Below are positions 1-64,000 of a stretch of 64,000 bases of DNA, piece after piece. The notes beneath the pieces were generated by a model. That model did no database searches. It worked only from the letters and a program-made list of their open reading frames with translations, and was not told where the DNA came from. Source of the stretch: Verrucomicrobiia bacterium (GTDB lineage: Bacteria; Verrucomicrobiota; Verrucomicrobiia; Limisphaerales; CAIMTB01); contig JAHCBA010000032.1 of NCBI GenBank assembly GCA_019634625.1, forward strand, positions 1-64,000, in the 5' to 3' direction. Position numbers and translations under genes: made by a program. Numbering within the stretch: the stretch's first letter is position 1; each line of letters starts with the position of its first letter.

Positions 1-860
1 TAGCGCCGCACCGGCGCCGAGGTCCGCTGAAGCGTCCAGGTCCAGTCGTGATCCCCCACCGGCACCGGCGGCGGCGTGAACTGGAAATTCGGCACCTCGC
101 GGGTCACCGAACTCTTCCACTTCTTGATCTCGGAGTGTCCATCGGAGAACGCGAACCCGCAGGCGTTGTTGTGGTAGTTGGCCGGCAGGTCGATCCACCG
201 CCGGTCCGTCTGCGAATTGAAGAAGGCCCCGTCGTTGATGCTGTCCGGATGCTCGTCCACATAGACCCAAAGCTCGGAGGGACTCGGTTGTGTGACATCC
301 GTGGTCTTCTCGAAAATCTTCTCGCAGCTCAACAGGCTGTCGGTCGCCGCCTTGTTGCCCTTCCCCACCGCCCCATTCATCGAGATGCTCCGCGCCCTCT
401 CGGTCCAGCCCCGCCCGCGCTGCGGGTTCGAGATCAGCTTGTCCGCCGGGCACTTGTAGATCGCCGCCGAATGGCCGCTGTACTTGGCCAGCACCGACCA
501 GCGATCGTCCATCAGGTACAGCTTGTTGGTGTTGTGCGGACTGGTGTCCCAGGTCAGCCACCCCATGACCCACGGAAAATACCCCGAGGTGTTCTGGGTG
601 ATCATCGCCCCCGACTGCGCCACCCCGCCATGCACGTTCATCGGAAACCGGTCGTCGTTGTCGCCCGCGTACAGGTGCGTCGCCAGCATCAACTGCTTGG
701 TGTTGCTCATGCACAGGATGCCCTGCGCCTTGGACTTGGCCTTGGCCAGGGCTGGCAGAAGCATGCTGGCCAGGATCGCAATGATGGCGATCACGACCAG
801 CAGTTCGATCAACGTGAATCCCCGCCGGCTGGGCCGGACGGGAATGGAGGGCGCATTCAT
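1..860 (-). CDS. prepilin-like (type II/IV pseudopilin) protein, 3' end beyond window
   Basis: The frame reads from an ATG at 860 leftward off the window edge without a stop, so the C-terminus is missing (about 286 codons present). After 13 residues comes the class III leader [17 protein letters not shown], with the Gly cleavage site, Phe at +1 and Glu at +5, followed by a hydrophobic helix. This is what a prepilin peptidase substrate looks like. A late [11 protein letters not shown] stretch matches the H-X9-DG type C-terminal motif typical of the large pseudopilin families in Verrucomicrobiota and Planctomycetes. These are exported, membrane-anchored proteins whose individual functions are mostly unknown. 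The family call is firm and the role is inferred. Confidence 0.85.
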
Positions 861-887
861 ATTCGTGGGTGACTTGTCCGCTAATGG

Positions 888-906
888 TTTTCGGGCTGCC
901 CGAAAA
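888..906. terminator. perfect 9-bp palindrome (hairpin)
   Basis: TTTTCGGGC-T-GCCCGAAAA lies 28 bp upstream of the pseudopilin start and about 105 bp beyond the end of the HEAT lipoprotein gene. Its A/T-flanked arms would suit an intrinsic terminator for the HEAT gene on the minus strand, but a 5'-leader hairpin of the pseudopilin gene is equally possible. Confidence 0.35.
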
Positions 907-1011
907 AGGGAACCCGCCCGCCCGGCTTAGGCAAGTGCAGAGTGGGGGCGTGCCGCCCAAAACACATTATCGAACCCGCAAGATCAACCCCGTCCCCACC
1001 CCGGCTGCGGC

Positions 1012-1425
1012 CTAGTTCGCCACGTTCTCGATCCGCAGATCCCCGACCGTGGCCGGCTCAATCGCCCGCAAGGCGTTCGCCACCGCGGTCGCCTGATCCC
1101 GGTCGTTGGTCCGCATCATTTCGCGCAGCTTCGGCACCGCCGCTTTCGCGTCCGGCCCGATGGTCCCCAGCGTATAGGCCGCCGTCCGCCGCACGATCGG
1201 GTCCTCGTCGTCCAGCAACGGCACGATTCTCGGCACCGCGCTTGCCGCCTCAGCCCCCATTTTCGCAATCTCCGCCAATGCACTGATCTTCGTGTCGGCG
1301 TCTCCGGACAGATTCCCCAACTGCGCATTCAGATCGACCTTCTCCACCGGTTCGCCGCAACCCGTGGCCATCAGCGCCACACCCAGCAATGCGCCCGCCA
1401 GCCTCTTCCACATCAGGGAGTTCAT
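1012..1425 (-). CDS. HEAT-repeat lipoprotein
   Basis: A 137-residue protein. The start at 1425 gives MNSLMWKRLAGALLG followed by a lipobox-like LMATGC, so this is a predicted lipoprotein; further upstream the frame runs into unrelated repeat DNA. The rest is made of helical HEAT/PBS-lyase-type units (for example DEDPIVRRTAAYTLGTIG), which normally form a protein-binding solenoid. It is probably anchored in the cell envelope. The partner and function are unknown. Confidence 0.75.
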   Translation of the reverse strand: MNSLMWKRLAGALLGVALMATGCGEPVEKVDLNAQLGNLSGDADTKISALAEIAKMGAEAASAVPRIVPLLDDEDPIVRRTAAYTLGTIGPDAKAAVPKLREMMRTNDRDQATAVANALRAIEPATVGDLRIENVAN

Positions 1426-1482
1426 GCCCCCCAGCCTAGGCCCCCCCCCTTCCTTGGCAATGCCCAACCGCTCCCCAGCCGC

Positions 1483-1643
1483 GGTGCACCCCGGAGTTGT
1501 GGGTGAGGAGGCAGCCAATCGGAGGGACGAGCTCCGCGAGTCCTCAACCCAACGCTCCACACCGTTGCGGCCTCGTGGAACTCATCCCTCCGAGACGACG
1601 CTTCGCGGAATTCGCACCTCTCCCCACAACTCCGTTATGCACC
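1483..1643. repeat. foldback (MITE/REP-like) repeat R1, copy 1
   Basis: A 161-bp element. Its ends are inverted repeats: GGTGCA-N4-GGAGTTGTGGG on the left and its complement on the right. A second inverted pair lies inside (GGAGGGACGAGCTCCGCGAG against GGAGGGATGAGTTCCACGAG), so nearly the whole unit can fold back on itself. A second full copy is at 7345-7504 and a half copy at 34143-34192. It has no coding capacity of its own and sits directly upstream of the glycosylasparaginase gene. Confidence 0.8.
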
Positions 1644-1706
1644 GCCCCAGCCGCCAGGATGACCATCGTTCTTGACCCGTGCACCGTCCCCATCGCCTCC
1701 TTGCAT

Positions 1707-2765
1707 ATGCGCCGACCGTTGAACGGGCCGATCGATCCCCCGAATCCCGTCCCCGCCTCTTCCGAGGTCCCCGCTCCCGAACCCGCCGGCCTCGACCGTC
1801 GCTCCTTCCTCGCCTCCGCCACGGCTGGAGCCGTCCTCGCCGGCGTCTCCGGCTGCCAGTCCCCGCAATCCACCCGCTCCGCAGCCGCCCCCGTTCCCCT
1901 CGTCGTGTCCACCTGGCCCTTCGGTAAGCCCGCCAACGACACCGCCCTCCGCACCCTCGAATCCGGCGGCTCCCTCCTCGATGCCGTGGTCCAGGGAATC
2001 ACCGTCACCGAGGAAGACCTCTCGGTCACTTCCGTCGGAGCCGGCGGCACCCCGAACGCCGAGGGCGTCGTCTCCCTGGATGCCTGCATCATGGACGGCC
2101 CCACCCACCGCTGCGGCAGCGTGGCCGGCATCGAAGGCATCCTCCCGGTCATCGCCGTGGCCCGCGCCGTCATGGAACGAACCCGCCACGTCCTCCTCGT
2201 GGGCGACGGCGCCCGGCGGTTCGCCCTCGAACAGGGGTTCCGTGACACCCGGCTGCTCACCGATGCCGAACGGGACAAGTGGCTCCGCTGGCAGGCCGAA
2301 CAGGCCCGGGCCGGCGCCGGTGCCGCCCCGCCCGAAGGCCACGACACCATCGCCCTGGTCATCCTCGGCGCCGATGGCAACCTCGCCGGCGGCTGTTCCA
2401 CCAGCGGCCTCGCCTACAAACTGCCCGGCCGCGTCGGCGATTCCCCCATCATCGGCAGCGGCCTCTACGTGGACAACGACGTCGGTGCCGCCGGCGCCAC
2501 CGGCGTGGGCGAAAACATCATGCGCTTCTGCGGCAGCTTCCAGGTCGTCGAACGGATCCGCGCCGGTGCCCATCCCCAGGACGCCTGCATCGAAACCATC
2601 CGCGCCATCCAGCGCAAACACGCCCCCGGCACCCGCCTCGACATCAATTTCCTCGCCATCGACAAACGGGGCCGCTACGGCGCCGCCGGAACCGGCAACG
2701 GCTTCGAATACGCCGTCGCCCACCCCGGTCGCAGCGACGTCCTCCGCAGCGCCGCCGTCCCCTAA
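1707..2765 (+). CDS. N4-(beta-N-acetylglucosaminyl)-L-asparaginase (glycosylasparaginase)
   Basis: 352 residues, an Ntn-hydrolase of the glycosylasparaginase/isoaspartyl peptidase family. It should cleave the GlcNAc-Asn bond and mature by self-cleavage before a Thr. The Thr nucleophile is in GHDTIALV (about residue 214), followed by the family stretch RVGDSPIIGSGLY and the glycine-rich GAAGATGVGE. Near the N-terminus DRRSFLASATAGAVLAGVSGC is a twin-arginine signal ending in a lipobox-like Cys, so export is expected. I chose the ATG at 1707 because earlier codons lie close to or in repeat R1; an ATG at 1659 is possible. It may work with the sulfatase 0.7 kb downstream in breakdown of glycoproteins or sulfated glycans. 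Confidence 0.88.
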   Translation: MRRPLNGPIDPPNPVPASSEVPAPEPAGLDRRSFLASATAGAVLAGVSGCQSPQSTRSAAAPVPLVVSTWPFGKPANDTALRTLESGGSLLDAVVQGITVTEEDLSVTSVGAGGTPNAEGVVSLDACIMDGPTHRCGSVAGIEGILPVIAVARAVMERTRHVLLVGDGARRFALEQGFRDTRLLTDAERDKWLRWQAEQARAGAGAAPPEGHDTIALVILGADGNLAGGCSTSGLAYKLPGRVGDSPIIGSGLYVDNDVGAAGATGVGENIMRFCGSFQVVERIRAGAHPQDACIETIRAIQRKHAPGTRLDINFLAIDKRGRYGAAGTGNGFEYAVAHPGRSDVLRSAAVP

Positions 2766-2803
2766 GTCTGGTCACTCCCGCACTCCCCCGGTACGCTGCG
2801 CCC

Positions 2804-3424
2804 ATGGATCCCCAAGGCGTCACCGTCCGGCGCGCCACCCTGGACGACCTCGAGGCGCTGCGCGGCCTGTGGCGGGAATGCCGCCTCCCGGAATTCGAAC
2901 TCGAACGACGCTTCACCGAGTTCCAGCTCGCCCTCGATCCCCAGGACTGGATCGTCGCCGCGGTGGGCCTCCGGGCGGCCGGCCCGCACGCCCAGGTCCA
3001 TAGCCTGGCCCTCCGCCGCCCCGACCCGGACGACACCTGCACCGGCCCGCTCTGGGACCGGATCCTCGCCCTGGCCCAGCAACTCGGCAGCCTCCGGCTT
3101 TGGCTCCGTGAACCCGGCCCCTTCTGGGAATCCCGCGGCTTCCGCCCCGCCACCCCCCACGAACTCCACGATCTTCCACCGGCCTTCGGTCAACCTCAGG
3201 AACCCTGGTGGACTCTCAGGCTCCGCGACGATCCCCTCCGCGTCGTCGCCGCCGAGGAACAGCTCGAAGCCTTCCTCGAACTCGAACGCCTCAAGACCGA
3301 CCGCCTCATCCGCCGGGGGCGCTTCCTCAAACTGGCCGGGCTCGGTGTCGCCGGTGGCGTCCTCCTCTTCCTCCTCGCCGCCCTCCTGGTCCTCCTCGGA
3401 CGTGGCCGCGCCGCCCGGGGCTGA
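2804..3424 (+). CDS. GNAT-like protein with C-terminal membrane segment
   Basis: 206 residues, starting at ATG 2804, 38 bp after the asparaginase stop. The N-terminal two thirds begin VTVRRATLDDLEALRGLW, the usual first strand and helix of GNAT acetyltransferases, and continue with a plausible but divergent fold; I see no clear acetyl-CoA loop. The C-terminus carries a single hydrophobic helix (FLKLAGLGVAGGVLLFLLAA) that would anchor it with the GNAT-like domain in the cytoplasm. A tail-anchored GNAT is uncommon. The substrate is unknown. Confidence 0.7.
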   Translation: MDPQGVTVRRATLDDLEALRGLWRECRLPEFELERRFTEFQLALDPQDWIVAAVGLRAAGPHAQVHSLALRRPDPDDTCTGPLWDRILALAQQLGSLRLWLREPGPFWESRGFRPATPHELHDLPPAFGQPQEPWWTLRLRDDPLRVVAAEEQLEAFLELERLKTDRLIRRGRFLKLAGLGVAGGVLLFLLAALLVLLGRGRAARG

Positions 3425-3464
3425 ACCGAATCCCGTCCCGAATCCCGTCCGTCGCCCCCGCCCC

Positions 3465-5090
3465 ATGCCCAGTCACTCCATCCCCTCGCTCGTCTTCGCG
3501 GTCCTCGCGTTCCTCACCCTGCCCTCGAGTCTCATTCGCACCCCCGCCGCAGCGCCGCCCCACCCGCCCGCAACCCGCCCCAACCTCGTGTACATCCTCA
3601 CCGATGATCAGGGGTACGGCGACGTTTCCAGCTTTCATCCCACGGGCCGCATCCGCACTCCCCACCTCGACCGCCTCGCCCGGGAAGGCCTGCGCTTCAC
3701 CGATGCCCACAGCGGTTCCTCCGTCTGCACCCCGACCCGCTACGGCATCCTCACCGGCCGCTACGCCTGGCGATCGCGCCTCGCCCAGGGTGTCCTCGGC
3801 GGCTTGAGCCCCCACCTCATCCCTCCCGACCGCCTCACCCTCGCCGCCTTTCTCCAGTCCCAGGGCTACCGCACCGCCTGCATCGGCAAGTGGCATCTCG
3901 GCATGGACTGGTCCGTCCTCCCGGATCGCACCATCAACGTCCTCGGCATCGAATCCCGCGACCAGGTCTGGAACGTGGACTTCGCCCAGCCCATCCGAAA
4001 CGGTCCCAACCCGCTGGGCTTCCATCGCTTCTACGGCATCAGCGCCTCCCTCGACATGGTGCCCTACGCCTACATCGAGAACGATCGCGTCACCCAGGTG
4101 CCGGATCGCGACGCCGATTTCCCGTGGTTCCACGGACGCGACCGCCGCACCCGCCGCGGCCCGACCGCCCCGGGCTTCGATGCAATGGAAGTCCTGCCGG
4201 AATTCACCCGGCAGGCCGTCGCCTTCGTCGAGGAACGCGCCGCCGACGCCCGTGCGGGCCGCCCCTTCTTCCTCTACCTCGCCCTCGCGTCGCCCCACAC
4301 GCCCATCGTTCCCACCCCGGAATGGCAGGGCCACACCCGCCTCAATGCCTACGCCGACTTCACCGTTCAGACCGACGCCGCCATCGGCGAAGTCCTCTCG
4401 GCCTTGCGCCGGAACGGCCTCGAATCCAGCACCCTGGTCGCCTTCGCCGCCGACAACGGCTGCTCGCCCGAAGCCGACTTCCCGGCGCTCGCCGCCGCCG
4501 GACATCACCCCAGCGGCCCCTTCCGCGGGCACAAGGCGGACATCTTCGAGGGCGGCCATCGCGTCCCGTTCATCGCCCGCTGGCCCGGTCGCATCCCCCC
4601 CGGCTCCCACTATCCCCACCCGGTCTCCCTCAACGATCTCTTCGCCACCGTGGCCGACATCCTGGATCAACCCCTGCCCCCCGACACCGCCGAGGACAGC
4701 GTCTCGTTACGCCAGGTTCTCTTCGGAACCAGGTCCGACCCCGTCCGCGAATCCATCATCCACCACTCCATCAACGGCACCTTTGCCCTCCGCGAAGGCC
4801 CGTGGAAACTCATCCTCGCCCCCGACTCCGGCGGATGGAGCGAACCGCGCCCCGGCTCGCCCGCAGCCCGCGACCTGCCCCCGGTCCAGCTCTACCACCT
4901 CGAACGCGACCCCGGCGAACGCGACAACCTCCACGCCCACCATCCCGAAATCGTCCAGCGCCTCGTCCGCCTCCTGGAACAGGACGTCGCCCGCGGCCGC
5001 AGCACCCCAGGCCCCCGCCAGGCCAACGACCGATCCGTGGACATCTGGCGCGGGCACCCGCCCGCCGTCCCCTCCGTCAGCTCTCGATGA
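3465..5090 (+). CDS. exported arylsulfatase (sulfatase family S1)
   Basis: 541 residues with an N-terminal signal peptide (LVFAVLAFLTLPSSL). The metal-binding start NLVYILTDDQGYGD and the formylglycine motif CTPTR (Cys at about residue 87, followed by YGILTGR) are both intact, so it is a Cys-type sulfatase that needs maturation by a formylglycine-generating enzyme. Later family features are GKWHLG, SPHTPIV and AADNG. The family hydrolyses sulfate esters of glycans or arylsulfates, and such genes are abundant in Verrucomicrobiota that degrade sulfated polysaccharides. Its 3' end overlaps the convergent NIL gene by 14 bp. Confidence 0.92.
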   Translation: MPSHSIPSLVFAVLAFLTLPSSLIRTPAAAPPHPPATRPNLVYILTDDQGYGDVSSFHPTGRIRTPHLDRLAREGLRFTDAHSGSSVCTPTRYGILTGRYAWRSRLAQGVLGGLSPHLIPPDRLTLAAFLQSQGYRTACIGKWHLGMDWSVLPDRTINVLGIESRDQVWNVDFAQPIRNGPNPLGFHRFYGISASLDMVPYAYIENDRVTQVPDRDADFPWFHGRDRRTRRGPTAPGFDAMEVLPEFTRQAVAFVEERAADARAGRPFFLYLALASPHTPIVPTPEWQGHTRLNAYADFTVQTDAAIGEVLSALRRNGLESSTLVAFAADNGCSPEADFPALAAAGHHPSGPFRGHKADIFEGGHRVPFIARWPGRIPPGSHYPHPVSLNDLFATVADILDQPLPPDTAEDSVSLRQVLFGTRSDPVRESIIHHSINGTFALREGPWKLILAPDSGGWSEPRPGSPAARDLPPVQLYHLERDPGERDNLHAHHPEIVQRLVRLLEQDVARGRSTPGPRQANDRSVDIWRGHPPAVPSVSSR

Positions 5091-5421
5091 CGTTGATCTC
5101 CACCGGCTCGACCTTCACGCCCTGCTTCTCGAGCCAGGAGATCGCCGCCTTGAGTTCGGTTCGCGTGGCCTCGAGCTCGAGACACAAAATCCCGATCTCG
5201 TCCGTCACGCTCGCCTGCCGCACGTTGAACACGATCGGAAACTTCTGACTGAGCTGCCAGATCACCGGGCTGGTGATCAACCGGGTCGGGTAGGTCAGCC
5301 AGAACCGCCGCTTTTCCTTCCGCTCCTCCTTCCGGTCCCCCGTCTTCGAGGCGGCACCCCTCGCCGACGTCCCCCCGCCCCACCCCGGCCCCGGCCGCAC
5401 CGCTTTCTTCTTGGTAGCCAT
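5077..5421 (-). CDS. NIL domain protein
   Basis: 114 residues. After a lysine-rich start (MATKKKAVRPGPGW) and a basic linker, residues from about 38 onward match the NIL domain, a ferredoxin-like fold known from the C-terminus of the methionine importer ATPase MetN and from the NIL-ferredoxin proteins of homocysteine synthesis: RRFWLTYPTRLITSPVIWQL and the TDEIGILCLELEATRTEL strand-helix. No iron-sulfur cysteine motif is present. It is the last gene of a three-gene minus-strand operon after thrC and the MoaD/ThiS-like gene, 14 bp from the latter. Confidence 0.82.
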   Translation of the reverse strand: MATKKKAVRPGPGWGGGTSARGAASKTGDRKEERKEKRRFWLTYPTRLITSPVIWQLSQKFPIVFNVRQASVTDEIGILCLELEATRTELKAAISWLEKQGVKVEPVEINVIES

Positions 5422-5435
5422 CGAAATGTCCTCTC

Positions 5436-5711
5436 CTAACCGCCGGCAATGGCGGGAATGATGCTCACCTCATCCCCCTCCTTCAGCGGCGTCTCCTGGT
5501 TCTGGAGGAACCGGATGTCCTCCTCGTTCACGTACACGTTCACGAAGCGGCGCACCGCCCCCTGCTCGTCCAGCAGGCGTTCCCGGATCCCCGGAAACCG
5601 CGTCTGCAGCTCGGCAATGGCCCCGCCCACGGTGCCCGCCGTGACCGGCACCAGTTCCTCGTTGTTCGTCAGTTTGCGCAATGGCGTCGGTATGCGGACT
5701 TGGATCGGCAT
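5436..5711 (-). CDS. MoaD/ThiS family sulfur-carrier protein
   Basis: 91 residues with a beta-grasp fold and the essential C-terminal di-glycine (PAIAGG). In this family an E1-like enzyme adenylates the terminal Gly and converts it to a thiocarboxylate, which donates sulfur. It lies between a threonine synthase-type PLP enzyme (77 bp upstream) and a NIL protein. That context points to amino-acid sulfhydrylation, as in CysO-CysM or HcyS-MetY, rather than molybdopterin synthesis. The context argument is inference. Confidence 0.88.
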   Translation of the reverse strand: MPIQVRIPTPLRKLTNNEELVPVTAGTVGGAIAELQTRFPGIRERLLDEQGAVRRFVNVYVNEEDIRFLQNQETPLKEGDEVSIIPAIAGG

Positions 5712-5788
5712 AAATGTCTCCCGAAATGTCGTATGGATGTTGGGTGATCTTGGCGCCCGCCGGCAGCGACGTCGAGCGCGCTTGCGAA

Positions 5789-7048
5789 TCAGCGGGTCAG
5801 CTCCGGCTTGTCCTGCGCCAGCACCGCTTCGAACTCCCGCAGGCTCGGCCGGATCTCCCGCGTGGACCCCGCGTGTCCCTCGACCGCGTCCAGCGTCTTC
5901 AACCCGTTGCCGGTGATGCACAGCACCGCCGGCTCGTCCCCCGGGATCTTCCCCTGCGAAATCAGCTTCTTCGCCACCCCCACCGTCACCCCGCCCGCCG
6001 TCTCCGCAAAAATCCCCTCGCACTCCGCCAGCAACCGGATCCCTTCCCGGATCTCGTCGTCGCTCACGTCCTCGCTCGACCCCCCGGTTTCCTTCATCAC
6101 CTTCAACGCGTAGAACCCGTCCGCCGGCGTCCCGATCGCCAGCGACTTGGCAATGGTGTCCGGCTTCACCGGCTTGAAAAAGTCCAGCCCCGCCTTGTGC
6201 GCCGCCGAAATCGGGTTGCACCCCGTCGCCTGCGCCCCGTGAATCCTCCACGGCACCGCCGGCACCAGCCCCAGCTTCGAGAACTCCTGGTAGCTCTTGT
6301 GGATCTTTGTCAGCAGCGACCCCGACGCCATGCACACCACCGTGTGCGCCGGAATCCGCCACCCGAGCTGCTCCTGGATCTCGAAGCCCATGCTCTTCGA
6401 TCCCTCCGCGTAGTACGGCCGCATGTTCACGTTCACGAAGGCCCACCCGTACTTGCCCGCAATCTCCGCGCACAACCGGTTCACCTCGTCGTAATGCCCC
6501 CGGATCCCGATCACCCGCGCCCCGTAGATCAGCGAGTTCAGCACCTTGCCCTGCTCGAGGTCGTGCGGGATGAACACATACGCCTCCAACCCCGCCGCCG
6601 CCGCATTCGCCGCCACCGAGTTCGCCAGGTTCCCCGTCGAGGCGCACGCCACCGTCTCGAATCCCAGCTCCCGCGCCCGGCTCAAGGCCACGCTCACCAC
6701 CCGGTCCTTGAAGGACAACGTCGGGTAATTCACCGCGTCGTTCTTGATCCAAAGCTCCCGGATCCCCAGCCGCTTTGCCAGCCGGTCCGCCCGCACCAGC
6801 GGCGTGAACCCCACCTGCGCCCCCACCGTCGGCTCCCCCGCCACCGGCAGCAGCTCCCGATACCGCCACATCGTTTGCGGCCGGCCCTCGATCGCCCCCC
6901 GCGTCAGGTGGCTCCGCACCCGCTCGTAATCGTACACCACCTCCAGCGGCCCGAAATCGAACTCGCACACATGCGTCGCCTCGAGCGGATACTCGTGCCC
7001 GCACTCCCGACACTTCAGCGCCTTCATGAACGTGCCTGACGGCTCCAT
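5789..7048 (-). CDS. thrC: threonine synthase (PLP-dependent, fold type II)
   Basis: 419 residues from ATG 7048; an ATG at 7027 (MKALKCRECGHEYP) is equally plausible. The N-terminus has a zinc-finger-like CRECG segment seen in many ThrC proteins. The PLP lysine is in the PTLSFKDR motif and the phosphate-binding loop is ACASTGNLANS. The family converts O-phosphohomoserine to threonine in the cytoplasm. The downstream MoaD/ThiS-like and NIL genes raise the possibility that this paralog accepts sulfur from the carrier and makes homocysteine from the same substrate; sequence alone cannot decide this. Confidence 0.9.
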   Translation of the reverse strand: MEPSGTFMKALKCRECGHEYPLEATHVCEFDFGPLEVVYDYERVRSHLTRGAIEGRPQTMWRYRELLPVAGEPTVGAQVGFTPLVRADRLAKRLGIRELWIKNDAVNYPTLSFKDRVVSVALSRARELGFETVACASTGNLANSVAANAAAAGLEAYVFIPHDLEQGKVLNSLIYGARVIGIRGHYDEVNRLCAEIAGKYGWAFVNVNMRPYYAEGSKSMGFEIQEQLGWRIPAHTVVCMASGSLLTKIHKSYQEFSKLGLVPAVPWRIHGAQATGCNPISAAHKAGLDFFKPVKPDTIAKSLAIGTPADGFYALKVMKETGGSSEDVSDDEIREGIRLLAECEGIFAETAGGVTVGVAKKLISQGKIPGDEPAVLCITGNGLKTLDAVEGHAGSTREIRPSLREFEAVLAQDKPELTR

Positions 7049-7344
7049 ACCTTCTTCTTTCTGGGCAACGCCGGGGGGACTCCACAAAAAATCCCCTTCC
7101 CTGCGCATGAGAAGAGGATCCAGAAACCGTCCGGCCTTCCTCTCATTTTCCCCGACACCCGCCGGGCTGGAATTGGCACCTGGTCACGGCCGCGTTGCCG
7201 GTGGCCGCCGGTTGCCGTGGGGTCCTCGGGCCAGTCCCTCACCCACTCGCAATGAGACCCTTTCTCGCGAAAGGACCCGCGTTGTGCCGGACCTCACCCC
7301 GCCCTGTCAATCGGATTCCTCCCCGATATCGAAAGCAAAACGTC

Positions 7345-7504
7345 GGTGCATCCCCAAGTTGTCGGTGAGGAGGCCGCCAATCGGAGGGACGAGCTCCGCG
7401 AGTCCTCATCCCAACGCACCCCATCGTTGCGGCCTCGTGGAACTCGGCCCTCCGAGGCCATGCTTCGCGAAGTTCGCGCCTCCACCCACAACTCCGGAAT
7501 GCAC
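7345..7504. repeat. foldback repeat R1, copy 2
   Basis: A 160-bp copy of the element at 1483-1643, in the same orientation and roughly 85% identical by eye. It has the same inverted ends (GGTGCAT...AAGTTGTCGG / CCACAACTCCGGAATGCAC). It sits between thrC and tRNA-Cys in otherwise non-coding DNA (7049-7588). Confidence 0.78.
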
Positions 7505-7588
7505 GGGCAAAGCGTCCCCTGCCAAACTTGCCCTGCCAAACTTCCCCTTGCGCTCGACCTCACCGATCCCGACAATCGCCGTCCTTTG

Positions 7589-7663
7589 GGCGGGGTAGCC
7601 AAGTGGTAAGGCAGGGCTCTGCAAAAGCCCCATTCGTCGGTTCGATTCCGACCCTCGCCTCCA
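7589..7663 (+). tRNA. tRNA-Cys (GCA)
   Basis: A full cloverleaf can be drawn: acceptor GGCGGGG pairs with CCTCGCC, the anticodon arm is GGGCT-CTGCAAA-AGCCC with anticodon GCA, and the T arm is GTCGG-TTCGATT-CCGAC. The discriminator is U and the CCA end is encoded. It marks the left edge of the accessory region. Confidence 0.95.
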
Positions 7664-7891
7664 GTACTCGTCGAGTGCTTCCTCAGTGCTTGACCGCAGT
7701 CGCCCATCACTCGGTTGACGCCGTGTTCACAGGCCCGACCCGCACACATCCCACAGAGGGCCGGTCGGCGCTGCGGATGGTTCGAGGCGTTCCATCCCAG
7801 CCCAGGAGCACCCCCCGTTCCGGGCGAATGCTCGCGCTTTCGTCGGGCATGGCGGCTTCTCGGAAATGTACCCGCGGACCGCTCCAGCCTC
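7664..7891. other. non-coding stretch after tRNA-Cys
   Basis: I see no gene, repeat copy or tRNA 3'-end duplication here. The open frames on both strands lack recognisable protein signatures. Confidence 0.4.
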
Positions 7892-8143
7892 TCAGCCAGC
7901 CTTCCGCGGTCGGGCCGGCGTGCCGGAGCCCAGAGCGGCGTCGAGCTTGTCGAGGACGGCCAAGGCGCGCTTGCGGTCGCCGCGCGACGCAAAGAGCCGA
8001 AACCGGGCTTCGGTGTCGAATTCGGTCAACGCGATCGAGGACCATTCCTCGATAAGCTTGTTCAGGCTGATCCCCCGTCGTGCCGCAAGCTGCTTGAGCC
8101 GCTCGTGCTTTGCATCAGGGAGTCGTATGGTCATCGTTGCCAT
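7892..8143 (-). CDS. antitoxin, ribbon-helix-helix type
   Basis: 83 residues. The N-terminal MATMTIRLPDAKHERLKQLAARRGISLNKLIEEW is a typical Arc/MetJ-like ribbon-helix-helix DNA-binding module, and the tail should bind and neutralise the toxin. It lies 3 bp downstream of the PIN toxin gene; the toxin-first order is less usual but known. It probably represses its own operon as a dimer. Confidence 0.78.
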   Translation of the reverse strand: MATMTIRLPDAKHERLKQLAARRGISLNKLIEEWSSIALTEFDTEARFRLFASRGDRKRALAVLDKLDAALGSGTPARPRKAG

Positions 8144-8146
8144 GGT

Positions 8147-8569
8147 TCACCTCATCAATTTCAGGAATTCTCTCGGTCGCATGACCTCGACCCCGGGGAA
8201 TCGGAGTTCCCCGCCGAAATCGGCCACGTTGTGGGTGACAACCACGCCCGCACCCGCGGCGACAGCGAGTTCCACGACGTGGTTCTCCCCCTCGTCCGGC
8301 AGGTTCGGCCGCCAGAGGAAGAACACCTCGCACCAACGACAGGTCGAGAGGAAGCCCTCGAACAGCGCCAACCGGTCCTCGGCGGGCACCGGGCAATCGT
8401 CGAAAACGCCAGGGCGCTCGAACAGATCCAGGAACTCCAGGAAGAGCTTCTGCCCCATCACCGGCTCGATCGCACCTTCTAGAGCCAATCGCAACACCTG
8501 GCGCGAGGCGCCATCCGCACTCCGCAACGCGGCAACGAAGACGCTGGTGTCCACAACGACGACTCTCAT
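8147..8569 (-). CDS. PIN-domain toxin (COG1569 type)
   Basis: 140 residues from ATG 8569. It begins MRVVVVDTSVFVAAL, where the first catalytic Asp of a PIN ribonuclease sits. Later acidic positions include LPDEGENHVVELAVAAGA and the end THNVADF, as in the family 'putative toxin-antitoxin system toxin component, PIN family'. It should cleave RNA when released from the antitoxin encoded 3 bp downstream. A longer frame upstream (to 8680) has no support. Confidence 0.8.
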   Translation of the reverse strand: MRVVVVDTSVFVAALRSADGASRQVLRLALEGAIEPVMGQKLFLEFLDLFERPGVFDDCPVPAEDRLALFEGFLSTCRWCEVFFLWRPNLPDEGENHVVELAVAAGAGVVVTHNVADFGGELRFPGVEVMRPREFLKLMR

Positions 8570-8889
8570 CTGACGGGGAAATGATAGCATGGGCGCTATC
8601 GCGAGGACAAGCCCCTTGGCAGCCGGAATCCGATGCCGCAGGCCAACATGCCTTCGCCTGACCGGGGGCGAGTTTGGCATACGATGGGTCTCAGGTCGTT
8701 GTGGGTCGGGGGTTCAGGACACACAATACCCGACCAGCGCCGACTTGACTCACCCCACGGAGCGTCGGCCCGGCTTCCTGGGCGCCGTTGCTGTTCGTCC
8801 GCTGCCGCGCTCAATGCGACGCCCGGAACCGAGGGTTGCCGGCGGCCTTCCAGAACGGAATCCTCGATTCGGCATCCGCCGAGACGATC

Positions 8890-9093
8890 ATGAACCGCAG
8901 GGAACTCGAACTCGCCGCCCTCGCCGCAGCCGATCGCTGCCTGAAGACCCGAGGTTATACCGCGCTCGACGAGGTGTTCCGGGAGATGGGGAAACCGGAT
9001 GCCAGGCAGTGGGACGAATGCCGCCAAGGTCAACGCGACCGCGACGTCAGCGATAGACACCCACGGTCAGGTCGCGAACGCATCCGGAACTGA
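8890..9093 (+). CDS. small conserved hypothetical, probably truncated
   Basis: 67 residues. The first 40 (MNRRELELAALAAADRCLKT, then EVFREMGK and QWDE) resemble a short helical protein family often found as stand-alone orphans; I do not know a function. The remaining residues are Arg-rich and look unlike the start, which suggests that a frameshift or rearrangement cut the original 3' end. The surrounding 8570-9153 has no other recognisable gene. Confidence 0.4.
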   Translation: MNRRELELAALAAADRCLKTRGYTALDEVFREMGKPDARQWDECRQGQRDRDVSDRHPRSGRERIRN

Positions 9094-9153
9094 CTTGGAC
9101 ACCAGATTCACACCGACGTCGGCCTCCGAAAGCGGCCCTGTCCCAGCCATGCC

Positions 9154-10314
9154 ATGAGCGCGTATCAGTACTACGAATTCCAGGCCATCGACCGACCGTT
9201 GAGCCGTGAGGAGATTCAAACCCTGCGAGGATGTTCGACGCGGGCGCGGATCACGACGACCTCCTTCACCAACGAGTATTCGTTCGGCAGCTTCAAGGGC
9301 GACGCGGACATGTGGATGGCGAAGTACTTCGATGCTTTCGTGCACGTCGCCAATTGGGGAACACGCCTGTTGATGTTCAGACTCCCCGTCCGGCTGTTGA
9401 ACGTGGAGACCGCCGGCCTGTACGCTCGGGGTCGTGGTAAATTCAGCGATCCGCTGACCGTGTCCATCGATGGAGCAAACGTCATCTTTCGATTTTGTTC
9501 CCACGAGGACGGACGATGGGGTGATGCGATCCAGGGAGACGGATTGCTCGGGGATCTGGTCGGGATACGCACGGAGCTTGCGAGCGGCGATTTCCGGGCA
9601 CTCTACCTTGCGTGGTTGCGTGGAATTCAACTCGGAGACCAGGAGGCCGGGATGGAACCTCCCGTGCCGGCTGGCCTGAATTCGTTGTCGCCGGCGCTGG
9701 TGAGCCTGATCGGCTTCCTCGAAATTGATCGTGATCTGGTCTCGGCTGCTGCCGCGGCCAGTCCGGACTTGGTGGTCCCCACCCAAGACGCCGCCGAGAT
9801 GGAACGATGGGTCGCGGATTTGCCCGCGCCGGAGAAGAACGATCTCTTGATGCGCCTCCTGGAGGGAAACGAGAGCCAGATTGGCATCGAACTGCGAAAC
9901 CGCTTCGAGCAGGGACGGTCAAAGGGAAACCCAAAGCCGGCGGTGCGCCCAAGAACCGCAGGGGATCTGCTCTCCGCGGCGAAGCGGATCCGGACCTCGC
10001 GAGAGCAGGAGGACGCGCGACGGGCGGCGGAAGAAGAGGCTCGTCGAGTGCGGGAAGCCGCTGCAGCTCGTGAGACGCATCTCGAACTGCTGGCGACGCG
10101 AGTACCCCAGGCTTGGGCCAAGATCAATGAGCTCATCGCGACGAGGCAGACGAAGGCCTACTCAGAGGCCGTCCAGATGCTGCTGGATCTTCGGGAGATC
10201 ACGGCCCGGCAGCGCGCCGCACCCGACTTTGACCGACGCTTGGCGGAGATCAGGGTGGCCCACGCGAAAAAGAGGGTGCTCATCGAACAACTCGATGCCG
10301 GAGGGCTGGAATAA
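9154..10314 (+). CDS. conserved protein of unknown function
   Basis: 386 residues from ATG 9154. The N-terminal half (SAYQYYEFQAIDRPLSREE, NEYSFGSFKGD, VANWGTRLLMFRLP) resembles a widespread uncharacterised bacterial family. From about residue 275 the protein becomes an Ala/Arg/Glu-rich probable coiled coil (SREQEDARRAAEEEARRVRE). There are no membrane segments, signal peptide or known catalytic motif. Its stop overlaps the next start (TAATG), so the two are translationally coupled and may form a complex. Confidence 0.7.
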   Translation: MSAYQYYEFQAIDRPLSREEIQTLRGCSTRARITTTSFTNEYSFGSFKGDADMWMAKYFDAFVHVANWGTRLLMFRLPVRLLNVETAGLYARGRGKFSDPLTVSIDGANVIFRFCSHEDGRWGDAIQGDGLLGDLVGIRTELASGDFRALYLAWLRGIQLGDQEAGMEPPVPAGLNSLSPALVSLIGFLEIDRDLVSAAAAASPDLVVPTQDAAEMERWVADLPAPEKNDLLMRLLEGNESQIGIELRNRFEQGRSKGNPKPAVRPRTAGDLLSAAKRIRTSREQEDARRAAEEEARRVREAAAARETHLELLATRVPQAWAKINELIATRQTKAYSEAVQMLLDLREITARQRAAPDFDRRLAEIRVAHAKKRVLIEQLDAGGLE

Positions 10315-10958
10315 TGGCGGGACCCAAACACTCGGACGGGCCACGAAAGGGTAGGCGGACGACAGAGTTTGTGACCCGCCTGACGTCCAGCCAAGTCCGC
10401 AACGTCCTCGGACGCCTACTGGAGAGACACCCCGAGTTGCTGTCGGAGGCGGAGGCATCGATCGGCGCCGATCGCGCCGCCGGCGCAAAGCTCGCAGGAC
10501 CCTCAGTCGAGGACGTAGCTCAGGCGGTCTGCAACGCGGTTTGCAGCCTGGAACTGGAAGATCTGACCCAGCGGGCGGGGTCGCACTCGTGGGGCTACGT
10601 AGGTCCCGGCGAGGCGGCTGGGGAACTGCTCGCGGAATCCGTGTCCGACTGGACGGAGGAATGGCAGCAAGAGTTGCAGAGGGGTGATATCGCGGGCGCA
10701 GTGATCACCTGCCTCGGGATCGTCACCGGGCTCTATCGAGCACGCTCAACGGCCAGGAGGTCCGATGGCCCCCTCGGTTGGGATCCGGATTTCCTGATCG
10801 AACATGCCTGCTTGACGGTCCGTGACCTCCTCCTGGCCTGTCCCAAGGCGAGTCGGAAGCCGACCGCGGGGAAGTTGATAACCGCTCTGGCAGGCGCGGC
10901 ACCCGACTGGGAGGACGGGCTGCGCCGGAGTTGGATGGAGGGCCTTAACGGCAAATGA
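10314..10958 (+). CDS. conserved protein of unknown function, partner of the preceding gene
   Basis: 214 residues, starting inside the stop codon of the preceding gene. It looks soluble and largely helical, with a stretch LGRLLERHPELLSEAEASI and a later Trp-rich part (SDWTEEWQQELQ). I do not recognise a domain with confidence. The tight coupling suggests a two-protein system; no regulatory signal is visible upstream of the pair. Confidence 0.65.
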   Translation: MAGPKHSDGPRKGRRTTEFVTRLTSSQVRNVLGRLLERHPELLSEAEASIGADRAAGAKLAGPSVEDVAQAVCNAVCSLELEDLTQRAGSHSWGYVGPGEAAGELLAESVSDWTEEWQQELQRGDIAGAVITCLGIVTGLYRARSTARRSDGPLGWDPDFLIEHACLTVRDLLLACPKASRKPTAGKLITALAGAAPDWEDGLRRSWMEGLNGK

Positions 10959-11754
10959 CCATGACCCGCGATTGACTAGGTTTCGGCCTGCGCCATGACC
11001 TGACGGATCCAACCTGCGCACGGTCCGGTGCTGTGACCGGGCCACGGAGTTCAAACAGCGATGTCAGGGATTGGCGTGAGGAAATGAACGGCAAGGTGCT
11101 ACGTGCGGACTTCGACAGGGGTGGGAATCCGACATCCGCGGTCGCTGAAAACCAGCCACGATCAGGGTCCGCAACATGAAGACCGCGGAATCCGCGCATC
11201 CAGTCCACCCCGGCGATGCTCAACGGGTCGCCGATGAAGCCGAGCGCGATAGGGTGAAGTCCTGGCTCCTCGACGTTTGCGACCATCTACTCTCCCCATG
11301 TCGGACTCCACCGCACCCTCGTCGATGCCGGCTTCAGCTCCATCAGGATTGAACGTTTGCCGAGCCACTCCGTCTGGCAGATCCTCGCCACCGTCCCCCC
11401 GAACGCGCCCGCAGCAGACCGCCGCCTGCTCAAGCGCCAAATCCGGACGCTCCTGAAGGCGGCGCACCTGCCTGTGGCACGGGATGAGATCATGATGCCG
11501 GCCGGTCGTCCGTTGCACGTGTCCTTCGTGCAGGCTGGCGGACGTGGGGTGGTGATGAGCCGTGGCGTCGCGACCCTCGTCGAGAACGACGACACGGACG
11601 GGACTGCGTCCAGTGATCCGCGGCGCTTCGCACTCCGCACGGGCCCGCGACACATTTCCACATTTGTGGACACCAGGCTCCTTTGTATGGCTGCCTGCGG
11701 GATGCATACCGCAGTCTCTCGCGGACGGATGGGGATGGACTCCCTGGACGACCC
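10959..11754. other. degraded coding remnant, no intact gene
   Basis: From about 11270 a plus-strand frame without a good start reads FATIYSPHVGLHRTLVDAGF, which resembles the TYS...LxxAGF segment near the end of MnmC-like methyltransferases. It continues to a stop at 11764 with a low-quality C-terminal part. The upstream catalytic portion is absent or frameshifted, so I read this as a remnant. The rest of the stretch shows nothing. Confidence 0.3.
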
Positions 11755-12228
11755 ATGTCCATGAAACCGTTGCAGCCCTACGAACCGCGCCCGATCCGCT
11801 TCCTCGAAATCTGGGAACACGCTGGCTGGCGGCTGAAGGTCTACGGCATCGCCTACCGGCGGCCCGCACCGCGACCGGAGTTGGTCCAGGCCGCCATGCG
11901 GGTCGCGGCGGAGCGCCTCAACGCGATACCATGTTGCCTCCTGCATTATTCGGTCGGATTTCTTGGAATTCATGATGGCCGGACTGCCAATTTCGTTTTC
12001 GTGGACTGGTGGGCCGACGAGAACGAGTTGCACCATCACGTCTACATTTCACCCACCAATGACCCGGAGGCCCTCGACTACCGGACACCGACGGGGTTGG
12101 CGGCCTGCGTGTGGGACCTTCGCGTCATCGGCTTCGAGCGGGACGCGTGGCTGACCACAGTGCTGCGAAATCCGACCGGGCCGGACTTGGAGGAGTACTT
12201 GCGTACGACCTTGAATGAAGATGTTTGA
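11755..12228 (+). CDS. conserved hypothetical protein
   Basis: 157 residues, starting MSMKPLQPYEPRPIRFLEIW. Compact and soluble, with a striking conserved-looking centre NFVFVDWWADENELHHHVY (acidic and His residues that could bind metal). The overall pattern matches an uncharacterised family I have seen as an orphan in many bacteria. It is the first gene of a plus-strand run of small unrelated genes. Confidence 0.72.
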   Translation: MSMKPLQPYEPRPIRFLEIWEHAGWRLKVYGIAYRRPAPRPELVQAAMRVAAERLNAIPCCLLHYSVGFLGIHDGRTANFVFVDWWADENELHHHVYISPTNDPEALDYRTPTGLAACVWDLRVIGFERDAWLTTVLRNPTGPDLEEYLRTTLNEDV

Positions 12229-12415
12229 TACGCCGCTAAGCGCCGCCACCCTGGACCGGCTTTGGAATTGTTGGGCTGCCCACCTCGGAATTCCGCCCGC
12301 CGACGGCTCCACTCCACTTGATTGGCGGACGGACCGGGGATCGAAAGGAGCGAATCGGCAGCAACATCGTTCCGGTTTCCTGGGTCTCACATCAGAATCA
12401 ACGCCTCCCCTCCGC

Positions 12416-13237
12416 ATGAAAACGTCCACAAATTCCCGGTCGGCGATCCGCGTCGCCTTCGCGCTCTGGATCGCAGCCCTGACGGTTGTCCCTGCCAGCG
12501 CCTGCACGATCTTCATGCTAACCGACGGTGACCAAGTCCTCTTCTGCAATAACGAGGACTGGTCCGATCCCCAGACGCGCATCTGGTTTATCCCTGGCGA
12601 GGACGGCCGGCACGGCTGCGCCTTCGTCGGCTTCGGCAACGGCTGGGGCCAGGGTGGGGTCAACGCCGCCGGGCTCGCCTTCGACTGGGTTGCCGGATTC
12701 AAGGAGTCGTGGGAGCGAGACCCGGTGCTCAAGGAAGTCCGAGGGAATCCCGCACAACGCATGCTGGAAACTTGCGCGACGGTGGAGGAGGCAATCCGGT
12801 TCTTCGAGACGCACTGGGAACCCAGCTTCTCGTACGCTCGGATCTTCCTCGCAGATCGTACCGGCGCGTCGGCAGGGATCCGTGCCATGGACGGTCGTCT
12901 GAACGTGAAGCGTTCAAAGCAGTCCTGCGCGATGGGGTATCGGGGGGCGGTTGCGCAGGAGCTTCTGGACAAGGAGCCTTCGCCCTCGCCGACCAACGCG
13001 ATTCACATCCTTCGCGCCAGCAAACAGGAGGGGCAGTACGCGACGAAGTACTCGAACGTGTTCAACCTGAAGACGGGGGAGATTCTTGTATACGTTCCAC
13101 CCAACTGGAACGAACCGGTTCGACTCGATCTCCAGGCCGAACTGGAAAAGGGCGGCCACTATTACGACCTGCCGCTCATCCGAGAGCAGCAAGGTCAGAA
13201 GCTGCGGCGGCTCACCCGCGACATGAAGAAGTTCTGA
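12416..13237 (+). CDS. exported Ntn-type hydrolase (choloylglycine hydrolase/acyl-transferase-like)
   Basis: 273 residues. A signal peptide ends VVPASA and the next residue is Cys30, in CTIFMLTDGDQVLFCNNEDW. This is the N-terminal nucleophile arrangement of linear-amide C-N hydrolases, in which processing exposes the catalytic Cys; the following N-N-E-D stretch fits the same group. Later GWGQGGVNAAGLAFD is also family-like. Substrates could be N-acyl amino acids or peptides. The next 114 bp overlap an alternative start for the small membrane protein. Confidence 0.72.
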   Translation: MKTSTNSRSAIRVAFALWIAALTVVPASACTIFMLTDGDQVLFCNNEDWSDPQTRIWFIPGEDGRHGCAFVGFGNGWGQGGVNAAGLAFDWVAGFKESWERDPVLKEVRGNPAQRMLETCATVEEAIRFFETHWEPSFSYARIFLADRTGASAGIRAMDGRLNVKRSKQSCAMGYRGAVAQELLDKEPSPSPTNAIHILRASKQEGQYATKYSNVFNLKTGEILVYVPPNWNEPVRLDLQAELEKGGHYYDLPLIREQQGQKLRRLTRDMKKF

Positions 13238-13350
13238 TGGTTGGCGCAGGTCTCATTCAGTCCGCTCTCGCACGCGCATCCCGCGGGAGAACATTGACGC
13301 CGGTCGCCAGCTCAGGCCAGCTTCTCAGGCCGACAGCTCCCCTGACGAAG

Positions 13351-13548
13351 ATGCAGTTCTTGAATACAACATCACGGCGGGTGCTCGTCTGGATCGTCGG
13401 GATTGCACTGGGATGGACTTCGTTCCGCCTCGGCGATCCGTTCTGGCCGATTTTTGTATTCGCCGTGTCGCCGTTCCTCCTGGCGGTGGCCTATTGGATG
13501 GACCTGAGGGCAGAAGCGAAACGGATGAAGTTGGGCCTGGAAAACTGA
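13351..13548 (+). CDS. small membrane protein
   Basis: 65 residues with two predicted hydrophobic helices (VLVWIVGIALGWTSF and PIFVFAVSPFLLAVAYWM) and a short basic C-terminus. A start at 13237 overlapping the previous stop (TGATG) would add 38 residues without hydrophobic character. No family recognised. Confidence 0.5.
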   Translation: MQFLNTTSRRVLVWIVGIALGWTSFRLGDPFWPIFVFAVSPFLLAVAYWMDLRAEAKRMKLGLEN

Positions 13549-13579
13549 AGCGGCCGGTACGTTGTCTCCGGAGTGCTGC

Positions 13580-14791
13580 ATGAATACGCGCCTCTTCCTT
13601 CTGATCGCCATTATCGTCATCGCGACTCTCGTTGGCCGATCTGATACCGCTGTTGATCCTGGCAATCGAGCGAGGATCCTCCTCGCCCAATTGGCCAATG
13701 CCCTTCAAGTACCCACGTTAGAAAACCTTCAGTCGATTCCTAAGCTGCGGGACGAACTCGCCGCCCTGGGTGAGCAGGCGCTTTCAGTCCTCGAAGAGGA
13801 ATTGCGAGTGGGGATCAAGTTTTCGGAACTGAATCAGCTTCTCAGCAACGGGCACTCGCAACGCATTGCAGCGGCAATGGTTCTCGCCGAGATCCCTGGG
13901 GATGCAAGCACACGCCTCCTCTATGGATCTGCCCTCGATGTGCCAGACAATGGAGCCATGCACACCGTCCTGCTGGACGCGATGAAGGAGCGATCGCTGG
14001 GCGAGCCGATGGTGCTTGGCCTCCTGGGACACTACCATCCCGATTTTGTCCGCGCCGGGATCGGCCATGCCGCCGGCATGACCAACTCGCCGCCCGTCGT
14101 TGCGCGCTTGGGCCGACTCTTGGATGACGACCACCTTCTCGCTCAATTCGTCAACGAATATGGCAAGGGCACCACGTCCGAAGACATGCGCTGGCGCGTG
14201 CGTTGGGAGGCCGGAAAAGCGCTTGGCAAAGACATGTCGGAGGAAGTCCGCACGCGGGCCAGGATGGTTCTCGAATCGTTGGCCGAACTCTCAACCCGCC
14301 TTGGCGACGTGAATCAGAGCAATGGGTATGGAAGTTACCTTTCCGTCACGGAGCACCGTGTCATTCAAGGTATCAATGAATTGGTCGAACTCGGCGACGA
14401 AGCGAAAGGGCTCGTGGCAGACTCATCGCAATCGGCCAGCGGCGAGTACGCCGACCTCGTGGGTATGGTCGCAGCTCGGTTTGGAGATCAGGAAGCTATC
14501 CGCGGCGTGATCAACCTTCTCTCCGCATCACCGATTCCCTCGCTCAGAATATGCGCGGCAATCACGTTGCGCCACATCGGTGCACCCGAGGCCAAGCCGT
14601 CTCTTTGGAAAGCCCTAAAAGATTCCTACCGCCGGGGAACGGAGTATCCGGTGCAGTCAATCGCTTCAGATGCGCTCGTCGAACTTGGTGAGGACTTCAC
14701 CCGAGTGAAACAGGCGAGAACCCCGGTTCATCGTGAGCCTCGTCTCATGGCCCCTCCTGCGAGCAATGGTGGGAAGCCCGACGAACGTTGA
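13580..14791 (+). CDS. HEAT-like repeat protein with N-terminal membrane/signal segment
   Basis: 403 residues. The N-terminal MNTRLFLLIAIIVIATLVG is a signal anchor or uncleaved signal. The rest is a long alpha-solenoid: repeated paired helices such as SQRIAAAMVLAEIPG and LRICAAITLRHIGAPEAKPSLWKAL. It should act as a binding scaffold on the outer face of the cytoplasmic membrane. It lies 31 bp after the small membrane gene. Confidence 0.65.
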   Translation: MNTRLFLLIAIIVIATLVGRSDTAVDPGNRARILLAQLANALQVPTLENLQSIPKLRDELAALGEQALSVLEEELRVGIKFSELNQLLSNGHSQRIAAAMVLAEIPGDASTRLLYGSALDVPDNGAMHTVLLDAMKERSLGEPMVLGLLGHYHPDFVRAGIGHAAGMTNSPPVVARLGRLLDDDHLLAQFVNEYGKGTTSEDMRWRVRWEAGKALGKDMSEEVRTRARMVLESLAELSTRLGDVNQSNGYGSYLSVTEHRVIQGINELVELGDEAKGLVADSSQSASGEYADLVGMVAARFGDQEAIRGVINLLSASPIPSLRICAAITLRHIGAPEAKPSLWKALKDSYRRGTEYPVQSIASDALVELGEDFTRVKQARTPVHREPRLMAPPASNGGKPDER

Positions 14792-14888
14792 AAGAACTGC
14801 ACCGGCAACCAGCCTTCCCGCAGAGTCAGTCCGGCAACCATCCACCCTCCCAAGAGAAGACCGCGACAAGACGCATTCAACCGAGCGC

Positions 14889-15278
14889 ATGTCTCAGGAA
14901 AGCTTCCAATCTCGAATGCCGGAAAACGTGCCGGGGAAGTTCTACGTCGGTTATTGGTGTACGGACTGCGACTTCTGCCGGGCTACTGCGTCAGCGAACT
15001 TCGGTCGCGTCGGGCGGAGCGCTGAAGGCGGGGGATACTCCTACGTCATGAAACAGCCATCCAACCCGGAGGAGGACGCAGCCTGCCGAGAAGCCATGGA
15101 GTACTGCTGCGTGCGGGCGATTTTCGCCGACGGTGACCAGTTCGATTGGACCGCGCCCCGCATCTCCCCCGGCGACGGTGGCGATGCCGACGGCGACAGG
15201 GATCGTCTGCCACGCGATGGCGGCTGCTGCAAGACGCGGAAGCCGAGCCCAGATTCTGGACGGGAGGCATGTCCGTGA
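14889..15278 (+). CDS. ferredoxin-like protein with one Cys cluster
   Basis: 129 residues. YVGYWCTDCDFCRATA supplies C-x2-C-x2-C and a later EYCCVRAIF supplies the fourth Cys, the spacing of a single [4Fe-4S] ferredoxin domain (the usual Cys-Pro is replaced by Cys-Val). The last 40 residues are Gly/Asp-rich and probably not part of the fold. The stop overlaps the start of the acetyltransferase gene. Confidence 0.6.
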   Translation: MSQESFQSRMPENVPGKFYVGYWCTDCDFCRATASANFGRVGRSAEGGGYSYVMKQPSNPEEDAACREAMEYCCVRAIFADGDQFDWTAPRISPGDGGDADGDRDRLPRDGGCCKTRKPSPDSGREACP

Positions 15279-15808
15279 ACGATCTGGTCGAAACCAAACA
15301 GCCCACGGTCGGGGTGCGCCTCATGGCGGCCACGGACTATCCCGCTTGGATCATAATGCGCCACGCGCTGTGGCCTGAATGCCCCCTGGAGCGACACCGC
15401 CTCGAAGTCGAGCAGATCCTGAAAGGGGACGGAGTCGTCCTGTTGGCGGAGGATGCTGGTCGCCGCGCCATCGGTTTTGCGGAGGTTTCGATCCGGCGTG
15501 ATCACGTCGAAGGCACGACGTCCACCCCGGTGCCCTATCTTGAGGGATGGTACGTTGTTCCAGAATGCCGCGGTCAGGGGATCGGCCGCACCCTGGTGGA
15601 GGCCGTGGCCGCGTGGGCTGTGAAAGCGGGATTCACGGAGATCGCCAGCGATGCCGAATTGAACAACGAGGGGAGCATCCGAGCGCACGAAAGGCTCGGA
15701 TTCCGGGAGGCTGGAAGGACCGTGCATTTCGTCCGACCTTTGACCGCTGACGCCGCGGAGGGCACGGTGTCCGGAGTTCCTGCCAACAGGGCCGACGTGG
15801 GGACCTGA
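15269..15808 (+). CDS. aminoglycoside 6'-N-acetyltransferase-like GNAT
   Basis: 179 residues, starting 10 bp inside the preceding gene. It has the GNAT acetyl-CoA loop [20 protein letters not shown], preceded by an acidic strand and followed by [22 protein letters not shown]. The pattern of EGWYV, SD-E-N and AHERLGF closely follows AAC(6')-I enzymes, which acetylate aminoglycosides in the cytoplasm. Environmental homologs need not confer resistance. It sits in the run of unrelated plus-strand genes, a setting compatible with lateral transfer. Confidence 0.82.
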
Positions 15809-15978
15809 CTGAGCGGCTGGGCGGCGCTTTTGTACCTGTTCGACCTGCGTTGAGACCATGCTGGTTGCCGGAATGGGTATCGGCGCGGAAGCTGTGGACA
15901 GGGAGACCTGCTACCGGAGGAATGAGATACGCCTCGCTCAGAACCAGCGGATCAGGCGGGCGAGAAGACGGAACGAAT

Positions 15979-16375
15979 ATGGACATCAAGCGAAGCGGTT
16001 CCCAGGCGCCCAGCGACGGGCCGGAGGAGTATTTCACCGGCCGGGTGCGCATCGACCCATTGTTCCGCGCCGAAGCACCGGCGCGGGCGGTGGGCGTGAG
16101 CGTCACGTTTGAGCCCGACGCCCGGACGGCATGGCACACCCACCCCCTGGGTCAGACCCTGATCGTCACCGCCGGCTGTGGACTGGCCCAACGCTGGGGT
16201 GGGCCCGTCGAGACCATCACGACCGGGCGACGTGATCTGGTTTCCTCCGGGCGAAAAGCACTGGCACGGCGCGACGGCGACCACAGCCATGACCCACCTT
16301 GCGATTCAGGAGGCATTGGACGGCAAGACCGCCGACTGGATGGAGAAGGTGAGCGACGAGCAGTACGGTGCCTGA
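15979..16375 (+). pseudogene. cupin-domain protein ((R)-mandelonitrile lyase-like), frameshifted
   Basis: The first frame from ATG 15979 reads a cupin ([38 protein letters not shown]) up to GGPVET at about 16216. The next frame then carries the continuation [18 protein letters not shown] to [11 protein letters not shown] with a stop at 16375. One extra base in the ATCACGACC stretch near 16218 explains the break. Both metal-binding cupin motifs are otherwise intact. This could be a real inactivating mutation or a sequencing error. Confidence 0.78.
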
Positions 16376-16531
16376 GCAGGACATCGCGCTGGGTCATGGC
16401 GTGGGTGACACGGAAGGACGCTGAGGCTGGACCCCAAAGGACCGATGGGATTGAGCGGAGGTCCGGGACGAAGGTTGACACGGCACGGCCCCGCTATTGC
16501 ACTCGCCCCATTGAGCGCGGGTGTGTCTGCC

Positions 16532-16984
16532 ATGAAAACCCTTCCCCTCGTCCTCTTGTCGGGACTGATCACAGTCGGCTGCGCCACCGGCAAACACGAA
16601 AGCGGCAATCTGGCCAGGGTCATCGCCCAGCAACTGAAGGATTACGGAGCGGAGCTTCCGCACATCAACCTCCAGCAACCGGCTATCGGCATCGACCAGA
16701 TGTACACTTCCTGGCGGTGGGAAGGTGATCCGGGCGGTTTCGTCCTCACCTTTCGGGAGGGGGCATTCGAGGGCGTCCTGTACCAGATGGAGCAGATCGC
16801 CGGGGAACCAAAACCCGCTTCCGATCCCGCCGTCCACATCTGGAACGTGGATCAGGTCGCCCACCTTGATCTGGTTCGGCTGCCGAACGGCAAGGCGCAA
16901 CTGACCTGTCGCCGGCTGGCCAACCTGGCAAACGCCGTCGCAGCGTCACCGCCCGCACTGGACCGTCACGGACGCCAGCCATGA
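16532..16984 (+). CDS. small lipoprotein of unknown function
   Basis: 150 residues. The N-terminus [17 protein letters not shown] is a lipoprotein signal with lipobox. The mature part ([23 protein letters not shown]) looks like a small beta-rich periplasmic domain. I recognise no family. The stop overlaps the start of the truncated acetyltransferase gene (ATGATG). Confidence 0.6.
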
Positions 16985-17307
16985 TGACGCGGAGCTCTCC
17001 CGACATTCGACCAGAGACCGCCGACCTCGCCGACTCGATCCGGAGACTGTTGCTCGCCGCCTTCCCGACGGCGGATGAAGCCTCAGTCGTGGACGAACTG
17101 CGCACCGCCGGTGCAATGCCAGTCTCCCTGGTCGCCTTGGATTCCGGTCGGCTGGTCGGGCACATCGCCTTCAGTCCGATCTCAATCCCGCCGCAGCCTC
17201 CGACCAAACCCGTGGTGCTGGCACTTGCGCCCCTTGCCGTCGCTACGGAGGCCCAAGGGCGCGGGATCGGCAGCGCCTCGGTCCGCGTGGTGACGTTTAG
17301 TTCGTGA
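16981..17307 (+). pseudogene. GNAT N-acetyltransferase, C-terminally truncated
   Basis: 108 residues. It starts like a YhbS-type GNAT (IRPETADLADSIRRLLLAAF, LVGHIAFSPISI, LALAPLAVATEAQGRGIGSA) and stops just after the acetyl-CoA loop with VRVVTFSS. About 55-60 residues of the usual 165, including the last strand, are missing, so the enzyme is probably inactive. Confidence 0.7.
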
Positions 17308-17369
17308 CCGACTTTCAGCAGGCCACGCGGCTGCTTGCAGGGGCGCAAGCCATGATGCTACCCGTCGGC

Positions 17370-17669
17370 ATGGACGACCTGACCGTCACCGGTAATCAGA
17401 TCGAGGCGGTCCTTTGGTTCGCCTTCAGCGCCGGATTCGTCATTCGAGCGATCTGCACCACCGGTGACCATCGCCGCCTCGCTGTGATACTGGCGCTGGC
17501 CTTCCTCGTCTTCGGCATTTCCGACCTGATCGAGGCGCAGACCGGCGCGTGGTGGCGTCCGCTTTGGCTCTTGCTTCTGAAGTCGGCCTGCATTGCGGTC
17601 TTTGCCTATGGGCTTTGGGAGCACCTCCGACTTCGCCGGCGGGATCGAGATGCCGCGGGCAGTCCGTGA
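17370..17669 (+). CDS. small membrane protein
   Basis: 99 residues from ATG 17370; GTG 17304 and ATG 17352 are alternatives. Three hydrophobic stretches (AVLWFAFSAGFVIRAI, LAVILALAFLVFGISDLI and WLLLLKSACIAVFAYGLW) precede a basic C-terminus. No family identified. It overlaps the PhyH gene by 20 bp. Confidence 0.55.
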   Translation: MDDLTVTGNQIEAVLWFAFSAGFVIRAICTTGDHRRLAVILALAFLVFGISDLIEAQTGAWWRPLWLLLLKSACIAVFAYGLWEHLRLRRRDRDAAGSP

Positions 17670-18384
17670 AGCGGCCCTGAATCTGGCGGCCTTCAGGGAC
17701 CATGGCTACCGGCTTGTCCCTTCCATATTCGATGCCGGGGAGGTGTCGCGAATGCGAGTTGAAGCGGATCGCGTGTCTGCTGACGAGGGGACTGCGTGCG
17801 TTCGGAACCTCAGCCACCGGTCGTCGCTTTTCCGGGGAATTGCAGATGGGGAGCGACTCGCAGGCCTGATTGGCGCCGTCCTTCGGCCTGTGCGCGGCAT
17901 CCTTTTCGACAAAACGGCGGGCGAGAACTGGAGCGTGTCGTGGCACCAGGACCTGACCGTTGCCGTCGAGAGCCGGGTCGATGTGCCCGGATATGGGCCA
18001 TGGTCGGTGAAGGATGGCGTTGTCCACGCTCACGCTCCCGCCTACCTCCTCGAACGGATGGTGACCTTCCGCATTCACCTGGACGACACGCCGGCCGAGA
18101 ATGGGGCGCTGCGCGTGATCCCCGGCAGCCACCGTCATGGCCGCCTCGGCGACGCCGCCCTTGAGGAACTGACACGCCGACCGGAGGTGACCTGCGCGGC
18201 CTCGGCCGGCGACGTGCTGCTGATATCGCCCCTGATCCTTCACGCGTCGCGGCGAGTCACCCGGCCAGCCCGCCGTCGTGTTGTTCACTTCGAGTACGCG
18301 CCACCGGACGCCCTCGACCCGCGGTTGTCCTGGGCGGAGGGCCCCACGTCGTTGACGAGCCCGGTGCGGGCCGGTTCCGGTTGA
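17650..18384 (+). CDS. phytanoyl-CoA dioxygenase (PhyH) family oxygenase
   Basis: 244 residues. The double-stranded beta-helix Fe(II)/2-oxoglutarate site is visible as WHQDLTV (His99, Asp101) and the distal LILHAS (His198), with a downstream Arg pair for 2-oxoglutarate. The fold segment DTPAENGALRVIPGSHRHG is diagnostic of PhyH proteins. These enzymes hydroxylate small molecules or lipids, and the substrate cannot be told from sequence. An earlier ATG (17608) would add residues antisense to no known motif. Confidence 0.82.
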   Translation: MPRAVREAALNLAAFRDHGYRLVPSIFDAGEVSRMRVEADRVSADEGTACVRNLSHRSSLFRGIADGERLAGLIGAVLRPVRGILFDKTAGENWSVSWHQDLTVAVESRVDVPGYGPWSVKDGVVHAHAPAYLLERMVTFRIHLDDTPAENGALRVIPGSHRHGRLGDAALEELTRRPEVTCAASAGDVLLISPLILHASRRVTRPARRRVVHFEYAPPDALDPRLSWAEGPTSLTSPVRAGSG

Positions 18385-18403
18385 TGAAGTCCTCCCTTGG
18401 TCC

Positions 18404-18420
18404 GTTGAAGGACCTTCAAC
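18404..18420. terminator. 17-bp perfect palindrome after the PhyH gene
   Basis: GTTGAAGG-A-CCTTCAAC, flanked by CC and CGG, lies 20 bp past the PhyH stop. It can form a stable hairpin and is the best candidate end of the 11.8-18.4 kb gene run. There is no T tract, so it may be a transcript-end stabiliser rather than an intrinsic terminator. Confidence 0.4.
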
Positions 18421-18460
18421 CGGAGGTTCACCATGGTGCTGGGGTAAAGTTGCGGATGGC

Positions 18461-18488
18461 TTGACGCTATACGTGAGCCACGTAGATT
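18461..18488 (+). promoter_or_regulatory. candidate promoter/operator of the RelE-XRE module
   Basis: A TTGACG box at 18461 and TAGATT at 18483 are 16 bp apart and precede the GTG start at 18495. Between them lies the palindrome TACGTG-AGC-CACGTA (18470-18484), well placed for binding by the XRE antitoxin dimer and typical conditional autorepression. Confidence 0.45.
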
Positions 18489-18494
18489 CCCTGC

Positions 18495-18803
18495 GTGATT
18501 TTCGTGCGGTCGGTGCGGTTCGAGCGTGCTTGCAAAGGCGTGTACGAGGAAGAGGACCTCCTTGCCCTGGAAATGGCGCTCGTCAGCAGACCGGACGCCG
18601 GAACGCTGATCAGGAGTGGCGACGGCTTGCGGAAGCTGCGATGGGCTGCATCCGGCCGTGGGAAGCGGGGCGGAGCACGGGTGATCTATTACTGGTGGAC
18701 GGCGGACGAGAGGATTCTGCTGCTCGATGTCTACACCAAGAACGACAAGTCAGACCTCAGCAAAGACGAACTGAAGAAGCTCAAGCAGGAGATCGTGCAA
18801 TGA
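18495..18803 (+). CDS. RelE/HigB-family toxin
   Basis: 102 residues from GTG 18495. The sequence (MIFVRSVRFERACKGVYEEE, GLRKLRWAASGRGKRGGARV, IYYWWTADERILLLDVYTK) follows RelE/HigB2-type mRNA interferases, including the basic GRGKRGG loop and a Tyr-rich strand. It should cleave ribosome-bound mRNA. Its stop overlaps the antitoxin start (ATGA). Confidence 0.85.
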   Translation: MIFVRSVRFERACKGVYEEEDLLALEMALVSRPDAGTLIRSGDGLRKLRWAASGRGKRGGARVIYYWWTADERILLLDVYTKNDKSDLSKDELKKLKQEIVQ

Positions 18804-19132
18804 ACCTGGAGAAACTGATCGCGGAAAAGAAGGCGCTCATGCGTGGCGCGGCCAAGGCCGCCAAGGTCGTGGAGGTGGTTCCGGATGGGCGTGGCGGTTT
18901 CATCCGCCGTGAACTCGATCCGGCCAGGGTCCAGGCGCAGTTCAAGGAGGAGTGGGTTGCCTCCGTGCGGGCGAAGCTCGGCCTGTCGCAGGACAAGTTC
19001 GCCACATTGCTGGGGATCAGCAAGCGCACCGTCCAGGAATGGGAACAGGGACGCAGCGTGCCCAGCGGTGCGGCGCGGGTGCTCCTCCGGATCGCGGCGA
19101 AGAACCCCAAGGCCGTCCTGGAAGCCGTGTGA
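18800..19132 (+). CDS. XRE-family antitoxin (HigA/NadS type)
   Basis: 110 residues. The C-terminal half holds a helix-turn-helix (LGLSQDKFATLLGISKRTVQEWEQGRSVPS) and the N-terminal half should bind the toxin. It is coupled to the toxin gene by a 4-bp overlap and very likely represses the pair through the palindrome at 18470-18484. Confidence 0.87.
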   Translation: MNLEKLIAEKKALMRGAAKAAKVVEVVPDGRGGFIRRELDPARVQAQFKEEWVASVRAKLGLSQDKFATLLGISKRTVQEWEQGRSVPSGAARVLLRIAAKNPKAVLEAV

Positions 19133-19273
19133 ACAGGGGCCTCTCGGTGATCCTCGGCGGGATTGCGTGTCGATCTCCAGTGGAGTTCAGTCGATCAACT
19201 GGCGAGTTTCGCCCGGAGTCGGCTTTCCCGTGGGGCCTGCGTGACGCGCTACACGAATGTCTACATCTACGGA

Positions 19274-20370
19274 TCAGCGGTTGGCCTTGCGCTTTGCCTT
19301 TCGCTTGGCCCTCTGCTTGGCGGCCTTCTTGGTCCGATATCGACGGTGGGAGGCGGGCTCATCGAGAATGGACTTCTTACCGAACCGAAGGTTGCCGAGG
19401 GTAAGCCTGCCGCGCACGGTGCCCAACTCCCCGCCGATCGCCTGAAAACCTTTGGAGATCGAGTCGATCTGGTCGTGTAGGTTTTCGAGGCCGTGTTCCA
19501 GGCGCGACAGGTAGGCCTCATCGAACCTGCCGTCGGATCGTCGCGCATCCGGCCGGGACAGGGCCTGCCGGACGAGGATGCCCAGGGGAATCACCTTCTC
19601 CGTATACATCGCCGCCTTTTCGAGATGTCCGGCCGACCGGATAGCGTACACCCGGACGCTGGCAAAGAGCGGCAGATGTAGACGGTCACAGCATTCCTGG
19701 AGGACCCGGTCCATGACGCCCTTGAGTTCCTCGGCGAGGGTCTGGGCGTCCATCGACGCCGAGGCGGTGACGATGGCGTGAGCGTGCGGAAGGGCACGTG
19801 TGGGGCAGAGCTGGATGGCGGTCTCAAGCTTCGATTTCACGCCCACGATGAGACCGCGTTTGTATACATCCCGCAGGGCTGTAGAACAGGCGAGGGAGAC
19901 GTGCTGGCAGGTCCAGAGGCCGGGGAGGTCATCGTTGCCGTCGGTGCCGTCAATGTATACAGGACGGGACTGGTAGAGCTCGCTATATAGGCCGTCATCG
20001 GACTTCAGAATGCGTAGATCATCATCGGTCAGGTCGCGCCCGATGGCACGGGCGTTGGCGGGGTTGTCGCGGACGGAGAGGTGGACGGCGAGGAACTGGA
20101 GACCCCGCCCAACGGCCCGATGGAAGGTGCGGGTAACTGCCCCGAAGCTCCCCATGATCAGCTTGCCATGGTCCAGCCAGGAGCAAAGCCGACAGAATGA
20201 ATGATGATGGCACCGGCCAGAATTCTTGGGGCGGCCGTAACCCTTGGTCCAGATGCCGCAACGACAGAAGGCTTCCGCCCAGGGCTGGCGGATGGTGGCG
20301 ATGACGGCGGCCTCGGCCTTGTAGTCGATCTCCTTCTCGACCAACCCGCCGAAGTAGCCGGCCTCCCCAT
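19274..20370 (-). pseudogene. HUH-type replication/transposition protein, C-terminal part (split by IS21)
   Basis: This segment encodes about 365 residues. It starts EAGYFGGLVEKEIDYKAEA, then has a Cys/His-rich zinc-finger-like cluster (CRCGIW...CHHHSFCRLC). LPHAHAIV follows, an H-x-H motif preceded by a hydrophobic strand, and KAAMYTEKV resembles the catalytic Tyr motif of single-Tyr rolling-circle Rep proteins. The tail is very basic (KKAAKQRAKRKAKRK). The N-terminal half is at 23173-23748 on the other side of the IS21 element. Deleting the element and one TSD copy gives a continuous 555-residue frame. The HUH call rests on motif pattern only. Confidence 0.6.
20366..20370. repeat. target-site duplication (left) of the IS21 element
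   Basis: CCCAT immediately before the left TGTCA end; the same CCCAT follows the right end at 23173-23177. Confidence 0.8.
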
Positions 20371-20533
20371 TGTCACCGGGCACTTCAAAACCGGCCACGA
20401 GTGGGCACTTCAAAACCGGCCAGGGCGAGGCGGGGTTTTCATACTCGGTTGATTCTTTGAAAGCGATGGATTCCGACGGATTTTTGGCAGTCGTGCATCG
20501 CGTATCGCGCCGTCGATTCGGGCGGGCGAGCGA

Positions 20534-20577
20534 GCGACGGGGACGGATGGTCGAGCCTCAAGCTCGCGTCCCCGTCG
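20534..20577. terminator. long hairpin downstream of istB
   Basis: GCGACGGGGACG and CGTCCCCGTCG form an 11-bp stem around an inner CGAGC/GCTCG stem, 95 bp past the istB stop within the left end of the IS. It probably ends istAB transcription or blocks read-through. Confidence 0.4.
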
Positions 20578-20671
20578 GTCGCGACGCGTAACGGACTCGC
20601 TTCGCCCGCACGAATAGGCGCACGCCCGGTGAGGAACAATGAGGATTTCGGCAGCATCAATGTCTGGTCGC

Positions 20672-21472
20672 TCACGGTGTTTCGCCGCTCGGGGAGGCGT
20701 CTTGACCGGGTTTCTGAGGGGGTTTGCGCCCCGGATGGCGCAGCGTGGGGGAGTCCTTCACGCGGTAGCTCCGGCCGGTGATGGCGATGAGGCGGGCGCG
20801 GTGGAGAAAGCGGTCGAGGATCGCTCCCGCGGTGGGAACGTCCGCCAGGAGGTGCCCCCAGTCCTCCAGCGGCCGGTTGCTGGTCATGATGGTGGAACGG
20901 TTCTCGTACCGTCGCATGATCACCTCGAAGAGGTACTCCCCGGAGTGCTTCGGCAGGGCCTTGAGCCCCATGTCATCGATGATCAGAAGATCTGGCTTCA
21001 GATACTTCCGTAACGTCTTGTCCTGCTGAGTGAAGACCTCGGCCTGCAGGAAGTCGCGGATGAGGTCGAAGATCGACCGGTAGAGCACCTCAAAGCCCTG
21101 TTGGATGGCGCTGTAGCCAAGGGCTTGAGCGAGGCAGGTTTTACCGACTCCAGGCGGGCCAAGGAACAGGACATCGGTGCGCTCGCGCACGAAGCGACAG
21201 GTGGCCAGTTCAAAGATGGTCTTGCGGTCGATCGATGGATTGAAGCTCCAATCGAACTGGTCGAGGGGTTGGAGCGCGCGAAAGCCAGCAGCCAGTTTAC
21301 GACGTTCGAGTTGGCGGTCCTTGCGGATGTTGAGTTCGTCCTGGAGCAGGAGTTCAAGGAACTCGGCGTGACCCAGGCGGCTGGCGGCAGCTTCCTGGAG
21401 GCGAACCTCAAGGGCACCCAGTAGGCCCGATAGGCGCAGTTGACGGAGGGCGGAGATGAGAGTGGGGTTCAT
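20672..21472 (-). CDS. istB: IS21-family transposition helper ATPase IstB
   Basis: 266 residues, DnaC-like AAA+ ATPase. Walker A is FLGPPGVGKT and Walker B LLIIDDMG, followed by a sensor region (IMTSNRPLEDWG). IstB recruits and activates IstA at the target site. The ATG at 21472 overlaps the istA stop (ATGA). Length agrees with the family. Confidence 0.96.
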   Translation of the reverse strand: MNPTLISALRQLRLSGLLGALEVRLQEAAASRLGHAEFLELLLQDELNIRKDRQLERRKLAAGFRALQPLDQFDWSFNPSIDRKTIFELATCRFVRERTDVLFLGPPGVGKTCLAQALGYSAIQQGFEVLYRSIFDLIRDFLQAEVFTQQDKTLRKYLKPDLLIIDDMGLKALPKHSGEYLFEVIMRRYENRSTIMTSNRPLEDWGHLLADVPTAGAILDRFLHRARLIAITGRSYRVKDSPTLRHPGRKPPQKPGQDASPSGETP

Positions 21473-23079
21473 GCGTTTTGGGAGAGGTCGGGATCGTGGA
21501 AACAGTCCGGGGAGAGGGCCGCGTAGTCGGCCAGCGGCCGGATGAGCGGATGCTCGGCAACGAAGTGGAACTGGGTCTGCGGTGGTTGGGCATCGAGCAG
21601 GGCGCGCAGATCGCGCAGACGCCAGGCCCCGAACTCCAGAGCCCGGGCGCAAGCCCGCTCGATCTTTCCGGGTGCATGGTCCTCCACCATCGACAGGAGT
21701 CCCTGGAGGACTCGGATGCCGGCGGGGCCGCGCTGGGCGTACATGGCCCGGGCCCAGCCACCGGTGGCCTGGCCCACCTGGCTGGCCCGGTCCAGCAGCC
21801 AGTCGGCGCCGCGCTCGATGATGCGGCGCTTGTGGGTGTGGATGTGGGCGGGATCGGTGCTGAAAGCCCCGGGATCGTGCCGGGTGTGGAGCGCGATCAG
21901 GTTCATCTGAGCGTCGAAAATGCGCACGAGGCGCGCTTCCCAGCGGACCCAGAGTTCGTGGCCGAGGTACTCTGGCGGCACGGAGTAGTAGGCCCTCTGG
22001 ATCTCCACGTGCCCGTCGCGATGGACGGTGCGCCGCCCCTCCTCGAACACGGGGAACAGGCTGGCGGGCAGCGCACGCAACACCGGCGCCTCGACCTCCG
22101 CGAAGAGCACCGCCACCTGCTTGCGGGTGGTGCCGTGGATGCGGGTGTCGGCGATCGTGCGCTCCCACTCCAGAAGGAAGTCGTTCTGCGCGCTGAGGCT
22201 GGTAAACTTGCGGCCCCGCAACGCGTTGGCCTGGGCGTACTTGACTCCTGCCTCCACCTTCCCCTTGTGCCGCGGCATCGCCGGTCGCGTCGGGAGGAAC
22301 ACCGTCCCGTAATGCGCCGCGAAATCGCGCACCTTCGGGTTGATGTCCGGGTCGAACCAGTCCACCCGCTTTACCGCCGCCTTCAGGTTGTCGATGACGA
22401 CGGTGGCCGTCACCCCGCCGAAGGCACGGAAGCCGTTCTCCATCCCCCGGATGAAGCTCTCGGTGGTCTGCCGTCGGAACGCCTCCGTGTAGCCCTTGCG
22501 CGAGGCGCTGAGGACCAGGCGCAGCAGGTGGGGACGGTACCGCGTGCCATCGGGCTCGATCACCCAGGCGCCCTGGCCGTAATCGACCTGGACCTCCTCA
22601 CCGGGCGCCATCTCCATGCGCCGGAACGGCAGGGGCATCGAAGCCCCCAAGGCCCGCACGTAACGCTTCACGGCGTCGTAGCCGCCGGCAAATCCGTGTT
22701 CCGACCTCAGGTCCTGAAAGAGGCGCTGGGCCGAGAGCCCCTGCACCAACCCCGCCTCGATGAAGGCCCGGAACGGCTCACACGCACTGCGCCGCCCCGC
22801 CACCGAGCCGGCGGGCGGAATGGCCGGTTTTGGCTCGTCACACCCGGGGGGCGGAATGGCCGGTTCTGAATCCGCGGAGCCGGCGGGCGGAATGGCTGGT
22901 TTTGCGGCGCCGGCAGCGACCGCCCCGGTCGAAGCGCCCGCCGGACCGAGATATCGGCCTACCGTCTCACGGTGGAGACCCAGCTCCCGGGCGATGCGCC
23001 GACGGGACCAGCCCCGCTCGGCAAGGGTTCGAATGGACTGCTGTTCGTTCACGGTGAGGATGTTCAACCCGGGAACCAA
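21469..23079 (-). CDS. istA: IS21-family transposase IstA
   Basis: 536 residues from TTG 23079 (a GTG shortly downstream is an alternative). The N-terminal helix-turn-helix is TLAERGWSRRRIARELGLHRETVGRYL. The DDE core has VQVDYGQG (first Asp), VIDNLKAAV (second Asp) and the KGKVEAGVKYA stretch with the Glu. Residues about 55-90 are a proline-rich threefold repeat (KPAIPPAG-type), encoded by DNA that repeats the element's own terminal motif. It cuts and joins the IS ends together with IstB. Confidence 0.96.
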   Translation of the reverse strand: MVPGLNILTVNEQQSIRTLAERGWSRRRIARELGLHRETVGRYLGPAGASTGAVAAGAAKPAIPPAGSADSEPAIPPPGCDEPKPAIPPAGSVAGRRSACEPFRAFIEAGLVQGLSAQRLFQDLRSEHGFAGGYDAVKRYVRALGASMPLPFRRMEMAPGEEVQVDYGQGAWVIEPDGTRYRPHLLRLVLSASRKGYTEAFRRQTTESFIRGMENGFRAFGGVTATVVIDNLKAAVKRVDWFDPDINPKVRDFAAHYGTVFLPTRPAMPRHKGKVEAGVKYAQANALRGRKFTSLSAQNDFLLEWERTIADTRIHGTTRKQVAVLFAEVEAPVLRALPASLFPVFEEGRRTVHRDGHVEIQRAYYSVPPEYLGHELWVRWEARLVRIFDAQMNLIALHTRHDPGAFSTDPAHIHTHKRRIIERGADWLLDRASQVGQATGGWARAMYAQRGPAGIRVLQGLLSMVEDHAPGKIERACARALEFGAWRLRDLRALLDAQPPQTQFHFVAEHPLIRPLADYAALSPDCFHDPDLSQNA

Positions 23080-23172
23080 CGGCCAACGCCGCCGCCTCCG
23101 CGAGGAACTTCACCTCACCCGTGGCTGGTTTTGAACCGCCCACCACTGGCCGGTTTTGACCGCCCGCTGACA

Positions 23173-23748
23173 CCCATCACGTTTGAGGTGGGCGAGCTTG
23201 GCGGCCACGTACCCCATGCGTTCAGCCAGACAGTCAGGCAGATGTTCGCGGTGACGGAAGCGGTAGTCGAAGTCGGTGAGGTCATGGAGGCGGTCAGGAT
23301 CGAAGTGGGCGAGGTCTTCACGGTCTTCCAGATCCTTGGTATACGCGGAGGTTCGTTTCCTGGTTTTATGGTCTTGGAAGCGCTCGGCGGCTCGCTGTCG
23401 CTCTCGCCGGATGTAGCGAGTCTCGGCTTCGAGATCAGCCGTGATGGCCGAACGGCCAGAGGCCTTTGCGGCCAAGTCGGCGACACCCTCTGGCCTTCTT
23501 GGAGTTGGAGACTCCTCGTCCTCGTACAGGTCAATGGAAGGCTTGCTGTATGCGGTTTTGGAATGGGGATCGGGAACGGCCTTCGGGCCGGGTTCAGGCC
23601 TGCTGGAACGGCTGGGGGTGGCGTTGGCGGTAGGCGCAGGCATGGGGGTCAGCGAATGCACGCAGGAGCGTGCGCTGCTGGGAGGGGCAGGCCCTTGCAG
23701 GCGTGCGTGTTGGGTACTGGAACAGGACGGCCTGAGGGCCTTCGGCAT
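23173..23748 (-). pseudogene. HUH-type protein, N-terminal part (split by IS21)
   Basis: From ATG 23748 (or a later ATG in a Pro/Ser-rich leader) this encodes about 190 residues ending GYVAAKLAHLKRDG at the insertion point. The first 80 residues are low-complexity (PAPTANATPSRSSRPEPGPK). The rest is charged (RYIRRERQRAAERFQDHKTRKR, LAHFDPDRLHDLTDFDYRFRHRE). After the IS21 TSD the frame runs into non-native codons and stops. The downstream half is at 19274-20370. Confidence 0.6.
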
Positions 23749-23856
23749 GCCTGCGTGGCCGGCAGGACAATGTTCCTACGCCTATATGCTATTGCGCGGA
23801 GGTCGGTTTTGGGGAAGGCGGCACCACACTGCACTGGGAAGGAGAAGCGCCGGGCG

Positions 23857-23967
23857 GGCTGAAAACCGGAGGGACATGTCTCCGCGCCCCCGATGGGGGC
23901 ACCCGCCCGGCAGAGCGGCGAAATCGAGATTGCAGCAGCGTTCATGTCCCTGGGCGGTTTTCAGCCG
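23857..23967. repeat. imperfect inverted repeat upstream of the HUH gene
   Basis: GGCTGAAAACCGGAGGGACATG (23857-23878) is matched in inverted orientation by CATGTCCCTGGGCGGTTTTCAGCC (about 23943-23967), with 65 bp between. The pair lies about 110 bp upstream of the HUH gene start, where replication origins or transposon ends of HUH elements often lie. Confidence 0.5.
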
Positions 23968-24754
23968 CCGAATAGGTACAGAACGTGGTCAGAGGGAACT
24001 TCGGGGGCTTGGTTCCGGGGTGGGATTGCCTGCCACTCCGGTGCGACAGCGTCAGGCAATCGTAGACATCGAAGGGTAGGTCGGGGCGTGGGCGCGGTGG
24101 GATGGAGACCTGCCCGGTTTCCGGAGACCTTGGCTTCTACAACTTCCTGGGCCGGCTTCTGGAAGACGGGCGGGGGAGCCGGTTGCACCGCGGCGGTGTG
24201 TGCGGCTCTTCGTTCTTCTACTGCATCCCGGACGACACCGACGTTGGAGGGTGGACCTGCGTCCGGATGCCACGGGTGTATACACTGGCCGTTCCAAGTC
24301 CTGGGTGGCACACGACACGGCGACAGGGAGGTTCCCTGCGGTCGGTCTTCCGCTCGACACCCGGCGACCCCCGCTGGCGCGGAGGTGGCATGGATAACGT
24401 CGCGGTGCGCGCTGCTCACTGACGCCGATCTGGAGGCCCGGAGGTCGGAGTCCTTGTAGACGCCGGCCGGTGCCGTAATCCGACCGCTGACTCGAAAGTC
24501 AATCAGCAGAGGCGGAGACCACGTTGGTAGGCAATCTCAGAGTCCGACACGCCACCACAACACCTGGTGCCGCGGCGACCACAATGTCTATATGGCGGTT
24601 CCCACCGGTTGGTTGCCCTTGTGTCCCTGTATACGTTGGCGTGGTGGTCTTGCCGGGTGTGGATCGAGGCAAAGCGCGTCTTCAACGTTGGACGTGGGGC
24701 TGGAAATCACCCGACCTACGCGGGTCGCCTCCTCGGGGACCTATGCGTCTGGCA
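23968..24754. other. stretch without recognisable genes
   Basis: Open frames exist on both strands, but none shows a family signature, signal peptide or good start context. Composition is unremarkable. It may be non-coding flank of the HUH-bearing element. Confidence 0.35.
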
Positions 24755-25396
24755 TCAAGGGCCCGGATACCTTGGCTGGCTCCGCCCTCCTGCGTCATTG
24801 GTCGGGGGCATCGTCCGGACGCGGTAATGGCCCGTGATCGGGAACTCGAACAGCCGATCCTCCTCTTGGGTGCCAGCACCGATGTTGTGGATCACCAGGG
24901 GCCGGCCGTCCGCGGTGGTCCGGTCGCTGACGATCATGATATGGGGGAGGTTCGGTGGGACGGTGCAGGTGACGAGGTCTCCCGGTCGGTAATCCCGCGC
25001 CGACCTCGTCACGGGCAAGGCCCACCCGGACCGTTTGAAGAAGGTCCTCAGGTTGGGGACGCGCCGGTGGTCGATGTTCCGGTCCGGGCGATTGAGACCC
25101 CAGTTCCGCGGGTACTCGGCGAAGGCGCGGTTCATGTCCTCGTGGACGAGTCGTTGCAGGTCCATGCCCAGGCTGGCGCGCAAGGCGCGGATCACCACGT
25201 CGGTGCAGACCCCGACTTCCATGGCCAGATCGCCGTTCGGGTAGGCCAAGGTGCGGTAGGCAGGGTCGTACTTCACTGTCTTGCCGATCTGGCCACGGGC
25301 GGCCCGGACGATGCCGGCGGGGGAAGACTCCTGTGCCGAGGTGTGGAGCGCCACGAACACGAGCAGGCAGGCGGCAAGGAACCGGGGTCGAACCAT
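24755..25396 (-). CDS. DUF1287 (YiiM/YijF-like) exported protein
   Basis: 213 residues from ATG 25396. A signal peptide MVRPRFLAACLLVFVALHTSA precedes the DUF1287 domain: ARGQIGKTVKYDPAYRTLAYPNGD, GVCTDVVIRALR with a candidate catalytic Cys, and LPHIMIVSDR with a candidate catalytic His. The domain belongs to the NlpC/P60-like papain fold, so a periplasmic amidase or peptidase role is likely but unproved. Gene is alone on the minus strand. Confidence 0.85.
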   Translation of the reverse strand: MVRPRFLAACLLVFVALHTSAQESSPAGIVRAARGQIGKTVKYDPAYRTLAYPNGDLAMEVGVCTDVVIRALRASLGMDLQRLVHEDMNRAFAEYPRNWGLNRPDRNIDHRRVPNLRTFFKRSGWALPVTRSARDYRPGDLVTCTVPPNLPHIMIVSDRTTADGRPLVIHNIGAGTQEEDRLFEFPITGHYRVRTMPPTNDAGGRSQPRYPGP

Positions 25397-25514
25397 GGCG
25401 GAGCCATGCTGGCGCAAGCCGAGGAGTTCCCGTCAACCGAGAATGCCCCGACGACTTTCGGATTCCTGTTTCCCCACGGCGGCCCAAGATCGTTGCCCAG
25501 CCTTGAGGCATGCC

Positions 25515-26027
25515 ATGGAATCTCAATCCCCGACACCGCCTCGCCCCATCGCGGCTGGCGTCCGCATCGGCCACGTTCACCTGAAGGTCGCCAACCTGGA
25601 ACGTGCGCTTGGATTCTACTGCGGCGTGCTCGGCTTCGAGTTGATCCAGCGCTACGGCAAGCAGGCGGCGTTCGTGTCGGCTGGGGGGTACCACCACCAC
25701 ATCGGCCTCAACACCTGGGAAAGCGCCGGGGGCAGCCCGCCGCCACCCGGAACGACCGGCCTATACCATTTGGCCATCCTGTACCCCTCCCGTGCGGACC
25801 TTGCCGACGCCCTTCGGCGGCTTCAGGCGGCCGGTATCGAGCTCGATGGCGAATCCGATCATGGCGTCAGCGAGGCGCTGTACCTTCGCGACCCGGACGG
25901 CAACGGCGTGGAGTTGTACTGGGACCGGCCGGAGTCGGAGTGGCCCATGAACCCGGAAGGCGGCCTCAACATGTATACACGGCACCTCGACTTGGGGGCG
26001 TTGCTGAATGCCGGAAGGGAGGCCTGA
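25515..26027 (+). CDS. VOC family (glyoxalase/extradiol dioxygenase-like) protein
   Basis: 170 residues. VRIGHVHLKVANLERALGFY is the first beta-alpha-beta half of a VOC module with a metal His. HHIGLNTW and LYHLAILYPS provide further metal His positions, and LRDPDGNGVELYWD has the metal Glu. The arrangement resembles CatE-type ring-cleavage or glyoxalase/resistance proteins. The substrate is unknown. Three bases separate it from the next gene. Confidence 0.85.
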   Translation: MESQSPTPPRPIAAGVRIGHVHLKVANLERALGFYCGVLGFELIQRYGKQAAFVSAGGYHHHIGLNTWESAGGSPPPPGTTGLYHLAILYPSRADLADALRRLQAAGIELDGESDHGVSEALYLRDPDGNGVELYWDRPESEWPMNPEGGLNMYTRHLDLGALLNAGREA

Positions 26028-26030
26028 ACC

Positions 26031-26861
26031 GTGTCCAAGGCGTTCCCACCGCGACTCCATGTGATCCTGGCCCGCGACGCCAAGGTTGCGGTGGTGTTCC
26101 GGCGCGGTCCCAGCAAGTCCGTTTGCACCATGCTGTGGGATCGGAAGCGGGACACGTTCCGCATGGGCCAGTGGTTCCGCGGGCGAGTTTACGAGCGGCG
26201 GGCGGACCTATCCGCGGACGGGAAGTTCCTGATCTACTTCGCCATGAACGGGCGGCCGAACACCGAGACGGGAGGCTCATGGACGGCAATCTCTAGGACG
26301 CCGTGGATGAAGGCCATCGGCCTCCTGGGCAAGGGAGACTGCTGGCATGGCGGCGGACTATTCACGGGAGACCGCCAGTACTGGCTCAATGATGGGTACG
26401 GACACCGGAGCATCCGGGATTCGTCCCAGGTTCGGCGGGACACCACCTATCAGCCGGCACGCAGCTTCGGAGGCGAGTGCCTTAACGTGTACTATCCCCG
26501 ACTCCTGCGGGACGGCTGGAACTTGATCGAAGAGCGGGGCCATAGAATGGACTCGGCAACTGTATTCGAGCGCCCATTGGGACACGGGTGGGTCCTTCGG
26601 AAGATCGCGCACGAACAGGTCGGTGCGCCGGAAGGCAAGGGCTGCTATTGGGACGAGCACGAGCTGGTACACAACGAGAAGGGCGCGGTCCTCCAGCACC
26701 CGGACTGGGAATGGGCGGACCGCGATGGAGACTCGGTCCTCTGGGGAAACGGTGGCTGCCTCTACCGCGCCCGGATCAACCGGTCGCATGGGGTCGGCAC
26801 TCCGAAGGTGCTTCACGACTTCAACGAAATGAAGTTCGAGGCCATACCCGCCCCCTACTGA
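26031..26861 (+). CDS. conserved hypothetical protein
   Basis: 276 residues from GTG 26031. Soluble and rich in Trp, Gly and charged residues, with WDRKRDTFRMGQWFRGRVYERRADLS near the start and regularly spaced GDGDSVLWGNGG / LYRARI stretches suggesting a beta-propeller-like or jelly-roll fold. I have the impression of a widespread orphan family but cannot name it. Coupled closely to the VOC gene. Confidence 0.68.
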   Translation: MSKAFPPRLHVILARDAKVAVVFRRGPSKSVCTMLWDRKRDTFRMGQWFRGRVYERRADLSADGKFLIYFAMNGRPNTETGGSWTAISRTPWMKAIGLLGKGDCWHGGGLFTGDRQYWLNDGYGHRSIRDSSQVRRDTTYQPARSFGGECLNVYYPRLLRDGWNLIEERGHRMDSATVFERPLGHGWVLRKIAHEQVGAPEGKGCYWDEHELVHNEKGAVLQHPDWEWADRDGDSVLWGNGGCLYRARINRSHGVGTPKVLHDFNEMKFEAIPAPY

Positions 26862-26876
26862 AACCGCCGCGACGCC

Positions 26877-27317
26877 ATGATCGCCGTCCGACTTCTGATC
26901 GCGTTTTTTGCGGGGCTGGCGGTTTACATGCTCGCCATGGTGATGACGGTCTACGACGGCCTCATGTCCATGATCTTCCAGCCCATCGTGGGCGCGATCT
27001 GTTCCTTGCTCGGCCTCGTGGCGGTGGGGTTGGTGGGCCTGCCGCTCTACTGGGGTCCGCTCAAGAGATGGTGGTGGACTCGTGGGTCGTGGCTGTCCGT
27101 GGCCATCCTTGCGGCGTCCGTCGTGGTACTCGGCATGTCGTGGCACCCTTCGCTCAGGGTCATGGTGCGGCATCCCGAACTCGCCACCGATATCGAGAGC
27201 TTTCATCCGGCGCTGGCCATTGGCGGTTGGCTTGGGCTGCTGTTTAGCCTCGCCCACACCCCGCTCCTATCCTTGGCATTTCTGAAGCGCATGGCCCGAA
27301 ATCCCGGCCGAGATTGA
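26877..27317 (+). CDS. integral membrane protein of unknown function
   Basis: 146 residues with four hydrophobic helices: residues about 2-23, 33-58, 70-88 and 108-130. No motif beyond that. It starts 15 bp after the preceding gene and could share its transcript. Confidence 0.62.
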   Translation: MIAVRLLIAFFAGLAVYMLAMVMTVYDGLMSMIFQPIVGAICSLLGLVAVGLVGLPLYWGPLKRWWWTRGSWLSVAILAASVVVLGMSWHPSLRVMVRHPELATDIESFHPALAIGGWLGLLFSLAHTPLLSLAFLKRMARNPGRD

Positions 27318-27380
27318 ACGACAACGAACAGGATGGGTGGACCGCCGTTGTCCCACCCCGCGTGCCAGTATTCGCCGGTC

Positions 27381-27830
27381 ATGAAACACCCGACCATGAA
27401 CCGACGCCTTATTGACCTGTTCCGGAATGCCACCGAAGAGGGGCTCCGTCCGAACTTGGACCGACTGTTCCCGGAGGAAACCGAGGATTTGATCGCCGCG
27501 TTCCGCCGCCTGCGGGAGATGGATGCCGCGCCGGATGTCGAACTGGTTCTCCGCCTGGACCACGACGGGGACGATGTTGTCGTTGGCGGCACGGACCCGA
27601 AGACCGGCGAGGATTACGCCTTGGACCTGCTCCCGTGGGCCGCGTACCTCGGCCTTGCGGTTCCCGATGCCGTTCTGGATGCATTCGACGCCCAGGAGAT
27701 TATCACCCACGTGCTTGGGGAGATGACATTCTACGGCGCGACGGAGGAGTCTGCGGCGGACACCCTGAAGGAAGTCCTTCGGCTCAGGCCGGACAGGGGT
27801 GGGGAGGGCCCCGAAGTCGGTGCGCCGTAA
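27381..27830 (+). CDS. hypothetical protein resembling DUF6557
   Basis: 149 residues (ATG 27381; ATG 27396 also possible). NRRLIDLFRNATEEGLRPNL and a late LGEMTFYGATEE recall the DUF6557 family, which is small, acidic and of unknown function. It has no signal peptide or membrane segments. Confidence 0.6.
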   Translation: MKHPTMNRRLIDLFRNATEEGLRPNLDRLFPEETEDLIAAFRRLREMDAAPDVELVLRLDHDGDDVVVGGTDPKTGEDYALDLLPWAAYLGLAVPDAVLDAFDAQEIITHVLGEMTFYGATEESAADTLKEVLRLRPDRGGEGPEVGAP

Positions 27831-27972
27831 GGCAGGTGCTCGACGAGGCCTTCGCCAAGGCTACGCTGGTCCGGTGAAGAAGCGGCAGCGCCGGAACGCC
27901 TCAGATGTGAACACGTTGAGTTCCCGAAGCCAACAGGTCCATCGAGGGGCACGCGATGAAGAATCGGAACGG

Positions 27973-28443
27973 ATGGTCCGGTTGCGTGTCGTCTGCAAGG
28001 CACCGCCGGACCCGGACCAGCACGGAGCGATCTTCGGCTTGCAGGACAACTCCACCGCCGCCCACTGGAGCCTTCACGCGGGGACGCGGACATCCAGCGG
28101 CGACATCGTGTTCGGGTGCGATGTGCGGGTTCGCGCCAATGCACGTACCGCCGATCCGAACTTCCTCGGCGATTACGTCCACGGGAAGCCGGACGAACGC
28201 TTCCTCTACCTAAGCTGGAGACCGCGGGATTGGCGTTCGGGCCAACCGGAGCGTGCGTCCCCACGTTGGCAGCGTCGCATGAAAATCCACCTGGGCACCG
28301 TCACCTGGGAGCAGATTGAGGAGGCCACGCAGTCGGGTGGCGTGCTGGGGGCGACCGTCGAGGGCACCGGCAAGGACGGGGGGCCGAACTGCGCGTCTGT
28401 GCCGTTGCTCGGAAACGGCTGGGAGGTGGAGAGGAAGGGATAG
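27973..28443 (+). CDS. DUF5990 family protein
   Basis: 156 residues. MVRLRVVCKAPPDPDQHGAI, GLQDNSTAAHW, PNFLGDYVHGKPDERFLYLSW and IHLGTVTWEQI are the hallmark segments of DUF5990, a family of stand-alone proteins found as orphans in many bacteria. Function unknown. The frame is open farther upstream, but only from ATG 27973 does it match the family. Confidence 0.78.
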   Translation: MVRLRVVCKAPPDPDQHGAIFGLQDNSTAAHWSLHAGTRTSSGDIVFGCDVRVRANARTADPNFLGDYVHGKPDERFLYLSWRPRDWRSGQPERASPRWQRRMKIHLGTVTWEQIEEATQSGGVLGATVEGTGKDGGPNCASVPLLGNGWEVERKG

Positions 28444-28546
28444 TGTTCGTCGCATCAAGCTTCGGTGTCGGTCCGAATGCTTCCTTGCGGGGGCCGCTTT
28501 TTGCGGAATTGCATGCGCGGCGGGATGGGCCTCAAATGCCGGCAAC

Positions 28547-29062
28547 ATGCGTGCCCTAGCGACGCTCGCCATCGTGTTCTGGGTGGAGGCCCACCTGATG
28601 GCGGCCATCGTTCCGCGCCCGCCGGAGGTGGCTTGGCTGGAAATGGAGGAGCCTCCCCCGCCTCCACTGATCATGCCAACCCTGACGATCTCGACCAACG
28701 ACGTGGACCAGTCGAGCATCATGGTCTTCCGTTGGCCTCCTCGCTCGGAACCCGCCGCCAGCCTCACGACAGCCAGGGAGGCAGGAGGCGTGGTGCCGAT
28801 ACCGCACGCGGAGAGGAAGTACTCGGTCAAATGGGCCTACAGCGAGGTTGGGGCTCGACGGGTCAGGAAGTTTACCGAGAGTCATGTTGGTCAACGCGTC
28901 CAGATCAGGATTGGCACCTTTTCGACGCCGCCGTTTTCGATCGATCATCCGAACCGCGCTGGGCGGGAAGGAATGCACGGGATGTCCGATGCCGACGCGA
29001 AAGCAATTTTCGTGGGCCTGGGCGGCAACGAGGAGCATGGCTCACGTTGGTGGCCCCGATAG
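28547..29062 (+). CDS. exported protein resembling the SecDF periplasmic P1 'head' domain
   Basis: 171 residues. A hydrophobic N-terminus (LATLAIVFWVEAHLMAAIV) precedes a proline-rich linker (EEPPPPPLIMP). The C-terminal part YSVKWAYSEVGARRVRKFTE, HVGQRVQIRIGTFSTPPFS and MSDADAKAIFVGLGG resembles the head region of SecD, but no SecD transmembrane bundle is present. It could be a solitary substrate-binding-like module. This assignment is pattern recognition only. Confidence 0.5.
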   Translation: MRALATLAIVFWVEAHLMAAIVPRPPEVAWLEMEEPPPPPLIMPTLTISTNDVDQSSIMVFRWPPRSEPAASLTTAREAGGVVPIPHAERKYSVKWAYSEVGARRVRKFTESHVGQRVQIRIGTFSTPPFSIDHPNRAGREGMHGMSDADAKAIFVGLGGNEEHGSRWWPR

Positions 29063-29070
29063 CCCTCTCC

Positions 29071-29784
29071 ATGCGCATCCCCGTCATCAAGGGAACGATC
29101 AAGCGCCTGCTCCCAGCCCTCTTCCGGCCAAAGCTCCACAATGGACATTCCGTTGCAGGCGTTTGCCTCATCCGACTGGAGCACATTCGGCCTAGCAGAA
29201 GTCCGACCGCGTTTGGCATTTCCAGTGAGAACGCCGCTCACCGGATTGTCGTTCAGTGGACGGATGACGCTGGGGTTGAGCGGGAGGGGGTGTTTGTCCC
29301 TCGCCGGGACACCGGCTCGATCCTGAACCGGATTGCCGGAGGAAGGCTCTTCCCAGGGGAGCACCACGCGGCTCGGTTCGAGGTTGTAGACGTAGACGGG
29401 CACATCGAGTTCGCGATGCGATCCGATGACGGCAAGGCCGAGGTCAAGGTGGTCGGGAATGAGACGGAAACCCTGCCAGCCGGTTCGATCTTCGGATCGC
29501 TGCCGGAAGCATCCGCGTTCTTTGAGGGCGGGAGCCTTGGGTACTCGGTGACGAAAGATGCGGACCGCCTGGACGGGCTCCTCCTACGCACCTTGGGATG
29601 GCGGGTTGGGGCCTTATCGGTGGCGAGTGTGCGGTCCAGTTTCTTCGAGGATCGCGCCGTCTTTCCTGAGGGGTCGGTGGAGTTTGATCATGTCCTGATC
29701 ATGCGGGACATCCGTCACGAGTGGCACAAGGCGGAAGATCTGTTTACAGGAAGCAAGGCTTCAACGGCCCCGGCGTTCCGCTGA
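29071..29784 (+). CDS. conserved hypothetical protein
   Basis: 237 residues from ATG 29071, 8 bp after the preceding gene. A beta-rich protein with LFPGEHHAARFEVVDVDGHI and a late GSVEFDHVLIMRDIRHEW. I do not recognise the family. No signal peptide. Confidence 0.55.
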   Translation: MRIPVIKGTIKRLLPALFRPKLHNGHSVAGVCLIRLEHIRPSRSPTAFGISSENAAHRIVVQWTDDAGVEREGVFVPRRDTGSILNRIAGGRLFPGEHHAARFEVVDVDGHIEFAMRSDDGKAEVKVVGNETETLPAGSIFGSLPEASAFFEGGSLGYSVTKDADRLDGLLLRTLGWRVGALSVASVRSSFFEDRAVFPEGSVEFDHVLIMRDIRHEWHKAEDLFTGSKASTAPAFR

Positions 29785-29795
29785 TCATCCCGCGT

Positions 29796-30224
29796 GTGGT
29801 CATCCGCCCTTTTGATCCTGACGACGAAGAAGACGTAGTCCGCCTGTGGCAACGCTGTGATCTCGTTCGACCCTGGAACGACCCTCGCAAGGACATCCGC
29901 CGAAAGCTCGAAGTCCGGCCGGACCTCTTTCTCGTGGGAACGGTCGATAACAAGATCGCAGCGACCGTGATGCTGGGGTACGAGGGACACCGGGGCTGGA
30001 TCAATTATCTGGCCGTAGACCCGGATCACCAGCGCCATGGATACGGACGCGCCTTGATGGCGGAAGCGGAGCGACTACTGCGGGCGGCAGGCTGTCCTAA
30101 GATCAACCTCCAGATTCGTGCGACCAATCAGGGCGTCATCGAGTTCTACCGGCGACTCGGCTACGCGGTCGATGATGTCGTGAGCATGGGCAAGCGCCTA
30201 GAGTGCGATGATGGGCCGTCGTGA
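29796..30224 (+). CDS. GNAT N-acetyltransferase (YpeA-like)
   Basis: 142 residues from GTG 29796, giving the family's usual length. VVIRPFDPDDEEDVVRLWQRCDL, the acetyl-CoA loop YLAVDPDHQRHGYGRALMAEAE and the C-terminal NLQIRATNQGVIEFYRRLGY are intact and match YpeA. An active cytoplasmic acetyltransferase of unknown substrate is expected. Confidence 0.88.
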   Translation: MVIRPFDPDDEEDVVRLWQRCDLVRPWNDPRKDIRRKLEVRPDLFLVGTVDNKIAATVMLGYEGHRGWINYLAVDPDHQRHGYGRALMAEAERLLRAAGCPKINLQIRATNQGVIEFYRRLGYAVDDVVSMGKRLECDDGPS

Positions 30225-30262
30225 ACCATCGTCGTGAGGCCTGCGTTACTGGGTCACCCACA

Positions 30263-30472
30263 ATGGCTGTCCTTGAAATCATTTGGGAGATCGCGGACTT
30301 CTTCTGTTCGTGGAGACTTTATCTCTGCCTTGGCCCAGCGCTTCTGGGCGCGTTCTTCCTGCACGATTCGTTTCCAGACGCCTCCTGGCCTTGGTTCATC
30401 TCAATTCCTGTAGTCATCACGGCATTATGCGGCGGCCTATATTGGGACTGGCGGGCGCGCCGTATCTGCTGA
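30263..30472 (+). CDS. small membrane protein
   Basis: 69 residues from ATG 30263 (GTG 30221 overlaps the previous stop). Two hydrophobic helices (YLCLGPALLGAFFL and WFISIPVVITALCGGLYW). Last gene of the 25.5-30.5 kb plus-strand run. Confidence 0.5.
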   Translation: MAVLEIIWEIADFFCSWRLYLCLGPALLGAFFLHDSFPDASWPWFISIPVVITALCGGLYWDWRARRIC

Positions 30473-30485
30473 GCCACGCACTCAA

Positions 30486-30755
30486 CTACTTCTTCGCGGC
30501 GCGGAACTTCGCCCACCGGGCTCTCTGTGCGGCGGCGATCTTGGCGCGGGCCTCCGGGCTCATCTTCCGCCGCTGCGCCTTTACCGGAGCGCCATTCGCC
30601 ACGGCCACCTTTCGGCCGGACCCCTGTGGGCGACCCCGGCGCTTGCCGGTCGTCTTGGTGGCGCTGGCAAAGAGGCCAACGAGTTCTGCCTGGAGCTCTT
30701 CGATCTGCTGAATGATCGAGTTGGCGCGTGTAAGGGTTTCGGCGGTTGGGATCAT
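30486..30755 (-). CDS. small basic protein, possible nucleoid-binding
   Basis: 89 residues. The first half is a helix (ANSIIQQIEELQAELVGLFA). The second half is Lys/Arg/Ala-rich with a TGKRRGRPQGSGRK AT-hook-like GRP and ends MSPEARAKIAAAQRARWAKF, a tail common in small DNA-associated proteins of this phylum. DNA binding is inferred from charge and the GRP core. Confidence 0.55.
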   Translation of the reverse strand: MIPTAETLTRANSIIQQIEELQAELVGLFASATKTTGKRRGRPQGSGRKVAVANGAPVKAQRRKMSPEARAKIAAAQRARWAKFRAAKK

Positions 30756-30813
30756 ATCGGTGATTGTCAGAGGGAATAGAACCGCTCGCCGCGGACATTG
30801 CTCCACCAATCTA

Positions 30814-31161
30814 TTAACCTTCACCCTTGGGGGTGCAATGCTGGCTGAGCGACCGGATGGCCGGTTGGAGGCTGGACGGATCAATGAACCGTGACTCCCC
30901 CTGCGCCGGGACCATCGGCTCCGGTTCCTCCTTTGGCGGAACGATGGGGGTGCCATCTTCCCAGGTCGCGCCGGGCGGGAACTGGATGCCCCAGTCGTGA
31001 TGACGGCGACAGTCCTCAACGTTGGCGTAGGTGACGAGGGTCATTCCGGACCAGCACCATTGCCCATCTCGGAAGCTTTGGAGGTCGAAAAGGTATCGTC
31101 CAGCCCGGCAATCCTCGCATTCACAACCCGAAGTCGTCATCGGAACGATGCGGCAGGTCAT
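30814..31161 (-). CDS. hypothetical Cys-rich protein
   Basis: 115 residues from ATG 31161. The N-terminal TTSGCECEDCRAGRY has a CxCxxC cluster that could bind zinc. The remainder has a DWGIQFPPGATWEDGTP stretch and a proline-rich end. Composition is protein-like, but I know no family. Confidence 0.4.
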   Translation of the reverse strand: MTCRIVPMTTSGCECEDCRAGRYLFDLQSFRDGQWCWSGMTLVTYANVEDCRRHHDWGIQFPPGATWEDGTPIVPPKEEPEPMVPAQGESRFIDPSSLQPAIRSLSQHCTPKGEG

Positions 31162-31348
31162 GGCTTACCTGTACCATTCGGCGCCCGCGAATGCAAAGTC
31201 GCTTACTGGCGCACCGCATTAACGCCGCTGAGATGCCGGATGCCTTCGGAAGGGAGGCGAGGTCTGACTTCTCCTTCGTGGATCGAGATCAGCCCAAACG
31301 CTTCGCCGCGACCCTGACCGATGGCGCTGCCAAGAATCCCAGGAGAGA

Positions 31349-31402
31349 TGGTAGGGGTGGCAGGACTCGAACCTGCATCAGCCGCTTATCTAACGGTAAT
31401 CA
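31349..31402 (-). pseudogene. 3' fragment of a tRNA gene
   Basis: On the minus strand the T arm GCAGG-TTCGAGT-CCTGC, the acceptor 3' strand CACCCCT, discriminator A and CCA are complete. The anticodon-arm remnant is irregular and no D arm can be drawn. The fragment ends where an IS66-type terminal sequence (GTAAGCGG) begins at 31403, so the 5' half was probably lost when that element inserted. Confidence 0.5.
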
Positions 31403-32400
31403 GTAAGCGGTCGGTGAACCACGCCTACGCAGGGTGGTTTGGGTGTGGTGAACTGGCGAGGTGAAGAAGAGTCCTCGAAGGATTGGAACCGGTCGGCGAC
31501 GGCCTTGCACCCCGGCCTCGGAACGCCAGCGTCTGGTAAAGGCCTGGAAAGGCAGCAGCCAAACCCAGCGCGAGTTCGCCAGGAGCCACGGCATCCCCTA
31601 CCCCACATTCTGCAATTGGATTCGCCGCGACGGCCAGGCCGGAGCCGGCGGGCGTGCCACGGCCGGGATCGAGTTTGAGGAGATCCGCTTCCCGAACCTC
31701 GGTCCGGCGGTTCCGATCGCGGCCACGACGCCTTGGGAGGCCGAGGTCCGATGGCCATCGGGCCTGGTGGTGGCGTTGGCGCCGGGTATGGCGGCGGCAC
31801 GTCATCGTGCGTCCGAAGTAAGTGCGCAAGGAGGCCTTCGCGATCGCACCGCTGCCGGCGCAGCCGATCGACAAGGGGATGGTGGGGGCGGGTCTTCTGG
31901 CGTGGCTGCTGATGAGCAAGTTCGTGGACCACCTTCCGCTGTATCGGCTGGCCGCCATGCTCCATCGGCAACACGGGGTGGAGATTCCGAGGAACACGCT
32001 GAGCGGATGGGTGGAACAGGCGGCCGACTTGTTGAAGCTGGTCTATCTGGCGATGCGGGACAGGCATCGAACGCGCAGCTATCTGCAGGTGGATGAAACG
32101 CCGGTGCGTTGCCTGGACGCGGCTGCGCCGAACGGGATACGGCGGGGATACTTCTGGGTCTATCTGGATCCGGGAGGGGAAGTGCTTTTCCAGTGGAGTG
32201 AAGGCCGGGCGCACGATGCGCCCAAGGAGTTCCTTGGGTCCTACAGGGCCATCCTGCAGGTGGACGGCTATTCGGCGTACGAGACCCTGGTGAAGGCGCA
32301 CTCGCGCGAGGTAAGCCTGAGCTACTGCTGGGCGCACGCGCGCCGGGCGATCACGGAAGCCCAGGCGGATGTACGCCGTGGCCGGGTGAGGCGCGGGGGC
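31403..32400. mobile_element. IS66-family remnant
   Basis: It starts with GTAAGCGG, an IS66-type end. A first frame (from 31461) encodes the small accessory protein with helix-turn-helix (RLVKAWKGSSQTQREFARSHGIPY, then CNWIRR). After a deletion near 31810 comes a central part of the TnpC transposase (YLQVDETPV and QVDGYSAYE carry DDE Asp residues). TnpB, the start of TnpC and the end after CWAHARR are absent. The right end is lost around 32400. Confidence 0.8.
31822..32370 (+). pseudogene. IS66 transposase TnpC fragment
   Basis: The frame from 31822 carries about 180 residues of the DDE domain: MVGAGLLAWLLMSKFVDHLP, LYRLAAMLHRQHGVEIPRNT, LQVDETPVRCLD, VDGYSAYETLV and YCWAHARRA. The catalytic Glu and C-terminus are replaced by unrelated low-complexity sequence. 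Confidence 0.8.
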
Positions 32401-32481
32401 GGAACGCAGGCGGGGCAACAGGGACGGCATCTTGCAGGACGCGGATGCGCCACCGTGGGCGGATGCGCGGCTCCTGCCGGT

Positions 32482-33363
32482 TCAAGGGGGAGAGCTTCCG
32501 GGCGATGCGCCGCGCGACCTGGGCACGCCGACGAATTCAACCGGATCGAGCCTGCAGGTGTGGTCGAGCGGGCCCGCCAGAGTAAAGAGCCGGGGTTCGC
32601 GGGCGAAGGCGAAGACTCGGCAAAGCTGGTACTGATCGCCAATCTCTCCAGAGGAACGGACTTCGTTTCGTGAGACGAAGAATGGTGTCATCTCGCCGAA
32701 CCGCGTGGTCTTGACTTCGACAAACCGCTCCCGGCCGTCGGTTTCGTAAGAGAGAATGTCGTAGCCGAGCCCGTCCCCCCGGGTTTGGGACACGTGCTCG
32801 ATCCGGTCGGCGAGTGTCCTCTGGCCGGCCCGCCAAAGGCGTTCGTGCTCGAAGCGGAGCACCAAGCGCTCCCCTTCCAAGCCGAGGGAGGTGTTCCGGG
32901 CCTCGATCGCCAGATAGTCCCTCTTTGCTGAGGGTTGGCGTCGAGGGGCGCGATCGCGGAAGGCGTAGCTGTCCTCGACACCCGCCGGGGCGGGCACCTC
33001 GATGGTCAGGAGGTCAGAGGGGAGCCGAGGGGCGGTTGGCGTCGCAACAACGGCGGTTGCGACGATTTCCTGAAGGCGACGTTCGCCATCCAATCGATGC
33101 TCAATGACGGATCGCAGCAGGTCCTGGTAGTTCCCGAGAGGCTTGTACCCCTCGATGTACGGGAAACCGAGCTCGATCAAAACGGCGCTGATGTTCTGGT
33201 GCTTTCGCTCGATGGACCCGTGCGTCCGGCGACCGAGTACCCGCTGCAGGGCTCGGTTGTGGGCTGCCTTATTGTAGGGTTCGCCTCCGAGTTCGCTGGC
33301 GAGCATCGCCAGATAGTCGGCGACCACGGCTTCGACCTCCTCGCGTGACCAGTCTTCAGCCAT
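32482..33363 (-). CDS. DUF3883 domain protein (putative PD-(D/E)XK nuclease)
   Basis: 293 residues. The N-terminal half (WSREEVEAVVADYLAMLASE, EHRLDGERRLQEI) is a helical region that often precedes DUF3883. The C-terminal half has GLGYDILSYETDGRERFVEV followed by KTTRFG, where D-x(n)-E-V-K is the nuclease core. Such proteins occur in restriction or anti-phage loci. The last dozen residues (SRGASPGSSPP) probably derive from sequence brought in with the IS66 remnant. A methyltransferase starts 160 bp away, divergently. Confidence 0.78.
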   Translation of the reverse strand: MAEDWSREEVEAVVADYLAMLASELGGEPYNKAAHNRALQRVLGRRTHGSIERKHQNISAVLIELGFPYIEGYKPLGNYQDLLRSVIEHRLDGERRLQEIVATAVVATPTAPRLPSDLLTIEVPAPAGVEDSYAFRDRAPRRQPSAKRDYLAIEARNTSLGLEGERLVLRFEHERLWRAGQRTLADRIEHVSQTRGDGLGYDILSYETDGRERFVEVKTTRFGEMTPFFVSRNEVRSSGEIGDQYQLCRVFAFAREPRLFTLAGPLDHTCRLDPVEFVGVPRSRGASPGSSPP

Positions 33364-33525
33364 GGAAGGTTCGAATGTGCCGTTCGCCTACGCGCATTGG
33401 GGGTGCGGGACATGCAAGCCAAGGAGATCTCCGATGACAAGCCTCCGTGGGGATTGCAGACGCTGACCCTGCCCACGCGCCGCTGGTTTCCACGAGAGTC
33501 GCCGCGTAGGCTGACTCCGCACGCA

Positions 33526-34224
33526 ATGGACGGGAAAACACTCCAGTTCTACGCGGAACATGCGCCCACGGTGGCGGCGCGGTATGCCGGGGCCGAGAGC
33601 GCGGCAGCGCGGCGTTTTCATGAGGTCTTCGCGGCTGGTGGTCGAATTCTGGATGTGGGTTGCGGCTCCGGACGCGATCTCCAAGCGCTCGTCGACGCCG
33701 GGTTCGAGGCCGAGGGAGTCGATGCCTGCGAGGCCTTGTTGACCGAGGCGAAGCGCCGGTACCCGGCCCTGGCGGGCCGGCTTCGACGGGATTCGCTGCC
33801 CGATCTGGGCACGATCCTCGACGCCAGTTCTGACGGCATCCTGTGCTGGGCTGTGCTGATGCACGTGCCGGCGGAGCGGCTCTTCGACACGCTGTTCAAC
33901 TTGCGCCGCGTGTTGCGACCCGGCGGGCGACTGCTGATTTCCACTCCGCTTCAGGGGCCTCGCGTCGATGCCGAGACCCATCGCGACCCCGACGGGCGGT
34001 TGTTCAACGAGGTGCCTCCGGAGCAGTTCCAGTTCCTCTTCGAAAAGGTGGGTTTCCGTCGAACGAATCGCTGGGATTCAGGGGACACTCTCGGCCGGTC
34101 TGAGCGCACTTGGGCGACGCAGGCGTTTGTCCTGGAGGGGCAGAGCTCGTCCCTCCGATTCGCGCCTCCTCCCCCACAACTCCGGGATGCACCGAAGCTG
34201 CCCATTCGAGGAAAAGCGACTTGA
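33526..34224 (+). CDS. class I SAM-dependent methyltransferase with repeat-derived C-terminus
   Basis: 232 residues. ILDVGCGSGRDLQALVDAGF is the SAM-binding motif I and RVLRPGGRLLIST a later core strand; substrate unknown. From about residue 206 the frame enters repeats R1/R2, so the last roughly 27 residues (SSSLRFAPPPPQLRDAPKL) are encoded by inserted repeat DNA, replacing whatever end the gene had. The catalytic domain itself looks complete. Confidence 0.8.
   Translation: MDGKTLQFYAEHAPTVAARYAGAESAAARRFHEVFAAGGRILDVGCGSGRDLQALVDAGFEAEGVDACEALLTEAKRRYPALAGRLRRDSLPDLGTILDASSDGILCWAVLMHVPAERLFDTLFNLRRVLRPGGRLLISTPLQGPRVDAETHRDPDGRLFNEVPPEQFQFLFEKVGFRRTNRWDSGDTLGRSERTWATQAFVLEGQSSSLRFAPPPPQLRDAPKLPIRGKAT
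34143..34192. repeat. half copy of foldback repeat R1
   Basis: The sequence AGCTCGTCCCTCCGATT ... CCCACAACTCCGGGATGCACC is the inverted left half of the 1483-1643 element, ending at the same terminal repeat. It joins R2 directly. Confidence 0.7.
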
Positions 34225-34277
34225 GGTCCCGGCTGGAAGAAGGGAACAAGGGGCCCCGGCATGTCCGCCCTGAAAAG
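34192..34277 (+). repeat. repeat R2, copy 1
   Basis: About 80 bp, including GAGGAAAAGCG, TTGAGGTCCCGGCTGGAAGA and AGGGAACAAGGGGCC, that recurs in inverted orientation at 51753-51839 with over 90% identity by eye. Its right end contains the start codon of the next gene (34261). Confidence 0.75.
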
Positions 34278-34632
34278 GAAGCGATCCAAACCATTGAAGC
34301 CAGAGCCCTTCCTGGGGAAGTGGCGGTTGATCGAAATGGAGCAGTGGGACGAGGAGTTCATCGATCTCGTCGAGACCGGTCACGTCGTGTTCAAGCGCGG
34401 CGGTGGTGGACAGATGGTGTTTGGGGCCGTCCACCTGACGTTGCATTGGGTCCCCGATGAGGAGGACCGGGCGGAGTTCACGTTCGAGGGGTTCGACGAA
34501 ATGGATGAAGTGTCCGGACGGGGATGGGCCGCGGTCGAATCGGGCGTCATGCGCGGCGCCATCTACTTCCACCTCGGCGATGACTCCACCTTTCTCGCCG
34601 AGAAGTGGCCCCCGAGGAAGGCCCGCGCATGA
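34261..34632 (+). CDS. conserved hypothetical protein
   Basis: 123 residues. KWRLIEMEQWDEEFIDLVET, FEGFDEMDEVSGRGWA and a final HLGDDSTFLAEK follow a small uncharacterised bacterial family. The start codon and first few residues (MSALKRK) lie within repeat R2, so the present N-terminus may be new. Its stop overlaps the next start (ATGA). Confidence 0.75.
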   Translation: MSALKRKRSKPLKPEPFLGKWRLIEMEQWDEEFIDLVETGHVVFKRGGGGQMVFGAVHLTLHWVPDEEDRAEFTFEGFDEMDEVSGRGWAAVESGVMRGAIYFHLGDDSTFLAEKWPPRKARA

Positions 34633-35018
34633 CGCGAGTCCTCAACCGCGACGCCATCCTCGCGGACATGGATGGGTGGCCGGAGAAGTGGCAGGGCATG
34701 CCATCCGATATCGACGTCGGGCGGCTCCTGATCGAGGGGATGCGGCCGTTCGCGGAGAGTCTGATGAACGAAGGGCGGGCGGCCGGGACGGTCCATCGAC
34801 ACCTGAACGGTCTTTGGCTGCTCGGAGGACACATCGTGGGGCAGGCCCAGCATGCTTCGGAACTCCGTTCGCTGTCTGGCAGCGAGCTGCTGTTGCGGTT
34901 CGTCGACCAGGAGGGTGGTCCGCTTTGCCGGCACATCTCGACGGAGGACGAGCAGCGGAGGTTCGACGCCACGTGCCGCAAGCTCCATGGATTCCTGGCG
35001 GCGAACCGGCCGGCTTGA
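34629..35018 (+). CDS. hypothetical protein
   Basis: 129 residues, translationally coupled to the preceding gene. Helical, with GTVHRHLNGLWLLGGHIVGQ and a C-terminal FDATCRKLHGFLAANRP. I have no family name. The coupling suggests the two proteins act together. Confidence 0.65.
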   Translation: MTRVLNRDAILADMDGWPEKWQGMPSDIDVGRLLIEGMRPFAESLMNEGRAAGTVHRHLNGLWLLGGHIVGQAQHASELRSLSGSELLLRFVDQEGGPLCRHISTEDEQRRFDATCRKLHGFLAANRPA

Positions 35019-35568
35019 GTCTTGCGCCTGAAGTCGCCGGGGAAAGCCGGTTCCGGCCTCGGGATCGGGGGGACGGGTCAACCCCTCGGTTCATTCCGCG
35101 CCTTCCATGAGTCCATGCGGTCGAGCAGAGCGATTGCATCAGTCGCGTCTCGGCAACGGTGCTGCCGGGTCCCGGGGAATCCCGGACGGCACGGACGGTG
35201 TCGATCAAGGCCCGTGTCCGTTCAGGGTCACCGACGAGGGATCCGACGAATCGGTCAACCCCCCAAGCGGCCCGGCGGAGAGCATCGGCCCGATCCGCCA
35301 TCGGCGGGTCCACGAGGCACCGGCGGATGTCCATCAGTGCCAGTTCGAAGCTGCGGCGTTGCGGGGTCACGTTGGCTGTAGCCGATTGACCTTCCTGGGT
35401 GGGCGTCGCGCAACCCTGAACGCTCAGGGACGGCCCCCTTGGCTGGAAGTCTTTGTTCATAGGGCATCCCAAGGCGGGGGAACGGGCTGCGATCTTCTGC
35501 AGCCTGATGGCGAGTTGCCGGCTGCACGGGATCAATCCGTGTGAGAGACGGGACGTGCTCCCCAGTCC
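35019..35568. other. stretch without a supported gene
   Basis: A minus-strand frame around 35430-35100 reads protein-like (ADRADALRRAAWGVDRFVGS then GDPERTRALIDTVRAVRD) but runs antisense into the 34629 gene and has no clear start or family. It may be a remnant. Confidence 0.25.
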
Positions 35569-35979
35569 TCACCCTTTCGGTTCAAGCCTTGTCACGTCCG
35601 TGAATCCGTCCAGGTCCTGGTCGAAGGAGATGGCGGGAATCTTCCTCGCAGCCGCCTTCGCGGCGATCAACGCGTCCGGAAAATCGATCGGATGCGCTCC
35701 GTAACGCACCAACGCGTCGCTCAACACGGCCGGTTCGTGGGCACTGATGAACGGGTTGTGCATAAAATCCAGCAGCGCCGCCGCAATGTCCCCCCGGGCG
35801 CGGCGATAGACCTTCTCCATGACGAAGGTCACCTCGGCCACGGTGGCATCGAGAAGGAGGAGTTCCCAATCCCGCTCCTCGGCGCGCCGGAGGAAACCTG
35901 TCGTCGCAGGGCTTTGCTTGGGGTCGTCCTGCAAGAAGAACCGCAGCAGCACATTGGCATCGAGGACCCCGGCCTTCAT
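35569..35979 (-). CDS. VapC-type PIN-domain toxin
   Basis: 136 residues. LDANVLLRFFLQDDPKQ holds the first PIN Asp, TVAEVTFVMEKVY the conserved Glu, and DFPDALIAAKAA and SFDQDLDGF the later Asp residues, all in place. An RNA-cleaving toxin is expected. It overlaps the AbrB-type antitoxin gene by 4 bp. Confidence 0.88.
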   Translation of the reverse strand: MKAGVLDANVLLRFFLQDDPKQSPATTGFLRRAEERDWELLLLDATVAEVTFVMEKVYRRARGDIAAALLDFMHNPFISAHEPAVLSDALVRYGAHPIDFPDALIAAKAAARKIPAISFDQDLDGFTDVTRLEPKG

Positions 35980-36239
35980 CGCTTGGCGTGCTTCCGGCGG
36001 TAATGCTCAGCCTTCACCCGTTCGATGGCAGCCTTTTCCTCCCCACGGTTCACCACCGGCATGTCGTCGGTCCTGAGACAGCCCGCCAGCGCAGTGATGC
36101 CTCGGACGGGGATGACCGTCAGAACGCCGTCGACAACCGCCCAGCGGAGACGGTGTCCAATGGCCAGAGAAGGAACCTCCTTGCGAATTTCCTCCGGGAT
36201 GGTGACCTGCCACTTCGAGGTGATAACCACTGACGTCAT
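35976..36239 (-). CDS. AbrB/SpoVT-type antitoxin
   Basis: 87 residues from ATG 36239. TSVVITSKWQVTIPEEIRKE is the swapped-hairpin AbrB DNA-binding domain. The acidic and basic C-terminal tail should hold the VapC toxin. It probably represses the operon. Confidence 0.88.
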   Translation of the reverse strand: MTSVVITSKWQVTIPEEIRKEVPSLAIGHRLRWAVVDGVLTVIPVRGITALAGCLRTDDMPVVNRGEEKAAIERVKAEHYRRKHAKR

Positions 36240-36268
36240 GGGCACAATCGTACCCGGACGTACTGTTC

Positions 36269-36672
36269 TTACGCAAGGCACGTCGTAAGACTAAAGAACC
36301 TCCGCACCGATCCGACCAACCCCGTGGCCTCCTCCAGAAACGCGTGCTCGAAGGCGCTCGCATACGCTGCCACCGAGCCTTTGGACAGCCGCAGCCGACG
36401 GGCCGTCTGGCGCCAATCCACCACCGCGGCCAAGACCTCGCGCAGAATCGGCTTCGCCTCGGCCGGACGGAGACCGAATCGCGGAGCCGCGTCCAGAGCG
36501 ACGGCGACGCACGGGGCTTCCTGTTCCTCCGTCACCGCGGTCTTCGGCGTTTGCGCGCGGTCCATCTCCGGAACCGGGTCGAGGCCGTAGGCCGGTGAGA
36601 GCGACCAATGCCCGGATCTTCGCATCAGGAATCCGTGGTTGCGGAGATGGTCGTCGTCGTTGCTTGCCAGGC
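36269..36672 (-). pseudogene. HipA-like kinase, C-terminal fragment
   Basis: The frame begins without a start at SNDDDHLRNHGFLMRRSGHW followed by SLSPAYGLDPVPE, the strongly conserved HipA segment containing the catalytic-loop N and D positions. It ends at a stop at 36269. At least two thirds of HipA is missing, cut where the neighbouring VapC gene begins. Confidence 0.8.
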
Positions 36673-36678
36673 AACTCC

Positions 36679-37098
36679 TTACCCTTCAGGCAAGAGTGGC
36701 ACCTGTTCCGCCTTTGCGGCCGCCCGCAACCCATTGTCCAGAGACCCAAGCGCCACACCGTGCCGGATCGCCGCCTCCAGGTACGCCGCATCGTAAATGC
36801 TCAGCTTGTGTTTCCGAGCCAGTGCATGGGCGCCGCTCCACGCCTCCTCGAACGCCGAGGCGTCCACCTCGATGGGAAGCGCCTTCAGATGGGCGAGATG
36901 CCGGTGGCTTTCAGCCGAAGTGATGCGGTTCCTGCGTTCGGCCATCAGGAGTCCGTTGGCGACCTCCCAGCGCCAAAGCGCGGGCACATGGGCCACGGCT
37001 CCGTTGCCGAGGCTGTCCAGAATCGCATCGCTCTCTGGGGTCGCTTCGTCTTCGATCACAAACGTCAGCGCCAAAGAGGAATCCAGAACCAGATTCAT
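36679..37098 (-). CDS. VapC-type PIN-domain toxin
   Basis: 139 residues. LVLDSSLALTFVIEDE holds the first Asp, WRWEVANGLLMAERR the Glu, and LSIYDAAYLEAAIRHGVALG with a later SLDNGL the remaining acidic residues, a complete VapC pattern. It overlaps its antitoxin gene by 4 bp. Confidence 0.9.
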   Translation of the reverse strand: MNLVLDSSLALTFVIEDEATPESDAILDSLGNGAVAHVPALWRWEVANGLLMAERRNRITSAESHRHLAHLKALPIEVDASAFEEAWSGAHALARKHKLSIYDAAYLEAAIRHGVALGSLDNGLRAAAKAEQVPLLPEG

Positions 37099-37346
37099 TG
37101 ACGTCCTTCGTTGATCAGGTCCTTGACCCGGAGCTTTGGCAGGCCGCGCGGGTTCAACAGACTCCGCGACGCCTTCATGTCCGCGATGGTCCGCCGGACA
37201 TCCTCCAGACTCGGGCGACCGGCAGGCACAAGCTGGGCCGCCTCCGCGCCGTGGAGGGTGATGGAGAAACTCTCACCGCGGCGGACGCGGTCGAGCAACT
37301 CGGAGAACTTCGCCTTCGCTTCGGAGGCCGGAATGGTCGTCGGCAT
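37095..37346 (-). CDS. Phd/YefM-type antitoxin
   Basis: 83 residues. TIPASEAKAKFSELLDRVRR plus GESFSITLHGAEAAQLVPAG is the Phd/YefM fold, and the C-terminus with MKASRS...KDLINEGRQ is the toxin-binding tail. An AAGGTG ribosome-binding site lies 5 bp before the ATG. Confidence 0.9.
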   Translation of the reverse strand: MPTTIPASEAKAKFSELLDRVRRGESFSITLHGAEAAQLVPAGRPSLEDVRRTIADMKASRSLLNPRGLPKLRVKDLINEGRQ

Positions 37347-37608
37347 GGTTTCACCTTAGGTTGACTGATTTGACCGGTCTCTGACCAGTTTATCCGTCGC
37401 CTCGTCCACTCGCAACCCCGTCTGCGAATCCTCCGGGAACTGCTCATCGGCCCGATGGCCGCGCGGGTCGAAGTGGTCGGCGTGGCCACCGACGATCCAC
37501 GACGCGCCTACACGCATAACGCAGTCTCCATCATCCTGGTGCATGCTCCCCTTCCGCTGCCCGGAGCGGCGTCAACGGAAGGGTTTCCCAGGATTGACGC
37601 CGGGATCA

Positions 37609-37630
37609 TGTTATACATCCTTGTGCAACA
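37609..37630. promoter_or_regulatory. candidate operator of the 37.6 kb toxin-antitoxin pair
   Basis: TGTTATACA and TGTGCAACA form an imperfect inverted repeat touching the antitoxin start codon, and TTATACAT can serve as a -10 region. The position suits repression by the Phd-type protein. Confidence 0.35.
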
Positions 37631-37878
37631 TGAAGACTGCGACGCTGCGTCAACTGCGGCATGAGTTCGGTTCCGTGCTGGCCCTGGTGGAGCAGGGAGA
37701 GGCCGTCGCGATCACCAAGCGCGGAAAGCCGATCGCTGTCCTGTCGCCTCCCGCACGGGCGAAGACGCCCAAGGCCAAGCATCGTCCGGACTTCGCCGCA
37801 CGCCTGAAGCGGATCTATGGCGACACGATCGTTCCCGGAGACGTTGTGGTCGAGGAGCGGCAAACGCACCTTTCGTGA
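37630..37878 (+). CDS. Phd/YefM-type antitoxin
   Basis: 82 residues. TATLRQLRHEFGSVLALVEQ then GEAVAITKRGKPIAVLSPPA is the Phd DNA-binding half; the rest is the toxin-binding tail. The VapC gene follows 37 bp downstream on the same strand. Confidence 0.88.
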   Translation: MKTATLRQLRHEFGSVLALVEQGEAVAITKRGKPIAVLSPPARAKTPKAKHRPDFAARLKRIYGDTIVPGDVVVEERQTHLS

Positions 37879-37915
37879 TGGCTCCGTGGCGCCATCCGAG
37901 AAAGCGACCACCTTG

Positions 37916-38347
37916 ATGGCCTACGCCGATTCGAGCTTTTTGGCTCGTGTCTACACGCCCCACGCGGATTCCGTAAAGGCATTGGGCTGGATGCAGAAGG
38001 CGAAGGATCCGTTGCCTTTTACGCCGTTGCATCGACTCGAACTCCGCAACGCCATACGGCTTCGCGTCTTCCGCGGAGAGATCAGCGCCGAGCAACGGAA
38101 ACTGGCACTGCTGGAGGTCGAATCGGATTTGGACTCCGCCATCCTTACCCACACCCCCATCCCTTGGACGGAAGCATTCCGCGAAACCGAGGAACTCGGT
38201 GCGAAACACACGGAAGACCTCGGGGTACGCAGCATTGACCTGCTCCACGTCGGGATTGCCATCGCGTTGAAGGCAACGGACTTCCTAACGTTCGATACGC
38301 GGCAGGGGATTCTCGCGAGGGCTGCCGGACTCCGGGTGAGGCCGTGA
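37916..38347 (+). CDS. VapC-type PIN-domain toxin
   Basis: 143 residues from ATG 37916. MAYADSSFLARVYTPHADS supplies the first Asp, LHRLELRNAIRLRVFRGE the Glu, and SIDLLHVGIAIALKA and FLTFDTRQGIL the later Asp residues. Third intact toxin-antitoxin module within 2.8 kb. Confidence 0.87.
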   Translation: MAYADSSFLARVYTPHADSVKALGWMQKAKDPLPFTPLHRLELRNAIRLRVFRGEISAEQRKLALLEVESDLDSAILTHTPIPWTEAFRETEELGAKHTEDLGVRSIDLLHVGIAIALKATDFLTFDTRQGILARAAGLRVRP

Positions 38348-38424
38348 ATCGGCAATGGGTTGAGGATTGTTCATGGCACAATCCCCGAAAGCCCGAAACC
38401 CTCTCCACACCACAACCGGCGCTC

Positions 38425-38780
38425 TCACGCCGTGACGCTGACTGCTGGCATCGGGTCGAGCGGTTCTCCGTTGGCGAGGCGCTCAGCCAGGCTCCAGAGG
38501 CCTTTGTTCAGTTCGACCTTGGAGTCGATGCCGCGCAAACCCCGCACCGTCCGCAGTCGCCCCCGGCGATCCCGGTGACCGTCCGCCACGCCGCCCCGGA
38601 TCAGGTTCTCCTGGACCCGGTTCAACGTGTGCCAGAGGTCCGACCCTTCATCCTCCGGCCGCCGCGCCCCGAGGAGCGTGGCGGGCGAGACAGGGGCCTC
38701 GATCTCCGGCGGATACCGGAGACGCAACGCCCGCTCGGCGAACGCCAGCGCTTCCGCGGATTCGAGAATCCGCGTTAGTG
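38425..38780 (-). pseudogene. DUF932 (phage/plasmid-like) protein, C-terminal fragment
   Basis: The frame reads ESAEALAFAERALRLRYPPE, LLGARRPEDEGSDLWHTLNR, VQENLIRGGV and ends NKGLWSLAERLANGEPLDPM, the C-terminal region of DUF932 proteins carried by plasmids and phages. It begins abruptly at about 38780 where an IS91-type fragment starts. Confidence 0.72.
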
Positions 38781-39030
38781 GGCGCCATCCAGACCTTCGG
38801 CCAATTGATCCACTGCCATCCCCACATCCACGCGTTGGTGACCGAGGGGGTGTTCCTGCCGGACGGCACGTTCCTGGCGTTGCCCAAGCTGGCGAGCGAA
38901 CCGTTCCTCAAGCTCTGGGAACAGGAGGTCTTCGAGCTGCTCCTGGCCGAGGGTAACATCACCGAAGAGGTCGTCGCGAACGGGCGCTCCTGGAAGCATT
39001 CGGGCCTGCGGCTGGTACTCGAACAAGACT
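38778..39030 (+). mobile_element. IS91-family transposase fragment
   Basis: A short frame reads FGQLIHCHPHIHALVTEGVF, LPDGTFLALP and later GRSWKHSGLRLVLEQD, the HUH motif (HIH) region of IS91/ISCR-type transposases and what follows it. Both ends are missing and the C-terminal Tyr residues are absent. It is a relic, joined directly to the DUF932 fragment. Confidence 0.72.
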
Positions 39031-39220
39031 CGCGGCCAAACGGCCAAACGCCGGCCCCCCGCCGCAGCGGCGATCCTGCCGGGGCGGCACTCCCCTACGG
39101 CCCGGGAGGCTCGGAAAGGCTCGGCGGCACTGATCCGGCAGGTCTACGAAACCGCGACCCCCAGCCGGGGGCCGATCGCCGCCTCCCCAACCGCACGGCT
39201 AGGTCCGACGAAGTGACGCA

Positions 39221-39254
39221 ACCCCACGGCCGTCCCACCGGGGACGGCCGTGGG
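39221..39254. terminator. 15-bp perfect hairpin
   Basis: CCCCACGGCCGTCCC-ACCG-GGGACGGCCGTGGGG lies between the IS91 relic and the low-GC insertion. It may be a terminator or a subterminal hairpin of an IS91-like element, whose ends often contain one. Confidence 0.45.
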
Positions 39255-39336
39255 GAGGATTCCACCTCGTCTCAGCCCGACGGTTGCCTTGAACTCCCCC
39301 TCCCGATCCGCCAGTCTCGGGACATGGCACAAAGGA

Positions 39337-39398
39337 AATTCCTATCAGTCCTATCAGTCCTATCAGTTAATTCCTATCAGTCTATCAGTTATCAGTAA
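39337..39398 (+). repeat. short tandem repeats of CCTATCAGT
   Basis: Four CCTATCAGT or CTATCAGT units plus two partial ones sit just left of the HAD-ATPase gene. A related AATTCCTATTAGTAAC is at 41147-41162, at the right boundary of the same insertion. Confidence 0.7.
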
Positions 39399-39425
39399 CA
39401 GTCGCATCCCGCCAGGAGTATGCAT

Positions 39426-41135
39426 ATGCGCTATTTAGCTCTGGCTGCTGATTATGATGGAACACTCGCCACCGAAGAACGCCTTAACACAGAAACCATG
39501 GCAGCCCTCAGGCGTCTTCGCGCCTCCGGCCGCAGGATCATTCTTGTCACGGGACGCCGGCTCGCGGATATAAACCGGGTCTGTCCGGATTGCGAATTGT
39601 TTGATTTTATCGTTGCGGAAAACGGTGCTTTAATTTACAATCCTCGATCCAGACAAGAAACGCTTCTTGCCGGCCCGCCGCCCACGGTATTTATTGAACA
39701 CTTGGAGAAGTCAAACATTCCTTTCGAGCGTGGGCGCATCATCCTGGAAACAACCCTGCCTTTTCACACTCATATCCTTCAGGCCATTCAGAAATTGGGA
39801 CTGGAACTTCTTATAATATTCAACAAAGGCAGCGTGATGGTCTTGCCTCCCGGCATCAACAAGGCGACGGGACTGGATTACGCGCTGCGGGAACTCGGAC
39901 TTTCCTTTCATGAGGCGGTAGGAATCGGCGACGCGGAAAATGACCACTCCTTTCTGGAACGTTGCGAATGCTCCGCGGCCGTGGCGAATGCAGTACCGAA
40001 GCTCCTTGAAGAAACCGACATCGTTATGCGCAATGAAGCGGGGCGGGGTGTCGTTGAGCTCATCGATGAATTAGTTGACAATGATTTGTCCAGGGTTTCG
40101 ATTAATCTCGAAAAACATTTTATCGCCGTAGGTCAAGGTGACGACGGAAAGAATGTCACCATCCCTCCCTACGGCATTAACGTTTTGATCGCCGGACCGT
40201 CCGCCAGCGGAAAGTCCACCATTACTTCGGGGATCATGGAGCGGCTGATGCATCAGGCTTATCAAATCTGTGTCGTGGATCCGGAAGGTGATTACGGGAT
40301 GTCATCAAAGAATTTGATCACCCTCGGCCATCAGCGGCACGCGGTTGAAGTCGGGGAGGCCATGGCCATTCTGGAGGACCCGAAGATCAATCTCAATGTC
40401 AATCTTTTGGGCTGGCCTTTGTCGGACAGACCCGCTTTTTTTGGAGAGTTTTTTCCAGGCGTTCGATCGTTAAGGACGCGCGCCGGTCGCCCGCACTGGA
40501 TCATTCTTGATGAAGCTCATCACATGCTGCCGAAGGAATGGGGACATCTTCAGGAAGCGCTGCCCTGGAAGCTGGGAGAAACGATCCTTGTGACCGTACA
40601 TCCGGGACAGCTGCCTGGCGGCATTCTGTCGCTGATGGATATTGTGATCGCCGTCGGACCTCAACCGGAGAAAACTCTGGGTGAATTTAGCAGCGCAACG
40701 GGCCTTGTGTTTAACAGCATCTCCTGTCCGGCCCATAGAAAAGGATACGCCGTTGTCTGGTTTCCCCGGCGTAAAGAACCTCCTGTTTCAGTGCGCATCA
40801 TTCCGGCAAGCGGCGAACACCTCCGCCATCGCCGCAAGTATGCCGAGGGCGATATGCGCCACAGCAGTTTTTATTTCCGCGGCCCCAATGGCCGGCATAA
40901 TTTGAAAACCCAGAATCTCGTCATCTTTTCTGTCATTGCGCAGGGTATTGACGAGGAAACCTGGCTCTATCACCTGTATCAGGGGGATTATACAAGGTGG
41001 TTTCGAGAGTCGATCAAAGACCCTTATCTTGCTGATCAGACCGAGCGTATCCAGCAGCGAAAAGGTTTAAAACCGGAAGAAACCCGGAAGCTTATTCTTA
41101 ATCTTATTGAGGCCCGATACACTTTACCGGAATGA
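39426..41135 (+). CDS. HAD-type phosphatase fused to a HerA/DUF87-like P-loop ATPase
   Basis: 569 residues from ATG 39426, 7 bp after an AGGAG; an ATG at 39420 is too close to it. Residues 1-220 are a Cof/HAD-IIB phosphatase: ADYDGTLA (nucleophile Asp), VTGRR, and GIGDAENDHSFL. Residues about 240-480 are a P-loop ATPase: IAGPSASGKSTITSGIM (Walker A), ICVVDPEGDYG, PHWIILDEAHHMLP (Walker B), as in HerA/FtsK-like proteins. The C-terminus is a charged helical domain (RFRE, LADQTERIQQRKGLKPEETR). G+C is near 50%, far below its neighbours, and the gene truncates the adjacent DUF1080-type gene. The function of the fusion is unknown. Confidence 0.85.
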   Translation: MRYLALAADYDGTLATEERLNTETMAALRRLRASGRRIILVTGRRLADINRVCPDCELFDFIVAENGALIYNPRSRQETLLAGPPPTVFIEHLEKSNIPFERGRIILETTLPFHTHILQAIQKLGLELLIIFNKGSVMVLPPGINKATGLDYALRELGLSFHEAVGIGDAENDHSFLERCECSAAVANAVPKLLEETDIVMRNEAGRGVVELIDELVDNDLSRVSINLEKHFIAVGQGDDGKNVTIPPYGINVLIAGPSASGKSTITSGIMERLMHQAYQICVVDPEGDYGMSSKNLITLGHQRHAVEVGEAMAILEDPKINLNVNLLGWPLSDRPAFFGEFFPGVRSLRTRAGRPHWIILDEAHHMLPKEWGHLQEALPWKLGETILVTVHPGQLPGGILSLMDIVIAVGPQPEKTLGEFSSATGLVFNSISCPAHRKGYAVVWFPRRKEPPVSVRIIPASGEHLRHRRKYAEGDMRHSSFYFRGPNGRHNLKTQNLVIFSVIAQGIDEETWLYHLYQGDYTRWFRESIKDPYLADQTERIQQRKGLKPEETRKLILNLIEARYTLPE

Positions 41136-41632
41136 CATGTTCTCAAAATTCCTATTAGTAACTTCAGCTTGGATAGGTCCGGAGCCAGGGGCATGGGCGG
41201 AAGTCGCCGTCCGGTAAACTGGAACTTCGTCTGCCCCTGGCCATTTGGGCCAGGTGTCACCTTGACCGACTTGAGCGTGTCTCCCTCCAGCGTGGCGGAG
41301 ATGGTCTCGACAAAGTCACCACCAAAGGGTCTTCGGCTCATGACCAACTTGCCGTCTTCGAGCCTGGCTGCAGGCAGCGGCCCGAAGGTGCCGTCCATCC
41401 TGACCAGCCTGGCCTTGAGCTGCCCCTGGTCTTCCTCGACCCCAAGCCAGGCCGGCCAGCCGCCCGGACGCGTGAGTCCCCAACTGCCGCAATAAGGGCT
41501 GTCGGCGGCCCGGGCATCACCGAGCCCCGCCCCCGTCAGGGCCGTGGTCCAAGCCGCCAGCGCCCAAACGGTCACGAATGCGGTGGCAGGAAAGCTCTTG
41601 GTCCTCACACCGATCTGCTCACGAGTCTTCAT
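41036..41632 (-). pseudogene. DUF1080-type exported protein, N-terminal part only
   Basis: From ATG 41632 a signal peptide (FVTVWALAAWTTALTGAGLG) leads to YCGSWGLTRPGGWPAWLGVE and ends with native sequence at APDLSKLK (about 41163), where DUF1080/3-keto-disaccharide hydrolase-like proteins normally continue. The next 40-odd codons are read antisense through the inserted HAD-ATPase gene. So the insertion removed the C-terminal domain. Confidence 0.75.
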
Positions 41633-41733
41633 AGCACCCGCCTTCACTTGTCAACGGACGATGGATCCACCAGCACCGACGGCCTGCGCATTCGGGGCTC
41701 TGAAGATGTGCCTGCCAAACCGGGATCGTCCGT

Positions 41734-41994
41734 TCAGGAAACAGGGTGGGACGCCGTGGCGTTCTGCCGAGCGCTGTGTGATCGCCGAAGAGACCCCGCC
41801 GCGAGGAATACGATGCCGATCGACGCAAACACCGCCCCAAGCAACCATCGTTGAACGAAACTATCGATGCGCGCCCTATTGGGCTGGGCGGGGTTGTAAA
41901 GCACCTTGACCGGCGTCCCCGCGACCGGGGGCGGGCTGGTGGACACCCCATCGAAGCGGATGACGCTACCGTCCGGCGCCGCGAATTCGACCAC
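41734..41994 (-). CDS. DUF3592-like membrane protein, probably partial
   Basis: About 86 residues. VVEFAAPDGSVIRFDGVSTS, VKVLYNPAQPNRARIDSFVQ and the helix LLGAVFASIGIVFLAAGSL form the C-terminal half of DUF3592 proteins. The usual N-terminal membrane helix is not clear upstream (42000-42100), although the frame is open there without a good start. Function unknown. Confidence 0.5.
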   Translation of the reverse strand: MVEFAAPDGSVIRFDGVSTSPPPVAGTPVKVLYNPAQPNRARIDSFVQRWLLGAVFASIGIVFLAAGSLRRSHSARQNATASHPVS

Positions 41995-42099
41995 CGGGTA
42001 GAATTCCGGGCCTTCGGCGCCCGGCGTGGCGCCCTTTAAGCCGTCTGATGTCCGCGCGACGCCGGCTGGTTCGCCGCCGGATCGGCCGCAATCCCCTGC

Positions 42100-42335
42100 A
42101 CCGAGCGGGCCCAGACCTGGCCGGCATCCAGGGTGGCGCCGGGGTCAGATCTGCGATTATGACAATCCGGCGGTGTCCTTCGGTGGCCCCATCAGCCACG
42201 GGATTGCCCAACGGGCTTCGATGCCTGGCTGCCTCCACGAGATCTGGTGGCATTGGTGTCGGACCCAGATTGTCAAAAACGCAGATGTGACCCCCCCCTC
42301 GCTCTCGGTCCCGAATGCGTGGCGCTTCTCGGCGG
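42100..42335. other. intergenic stretch before kinase 1
   Basis: No gene or repeat is recognisable. The kinase promoter candidate begins at its right end. Confidence 0.35.
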
Positions 42336-42348
42336 TTTCCGTGTAACC
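42336..42348 (+). promoter_or_regulatory. shared kinase promoter motif, copy 1
   Basis: TTTCCGTGTAACC ends 31 nt before the kinase 1 ATG. An almost identical TTTCGTGTAACC stands 32 nt before the second kinase gene. TGTAACC-like elements can serve as ECF sigma -35 boxes, so both may be read by the sigma factors encoded downstream. Confidence 0.55.
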
Positions 42349-42379
42349 TTGCCCGCTGGGTCGCACAGGAAGCTGCGTC

Positions 42380-44383
42380 ATGAAAGAGCCTCCCTCCCCG
42401 TCCAAGGCAACTTGCCCGATCTGCAGCGGCCCCATTCCGGCAGGAGCCAGGCTCGGCCTCTGCCCAAAGTGCGCCCTGACCGCCGCCGCTGCTCCAACCG
42501 AAGCCGGCGCGACCGGGGCGGATTGTCCACCTCCCCCCACCTTGGAGGCCGTTGCCGCGGCCTTTCCTCAGCTAGAGATCCAGGCCCTGATCGGCCAGGG
42601 GGGTATGGCGGCGGTCTATCGGGCGCGACAACTGAAGCTGGACCGGTTGGTGGCGCTGAAGTTGATGGCGCAACCCGCAGCGGGGGGGACCGATTTCACC
42701 GAACGCTTCCACCGGGAGGCTCGCGTGCTGGCCCGGCTCAACCATCCGGGCATCGTCAGCGTCTTCGATTACGGGGAAGCCGGTGGCTTCTTCTACCTTC
42801 TGATGGAGTACGTGGATGGTGTGAATCTGAGGCAGGCGATGAAGGCCAGCCGGTTTACCCCGGCGCAAGCCCTGGCGCTCGTGCCGCGCATATGCGAGGC
42901 CCTTCAATTCGCCCATAACGAAGGCATTCTCCACCGCGATATCAAGCCCGAGAACATTCTTCTCGACACCCGCGGCCGGCTGAAGATCGCCGACTTCGGC
43001 ATTGCCAAGCTCCTCGGAGACCGCGTTCCGGACACCACCCTCACCGCCCAGGGCCTCGCCGTCGGCACGCCCAATTTCATGGCGCCCGAACAATTGGAGC
43101 ACCCGGGAGATGTGGATCAGCGCGCGGACATCTACTCGCTGGGAGTTGTCTTCTACGAAATGCTGACCGGCGAGTTGCCCCTGGGTCGTTTCGCTCCCCC
43201 CTCGCAGAAGACTTCGGTCGACGCACTCGTCGACGAAGTGGTGCTGCGCGCCCTCGAACGAGAACGCGAGCGCCGCTACCACAGCGCCGGGGAGATGAAG
43301 ACCGAGGTGGAAGGCGTCACACCCTCGCCCGGCGCCGTCGGGGGCGCCGGTGGGCCAGTGCGGGTCGCCAAAGGCGCAGCTTCGAAGCCGGATTTTCTGC
43401 TTTGCCACCCCCGCCTGCCGAAGGTGGCTCAGGCGATCGTCGCCTACGCGGTCCTTGTCGTTCCCTTCCTCTGGGCGCTCAGCGTGACCTTGCGCCCGCC
43501 GCAATTCATCAAACCGGAGACCCCCGCTTCGGCCCATGTCCTCGAAGCGGCCTGGAGCTTCCTGGGCGAAGGTGTCGGCCGTTTCCTCACCATGGTGATG
43601 CTGGTGGCGGGCGGGTTGAAATTGCGGGTGCTTCGATCCGGGGGTCCGCGATGGCTTCGGGCTGCCATCTGGCTCCGACTCTGGCTGATCGTCCTGGGCG
43701 TGATCGTCACCACCTGGGTGATGGTCCTGGAGGGAAGCTCGGGCGGAGCCGTTCAGGTCGGCGCCGGATCGTCCCCGACGGCCTCGAGCGTGTTGCTCGC
43801 CCTCTGGATCCTGGGGACCGCGTTCGAGTTCGCCATGCTGGTCTGGCTCCGCCGGAACAGGACCTTGCTCGATGACCTCTGCGTCGAGGGCGTCGCGTCA
43901 CCGCCCGAGGTGGGTCCGTCCGGCACTGTGGTCCTCGAACGACGCGCCGATCCTGGTCCGCACACTGCCTCGTCCGGTCCCATCGCAGCCGCCCGGCCAT
44001 CGGCTCATTCCCCCGTGGCCGGGAGGATTTTTTGGGAGTCTCCCGTCGGTTTGGCGGTCGCTCTCCTGGCCTTCCTGGCGCTGTGCTTCCTGATACTAGG
44101 GCCTTGGATCGGGACGTGCACCGGCACGGACCTGCGCTCGCCGGTACCGGATGCGGTGGGAAAGCCGCTGGCGTTCCTGGCCTTGCTGCTGGTGACCTTT
44201 GGCGCGGTGGCGAAGGGCCACCGTTGGACGGCACATCGCCGCGTGGTCGAAAAGACGGTCGGGGAGTCCGCCGGCGGTCCCGAACCGACCGGCGGACCGA
44301 AAGGGGCGGTCTCGGCGGAACGGTCCGCGGGCGCGCTGCGAACGAGCGCGGCCTCTTCTCATGGTGACGCCGGAGGTGCATGA
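42380..44383 (+). CDS. Ser/Thr protein kinase (Hanks type) with zinc ribbon and membrane domain
   Basis: 667 residues. A CPIC...CPKC zinc ribbon (residues about 12-31) precedes a full kinase domain (about 65-315): the P-loop LIGQGGMAAVYRA, invariant Lys in VALKLM, catalytic HRDIKPEN, DFGIAK and the APEQLE activation-segment end. Then come several membrane helices (IVAYAVLVVPFLWALSV, FLTMVMLVAGGLKL, LWLIVLGVIVTTWVMVL, LAVALLAFLALCFLIL). It should phosphorylate cytoplasmic targets while anchored in the membrane. Stop overlaps the sigma gene (ATGA). Confidence 0.93.
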   Translation: MKEPPSPSKATCPICSGPIPAGARLGLCPKCALTAAAAPTEAGATGADCPPPPTLEAVAAAFPQLEIQALIGQGGMAAVYRARQLKLDRLVALKLMAQPAAGGTDFTERFHREARVLARLNHPGIVSVFDYGEAGGFFYLLMEYVDGVNLRQAMKASRFTPAQALALVPRICEALQFAHNEGILHRDIKPENILLDTRGRLKIADFGIAKLLGDRVPDTTLTAQGLAVGTPNFMAPEQLEHPGDVDQRADIYSLGVVFYEMLTGELPLGRFAPPSQKTSVDALVDEVVLRALERERERRYHSAGEMKTEVEGVTPSPGAVGGAGGPVRVAKGAASKPDFLLCHPRLPKVAQAIVAYAVLVVPFLWALSVTLRPPQFIKPETPASAHVLEAAWSFLGEGVGRFLTMVMLVAGGLKLRVLRSGGPRWLRAAIWLRLWLIVLGVIVTTWVMVLEGSSGGAVQVGAGSSPTASSVLLALWILGTAFEFAMLVWLRRNRTLLDDLCVEGVASPPEVGPSGTVVLERRADPGPHTASSGPIAAARPSAHSPVAGRIFWESPVGLAVALLAFLALCFLILGPWIGTCTGTDLRSPVPDAVGKPLAFLALLLVTFGAVAKGHRWTAHRRVVEKTVGESAGGPEPTGGPKGAVSAERSAGALRTSAASSHGDAGGA

Positions 44384-45168
44384 ACTTCGGTGCCATGGAT
44401 CCCTCGACCGCATCCGCCGGCCGGGAAACCCGGCCAGGGAACTTCGCCGCAACCCGCTGGACCCTCGTCCAGCGGGCACGCGGTGTTTCGCCGGAGGCCC
44501 GGGCGGCGCTCGGCGAACTGTGCGAAGCGTACTACGAACCGGTCCACGCCTTCATCCGCCAGCTCGAAGCGGATCCGGAGGAAGCCTGCGATCTGACGCA
44601 ATCCTTCTTCGCCCACCTGCTTTCCGGGCGGGCGTTCGCGGCGGTGGAACCGGGCCGCGGCCGTTTCCGCTCCTACCTGCTCGGCGCGGTGAAGCACTTC
44701 CTGGCCGAATCACACCGGACCGCCGCGGCCGCCAAGCGGGGAGGCGGGCAACGCCCGGTCTCCCTGGCAGACCGCGCAGGGATGGAGACCACGACCGAGC
44801 TGCAAGTCCCCGATCCGACCGGACCCGCGCCGGATGTGGTCTATGACCGTCAGTGGGCCGTCTCGCTCGTCGAACGCGCGGGAGAAATCCTCGCCGCGGA
44901 GTACGAAGCCAGCCAGGGGCCGGAACGCTTCGCCGCCCTTAAGCCCTGGCTCCTGGGAGACCCACGCACGCTCTCCCAGTCGGAGGCCGCCGGCCGTCTG
45001 GGACTGAGCGACGGCGCGTTCAAGGTGGCGATCCACCGGATGCGCCGACGCTTCCGCGAACTGGTTCGGGTGGAGATCGCCCACACGGTGGGCGACCCCA
45101 CACAGATCGAGGAAGAATTGCGTTACCTCGTCGAGGTCCTGGTCCGGAACGAGTCGGGCGGCGGCTGA
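44380..45168 (+). CDS. ECF-type RNA polymerase sigma factor
   Basis: 262 residues. Region 2 spans about 24-105 (TRWTLVQRARGVSPEARAAL, ELCEAYYEPVHAFIR, DLTQSFFAHLLSG, FRSYLLGAVKHFLA). Region 4 spans about 190-245 (TLSQSEAAGRLGLSDGAFKV, then AIHRMRRRFRELVR). The 60-residue insert between them is usual in the kinase-linked sigma group of Verrucomicrobiota and Planctomycetes. Coupled to kinase 1 by a 4-bp overlap, so the kinase may control it by phosphorylation. Confidence 0.92.
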   Translation: MNFGAMDPSTASAGRETRPGNFAATRWTLVQRARGVSPEARAALGELCEAYYEPVHAFIRQLEADPEEACDLTQSFFAHLLSGRAFAAVEPGRGRFRSYLLGAVKHFLAESHRTAAAAKRGGGQRPVSLADRAGMETTTELQVPDPTGPAPDVVYDRQWAVSLVERAGEILAAEYEASQGPERFAALKPWLLGDPRTLSQSEAAGRLGLSDGAFKVAIHRMRRRFRELVRVEIAHTVGDPTQIEEELRYLVEVLVRNESGGG

Positions 45169-45248
45169 AGGCGTTGGGTGGGGTAGGAGTTTATGTTCAC
45201 CGCGATCGCGATCGTCACGGCATGGGATGGCGCCCGGGCGACTGCTGT

Positions 45249-45512
45249 TCAGGGTGCCACTTCGATGGTGAACCCCGCTTTCCTCTGCTCGTCTCTCCAC
45301 AACTCGATGTGGCGCTTCTCGTCGTAGCCGCTCGGGCGCTTGTACCAGATCTCCCGGTACAGCCTCACCGACTCGCCCGTTTCGGGGTTCTTCATCGTGC
45401 AGATGGCCTTCGGCTCGGCCGGTCCGCATCCGGTGGGCAGGGTCAGCAGAATCCAGAGCCAGGTTATGAGCAGGCCAAGGCCTGAACGGCCGGGGCGTTC
45501 GTCCCGCGACAC
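45249..45512 (-). CDS. small lipoprotein
   Basis: 87 residues from a GTG at 45512. LLITWLWILLTLPTGC is a lipoprotein signal. The mature 60 residues (PKAICTMKNPETGESVRLYR, EIWYKRPSGYDEKRHIEL) look like a small folded domain, similar to none I know. The start is uncertain because the frame is open further upstream without coding character. Confidence 0.5.
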   Translation of the reverse strand: MSRDERPGRSGLGLLITWLWILLTLPTGCGPAEPKAICTMKNPETGESVRLYREIWYKRPSGYDEKRHIELWRDEQRKAGFTIEVAP

Positions 45513-45661
45513 ACCGCCATGACCGGAGGGTTTCACTTCCCCTCGGGAACAACCTGGAATGGGAGTTCGAGCGACTGCGAGGGCGCCGGTTCCGGCTAGA
45601 TGGTCAGGGTCAGCAGGATCCATTCGGAAATGTTCTTCGAAGCGAGCATCAGGCACCTGGC

Positions 45662-45946
45662 CTACGGCATCTCGCCGCATCGCGGGCATCGAGTTTGGAG
45701 TCGGAACGCCTGGACCTTCATCAGCGCGCCGCATTTGGGGCATGGGCGTCCCCGGTTCCGTGCGATCCAAACGACTTCTTCGGCCAGGTAGGCCAGGATC
45801 AACATGCTGGCGGCGGCGACGCCGACGAGCCAGCGCATCGAGGTGTCAGGAGTGCCCGTGAGGGACAGGGCTGCGACGACGATGAGGACGGTGGCCGCCC
45901 CGGGCTTCAGTTTGCGATAGCGATCCCACATCGTGCTTCCTTTCAT
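45662..45946 (-). CDS. membrane protein with C-terminal zinc ribbon
   Basis: 94 residues. Two hydrophobic helices (AATVLIVVAALSLTG and WLVGVAAASMLILAYLA) are followed by CPKCGALMKVQAFRLQTRCPRCGEM, a clear four-Cys zinc ribbon. It overlaps the similar upstream gene by 4 bp. Confidence 0.65.
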   Translation of the reverse strand: MKGSTMWDRYRKLKPGAATVLIVVAALSLTGTPDTSMRWLVGVAAASMLILAYLAEEVVWIARNRGRPCPKCGALMKVQAFRLQTRCPRCGEMP

Positions 45947-46335
45947 CCAGGCTGTTCATGGTCCTCCCGCATCGGCAAACCACAGCGGGGGCAGTGCTGC
46001 CACTGCGTCCAGGTGTCGGGGTCGTTGTCGCTCTCGACGTTCCAGTCACATCCGCAGCGCGGACATCGCGCATCGGGTTTGGGCAGCAGGAATCGGCCGA
46101 TGATCGCGCCGATGCAAAATGTCGCCGCGGCCAGGCCCCAGGCGAGGCTGAGCCGGCTTTCGTCAAGATCCTCCCGGGATTGGAGTCCCCAGACGGCGAC
46201 TCCGACGACTCCGGCCGCCAGCAGGCAGGCACTCACCACGCGGCGGGAGCGCTGTCCGTGACAGAGCGCCGCACGTTTGCGGGCGACAACACCGTCCGCG
46301 AATGGCGGGCCAGGCTCGAGCGGGTTCGTTTTCAT
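45943..46335 (-). CDS. membrane protein with C-terminal zinc ribbon
   Basis: 130 residues from ATG 46335. Two helices (VSACLLAAGVVGVAVWG and LAWGLAAATFCIGAIIGRFL) precede CPRCGCDW...CPRCGLPM, a zinc ribbon. It has the same organisation as the next gene, with which it forms a small operon downstream of the sigma 2 gene (28 bp gap). Confidence 0.65.
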   Translation of the reverse strand: MKTNPLEPGPPFADGVVARKRAALCHGQRSRRVVSACLLAAGVVGVAVWGLQSREDLDESRLSLAWGLAAATFCIGAIIGRFLLPKPDARCPRCGCDWNVESDNDPDTWTQWQHCPRCGLPMREDHEQPG

Positions 46336-46363
46336 GCTCGCGAAGGAGTCGATGCCGGGCCGA

Positions 46364-47143
46364 TCACCCATCCCGGGTGGGCGCGCGCGCCAGCACGTCC
46401 ACGAGATAGCGCAGTTCCTCGTTCACCTGGCCGGTGTCGTCCACGGTCTGGGCGATTTCCTGCTTCACCAGCGCTCGAAAGCGCTGGCGCAGCCGATGCA
46501 CGGCAACCTTGACGGCGCCTTCGCTCGATCCGAGCTCGCGGGCAGCATCGGCCTGGGAGAGCGCGGGCACCTCACCCAACAGCCACGGCTTCAGGATGGT
46601 GAACTGCCGGCCTTTCCCGTCTCGAACCGATTCGTCGCCCAGCGCCGCCACGGCGCGATCGACGAGCGTGGTGGCCCAATGGCGATCGAAGAACGCGTCC
46701 GACGCAGGAGCTGCTGGATCAGGGATCGGCAGTTCGCTCGTGGTGTCGCCGCCTGCGCCGGCCTCGATGGAAACCGGCGCTTGGCCACCGCCGCGTTTGG
46801 CGGCGCAGGCGCGGTCCCGTTCACCGGCCAGGAAGTGCTTCACCACACCCAGAAGATAGGAGCGGAATCGTGCAGCCCCGGGCTCGACTGGGTTCAGGCG
46901 GCGTGCCGACAGGAGCTTCGCGAAGAAGCCCTGGGTCAGGTCGCGGGCGGCTTCCTCGCTCCGCCCCGAGCGTCGAATGAAGGCGAACACCGGTCCGTAA
47001 TAGGCCTCGCAGAGCTCGGCCAGGGCCAGCTGCGACTCCGCCGACGGGTCGCAGGCACGCCGAACGAGCGTCCAGCGCGTGGGGACGAAACGGCCTCCCG
47101 CCGGCGTCGACGTTCGCTCGGGATGGTGTGCAAGGGAGGTCAT
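46364..47143 (-). CDS. ECF-type RNA polymerase sigma factor
   Basis: 259 residues from ATG 47143. Clearly paralogous to the sigma factor at 44380: VPTRWTLVRRACDPSAESQL, ELCEAYYGPVFAFIR, DLTQGFFAKLLSARRLNPVE, FRSYLLGVVKHFLAGERDRA and region 4 ALSQADAARELGSSEGAVKV, then AVHRLRQRFRALVK. Positioned 34 bp after kinase 2. Confidence 0.92.
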   Translation of the reverse strand: MTSLAHHPERTSTPAGGRFVPTRWTLVRRACDPSAESQLALAELCEAYYGPVFAFIRRSGRSEEAARDLTQGFFAKLLSARRLNPVEPGAARFRSYLLGVVKHFLAGERDRACAAKRGGGQAPVSIEAGAGGDTTSELPIPDPAAPASDAFFDRHWATTLVDRAVAALGDESVRDGKGRQFTILKPWLLGEVPALSQADAARELGSSEGAVKVAVHRLRQRFRALVKQEIAQTVDDTGQVNEELRYLVDVLARAPTRDG

Positions 47144-47177
47144 TGCGGCAATTCCGCTTCGGGTTGGAGAGCGAAGT

Positions 47178-50100
47178 TCATGGCCAGAACTCGGGACCCC
47201 GGGACGGCGCTGCTGGCAGCCAACGACTCCCGGCCAGACAACCGGACGCCACCACGACCAACGTATGATGGACCCACCCGGTGGCGTCTCGCATCGACTT
47301 CCGTGGGGTCGCCGCGTCGGGACGGCCACCCGTGGCCCAGCGGCGCAACGTCCAGGCCGCCATGACGACCACGGCAACGCAACCGATCAGCACGGCGCCG
47401 GTGAAGACCTCCCCCTGACCAGGAGCCGGCTCCCATCCGAACGAGCGCGCCGCCCAGGCCAGCAGCGGCGGAAGCAGTCGGATCAACAGGCCGGTCGGGA
47501 CCCCCAGAAGGCCAATGATTGCCAACCGGGCACCGAGCGTCGTGCCTTGGCTCGCACGGATTTCCCGCAGCGCCGCCGAACCGAAGAACAGCGCGAGAAG
47601 GCCCACGAAGCCGCCGGTTCCCAGCACCAGGAGCTCCCTGGCGGACAGCGGGAAGCCAAACGGAGGCAGGCCGTCCGCTCCCAGCGAATCGTGGAGTTGG
47701 CCAAGAGCGCCGAGGACCAGCAGCCAGGAGGGGATGGCGCACAGAGCGCTGCTGATCGCCAACCAGGAGATCCGGACCGGGCCGGGCGGGCCACCCGGCG
47801 GTCGTTCGTGAGGGACGTCCTGAGCACTCGGCGGTTCGTCGCTCGTGACCGCATCGAGGTCCCCGCGGTGCAGCGCACGATTCGCCTGGAGGAAGCCCAG
47901 CGCATACCAGGCACTGGCGACTCCGAAGAGGACCATGCCGACACAGGCGAGCACAAAGAGGGCATCGGGGCCGCGATGGGCCAACGCCAGAGAACGCCAG
48001 ACCATGAGCGCGTCGCTGACCCCGAACGCCAGCAGCAGCGGTAGGGCCCGCCGATTCCATCCCGCCTGCGCACTCACCGACACGGCGGCAGGGTCGGAGG
48101 ACGATGGGTTCCTCCCGGTCAGAGCAGTGGTCGCGGCACGGATCGCATCAAACCAGCGAGCCACTTCCGCGTTGATCACGGCGGTCGACCGGCTTTCCGG
48201 AGGGATGGGTGTCAGGTGCACGATCCGGCTTCCCGGTCCGGATCCGAAGGTGATCGAGAGGAAACTGACCCGTCCGTATTTCATCACCCACGGGGTGCTC
48301 CATAGCTGAAACTGGCCAAGGCTCAGGTCGCGAATCTCCCTCAGTGGAATCATCACCCGTGTGTGCCAGGGGCTGAGAAATACCAGTTCACTGCCTTCCA
48401 ACCGCAACTCGCCCCGGCATTGGAAGATGTGCGCCTGCGGCCCTGGGAAGCTATTCCGCATCCGGTCTGGCGAAGAGAAGTAGCAGGGCGACCGCTTGGA
48501 TCCTGCCTCAAGGGAAACCAGGCTCTCGGGAGGCGAAGGGGACCCCGGCTTGAGGGACACATCCGCGGTGGAAGCCACGCCGGTTCCGCCTTCCGGAGTC
48601 GGGGGGTTCCCGGCGGCGTCGCGAGCCAGGCCGCGAGAAATGGCCTCCATTCGGAAGGCGACCAGCGCGACGGCCAACGCCAGAAACGCACCGAGCCCGC
48701 ACGCGAACGAAGTCGAGGCGACGTTCAACGCGATGCCCCCGGAGGTTCCCGGGCCAGGATCCGGGTGCCATCGTTCCAACCAGGGTTCGAAGGCTCCGAC
48801 ACTCCACTCGCACACCGGCCCCGCGGGCCCGGATCGCTCCGAAACCGAGAAGGACGCGAAGAAGATCGCCAGCACGCAGGCGGCGAGGATCAGGGCGTTG
48901 CGCACCACACTCCTCGCCGCGGGAACGACCCGAAGCCATCTCCGTTCCCACGCCCGCAGTTCCGGCGGTCGGGCGGTCAGCTTACCCATTCGTTGCCGCC
49001 ACCATCGCGCCGACAGCAGGATCGCCATCGAGAGCGCCGCCGTGAGCGGACCCCACATCCACTCACTCAACCGGTTGGGGAGTCTTCCCGCCGTCATCAG
49101 GGGAACGATGGCGAAGGCTACCGTGCAACCCGCCGCGGAGAGGAGGAACGCTTTCCCCAGTTCGATCCATGACCAACTTTCCGCTGTTTTTGCCCTTTCG
49201 ATGGGGAGCGTTCGGCCGGTCTCCCGGCGGATCGCTTCCTGAAGCGCGAGGGTCCAGTCCTGGACCAGCGCATTGGTCTCCCAAGGTGGCATCAGGGCGC
49301 TCTTCGCCGGCGTGAACAACAGCGTGCGTGTGGCGCCGCCGTCCTCGTGGGTTACCGCGAGGTAACTCAAGGGCACCGGCTTGGCCGACGCGGGGTAGTC
49401 CCCGTTGGCCAGGGACCAGATGGACCGCAAGGGGATGGTCACGGCCTGCCAACCGCTGCGGAAGGCCAGCGATTCCCGCTGCAGACGGAGTTCCCCCTCC
49501 GCCTCGTAGATGTTCACGAACCGCCCGCGGAAACTGCGCAGGTGCTCCGGGGTGCTGACGAAACACGCCGAAACCTTCGGCTCCCAATCGACCGCAGGTT
49601 CCGCGCGAGGAACTGCGGTCGCCGGCGGCGGGACGGAGGGCCGTGTGGATGTGATGGTCTCGACCTGCGCCTTCACCTCGGTGGCGGTCCGCTGTCGGCG
49701 CTCGCGTTCCTTCTCCAGGGTCCGCAGAACGACGTCGTCGACGCGCGGGTCCATCGGCGCCTTTTGGGATGGCGGCGCGAATCGGCCGATGGGCAGTTCG
49801 CCGGTGAGCATCTCGTAGAGCACCACCCCCAGCGAGTAGATGTCGGCACGCTGGTCCACCTCCTGCGGGCGTTCGAGTTGTTCGGGCGCCATGTAGTGGG
49901 GGGTGCCCACCGCCAGCCCGCTGCCGGTGAGGTTGGCTTCCGCCGTCGTGTCACCGAGGAGTTTCGCGATGCCGAAATCGACGATCTTCACCCGCCCCCG
50001 GGCGTCGAGCAGGATATTCTCGGGTTTGATATCACGGTGCAGGATGCCTTCGTCATGGGCGAATTGGAGGGCCTCGCAGATCCGCGGCACGAGGGCCAGC

Positions 50101-50582
50101 GCCTGGGCGGGCGTGAATCGCCCCGCCTCCATCGCCTGGCGCAGATTCACGCCATCCACGAACTCCATCAGCAGGAAGAAGAACCCTCCCATCTCGCCGA
50201 AATCGTGCACGCTGACGATCCCCGGATGATTGAGCCGTGCCAGGACGCGCGCCTCGCGGTGGAACCGTTCCGCGAACGCGGCCGACGTCGCCAGCGACGG
50301 CGACAACAGCTTCAACGCCACCCACCGGTCCAGCTTGGGCTGTCGCGCCTTGTAGACCGCCCCCATGCCGCCCGTGCCGATCAACTCCAGAATCTCCAGT
50401 TGGGGGAATGCGGCAGCCACCGAGGCCAACGTTGGGGGCACAGCCCTGGATGGCCTCGGATCGATTTCCGTAGCCATGGCCACGGCGGCGAGGGCGCACT
50501 TCGGGCAGAGGCCCTGGGTGGCCTCGCCGGGGATGTAGCCGCCGCATTTCGGGCAGCGAGTGGGTGAAGGCGGAGTGTTCAT
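47178..50582 (-). CDS. large Ser/Thr protein kinase with duplicated PH-like domains and membrane segments
   Basis: 1134 residues. An N-terminal zinc ribbon (CPKC...CPKC) and kinase domain (about 60-310) carry LIGTGGMGAVYKA, VALKLL, HRDIKPEN, DFGIAK and APEQLE, all intact and very close to kinase 1. Two related beta-rich PH/GRAM-like domains follow, at about 335-450 and 700-815; both contain GELRL, an xFxSxW stretch and IPLRxI. Hydrophobic helices lie between them and in the C-terminal 200 residues (AISSALCAIPSWLLVLGALG, ELLVLGTGGFVGLLALFFGS). Such duplication is unusual in this kinase group. Confidence 0.9.
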   Translation of the reverse strand: MNTPPSPTRCPKCGGYIPGEATQGLCPKCALAAVAMATEIDPRPSRAVPPTLASVAAAFPQLEILELIGTGGMGAVYKARQPKLDRWVALKLLSPSLATSAAFAERFHREARVLARLNHPGIVSVHDFGEMGGFFFLLMEFVDGVNLRQAMEAGRFTPAQALALVPRICEALQFAHDEGILHRDIKPENILLDARGRVKIVDFGIAKLLGDTTAEANLTGSGLAVGTPHYMAPEQLERPQEVDQRADIYSLGVVLYEMLTGELPIGRFAPPSQKAPMDPRVDDVVLRTLEKERERRQRTATEVKAQVETITSTRPSVPPPATAVPRAEPAVDWEPKVSACFVSTPEHLRSFRGRFVNIYEAEGELRLQRESLAFRSGWQAVTIPLRSIWSLANGDYPASAKPVPLSYLAVTHEDGGATRTLLFTPAKSALMPPWETNALVQDWTLALQEAIRRETGRTLPIERAKTAESWSWIELGKAFLLSAAGCTVAFAIVPLMTAGRLPNRLSEWMWGPLTAALSMAILLSARWWRQRMGKLTARPPELRAWERRWLRVVPAARSVVRNALILAACVLAIFFASFSVSERSGPAGPVCEWSVGAFEPWLERWHPDPGPGTSGGIALNVASTSFACGLGAFLALAVALVAFRMEAISRGLARDAAGNPPTPEGGTGVASTADVSLKPGSPSPPESLVSLEAGSKRSPCYFSSPDRMRNSFPGPQAHIFQCRGELRLEGSELVFLSPWHTRVMIPLREIRDLSLGQFQLWSTPWVMKYGRVSFLSITFGSGPGSRIVHLTPIPPESRSTAVINAEVARWFDAIRAATTALTGRNPSSSDPAAVSVSAQAGWNRRALPLLLAFGVSDALMVWRSLALAHRGPDALFVLACVGMVLFGVASAWYALGFLQANRALHRGDLDAVTSDEPPSAQDVPHERPPGGPPGPVRISWLAISSALCAIPSWLLVLGALGQLHDSLGADGLPPFGFPLSARELLVLGTGGFVGLLALFFGSAALREIRASQGTTLGARLAIIGLLGVPTGLLIRLLPPLLAWAARSFGWEPAPGQGEVFTGAVLIGCVAVVVMAAWTLRRWATGGRPDAATPRKSMRDATGWVHHTLVVVASGCLAGSRWLPAAPSRGPEFWP

Positions 50583-50614
50583 ACCGAGTCCTTCCCTGGG
50601 AATCGGTCAGACGT

Positions 50615-50626
50615 GGTTACACGAAA
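50615..50626 (-). promoter_or_regulatory. shared kinase promoter motif, copy 2
   Basis: On the minus strand TTTCGTGTAACC ends 32 nt before the kinase 2 ATG, matching copy 1 at 42336-42348 in sequence and distance. Confidence 0.55.
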
Positions 50627-51025
50627 TTCGTCGCGTCGCGCACGTGTTCCGTGGTCAGACGGCGAGTCCCACCTTCGAACCCCCGGTCGATCGGTGGCTG
50701 ATTTCGCTCGCCCGCCAGAAGACCGGGCCCCGCTGCCGCGCCTTTAGCCGCCAGATGTAACAATGCCAACGTTGACCCGACGGTCGGCTGCAAGCTTGTA
50801 TTAACTCATTAACTTCAATCTCAGCGCGGATGCGTTTCTCCAGCGCATTGTTGGCGTCGCCGAAAGGTCAGGGGTTGGCTGGACGTTCAAGGTTACGAAC
50901 ATGAAACGAAACTCAAAGCCGCGCGCTGAGACGGGTTCGGGCTGGTGAAGCCGTTTCCTGGGCGTCCATGCCCGTCTCGATGAAATCCAAGTCGGCGTTG
51001 GCGGACGCGATCTCTTGATGGGCAA
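50627..51025. other. intergenic stretch
   Basis: No recognisable gene between kinase 2 and the DUF5615 toxin. Composition drops toward A/T around 50760-50830, in keeping with promoter or spacer DNA. Confidence 0.35.
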
Positions 51026-51364
51026 TCAAGGCGCCTTGGGCGGAGGCACCTCAACCCGGATCACCTCCCGAGGGAGGGGGCGATCCAGCAAGTCCAGGAC
51101 GGCAGGGGCAAGTGGCGCGAGGGTCTCGAAACGGTTGTCCTGGACCACCAGCATGATGACAGGCAAGGGCAGTGCCTTCAGGTTCTGTTGGTACTGCACA
51201 TTCTGATCCACCGTCACAAACACGTCGAACTGCTCGGCTGCGCGAGCCAGAAGGGTCCCGTTGCTGAGCGCGGACCAGCCTTGCTCAAAAGCCGTTCGGA
51301 CTTCGTGGCCCACTAAAAGGCGACGCAACCGTCGAGGGACACAATGGTCAAGAAGCACCCTCAC
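51026..51364 (-). CDS. DUF5615 PIN-like toxin
   Basis: 112 residues. RVLLDHCVPRRLRRLLVGHE, VRTAFEQGWSALSNGTLLAR and FDVFVTVDQNVQYQQNL are the DUF5615 (PIN-like) motifs with acidic residues in place. It overlaps its DUF433 antitoxin gene by 4 bp. Confidence 0.88.
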   Translation of the reverse strand: MRVLLDHCVPRRLRRLLVGHEVRTAFEQGWSALSNGTLLARAAEQFDVFVTVDQNVQYQQNLKALPLPVIMLVVQDNRFETLAPLAPAVLDLLDRPLPREVIRVEVPPPKAP

Positions 51365-51627
51365 GCAGTGGCCGATTCGGCAAGCAAAAGGTCCTCCGCC
51401 GCCAGCGCAATGACTTCTTCGGCCTGTTGACGTGTGACGCCCGGGAAATCGTCCAGGAAGGTCTCCAGGGAGTCTCCAGCTCGGAGATGGTCGAAGAGGC
51501 TACGAACTGGCACTCGCGTGCCGCGGAAGACCCGGACTCCCCCCAATCGGGACGGGTCCGATTCCGAGAACTGGGCGAGCCGAGCGAGGATCGAGGCGCG
51601 CGAAACGGTTTCGAGTTGAGGAGCCAT
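51361..51627 (-). CDS. DUF433 family antitoxin
   Basis: 88 residues. LGGVRVFRGTRVPVRSLFDH, LRAGDSLETFLDDFPGVTRQ and QAEEVIALAAEDLL are the DUF433 helix-turn-helix signature, as in VapB45-like antitoxins that pair with DUF5615 toxins. Confidence 0.9.
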   Translation of the reverse strand: MAPQLETVSRASILARLAQFSESDPSRLGGVRVFRGTRVPVRSLFDHLRAGDSLETFLDDFPGVTRQQAEEVIALAAEDLLLAESATA

Positions 51628-51752
51628 AGTGCGACCTGGGCTTTCATACTCTCATCGCGCGCCTTTGCCAATTCCGCGCTTCGTGCTGCATTTCAGCTAC
51701 TCTCGGGCCTCGCCGAAGTGAAAGTAAATGGCGCCTCCCAGCATGACCGATT

Positions 51753-51839
51753 CTTAAGGGCGGGCATGCCGAGGCCCCTTGTTCCCTTCTTCCAGCCGGG
51801 ACCTCAAGGCGCTTTTCCTCGACTAGGCAGCTTCCGTCG
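51753..51839 (-). repeat. repeat R2, copy 2 (inverted)
   Basis: Inverted copy of 34192-34277, including CCCCTTGTTCCCTTCTTCCA, GCCGGGACCTCAAGGCG and CTTTTCCTCGA. Here it lies in non-coding DNA beside the DUF433 gene. Confidence 0.75.
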
Positions 51840-51959
51840 GGCCACCGCGCCATCGCCGAACGTGGCTGCAGCCGAGTACTGGTAGGTTAGGGTATGGCAG
51901 TGGCCAAGTAGACGAGGTCACCCCACAACCCCTGGGGGCCATGGGCTCACATACCCAAC

Positions 51960-52089
51960 GACTGGAATTGAATCGAAGCAATTCGTGTTCAACGGCCGGC
52001 GGGATCAGAACCTCCCCGAAGAGAAGGGGAAGCAACGCCTACTGACCGAGGGTGAGGAGGTTTGAGATGCACGAGGTGTCGCTGACGAC
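51960..52089 (-). pseudogene. DUF3368 PIN toxin relic
   Basis: The minus strand reads VVSDTSCISNLLTLGQ, an in-frame TAG at about 52042, then ALLPLLFGEVLIPPAVEHEL and LRF before becoming unrelated. This is the N-terminal part of a DUF3368 PIN toxin with a stop codon and a lost C-terminus. Confidence 0.65.
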
Positions 52090-52200
52090 GTCATCGCCGG
52101 GCCAGGTCGGCGGCAGCTTGAAGATCGCGGGCGAGATCCTCGGCGGTATAGATCACCGGAATACGGCGACGGCCCAGCTCCCGTTGGAATTCCGGGATCG
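52086..52200 (-). pseudogene. UPF0175 antitoxin relic
   Basis: The minus strand reads FQRELGRRRIPVIYTAEDLA, RDLQAAADLARR and a stop, the C-terminal end of UPF0175 antitoxins that pair with DUF3368 toxins. The N-terminal two thirds are missing or frameshifted. Confidence 0.6.
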
Positions 52201-52441
52201 GGAGGTTCGCGGAGGAGGAGGGACGGGACGACCTCCCCAGACCTCACCCCTTTTGGTTCGAGCCTTGCCCCCAGATTCATCGACATCCTTCATGGATCAG
52301 GGCCTCGACAGCCTCGGGCAATGGCTGCGGGTCGCGGGCGCCGAGGAATGCGCGCCTTTCGCCAACCCGGGCTCCCCTTTCCACCGCCGCGAGCGCATTG
52401 CCCTCACTCGGGGACAAACTTGGGAGGGTGAAGGGGGAGGG
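52201..52441. other. stretch without a supported gene
   Basis: Between the UPF0175 relic and the hexanucleotide tract I see no protein signature or repeat. Confidence 0.3.
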
Positions 52442-52530
52442 CGATTACGATTACGATTACGAGTACGATTACGATTACGATTACGAGGACGAGTACGAGG
52501 ACGAGTACGAGGACGAGTACGTGGACGAGG
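52442..52530. repeat. hexanucleotide tandem repeat tract
   Basis: About fifteen 6-bp units of the form CGA(T/G)(T/G)A: first GATTAC units, then mixed GAGTAC and GAGGAC units. Gradual change along the tract suggests slippage followed by mutation. It is 100 bp downstream of the hpnH stop. Confidence 0.85.
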
Positions 52531-52628
52531 TCTGCTGAAGAGGCCTGAAAGGCACTCCCGGGTGGGCGGGGTGCATCTGACAGTTGTCCGGAAGGGGCAA
52601 CGGATCGGGGTCGGGGTCGCTATCGGAA

Positions 52629-54059
52629 TCAGGAGGGATCGGCCGGGCCCGGGGTGGGCCGGACCTGGGCCAGCAATGCATCCCGCTGTTCCGAGGTTCC
52701 GGAGCCGCAACCGCCGCCGGTGGCGGCCGGGGCGGTGGAGAGGTCGTTGCCACCGCGGGCGAAGGCGGATTTGGCGCCGCTCAACTCCCTGTTGACGGCG
52801 GATTTCGCCTCCGCGAGATGGCCCTTGCCGATGGAGACGCCGTTGAAGGCGTTCACGCGGTCGCCGTGGGGGTAGGGCTTCGGGCGGGGCCAGAAGTTGT
52901 ACCGGAAGTTCTTCCAGTTGTCGCCGGCCTGGTAGTTGGTGCCGAGCGCGCCGCTGGGGTCGTACCCGCAATGCACCATGCAGTTTTCGCAGCGCGGGTC
53001 GCGGGCCACGCCGTTCACCACGCCGTACCGGTCCCAGGCCACCTCATCCAGCATCTGCTGGTAGCGGGGGTAGTGCCCGTCGGTCATCAGGTAGCAGGGC
53101 GCCTTCCAGCCCTTCACGTTGTAGGTCGGGATGGCCCATGCGGTGCAGGTCAACTCCCGTTTGCCCGCCAGGAATTCCTGGTACACCGGGGTGCCGAAGA
53201 TGGTGAACTGCTCGCCCCAGCGCTGGATGTCCTTGAACTTCTGCCGCGTCATTTCGCGGGTCAGGAAGAACTCGTCAGGATCCCTGCCGAGGCGCTTCAC
53301 CATGTCCTTCTTGGCGGCGTCGTAGTCGTAGCCGGGCGAAATCGTGTGGCCGTCCACGCCGAGCCAGGAAAGGAACTGGAACATCTCCTCGAGTTCCTTG
53401 ACGTCGCTTTCCTTGTACACGGTGGTGTTGGTGGCGACCTGGTAGTCGAGGATGCGGGCCATGCGGATCGCTGCCACGCACTCCTTGAACACCCCTTCCC
53501 TCTCGACGATCAGGTCGTGGGTGTACTCGAGGCCGTCCACATGGACATTCCAATAGAGCCACTTCGAGGGGGCGATGGTGACCTTGGCACGGGCGGCTTC
53601 GGAGGGGGTGCGGATGCGGTCGGCCTCCTCGGCCGTCACCAGACCCTCGGCAACCAGGCGGGCGAGCTTCGGTTCGAGGCTGGGACCATAATGCGCGGCG
53701 AGGTACTCCCGCATCTTCTTCCGCATGAACACGCCGTTCGTGCAGATGTAGATGATGCGTCCCTGCGCACGCAGACCGGCCACCAATTCCTCGATCTTCG
53801 GGTAGATCAGCGGTTCCCCTCCGCAGACCGACACCATCGGCGCATCGCACTCCTCCGCTGCCGCCAGGCACTGGTCCAACGGGACCATGTCTTTCAGGCT
53901 GGTCGAGTACTCCCGGATCCGGCCGCACCCGGTGCAGGTGAGGTTGCAGGTATGCAACGGTTCCAACTGGAGCACCATGGCGAACCTGGGGGTTCGCCGG
54001 AGCTTATGCTTGATGATGTGCCGGGTGATCTTGAGGGACAGGGCAAGGGGAAATCGCAT
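52629..54059 (-). CDS. hpnH: adenosyl-hopene transferase HpnH (radical SAM)
   Basis: 476 residues, longer than the usual 340 to 390 because of an Ala/Gly/Ser-rich tail. The radical SAM motif C-x3-C-x2-C is CNLTCTGC (Cys38, 42, 45), followed by VSVCGGEPLIYP and the HpnH hallmarks WNVHVDGLEYTHD, ISPGYDYDAAKKD and CTAWAIPTYNVKGWKAPCYL. The enzyme joins 5'-deoxyadenosine to hopene, the first step to extended hopanoids in the membrane. No other hpn gene is in the window. Confidence 0.95.
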   Translation of the reverse strand: MRFPLALSLKITRHIIKHKLRRTPRFAMVLQLEPLHTCNLTCTGCGRIREYSTSLKDMVPLDQCLAAAEECDAPMVSVCGGEPLIYPKIEELVAGLRAQGRIIYICTNGVFMRKKMREYLAAHYGPSLEPKLARLVAEGLVTAEEADRIRTPSEAARAKVTIAPSKWLYWNVHVDGLEYTHDLIVEREGVFKECVAAIRMARILDYQVATNTTVYKESDVKELEEMFQFLSWLGVDGHTISPGYDYDAAKKDMVKRLGRDPDEFFLTREMTRQKFKDIQRWGEQFTIFGTPVYQEFLAGKRELTCTAWAIPTYNVKGWKAPCYLMTDGHYPRYQQMLDEVAWDRYGVVNGVARDPRCENCMVHCGYDPSGALGTNYQAGDNWKNFRYNFWPRPKPYPHGDRVNAFNGVSIGKGHLAEAKSAVNRELSGAKSAFARGGNDLSTAPAATGGGCGSGTSEQRDALLAQVRPTPGPADPS

Positions 54060-54068
54060 GGACGGAAA

Positions 54069-54281
54069 TCAACTGGCCAGGGGCTTCTCGCGGGGACCGG
54101 TCACCGGCGGGGGAACCTCCCCGTTGGGATCCGGCGTTTCGGGCTGGTGGTAAATCAGGCCTGGCAGGAAGAAGGACGCCGGCGAAACCGAATGGCTGCC
54201 TGAAACACCGCCGCACCCGACCGCCATCGCCGCCAGCCAGGCCAAGCCGCCGATTGTCAGTGCCGCGCGCAAAGGTCTCAC
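54069..54281 (-). CDS. small lipoprotein
   Basis: 70 residues from GTG 54281. ALTIGGLAWLAAMAVGC is a lipoprotein signal. The short mature part is proline-rich (GLIYHQPETPDPNGEVPPPV). It is placed between ribF and hpnH, 9 bp from each, in the same direction. Confidence 0.55.
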   Translation of the reverse strand: MRPLRAALTIGGLAWLAAMAVGCGGVSGSHSVSPASFFLPGLIYHQPETPDPNGEVPPPVTGPREKPLAS

Positions 54282-54289
54282 GAGTGCGA

Positions 54290-55252
54290 CTATAGGGACC
54301 CCGCGGTGGCCGAAGGCAATCCATTATTCCCGGCCCACTCGCGGACTTCGGCAACGTCCCGCCCGATCTGCTCGACCAGCGCCTGGCGGGACTCGAACCG
54401 CACTTCGCCCCGCAGTCGCCGGACCAATTCGAGTTCCAGCCGACGTCCGTACAGATCTCCCGCAAACCCGGGAAGGTGGGCCTCGACCCGGATCGTGCCG
54501 GCGGTGCGCCCGACGGTCGGACGCCAGCCAATGTTGACCGCCGCAGGACGCCGGGACCCGTCCACCCATGCGGTCGCCGCATAAACCCCGGCGGGGGGCA
54601 GGGCCAGACCGGTCACGTCCAGGTTGGCGGTGGGAAAACCGAGCTGGGTGCCCAACCGATCCCCGGGCACGACCTCGCCCGCCAGCGAATAGGGGCGTCC
54701 CAGGAGAACTCCCGCACCGGCAAAGTCGCCCGCCGCCACCCGTTCGCGCACCCGCGTGCTGCTGATCGGCTCTCCCCCCTCCTCGATGGGCGGCACGCCT
54801 TCCACGGCGAAACCGAGTTCCCGCCCGAGACGCTCGATCAATTCCAGGTTGCCGCTCCGCCGGTGACCGAACACGAACCCGGTTCCCACGGTGATGCCGA
54901 GGAGTTTTCCGAACCCGGTTCGCAGACGCTCGATGAAACGCTCCGCCGGCTGGCGGCTGAACTCGAGGTCGAAGCCGTACACCAGCGCCGTCGCCAGGCC
55001 GAGGGCTTCGATCGCCTCGAGGCGGCGCCACAAGGGGACCAGCATCGGGGGCGCCTTGTCCGGGGCCAGGACCGACTGCGGATGCCGGTCGAAGGTCACC
55101 GCCACCGCGGTTCCCCCTCCCGATTCCGCGCGGGCCAGGGTCCGGCGCACCACCTCGGCATGGCCACGATGAACGCCGTCGAACACCCCGATCGCCAGGC
55201 TCACCGGCCTGGCCGGATGCCCGATCGGCCCGGCTTCCCGCAACACGTTCAT
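54290..55252 (-). CDS. ribF: bifunctional riboflavin kinase/FMN adenylyltransferase
   Basis: 320 residues. The N-terminal adenylyltransferase half has AIGVFDGVHRGHAEVVR (nucleotidyl-transferase HxGH), VTFDRHPQSVLAPD, FGHRRSGN and ISSTRVR. The C-terminal riboflavin kinase half has GEVVPGDRLGTQLGFPTANL and VNIGWRPTVG. It makes FMN and FAD in the cytoplasm. Its ATG overlaps the truB stop by 4 bp. Confidence 0.96.
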   Translation of the reverse strand: MNVLREAGPIGHPARPVSLAIGVFDGVHRGHAEVVRRTLARAESGGGTAVAVTFDRHPQSVLAPDKAPPMLVPLWRRLEAIEALGLATALVYGFDLEFSRQPAERFIERLRTGFGKLLGITVGTGFVFGHRRSGNLELIERLGRELGFAVEGVPPIEEGGEPISSTRVRERVAAGDFAGAGVLLGRPYSLAGEVVPGDRLGTQLGFPTANLDVTGLALPPAGVYAATAWVDGSRRPAAVNIGWRPTVGRTAGTIRVEAHLPGFAGDLYGRRLELELVRRLRGEVRFESRQALVEQIGRDVAEVREWAGNNGLPSATAGSL

Positions 55253-55971
55253 GCGCGCACCAGCTTTACGAAGGGGATCACCCGGGCCTTGAGTTCGGCC
55301 GGAGCCAGCGCCAGCAGGCCGTCGAGCGTCATCGCCTCATCCACCCCGAAACGCCCGGAGTCGAGCCGGCGCAGACCGCATAGATGCGCGCCGCACCCGA
55401 CGCGCTCGCCCAATTCGTGGGCGATGGACCGGACGTAGGTCCCCTTGGTGCAGGCGAGGCGGAAGGCCCCCACGGGTTCCTCGTAGGCCGTGAAACGGAA
55501 GCTGTACACATGGATCAGCCGGGCCTCCCGCTGCACCTCGATGCCGCGCCGCGCCATCTTGTAGAGCGGCACCCCCTTCACCTTCACCGCCGAAACCATC
55601 GGCGGGGTTTGCAGGATGTCCCCCACGAATCCGCCCGCCGCCTCGTTCAGGATGTCCACCGTCAATGGCGGTACCGGCAGCGACATGGTGAGTTCGCCGT
55701 CCGCATCGTAGCTGTTGGTGGCCTCGCCAAACTTGATCCGTCCCGAATAGACCTTGTCGGAGGCCATCAGGGAGTCGGAGAGCTTGGTGGCACGGCCCAG
55801 CACGATCACCAGCAGTCCGGTCGCCATCGGGTCGAGCGTGCCGCAGTGTCCCACCTTCTTGACGCCGAGATGCCGCCGCAGCCGGTCCACCACGTCGTGC
55901 GAAGTCATGCCCGCCGGCTTGTCCACCAGCAGCGCGCCGTCGAGTCCGTCCGAAGAGGAAATCGGGGTCAT
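55249..55971 (-). CDS. truB: tRNA pseudouridine(55) synthase
   Basis: 240 residues. GALLVDKPAGMTSHDVVDRL, KKVGHCGTLDPMATGLLVIV (catalytic Asp in GTLDP), FGEATNSYDADGE and CTKGTYVRSIAHELG are all typical. It modifies U55 in the T arm of tRNAs. The gene is shorter than E. coli TruB because the C-terminal PUA domain is absent, as in many bacteria. Coupled to ribF and nrnA by 4-bp overlaps. Confidence 0.96.
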   Translation of the reverse strand: MTPISSSDGLDGALLVDKPAGMTSHDVVDRLRRHLGVKKVGHCGTLDPMATGLLVIVLGRATKLSDSLMASDKVYSGRIKFGEATNSYDADGELTMSLPVPPLTVDILNEAAGGFVGDILQTPPMVSAVKVKGVPLYKMARRGIEVQREARLIHVYSFRFTAYEEPVGAFRLACTKGTYVRSIAHELGERVGCGAHLCGLRRLDSGRFGVDEAMTLDGLLALAPAELKARVIPFVKLVRA

Positions 55972-56963
55972 GGGGATCGTCGGGCAGCCCGGTCAATGGC
56001 CTGCCGGAGGGCGCGCAGCATCTTCCGCTGCACGGCCAGGCGGGTGCCCGTCAGACGCGCCCCCGCCGCCGCCTTGTGCCCGCCCCCGCCGAACTGCTGC
56101 GCCACGGCGTTCACATCCACGCCGTCGCTTTTCGAGCGGAGGCTCACCCGGACCACGCCGTCCTCCTGCTCCTCGAAGACGCAGGCGACAATGACCGGTT
56201 CGATGGCCCGGATGTGGTCGATCAGGCCCTCGCTCTCCTCGCGCTCCGCCCCGACCCGCCCGTAGTCGCCCTTGCGCAGCCAGAAATAGGCGATGCGGTC
56301 GTTGTGGGTCAGCCGGCTCTGGCGATACACGTGCCGCAGCAGGCGGAAGCGGGACATCGGGTGCGAGTCGTACACCCGGTGCCCGATGCGGCCCAGGTCG
56401 GCTCCGGCACTGACCAGTTCGGCCGCCGCCCGGAAGGTCTCCGGCCGGGTGCTGGCGTAGCGGAACGATCCGGTGTCGGTCGAGATCGCCGTGAACAGGC
56501 AGTCGGCGATTGCCGGGGTCACCGGCCACGACCCGGCCTTGAGCAGATCCAGCACCAGTTCCCCCGTCGAGGGCACGTCCGGCACGATCCAGTTCACATC
56601 GCCGTAACGGGTGTTGCTCGGATGATGATCGATGTTGATCAGTGTCCGGCGATTCCCAATGCAGTCGGCCACCCTGCCCAACCGCTCGAAGCTGGCGCAG
56701 TCGGCCGCCACGACGCAGTCGAAGGAATGCCCCTCTTCCGGCAGGGTCAGGAAGCCGTCCGGGTCCAGGAAGGCGAGCTTCCTCGGGACGGGGTCCTCGT
56801 TCCAGACGTGGACGCGCTTGCCGGCGGCCCGCAGGGCCAGTCCGATGCCGAGCTGCGACCCGACGCAATCGCCGTCGGGCCGAACGTGGCCCGCCACACA
56901 CACCGACTCCGCGCCGCGCAGAATCTTGATGATGTCCTCCAAAGGATCCGCTGATTCGCTCAT
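55968..56963 (-). CDS. nrnA: DHH-family oligoribonuclease/pAp phosphatase
   Basis: 331 residues. HVRPDGDCVGSQLGIGLAL and later VAADCASFERL, LINIDHHPSNTRYGD and FTAISTDTGSF are DHH motifs for two metal ions. GGGHKAAAGARLTG is the DHHA1 substrate loop. NrnA degrades nano-RNAs and 3'-phosphoadenosine 5'-phosphate. It is placed between rbfA and truB, overlapping both by 4 bp, a position common to many bacteria. Confidence 0.94.
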   Translation of the reverse strand: MSESADPLEDIIKILRGAESVCVAGHVRPDGDCVGSQLGIGLALRAAGKRVHVWNEDPVPRKLAFLDPDGFLTLPEEGHSFDCVVAADCASFERLGRVADCIGNRRTLINIDHHPSNTRYGDVNWIVPDVPSTGELVLDLLKAGSWPVTPAIADCLFTAISTDTGSFRYASTRPETFRAAAELVSAGADLGRIGHRVYDSHPMSRFRLLRHVYRQSRLTHNDRIAYFWLRKGDYGRVGAEREESEGLIDHIRAIEPVIVACVFEEQEDGVVRVSLRSKSDGVDVNAVAQQFGGGGHKAAAGARLTGTRLAVQRKMLRALRQAIDRAARRSP

Positions 56964-57316
56964 GATTCGCCCGAATCGCGCTCGATCTCGCCGAGGATTT
57001 CGAGGACCCGGTCGCCGCGGGCGATCGAATCATGCACGACAAACCGCAGGTGCGGCGTGTAGCGCAGGACGACCGCCCGTCCGAGCCGGTTCTGGATCGG
57101 GATGGTATGGTCTCGAAGCAGGGACAGCGCCTGCTTCCGTTGTTCTTCCGTGCCGATGAGGCTCACGAACACCTTGGCCGACTGGAGATCGTGGGCGAGG
57201 CCGACGTCGGTCACGGTGATGACGCCGCCCTTCTCGATGGGGATTTCCTGGCGGATGATCTCCCCCAGCTCGCGCTTGAGGAGTTCACGAACGCGTTCGT
57301 ACCGCACCCGTTGCAT
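56960..57316 (-). CDS. rbfA: ribosome-binding factor A
   Basis: 118 residues from ATG 57316. RYERVRELLKRELGEIIRQE, GVITVTDVGLAHDLQSAKVF and LRYTPHLRFVVHDSIARGD are typical of the KH-fold protein RbfA, needed for 16S rRNA maturation. Lies 41 bp after infB. Confidence 0.95.
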   Translation of the reverse strand: MQRVRYERVRELLKRELGEIIRQEIPIEKGGVITVTDVGLAHDLQSAKVFVSLIGTEEQRKQALSLLRDHTIPIQNRLGRAVVLRYTPHLRFVVHDSIARGDRVLEILGEIERDSGES

Positions 57317-57357
57317 GATCGATGGGGATGACCGGCTGGCCGGGACCCGTCGGGTCC

Positions 57358-60153
57358 CTACAGTTGCTGCGGCACCTTTTCCACGGTGTAGCTCTCGATC
57401 AGGTCGCCCACCTGAAACTCCTCGAAGCTGGAGACCCGGATGCCGCACTCCATGCCGGACCGCACTTCGGAGACTTCGTCCTGGTAACGCCGCAGCGTCT
57501 GCAGGACGCCGTCGTGGATGACCTCCTTGCGCCGCACGACACGGGCCTTGCCCTTGACGATGCGGCCGTTGACCACCATGCAGCCGGCCACACTGCCGCC
57601 CTTGGACAGCTCGAAGATCTGCCGCACCTCGGCGGTGCCGAGGGTGACTTCCTTGAGTTCCGGATCGAGCAGGCCGGCCATGGCCATGCGGACTTCGTCG
57701 ATCAACTCGTAGATGATCGCGTACTGCTTGATCTGAACGCCCTCGCGTTTGGCGGCGGCGGGCACCCCGTTGTCGAGGCGGGTGTGGAATCCGACCACGA
57801 TGCCCTTGGAGGAGGCGGCGAGGATGACGTCGCTCTCGCTGATGGTGCCGACGGCGCTGTGGACGATTTCGAGACCGACCTTCGGGCTCTGGTTCTTCTT
57901 CAGGGCCTCGACGATGGCCTCGACCGAGCCCTGGGTGTCCCCCTTGATGACGATCCGCAGCATCTTCGCGGTCTGCTGCTCGATCGCCTTCATCAGGTTC
58001 TCGAGGGTGACCCTCGGCCCGCGTTCGCGTCCGAGCGCCTTGGCCTCCAGTTCCGCCTCCTCGGCGAGCTGCCGGGCGACGCGCTCGTTTTCGACCACGG
58101 TGAACTCGATGCCCGCCTCGGGCACGCCGTTCAGGCCGAGCACCTTCACCGCCACGGACGGCCCGGCCTCCTTCAGCCGCTGTCCCTCCTCGCTGATGAG
58201 GGCGCGGGTCCGGCCGTAGTAATGGCCGCACAGGATGGCATCGCCCAGTTTGAGGGTTCCCTTGCGGACCAGCACCGTCGCCGTCGGGCCGCCGGGTTCG
58301 AGGCCGGACTCGATCACGTTGCCCTTGGCCCGCCGTTTCGGGTTGGCCTTCAGCTCCATGACCTCGGACTGGAGCACCAGCATCGAGAGAAGCTGGTCCA
58401 CGCCGGCCTTGGTGGAGGCGGAGACATCGACGTAGATCGTCTCGCCACCCCACTCCTCGGGGACCAGTCCGTGCTCCTGCAACTGCTGCCGCACCCGCAA
58501 CGGGTTGGCTGCCGGGAGGTCGCACTTGTTGACCGCCACCATGATCGGCACCTTCGCCGCCTTGGCGTGGTTCAAGGCCTCGACGGTCTGGGGCATGATC
58601 CCCTCGCTGGCCGCCACCACCAGGATCACAATGTCGGTCACGTTCGCCCCCCGCGCTCTCATCGCGCTGAAGGCGGCATGGCCCGGCGTGTCCAGAAACG
58701 TCAGTTGCTGCAGCTCCGAAGGCCGCTCCGGGTGCGGCACCTGGATGGTGTAGGCACCGATGTGCTGGGTGATCCCACCCGTCTCCCGTGCCGCCACGTT
58801 CGACTTCCGGATCACGTCCAGGAGCGTCGTCTTTCCGTGATCGACATGCCCCATGATCGTGATCACGGGCGGGCGCGACTTGAGATCCTCCGGCTTCTCC
58901 TCGACGTCCGGAGCGATCTTCTTCACCGGGGTATGGACCTGCCCCGCCCCCTTCTCCCGGCGCTCGACCTCGAAGCGGAATCCGTGACGGGCCGCGATGA
59001 ACTGGGCGACCTTCTCGTCGATGGCCTGGTTCAGGTTGGCGAACACCCCCAGTTCCATCAGGTCGTGCAGGAGCCGGTACGCCTTGATCCCCATCCGGTC
59101 GGCCAGGTCGCGCACGATGATGGGCGGCTTGAGCGTGATCAGCTTCCCGCCAGCCGGGGCCACAAAATCCGGGAGCGCCGGCCCCTTGTTGGCCCCACCC
59201 GGCCCCGCGGCCGGCCCACGTGCTGCCGATGACGCCGCTCCCGGACGCCCCGCGCCAACGCCGGTCGGCGGCCCGCCCGGCCTTGAAAACCCGCCCGGCG
59301 CCCCGGGCCGACCACCGCCCCCCCGAGGCGGCTCCGGCCGTCGCGGCGGAGGCGGCGGAGGTGCGGGCCGAACCGCCGGACGCGCCCTCTGCGGGAGTTC
59401 GATGCGACCGACCAGTTCACCGAGTCCCGGCACCCGGGGTGCGGGACGCGCAGGCGGCGGGGGCGGGGCGGGCGGCGCCTCCGAAGCAACGGGTTCTGGC
59501 GTGGAAGCGGGGGTTCCGGTGACCGCCGCCACCGGTTCCGGCTCGACGACGGGCACGCCCGCCTCCGTCGTAGCGGCAGGTGCTGCGGCTTCCGTCGCGA
59601 CCGCGGGCACCGCCGGTTCCTGCTCCACAGCGGCCTCGTCCGTTCCGGCGTCCGCCGTCGCTTCCACCCTCGCAGGCCCTTCCGCGGCGGCAACCGGCGC
59701 CGACTGGTCGGGCACCGGAGCCTCCACGGCCGGAACCTCCCCGACGGACCGCTCGGCAGTGATGTCAGCGCCTTCCCGGGTGGCCGCGGCTTCCAACTGA
59801 GCCTCATGACCATCCGGTCTGGTGTCGGCCGCCGGTGTTTCCACCGTGGACGAAGGTATCGTCTCCCCCGCGGGCGGGGCAGCTTCGGGAATGGCAGCGA
59901 CGGTGGGCGGCACGACGGGCTCAGGGACGGGCGCGGGTTCGGGAGGAGCGGTGGCGGGCGATTCGACCGGGGTTTCCGGCGGACTCTCGCCCGGAGGCGG
60001 GCCCAATCGGTCCAACAGGTATTCCGCAGTGATCTTGTCGAGCGTGCTGGAGGCGACCTTGGCGTTCGTAATGCCCAGTTCCTTGGCCTTGGCGATGACT
60101 ACCTTGCTTTCGAGGCCGAGCTTCCGGGCGATGTCGTAAATGCGAACGGGCAT
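57358..60153 (-). CDS. infB: translation initiation factor IF-2
   Basis: 931 residues from ATG 60153. An N-terminal IF2_N domain ([20 protein letters not shown]) is followed by a 250-residue Ala/Pro/Glu-rich linker with Arg/Pro/Gly-rich parts. The GTPase domain has [12 protein letters not shown] (G1, about residue 434), DTPGHAAF (G3) and NKCDLP (G4), and domains II to IV follow to the end. It places fMet-tRNA on the 30S subunit. Lies 61 bp after nusA. Confidence 0.97.
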
Positions 60154-60214
60154 AGAGAATTCACTTCGTGCGGCCCCCGGGACGATCCCGGCGGCCAGGG
60201 CAACCACCGCGGCG

Positions 60215-61501
60215 TCACGGCGTGGTGGAGCGTGTTGCCGAGGAGGGCTCCTGGCGACGGATCGCCTCCGCTTGAACCGCGGCCAGCACGGCAACGGCCT
60301 GATCCCCGATCTCGGGGTTGGATTGAAGATCGTCCACCTCGGCCTGGGACAGATCGTCGAAAGAATGGAAACCCATGTGAACCAGGGCGCTGGCGTGAGC
60401 CTCGCTGATCCCGGGGATGTCCGACAACCCCTTGATCGCCTCGGCCACCTTCTCCTCGAAGCCCATCTCGGGGGCCACCTTCTCCTCCTCGATGTCCACG
60501 TACCATCCTGTCAGCTTCGAAGTCAGGCGCGCATTCTGCCCCCGCCGGCCGATGGCCAGGGACAACTGGTCGGTCGCCACCAGGACCTTCACCCGGCGAT
60601 TCGCCTCATCCACCTCGAAGCTCTTCAACTTCGCCGGCGACAGCGCCGCGCTGATGTAGCTCCGAATGTCCGAGGACCACGGGATGATGTCCACCTTCTC
60701 GTTGTTCAGCTCCCGGACGATGTTCTTCACCCGCTGACCCCGCAGTCCGACACAGGCCCCCACCGGATCCACCTTCGAGTCGCGCGAATAGACGGCCAGC
60801 TTGGTCCGGTAACCGGGCTCGCGGGCGATCGCCTTCACCTCGATCGTCCCATCCGAAATCTCCGCCACCTCGAGCTGGAACAGCTTGATGACAAACATGG
60901 GATCCGACCGGCTCAGGATGATCTCGGGCCCATGCACCGTGGTCTCCACCGCCTTCACGTAGGCGCGCACCCGCTCTCCGGTCTGGTACTCCTCGGTCGG
61001 CACCCGCTCCCGGTTCGGCAGCAGCGCCTCGTACCGGCCCAGGTCCACCACCACATCCGAACGCTCGAACCGCCGCACCACCCCGCTGACGATGTCGCCC
61101 ACCCGGTCCTTGAACTCCTCCAGGATCAACTGCTTCTCCGCCCGCCGAAGTTGCTGCATCACGGCCTGCCGTGCGTTCTGGGCGGCGATCCGACCGAAAT
61201 CGGCAGGCGTCACCTCCACCTCGACCTCATCCCCCACCTGCGCGTCCGGCTTCGTCCGGCGCGCCTCCGCAATGGAAAGCTGGTCGTGCTTCGAGATCAC
61301 CTTGTCACTCACGATCAACCGGGCGAACGCCTTGATCGCCCCGGTCTTCGGATCGATGCTGCACCGCAGGTCACGGGCCGGCCCCACGGCACGCCGGGCC
61401 GCCGCGACGAGGGCCTCCTCGACGGCACGGACCAGCACGTCGCGACTGATACCCTTCTCGCGCTCCCAGTACTCCAGAACTGCCAGCAATTCCGCGTTCA
61501 T
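60215..61501 (-). CDS. nusA: transcription termination/antitermination factor NusA
   Basis: 428 residues from ATG 61501. The N-terminal polymerase-binding domain (NAELLAVLEYWEREKGISRD) leads to an S1 domain (GDIVSGVVRRFERSDVVVDL) and two KH domains (SKVDPVGACVGLRGQRVKNI, LSLAIGRRGQNARLTSKLTG). A final helix-hairpin-helix-like domain (LSDIPGISEAHASALVHMGF) completes it. First gene of the operon with infB and rbfA. The usual upstream rimP is absent; a CRTAC1-type gene ends 178 bp before it. Confidence 0.95.
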   Translation of the reverse strand: MNAELLAVLEYWEREKGISRDVLVRAVEEALVAAARRAVGPARDLRCSIDPKTGAIKAFARLIVSDKVISKHDQLSIAEARRTKPDAQVGDEVEVEVTPADFGRIAAQNARQAVMQQLRRAEKQLILEEFKDRVGDIVSGVVRRFERSDVVVDLGRYEALLPNRERVPTEEYQTGERVRAYVKAVETTVHGPEIILSRSDPMFVIKLFQLEVAEISDGTIEVKAIAREPGYRTKLAVYSRDSKVDPVGACVGLRGQRVKNIVRELNNEKVDIIPWSSDIRSYISAALSPAKLKSFEVDEANRRVKVLVATDQLSLAIGRRGQNARLTSKLTGWYVDIEEEKVAPEMGFEEKVAEAIKGLSDIPGISEAHASALVHMGFHSFDDLSQAEVDDLQSNPEIGDQAVAVLAAVQAEAIRRQEPSSATRSTTP

Positions 61502-61679
61502 AGCTCGTTGGCCGTGCCCACCGGAGAACAAAAAAGTCGGCGGATAACCGACTTCGCTCGCTGGTGGACCAGCCAGTTGTCCAAGATGGGTGGCAGGCTA
61601 GGAAGGGGCGGAAACCACCGTCAAGCGTCAATTCCCCCCAATCCGCGGCATTCCCTGCCGGGACCCCACCGTCCCCGCG

Positions 61680-63413
61680 TCAATCCTGCCGCCCGACGGC
61701 AGGACCGGTCAACGTATGGTACCGCCCCGCCGCCAAAGGCCCGAACCGCGTTTCCCTGCCCGCGCCGTCCAGGTACCGAACCGCCACCTCGTCCACCCCG
61801 GCGGCCGCCCCCAGCCCAAAAACCAGCCGCGGATCGTTGCTCGATGCGTACCCCTCGTTGGGCTGCACCTGACGCCACTGCACCCGGCCCCCGGCCTCCA
61901 GCCGGACCATCGCGTTGCGCGCCACCTGCCCCCGGCTGTCCCGTACATCCAACCCGATCCAGTTCCCGCGGCCGCCCATCCGGTTTCGCAGCACATGAAC
62001 CGGACCATCCTTGTTCACCACCACCACATCCTCGGCGCCGTCGTTGTTCAAGTCGCCAAAGGCCGCACCCCGCCCCGCCCCCATCAATACCGGCCAGGTC
62101 CCCCCGGCCGGACGCACCTCGGCGAATTCACCCCCCCCCAACCCTCGCCGCAGCGTGTCCGGCTCCGCATACGGATCGGATGGCACCAGGTCGCGCGTCC
62201 CCAGCCGAACCCGGCCGTTGGCCACGAACAGGTCGGGATGTCCATCGTGGTCGAAGTCGCGGAACCCCACGCCAAACCCCGTGAACGGCCAGCTTCCGGC
62301 CATCGGCCCGCGGGCCGTAATCCGATCCTCAAAGTATCCCCCGGCGTTGTGAAACAGCCCGTTCCCTTCGCCCACCAGATGGGTGATGAACAGATCCAGC
62401 CAGCCGCGCTGCCCCACGTCCACCGCCACCACCCCCATCCCCGCCCGCGGAATGCCCAGCGCGCTCAAGGCGCATCCCCGTTCCGATGCCGCCTCCTCGA
62501 ACCTGCGCCCCCCGCGATTGAGCCAGAGCTGATTGGCCATCGCATCGTTGGCCACCAGGATGTCCACCCAGCCGTCCCCGTCGAAATCCCCGGTCGCCAC
62601 CCCCAGCCCCGTCCCAAACGCCTCCCCCAATCCCATCGCCTCGGTCACGTCCTCGAAGGTCCCGTCCCCCCGGTTCCGGTAGAGCCGGTCCCGCGCCGGT
62701 GCCCGGTAACTCAGGGGGGAACAGTAGTCCGGCACCCCGCCCCGCGAATAGCACTCGACCTCCACCGCGATCGACCAGTGCAGGTAGTTCACCACCATCA
62801 GGTCCAGGTGACCGTCCCGGTCGAAGTCGAAAAAGGCGGCGCTGCTGCTCCATTCGTCCCCCGCCACACCCGCCCGGTCCGTCACGTCCTCGAACGTCCC
62901 GTCCCCCCGGTTCCGGTACAGCGCATTCCCCCGAAGATTCAGAAAATAGATGTCCGTCCACCCGTCGCCGTCGTAATCGCCACAGGCCACTCCCATCCCG
63001 TATCCCCCCACCCGATCCAGTCCCGCCCGCAAGGTCACATCCTCGAACCGCCAGCCCCCAAGGTTCCGATACAGCCGGTGCCGGGCTGGAACCGGCCGCT
63101 CGGGATCCGCCGACCCGCCGTCGATGCACAGCACATCCATCCATCCGTCATTGTCGAAATCCAGCAACGCCACCCCGCCCGCGTTGATCTCCGGCATCAG
63201 GTGCCTCCCGGCATGTCCCGACCGATGGACAAAATCCACCCCGACCGCCGCCCCCACTTCCTCGAACCAGGCCTCCCCCCGTTCCAAACCATCCCCACCA
63301 ACCCGCTCCGTTCCAGGGCCCGATCCCGCCGGGCCACCCCGATCGCATCCCGCCCCGGTCAGGAGCAGCAACGCGACCGCACAACGCCCAAGGAATCGTC
63401 CGCCACAGCTCAT
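61680..63413 (-). CDS. CRTAC1-type FG-GAP/UnbV lipoprotein
   Basis: 577 residues. The N-terminus ends in LLLLTGAGC, a lipobox. The body holds repeated FG-GAP/VCBS calcium-binding loops (LLDFDNDGWMDV, CGDYDGDGWTDIYF, FFDFDRDGHLDLMV, TGDFDGDGWVDILV, FGDLNNDGAEDVVV), expected to form a beta-propeller. The C-terminal ASPIC/UnbV domain reads VRLEAGGRVQWRQVQPNEGY then SNDPRLVFGLG. These extracellular proteins are abundant in Verrucomicrobiota and Planctomycetes, with unknown ligand. Overlaps the preceding TPR gene by 4 bp. Confidence 0.92.
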   Translation of the reverse strand: MSCGGRFLGRCAVALLLLTGAGCDRGGPAGSGPGTERVGGDGLERGEAWFEEVGAAVGVDFVHRSGHAGRHLMPEINAGGVALLDFDNDGWMDVLCIDGGSADPERPVPARHRLYRNLGGWRFEDVTLRAGLDRVGGYGMGVACGDYDGDGWTDIYFLNLRGNALYRNRGDGTFEDVTDRAGVAGDEWSSSAAFFDFDRDGHLDLMVVNYLHWSIAVEVECYSRGGVPDYCSPLSYRAPARDRLYRNRGDGTFEDVTEAMGLGEAFGTGLGVATGDFDGDGWVDILVANDAMANQLWLNRGGRRFEEAASERGCALSALGIPRAGMGVVAVDVGQRGWLDLFITHLVGEGNGLFHNAGGYFEDRITARGPMAGSWPFTGFGVGFRDFDHDGHPDLFVANGRVRLGTRDLVPSDPYAEPDTLRRGLGGGEFAEVRPAGGTWPVLMGAGRGAAFGDLNNDGAEDVVVVNKDGPVHVLRNRMGGRGNWIGLDVRDSRGQVARNAMVRLEAGGRVQWRQVQPNEGYASSNDPRLVFGLGAAAGVDEVAVRYLDGAGRETRFGPLAAGRYHTLTGPAVGRQD

Positions 63414-64000
63414 TTTGGGTCACCCCGCGCTGCCGCCAGTTCCGCCTTCAAGGCCGCCACCGCTTCCCGGTCAATCCCCAGACGCTCCAATGCCCGGACC
63501 CGGCCCATCGCCCCCTCCCAGTTGCCCCTCTCGATCTCGACCGAAGCCAGACGCTCCAGCGCCACCGGATGAATGGGATCCCGTTCCCACGCCCGCCGGT
63601 ACTGACCCTGCGCCTCCTCGACCCGCCCGAGATTGAACCGCAGCACGTCACCCAACTGCAGCCTCAGTTCCACGCTCCCCGGAGCCAGTTCGATCGCCCG
63701 CTCCAGGGCCGCCACCGCCTCCGCATCGTCTTCCCGGCCAATCCACGCATTCGCCACCGCCACATGGGCCTCCGCGAGGCGTGGTGCCCGTAGCACCGCC
63801 TCCTGCGCCAGCGCCAAACCCCGATCCGTCATGCCCCGTTCCACCGCCACCCGCGAGGCGGCCATCAGCAACCCAACCTCCCCCGGACGCCCCGCCAGCG
63901 CCGCCATCAGGAGATTCCACGCCGCCTCAGCCTGTCCGTCCGCCACCAGCGCCAAACCCAGCCGCGCCGCCACCGCTGCGTTGTCCGGATGCACCTGATA
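63410..64000 (-). CDS. TPR-repeat protein, 5' end beyond window
   Basis: About 196 residues of the C-terminal part are present; the frame stays open to the window edge. Regular 34-residue TPR helices are visible (AWNLLMAALAGRPGEVGLLM, AEAHVAVANAWIGREDDAEA, QYRRAWERDPIHPVALERLA). Coupled by ATGA overlap to the CRTAC1-type gene. TPR plus FG-GAP/UnbV pairs are a recurrent arrangement in this phylum and suggest joint function at the cell surface. Confidence 0.85.
   Translation of the reverse strand, partial: YQVHPDNAAVAARLGLALVADGQAEAAWNLLMAALAGRPGEVGLLMAASRVAVERGMTDRGLALAQEAVLRAPRLAEAHVAVANAWIGREDDAEAVAALERAIELAPGSVELRLQLGDVLRFNLGRVEEAQGQYRRAWERDPIHPVALERLASVEIERGNWEGAMGRVRALERLGIDREAVAALKAELAAARGDPK

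Follow-up and report, generated by a model that had tools for sequence, protein, structure and literature searches.

A HAD-IIB phosphatase-HerA-type ATPase fusion gene of foreign origin, flanked by IS91/ISCR-like termini in a Verrucomicrobiia genome

The window analysed here is a 64-kb stretch of DNA from a 6.74-Mb Verrucomicrobiia genome in 88 contigs (G000), for which bin contamination is given as 0.42%. It contains a single gene of unusual composition, with the remains of an IS91/ISCR-type element on its left and a truncated host gene on its right. From left to right, the features of the locus are as follows, where C12 and C5 are further sites in the same genome.

38781-39005, plus strand: IS91/ISCR-type (Y2_Tnp, HUH) transposase fragment, cut at both ends (PF04986, E 4.6e-6; NF033538 transpos_IS91, E 1.4e-4).
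39152-39350, plus strand: 3' (oriIS-side) region of an IS91-like element, with 83% identity to C12 and 81% to C5, found in part at G003:C8.
39336-39349, plus strand: left oriIS-like terminus, AAATTCCTATCAGT, also at C12 (exact), C5 and G003:C8; its core TTCCTAT is common to the oriIS of ISCR1 and ISCR27.
39345-39398, plus strand: array of full and partial terminus repeats (CCTATCAGT units), with a second full copy at 39368-39381 and ATCAGTAAC at its end.
39426-41135, plus strand: HAD-IIB phosphatase-HerA-type ATPase fusion gene, 569 aa from ATG 39426 or 571 aa from ATG 39420; 52% G+C.
41146-41159, plus strand: right oriIS-like terminus, AAATTCCTATTAGT, in direct orientation and flush with host coding sequence; the next bases are AACTTC.
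41160-41647, minus strand: N-terminal remnant of a DUF1080-type host gene (PF06439), whose frame continues through the junction and meets a stop within the insert, at 41036.

The open reading frame at 39420-41135 was confirmed in the window. We prefer ATG 39426 as its start, with AGGAG 8 nt upstream and with the family alignment, in which members begin MRYLALA. The G+C content of the ORF is 0.52 against ~0.65 around it, the lowest among the long ORFs of the window (the next is 0.59), in agreement with the value of about 50% that a first-pass annotation had reported for the segment. The same annotation had recognised both HAD motifs and Walker A and B in this one gene, and the family alignment bears this out. 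All four HAD motifs (DxDGT, the motif II T/S, the motif III K and the motif IV GDxxND) are present, and across 31 aligned sequences D11, D13, K148, G170, D171 and D175 are invariant and T44 nearly so. Walker A reads GPSASGKST and Walker B IILDEAHH; in the same alignment G259, S261, G264 and K265 of Walker A and E365 of Walker B are invariant, and D364 nearly so.

Residues 1-225 are a HAD-IIB phosphatase domain by profile matches to PF08282 and TIGR01484, the latter above its cut-off; the scores fall below the NCBIfam equivalog cut-offs, which thereby assign no substrate. An AlphaFold2 model of the protein has a mean pLDDT of 86.8. When this model is compared with known structures, residues 3-225 match the PH1421 phosphatase (1wr8; Z 27.8, rmsd 2.5, 221 aligned) and residues 231-474 match SsoHerA (4d2i; Z 21.6, rmsd 2.8, 226 aligned). 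The DUF87 sequence score of the ATPase part is below the Pfam cut-off, and the C-terminus gives a sub-threshold DUF5752 match only. The protein thus has the fold and four motifs of the HAD-IIB phosphatases (Cof type; archaeal phosphoglycolate phosphatase PH1421), but adds a C-terminal ATPase. What it shares with the hexameric DNA-pumping HerA ATPases, such as SsoHerA, is a RecA-like core that carries both Walker motifs (Z ~20-22, about 230 residues); the HAS-barrel position of HerA, however, is filled by the HAD domain.

Proteins of this kind are widespread. A search of other genomes, which the first-pass annotation had proposed, returned 245 candidate stretches in GTDB species genomes that encode a relative of the fusion, and these belong to a known family annotated as "HAD-IIB family hydrolase". 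Eighty homologous loci were kept for the family work, from Acidobacteriota, Pseudomonadota, Planctomycetota, Nitrospirota, Cyanobacteriota, Chloroflexota and others, and a single ~570-aa architecture is common to the 31 aligned members. The HAD-HerA fusion is therefore an established, widespread family and not novel in itself. Our literature searches found no relevant paper on DUF5752 or the HAD-HerA fusion, and no experimental work. Fusion relatives also occur in 12 plasmid records, frequently under the label HAD-IIB or HAD family hydrolase. Carriage on plasmids was considered and set aside (all 12 records are typed non-mobilizable), as was a phage origin, the fusion having no match in 50,697 phage records. 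In AT-rich hosts (L013, Candidatus Loosdrechtia; L021; L023; L083) the fusion gene lies 9-15 points above the G+C of its locus, which suggests repeated independent transfer.

Where did the copy in the window come from? In the family tree, it clusters with two Acidobacteriota metagenome-assembled genomes and one from Thiorhodococcus (Chromatiaceae), with an SH-aLRT support of 100. The only other full-length copy found in the window's order (G022) lies elsewhere in the tree, and 286 genomes of the class hold no other full-length copy, three of them matching the HAD half only. Relatives with the gene at the same locus, in normal composition, had been named in the first-pass annotation as evidence against an insertion; all four genus relatives examined lack the gene. 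From this placement beside Acidobacteriota and Chromatiaceae, and from the gene's absence in the genus and in nearly all of the class, we conclude that it was acquired by horizontal transfer from another phylum. The foreign origin proposed from the first reading is thus supported by both composition and phylogeny.

The host gene on the right has lost its PF06439 domain. PF06439, formerly DUF1080, is now the 3-keto-disaccharide hydrolase family, and the minus-strand gene aligns with homologues from its own genome and from the genus up to PDLSKLK. At this point, a domain boundary, the paralogue in the same genome continues into PF06439, whereas here the domain is missing, which confirms the earlier claim that the DUF1080-type gene is cut at APDLSKLK. 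No piece of the missing domain was found anywhere in the window; with no second half of the gene present, this is not a clean insertion that kept both halves. A comparison with an empty site in the genus found no orthologous locus, only DUF1080-type homologues at 30-40% identity.

On the left, the first-pass annotation had noted the lack of a transposase inside the segment. This is correct, yet directly beyond the segment's left edge stands the remnant of an IS91-type transposase. PF04986 matches this fragment above its gathering score, NF033538 is its best NCBIfam match, below cut-off, and its DNA is 95% identical to two pieces at C12. The window, C12 and C5 copies have transposase remnants, the 3' region and the terminus in common, and every copy of the 3' region terminates with AAATTCCTATCAGT, either exactly or with one mismatch. 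Inside the 3' region, a 15-bp perfect hairpin (CCCCACGGCCGTCCC/GGGACGGCCGTGGGG, 39222-39255) stands 109 nt upstream of the terminus motif, both in the window and at C12. The transposase C-terminus at C12 reads CPKCGATMRIIAFIE...VIEKIL, with its stop 277 bp before the terminus. For comparison, the ISCR27 oriIS, GCGGTTGAACTTCCTATACC, is found 236 bp after the transposase stop (PMC8894482), and the right end of ISCR1 reads GTGGTTTATACTTCCTATACCC (PMC13023784). Because the TTCCTAT core, the spacing and the hairpin are held in common, we identify the left repeat as the oriIS-side 3' end of an IS91/ISCR-type element. The likeness to ISCR1, ISCR27 and ISCR28 extends to the HUH (Y2) transposase, here a remnant, to the 3' hairpin and to a TTCCTAT-containing terminus a few hundred bp past the transposase stop; the terminus itself differs, being ACTTCCTATACC there and AAATTCCTATCAGT here. 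All IS91-like copies that we found are cut on the 5' (terIS) side. A PF04986 search of the genus found no intact copy of this IS: the intact Y2 transposases belong to other IS91-type elements, and their loci that were examined are without this terminus. Directly left of the IS91 debris, at 35569-38347, are three PIN-domain (VapC-like) genes, two of them beside Phd/YefM-type antitoxin genes.

The repeats that flank the segment, AATTCCTAT(C/T)AGT, are found at 39337, 39369 and 41147, and allowing up to 2 mismatches brings no further copy of AAATTCCTATCAGT to light in the window. With at most one mismatch, the 14-mer is found at six places in the 6.74 Mb, against 0.23 expected: two IS91-like ends (C12 and C5), a solo site (C33) and three sites around the fusion gene. 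About 7e-7 such 14-mers would be expected beside the right compositional break. The right terminus (41146-41159) consists of the 14-bp core alone, one mismatch included; neither the hairpin nor the ~180-bp 3' region of the real copies accompanies it. The first-pass annotation had called single-gene mobility with short flanking repeats noteworthy. As a distinct phenomenon this is not supported, since the repeats correspond to the 3' terminus of an IS91/ISCR-like element. Nor are short repeats a constant partner of the gene: the CCTATCAGT unit is present in 2 of the 80 homologous loci, no more than chance, which rules out that the repeats mark the ends of a unit peculiar to the fusion gene. We also downgraded the repeats as a pure host minisatellite, given that C12, C5 and G003:C8 show the sequence as an IS91-like 3' end.

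Within the order, solo termini with AAC behind them are a recurrent feature. The same three bases come next at C33, at G003:C8, at two sites in genome G011, at the right junction and where the left array ends, and may represent a target preference. G011 has five exact 19-mer termini, AAAGCAAATTCCTATCAGT (L145, L150, L153, L156 and L157), four of which share further upstream bases, GCGGAGCGTCCAG or close to it. A search of G011 gave no Y2 transposase match, and therefore the motif can exist without this transposase; the G011 termini are read as solo or MITE-like ends. Two sources are conceivable for the array of partial copies on the left of the fusion gene: oriIS may have been nicked repeatedly, with slippage, or the host's tendency to build 9-mer arrays may have produced it. 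Such tandem arrays of GGGACYGAT and its variants are found at C13:63213-63261, C17:82313-82361, C16:10941-10971, C4:185240-185270 and C67:11809-11848 (20 matches, against 1 in a control), and are possibly related to the CCTATCAGT units.

One-ended IS91 transposition normally mobilises the DNA adjacent to terIS. A passenger beside oriIS therefore needs a second ori. This is the arrangement in the two-oriIS sandwich of ISCR28, in which the enclosed gene is captured by virtue of the second oriIS (PMC12772301). As in ISCR28, the passenger here lies directly beside an oriIS, with a candidate second oriIS, the 14-bp core, beyond it, and the segment is best read as a passenger between two directly repeated oriIS-type ends. 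An IS91-like element with terminus AAATTCCTATCAGT stands on the left, and a second, direct copy of the terminus closes the segment on the right; in this model, rolling-circle transposition from the right oriIS would have carried the fusion gene, and possibly the left IS, into the DUF1080-type gene. Both a working oriIS at the right 14-mer and a rolling-circle event are inferred by analogy with ISCR28, and there are differences. The right ori is only a 14-bp core, the local transposase is only a fragment, and the G011 termini occur without a Y2 transposase, all of which are points against a sandwich; the passenger of ISCR elements is a resistance gene, whereas here it is a HAD-HerA gene. Altogether, we assign a probability of roughly 0.6 to this reading as a whole: a passenger gene for a HAD-HerA protein, acquired horizontally and now embedded in IS91/ISCR-type debris. 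The arrival is then explained by components already described and by an ordinary mechanism, and the protein is of a known kind.

Could the fragment have arrived without a transposase? Homologous or illegitimate recombination at the host 9-mer arrays, with a foreign fragment carrying a similar repeat, is the alternative that survives best, though we consider it unlikely. The unit of the arrays at C13, C16, C17, C4 and C67 resembles CCTATCAGT, an array of this kind forms the left flank, and 24 nt of that flank match the C17 array exactly. However, the AAATT stretch common to the IS91-like ends and to both boundaries is missing from the host arrays, the six 14-mer matches in the genome are all IS ends, flanks of this gene or the one solo site, and the right boundary lies inside coding sequence, not in an array. 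Less probable still is a chimeric metagenome assembly that joined a fragment of another organism into the contig: the genome is in 88 contigs, the insert differs in composition and phylogeny, and the ~60-bp repeat at the left junction is a typical misjoin site, but an assembler would not be misled by a repeat as short as the 14 bp at the right junction, and the bin has 0.42% contamination. Misassembly is unlikely because it needs two independent misjoins 1.8 kb apart, both on the end sequence of an IS that is present elsewhere in the genome.

What the passenger protein does can be approached through its neighbours, whose counts are approximate, the neighbour proteins having been called by a simple ORF scorer. 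Across the homologous loci we found no conserved neighbour gene or operon partner. Two Pfam surveys of the neighbours, read for their 25 commonest families, show none of NurA, SIR2 and DUF4297, the partners or effectors of HerA. In the nearest clade, universal stress protein is the commonest neighbour family, with 7 of 86 neighbour proteins, and the cluster holding one of these touches 6 of the 13 loci, which suggests a stress-related role. With no conserved partner gene, we read the fusion protein as acting alone: it would form a HerA-like ring with the HAD-IIB phosphatase on the outer side, at the HAS-barrel position, and the ring would couple ATP use to dephosphorylation of a small phosphoester, perhaps under stress. 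The ring, the coupling and the substrate are tentative, and we hold them with low confidence.

A role in anti-phage defence, with the HAD domain as effector, is a weaker alternative to the stress role. HerA ATPases associate with the effectors SIR2 or DUF4297, and among the structures that the HerA-like core of the model resembles are HerA chains from antiphage complexes (8xav, Z 20.9; 8wiv, Z 20.0). PADLOC gives matches to mad8 and HerA, and toxin-antitoxin-like PIN/Phd genes lie to the left. Yet the PADLOC matches are weak and cover the P-loop only, the commonest neighbours across the loci in the Pfam surveys include Usp, response regulators, Nramp and MgtC rather than defence genes, and the phage records hold no match. 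We regard a defence function as improbable; it concerns the protein's job, not the arrival of the gene.

The segment between the IS91-like termini is an environmental, non-resistance example consistent with IS91/ISCR-type sandwich capture, and it points to a conserved, phylum-crossing HAD-HerA fusion that is open to direct biochemical test. It is tempting to go further and propose a self-contained motor-phosphatase that spreads between phyla as single-gene cargo, in a lineage where 14-bp oriIS cores are enough to delimit passengers. We think this generalisation doubtful; if true, oriIS cores without a transposase or subterminal region would suffice to bound passenger genes. Elsewhere, the window has a SAM riboswitch (7140-7258, minus strand) and a tRNA gene (7589-7660, plus strand). 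To the right of the insert, at 42380-45168 and 46277-50582, lie genes for protein kinases, with a sigma-70 region 2 gene behind one of them; these kinase genes have many similar stretches across their own genome and the genomes of the genus.
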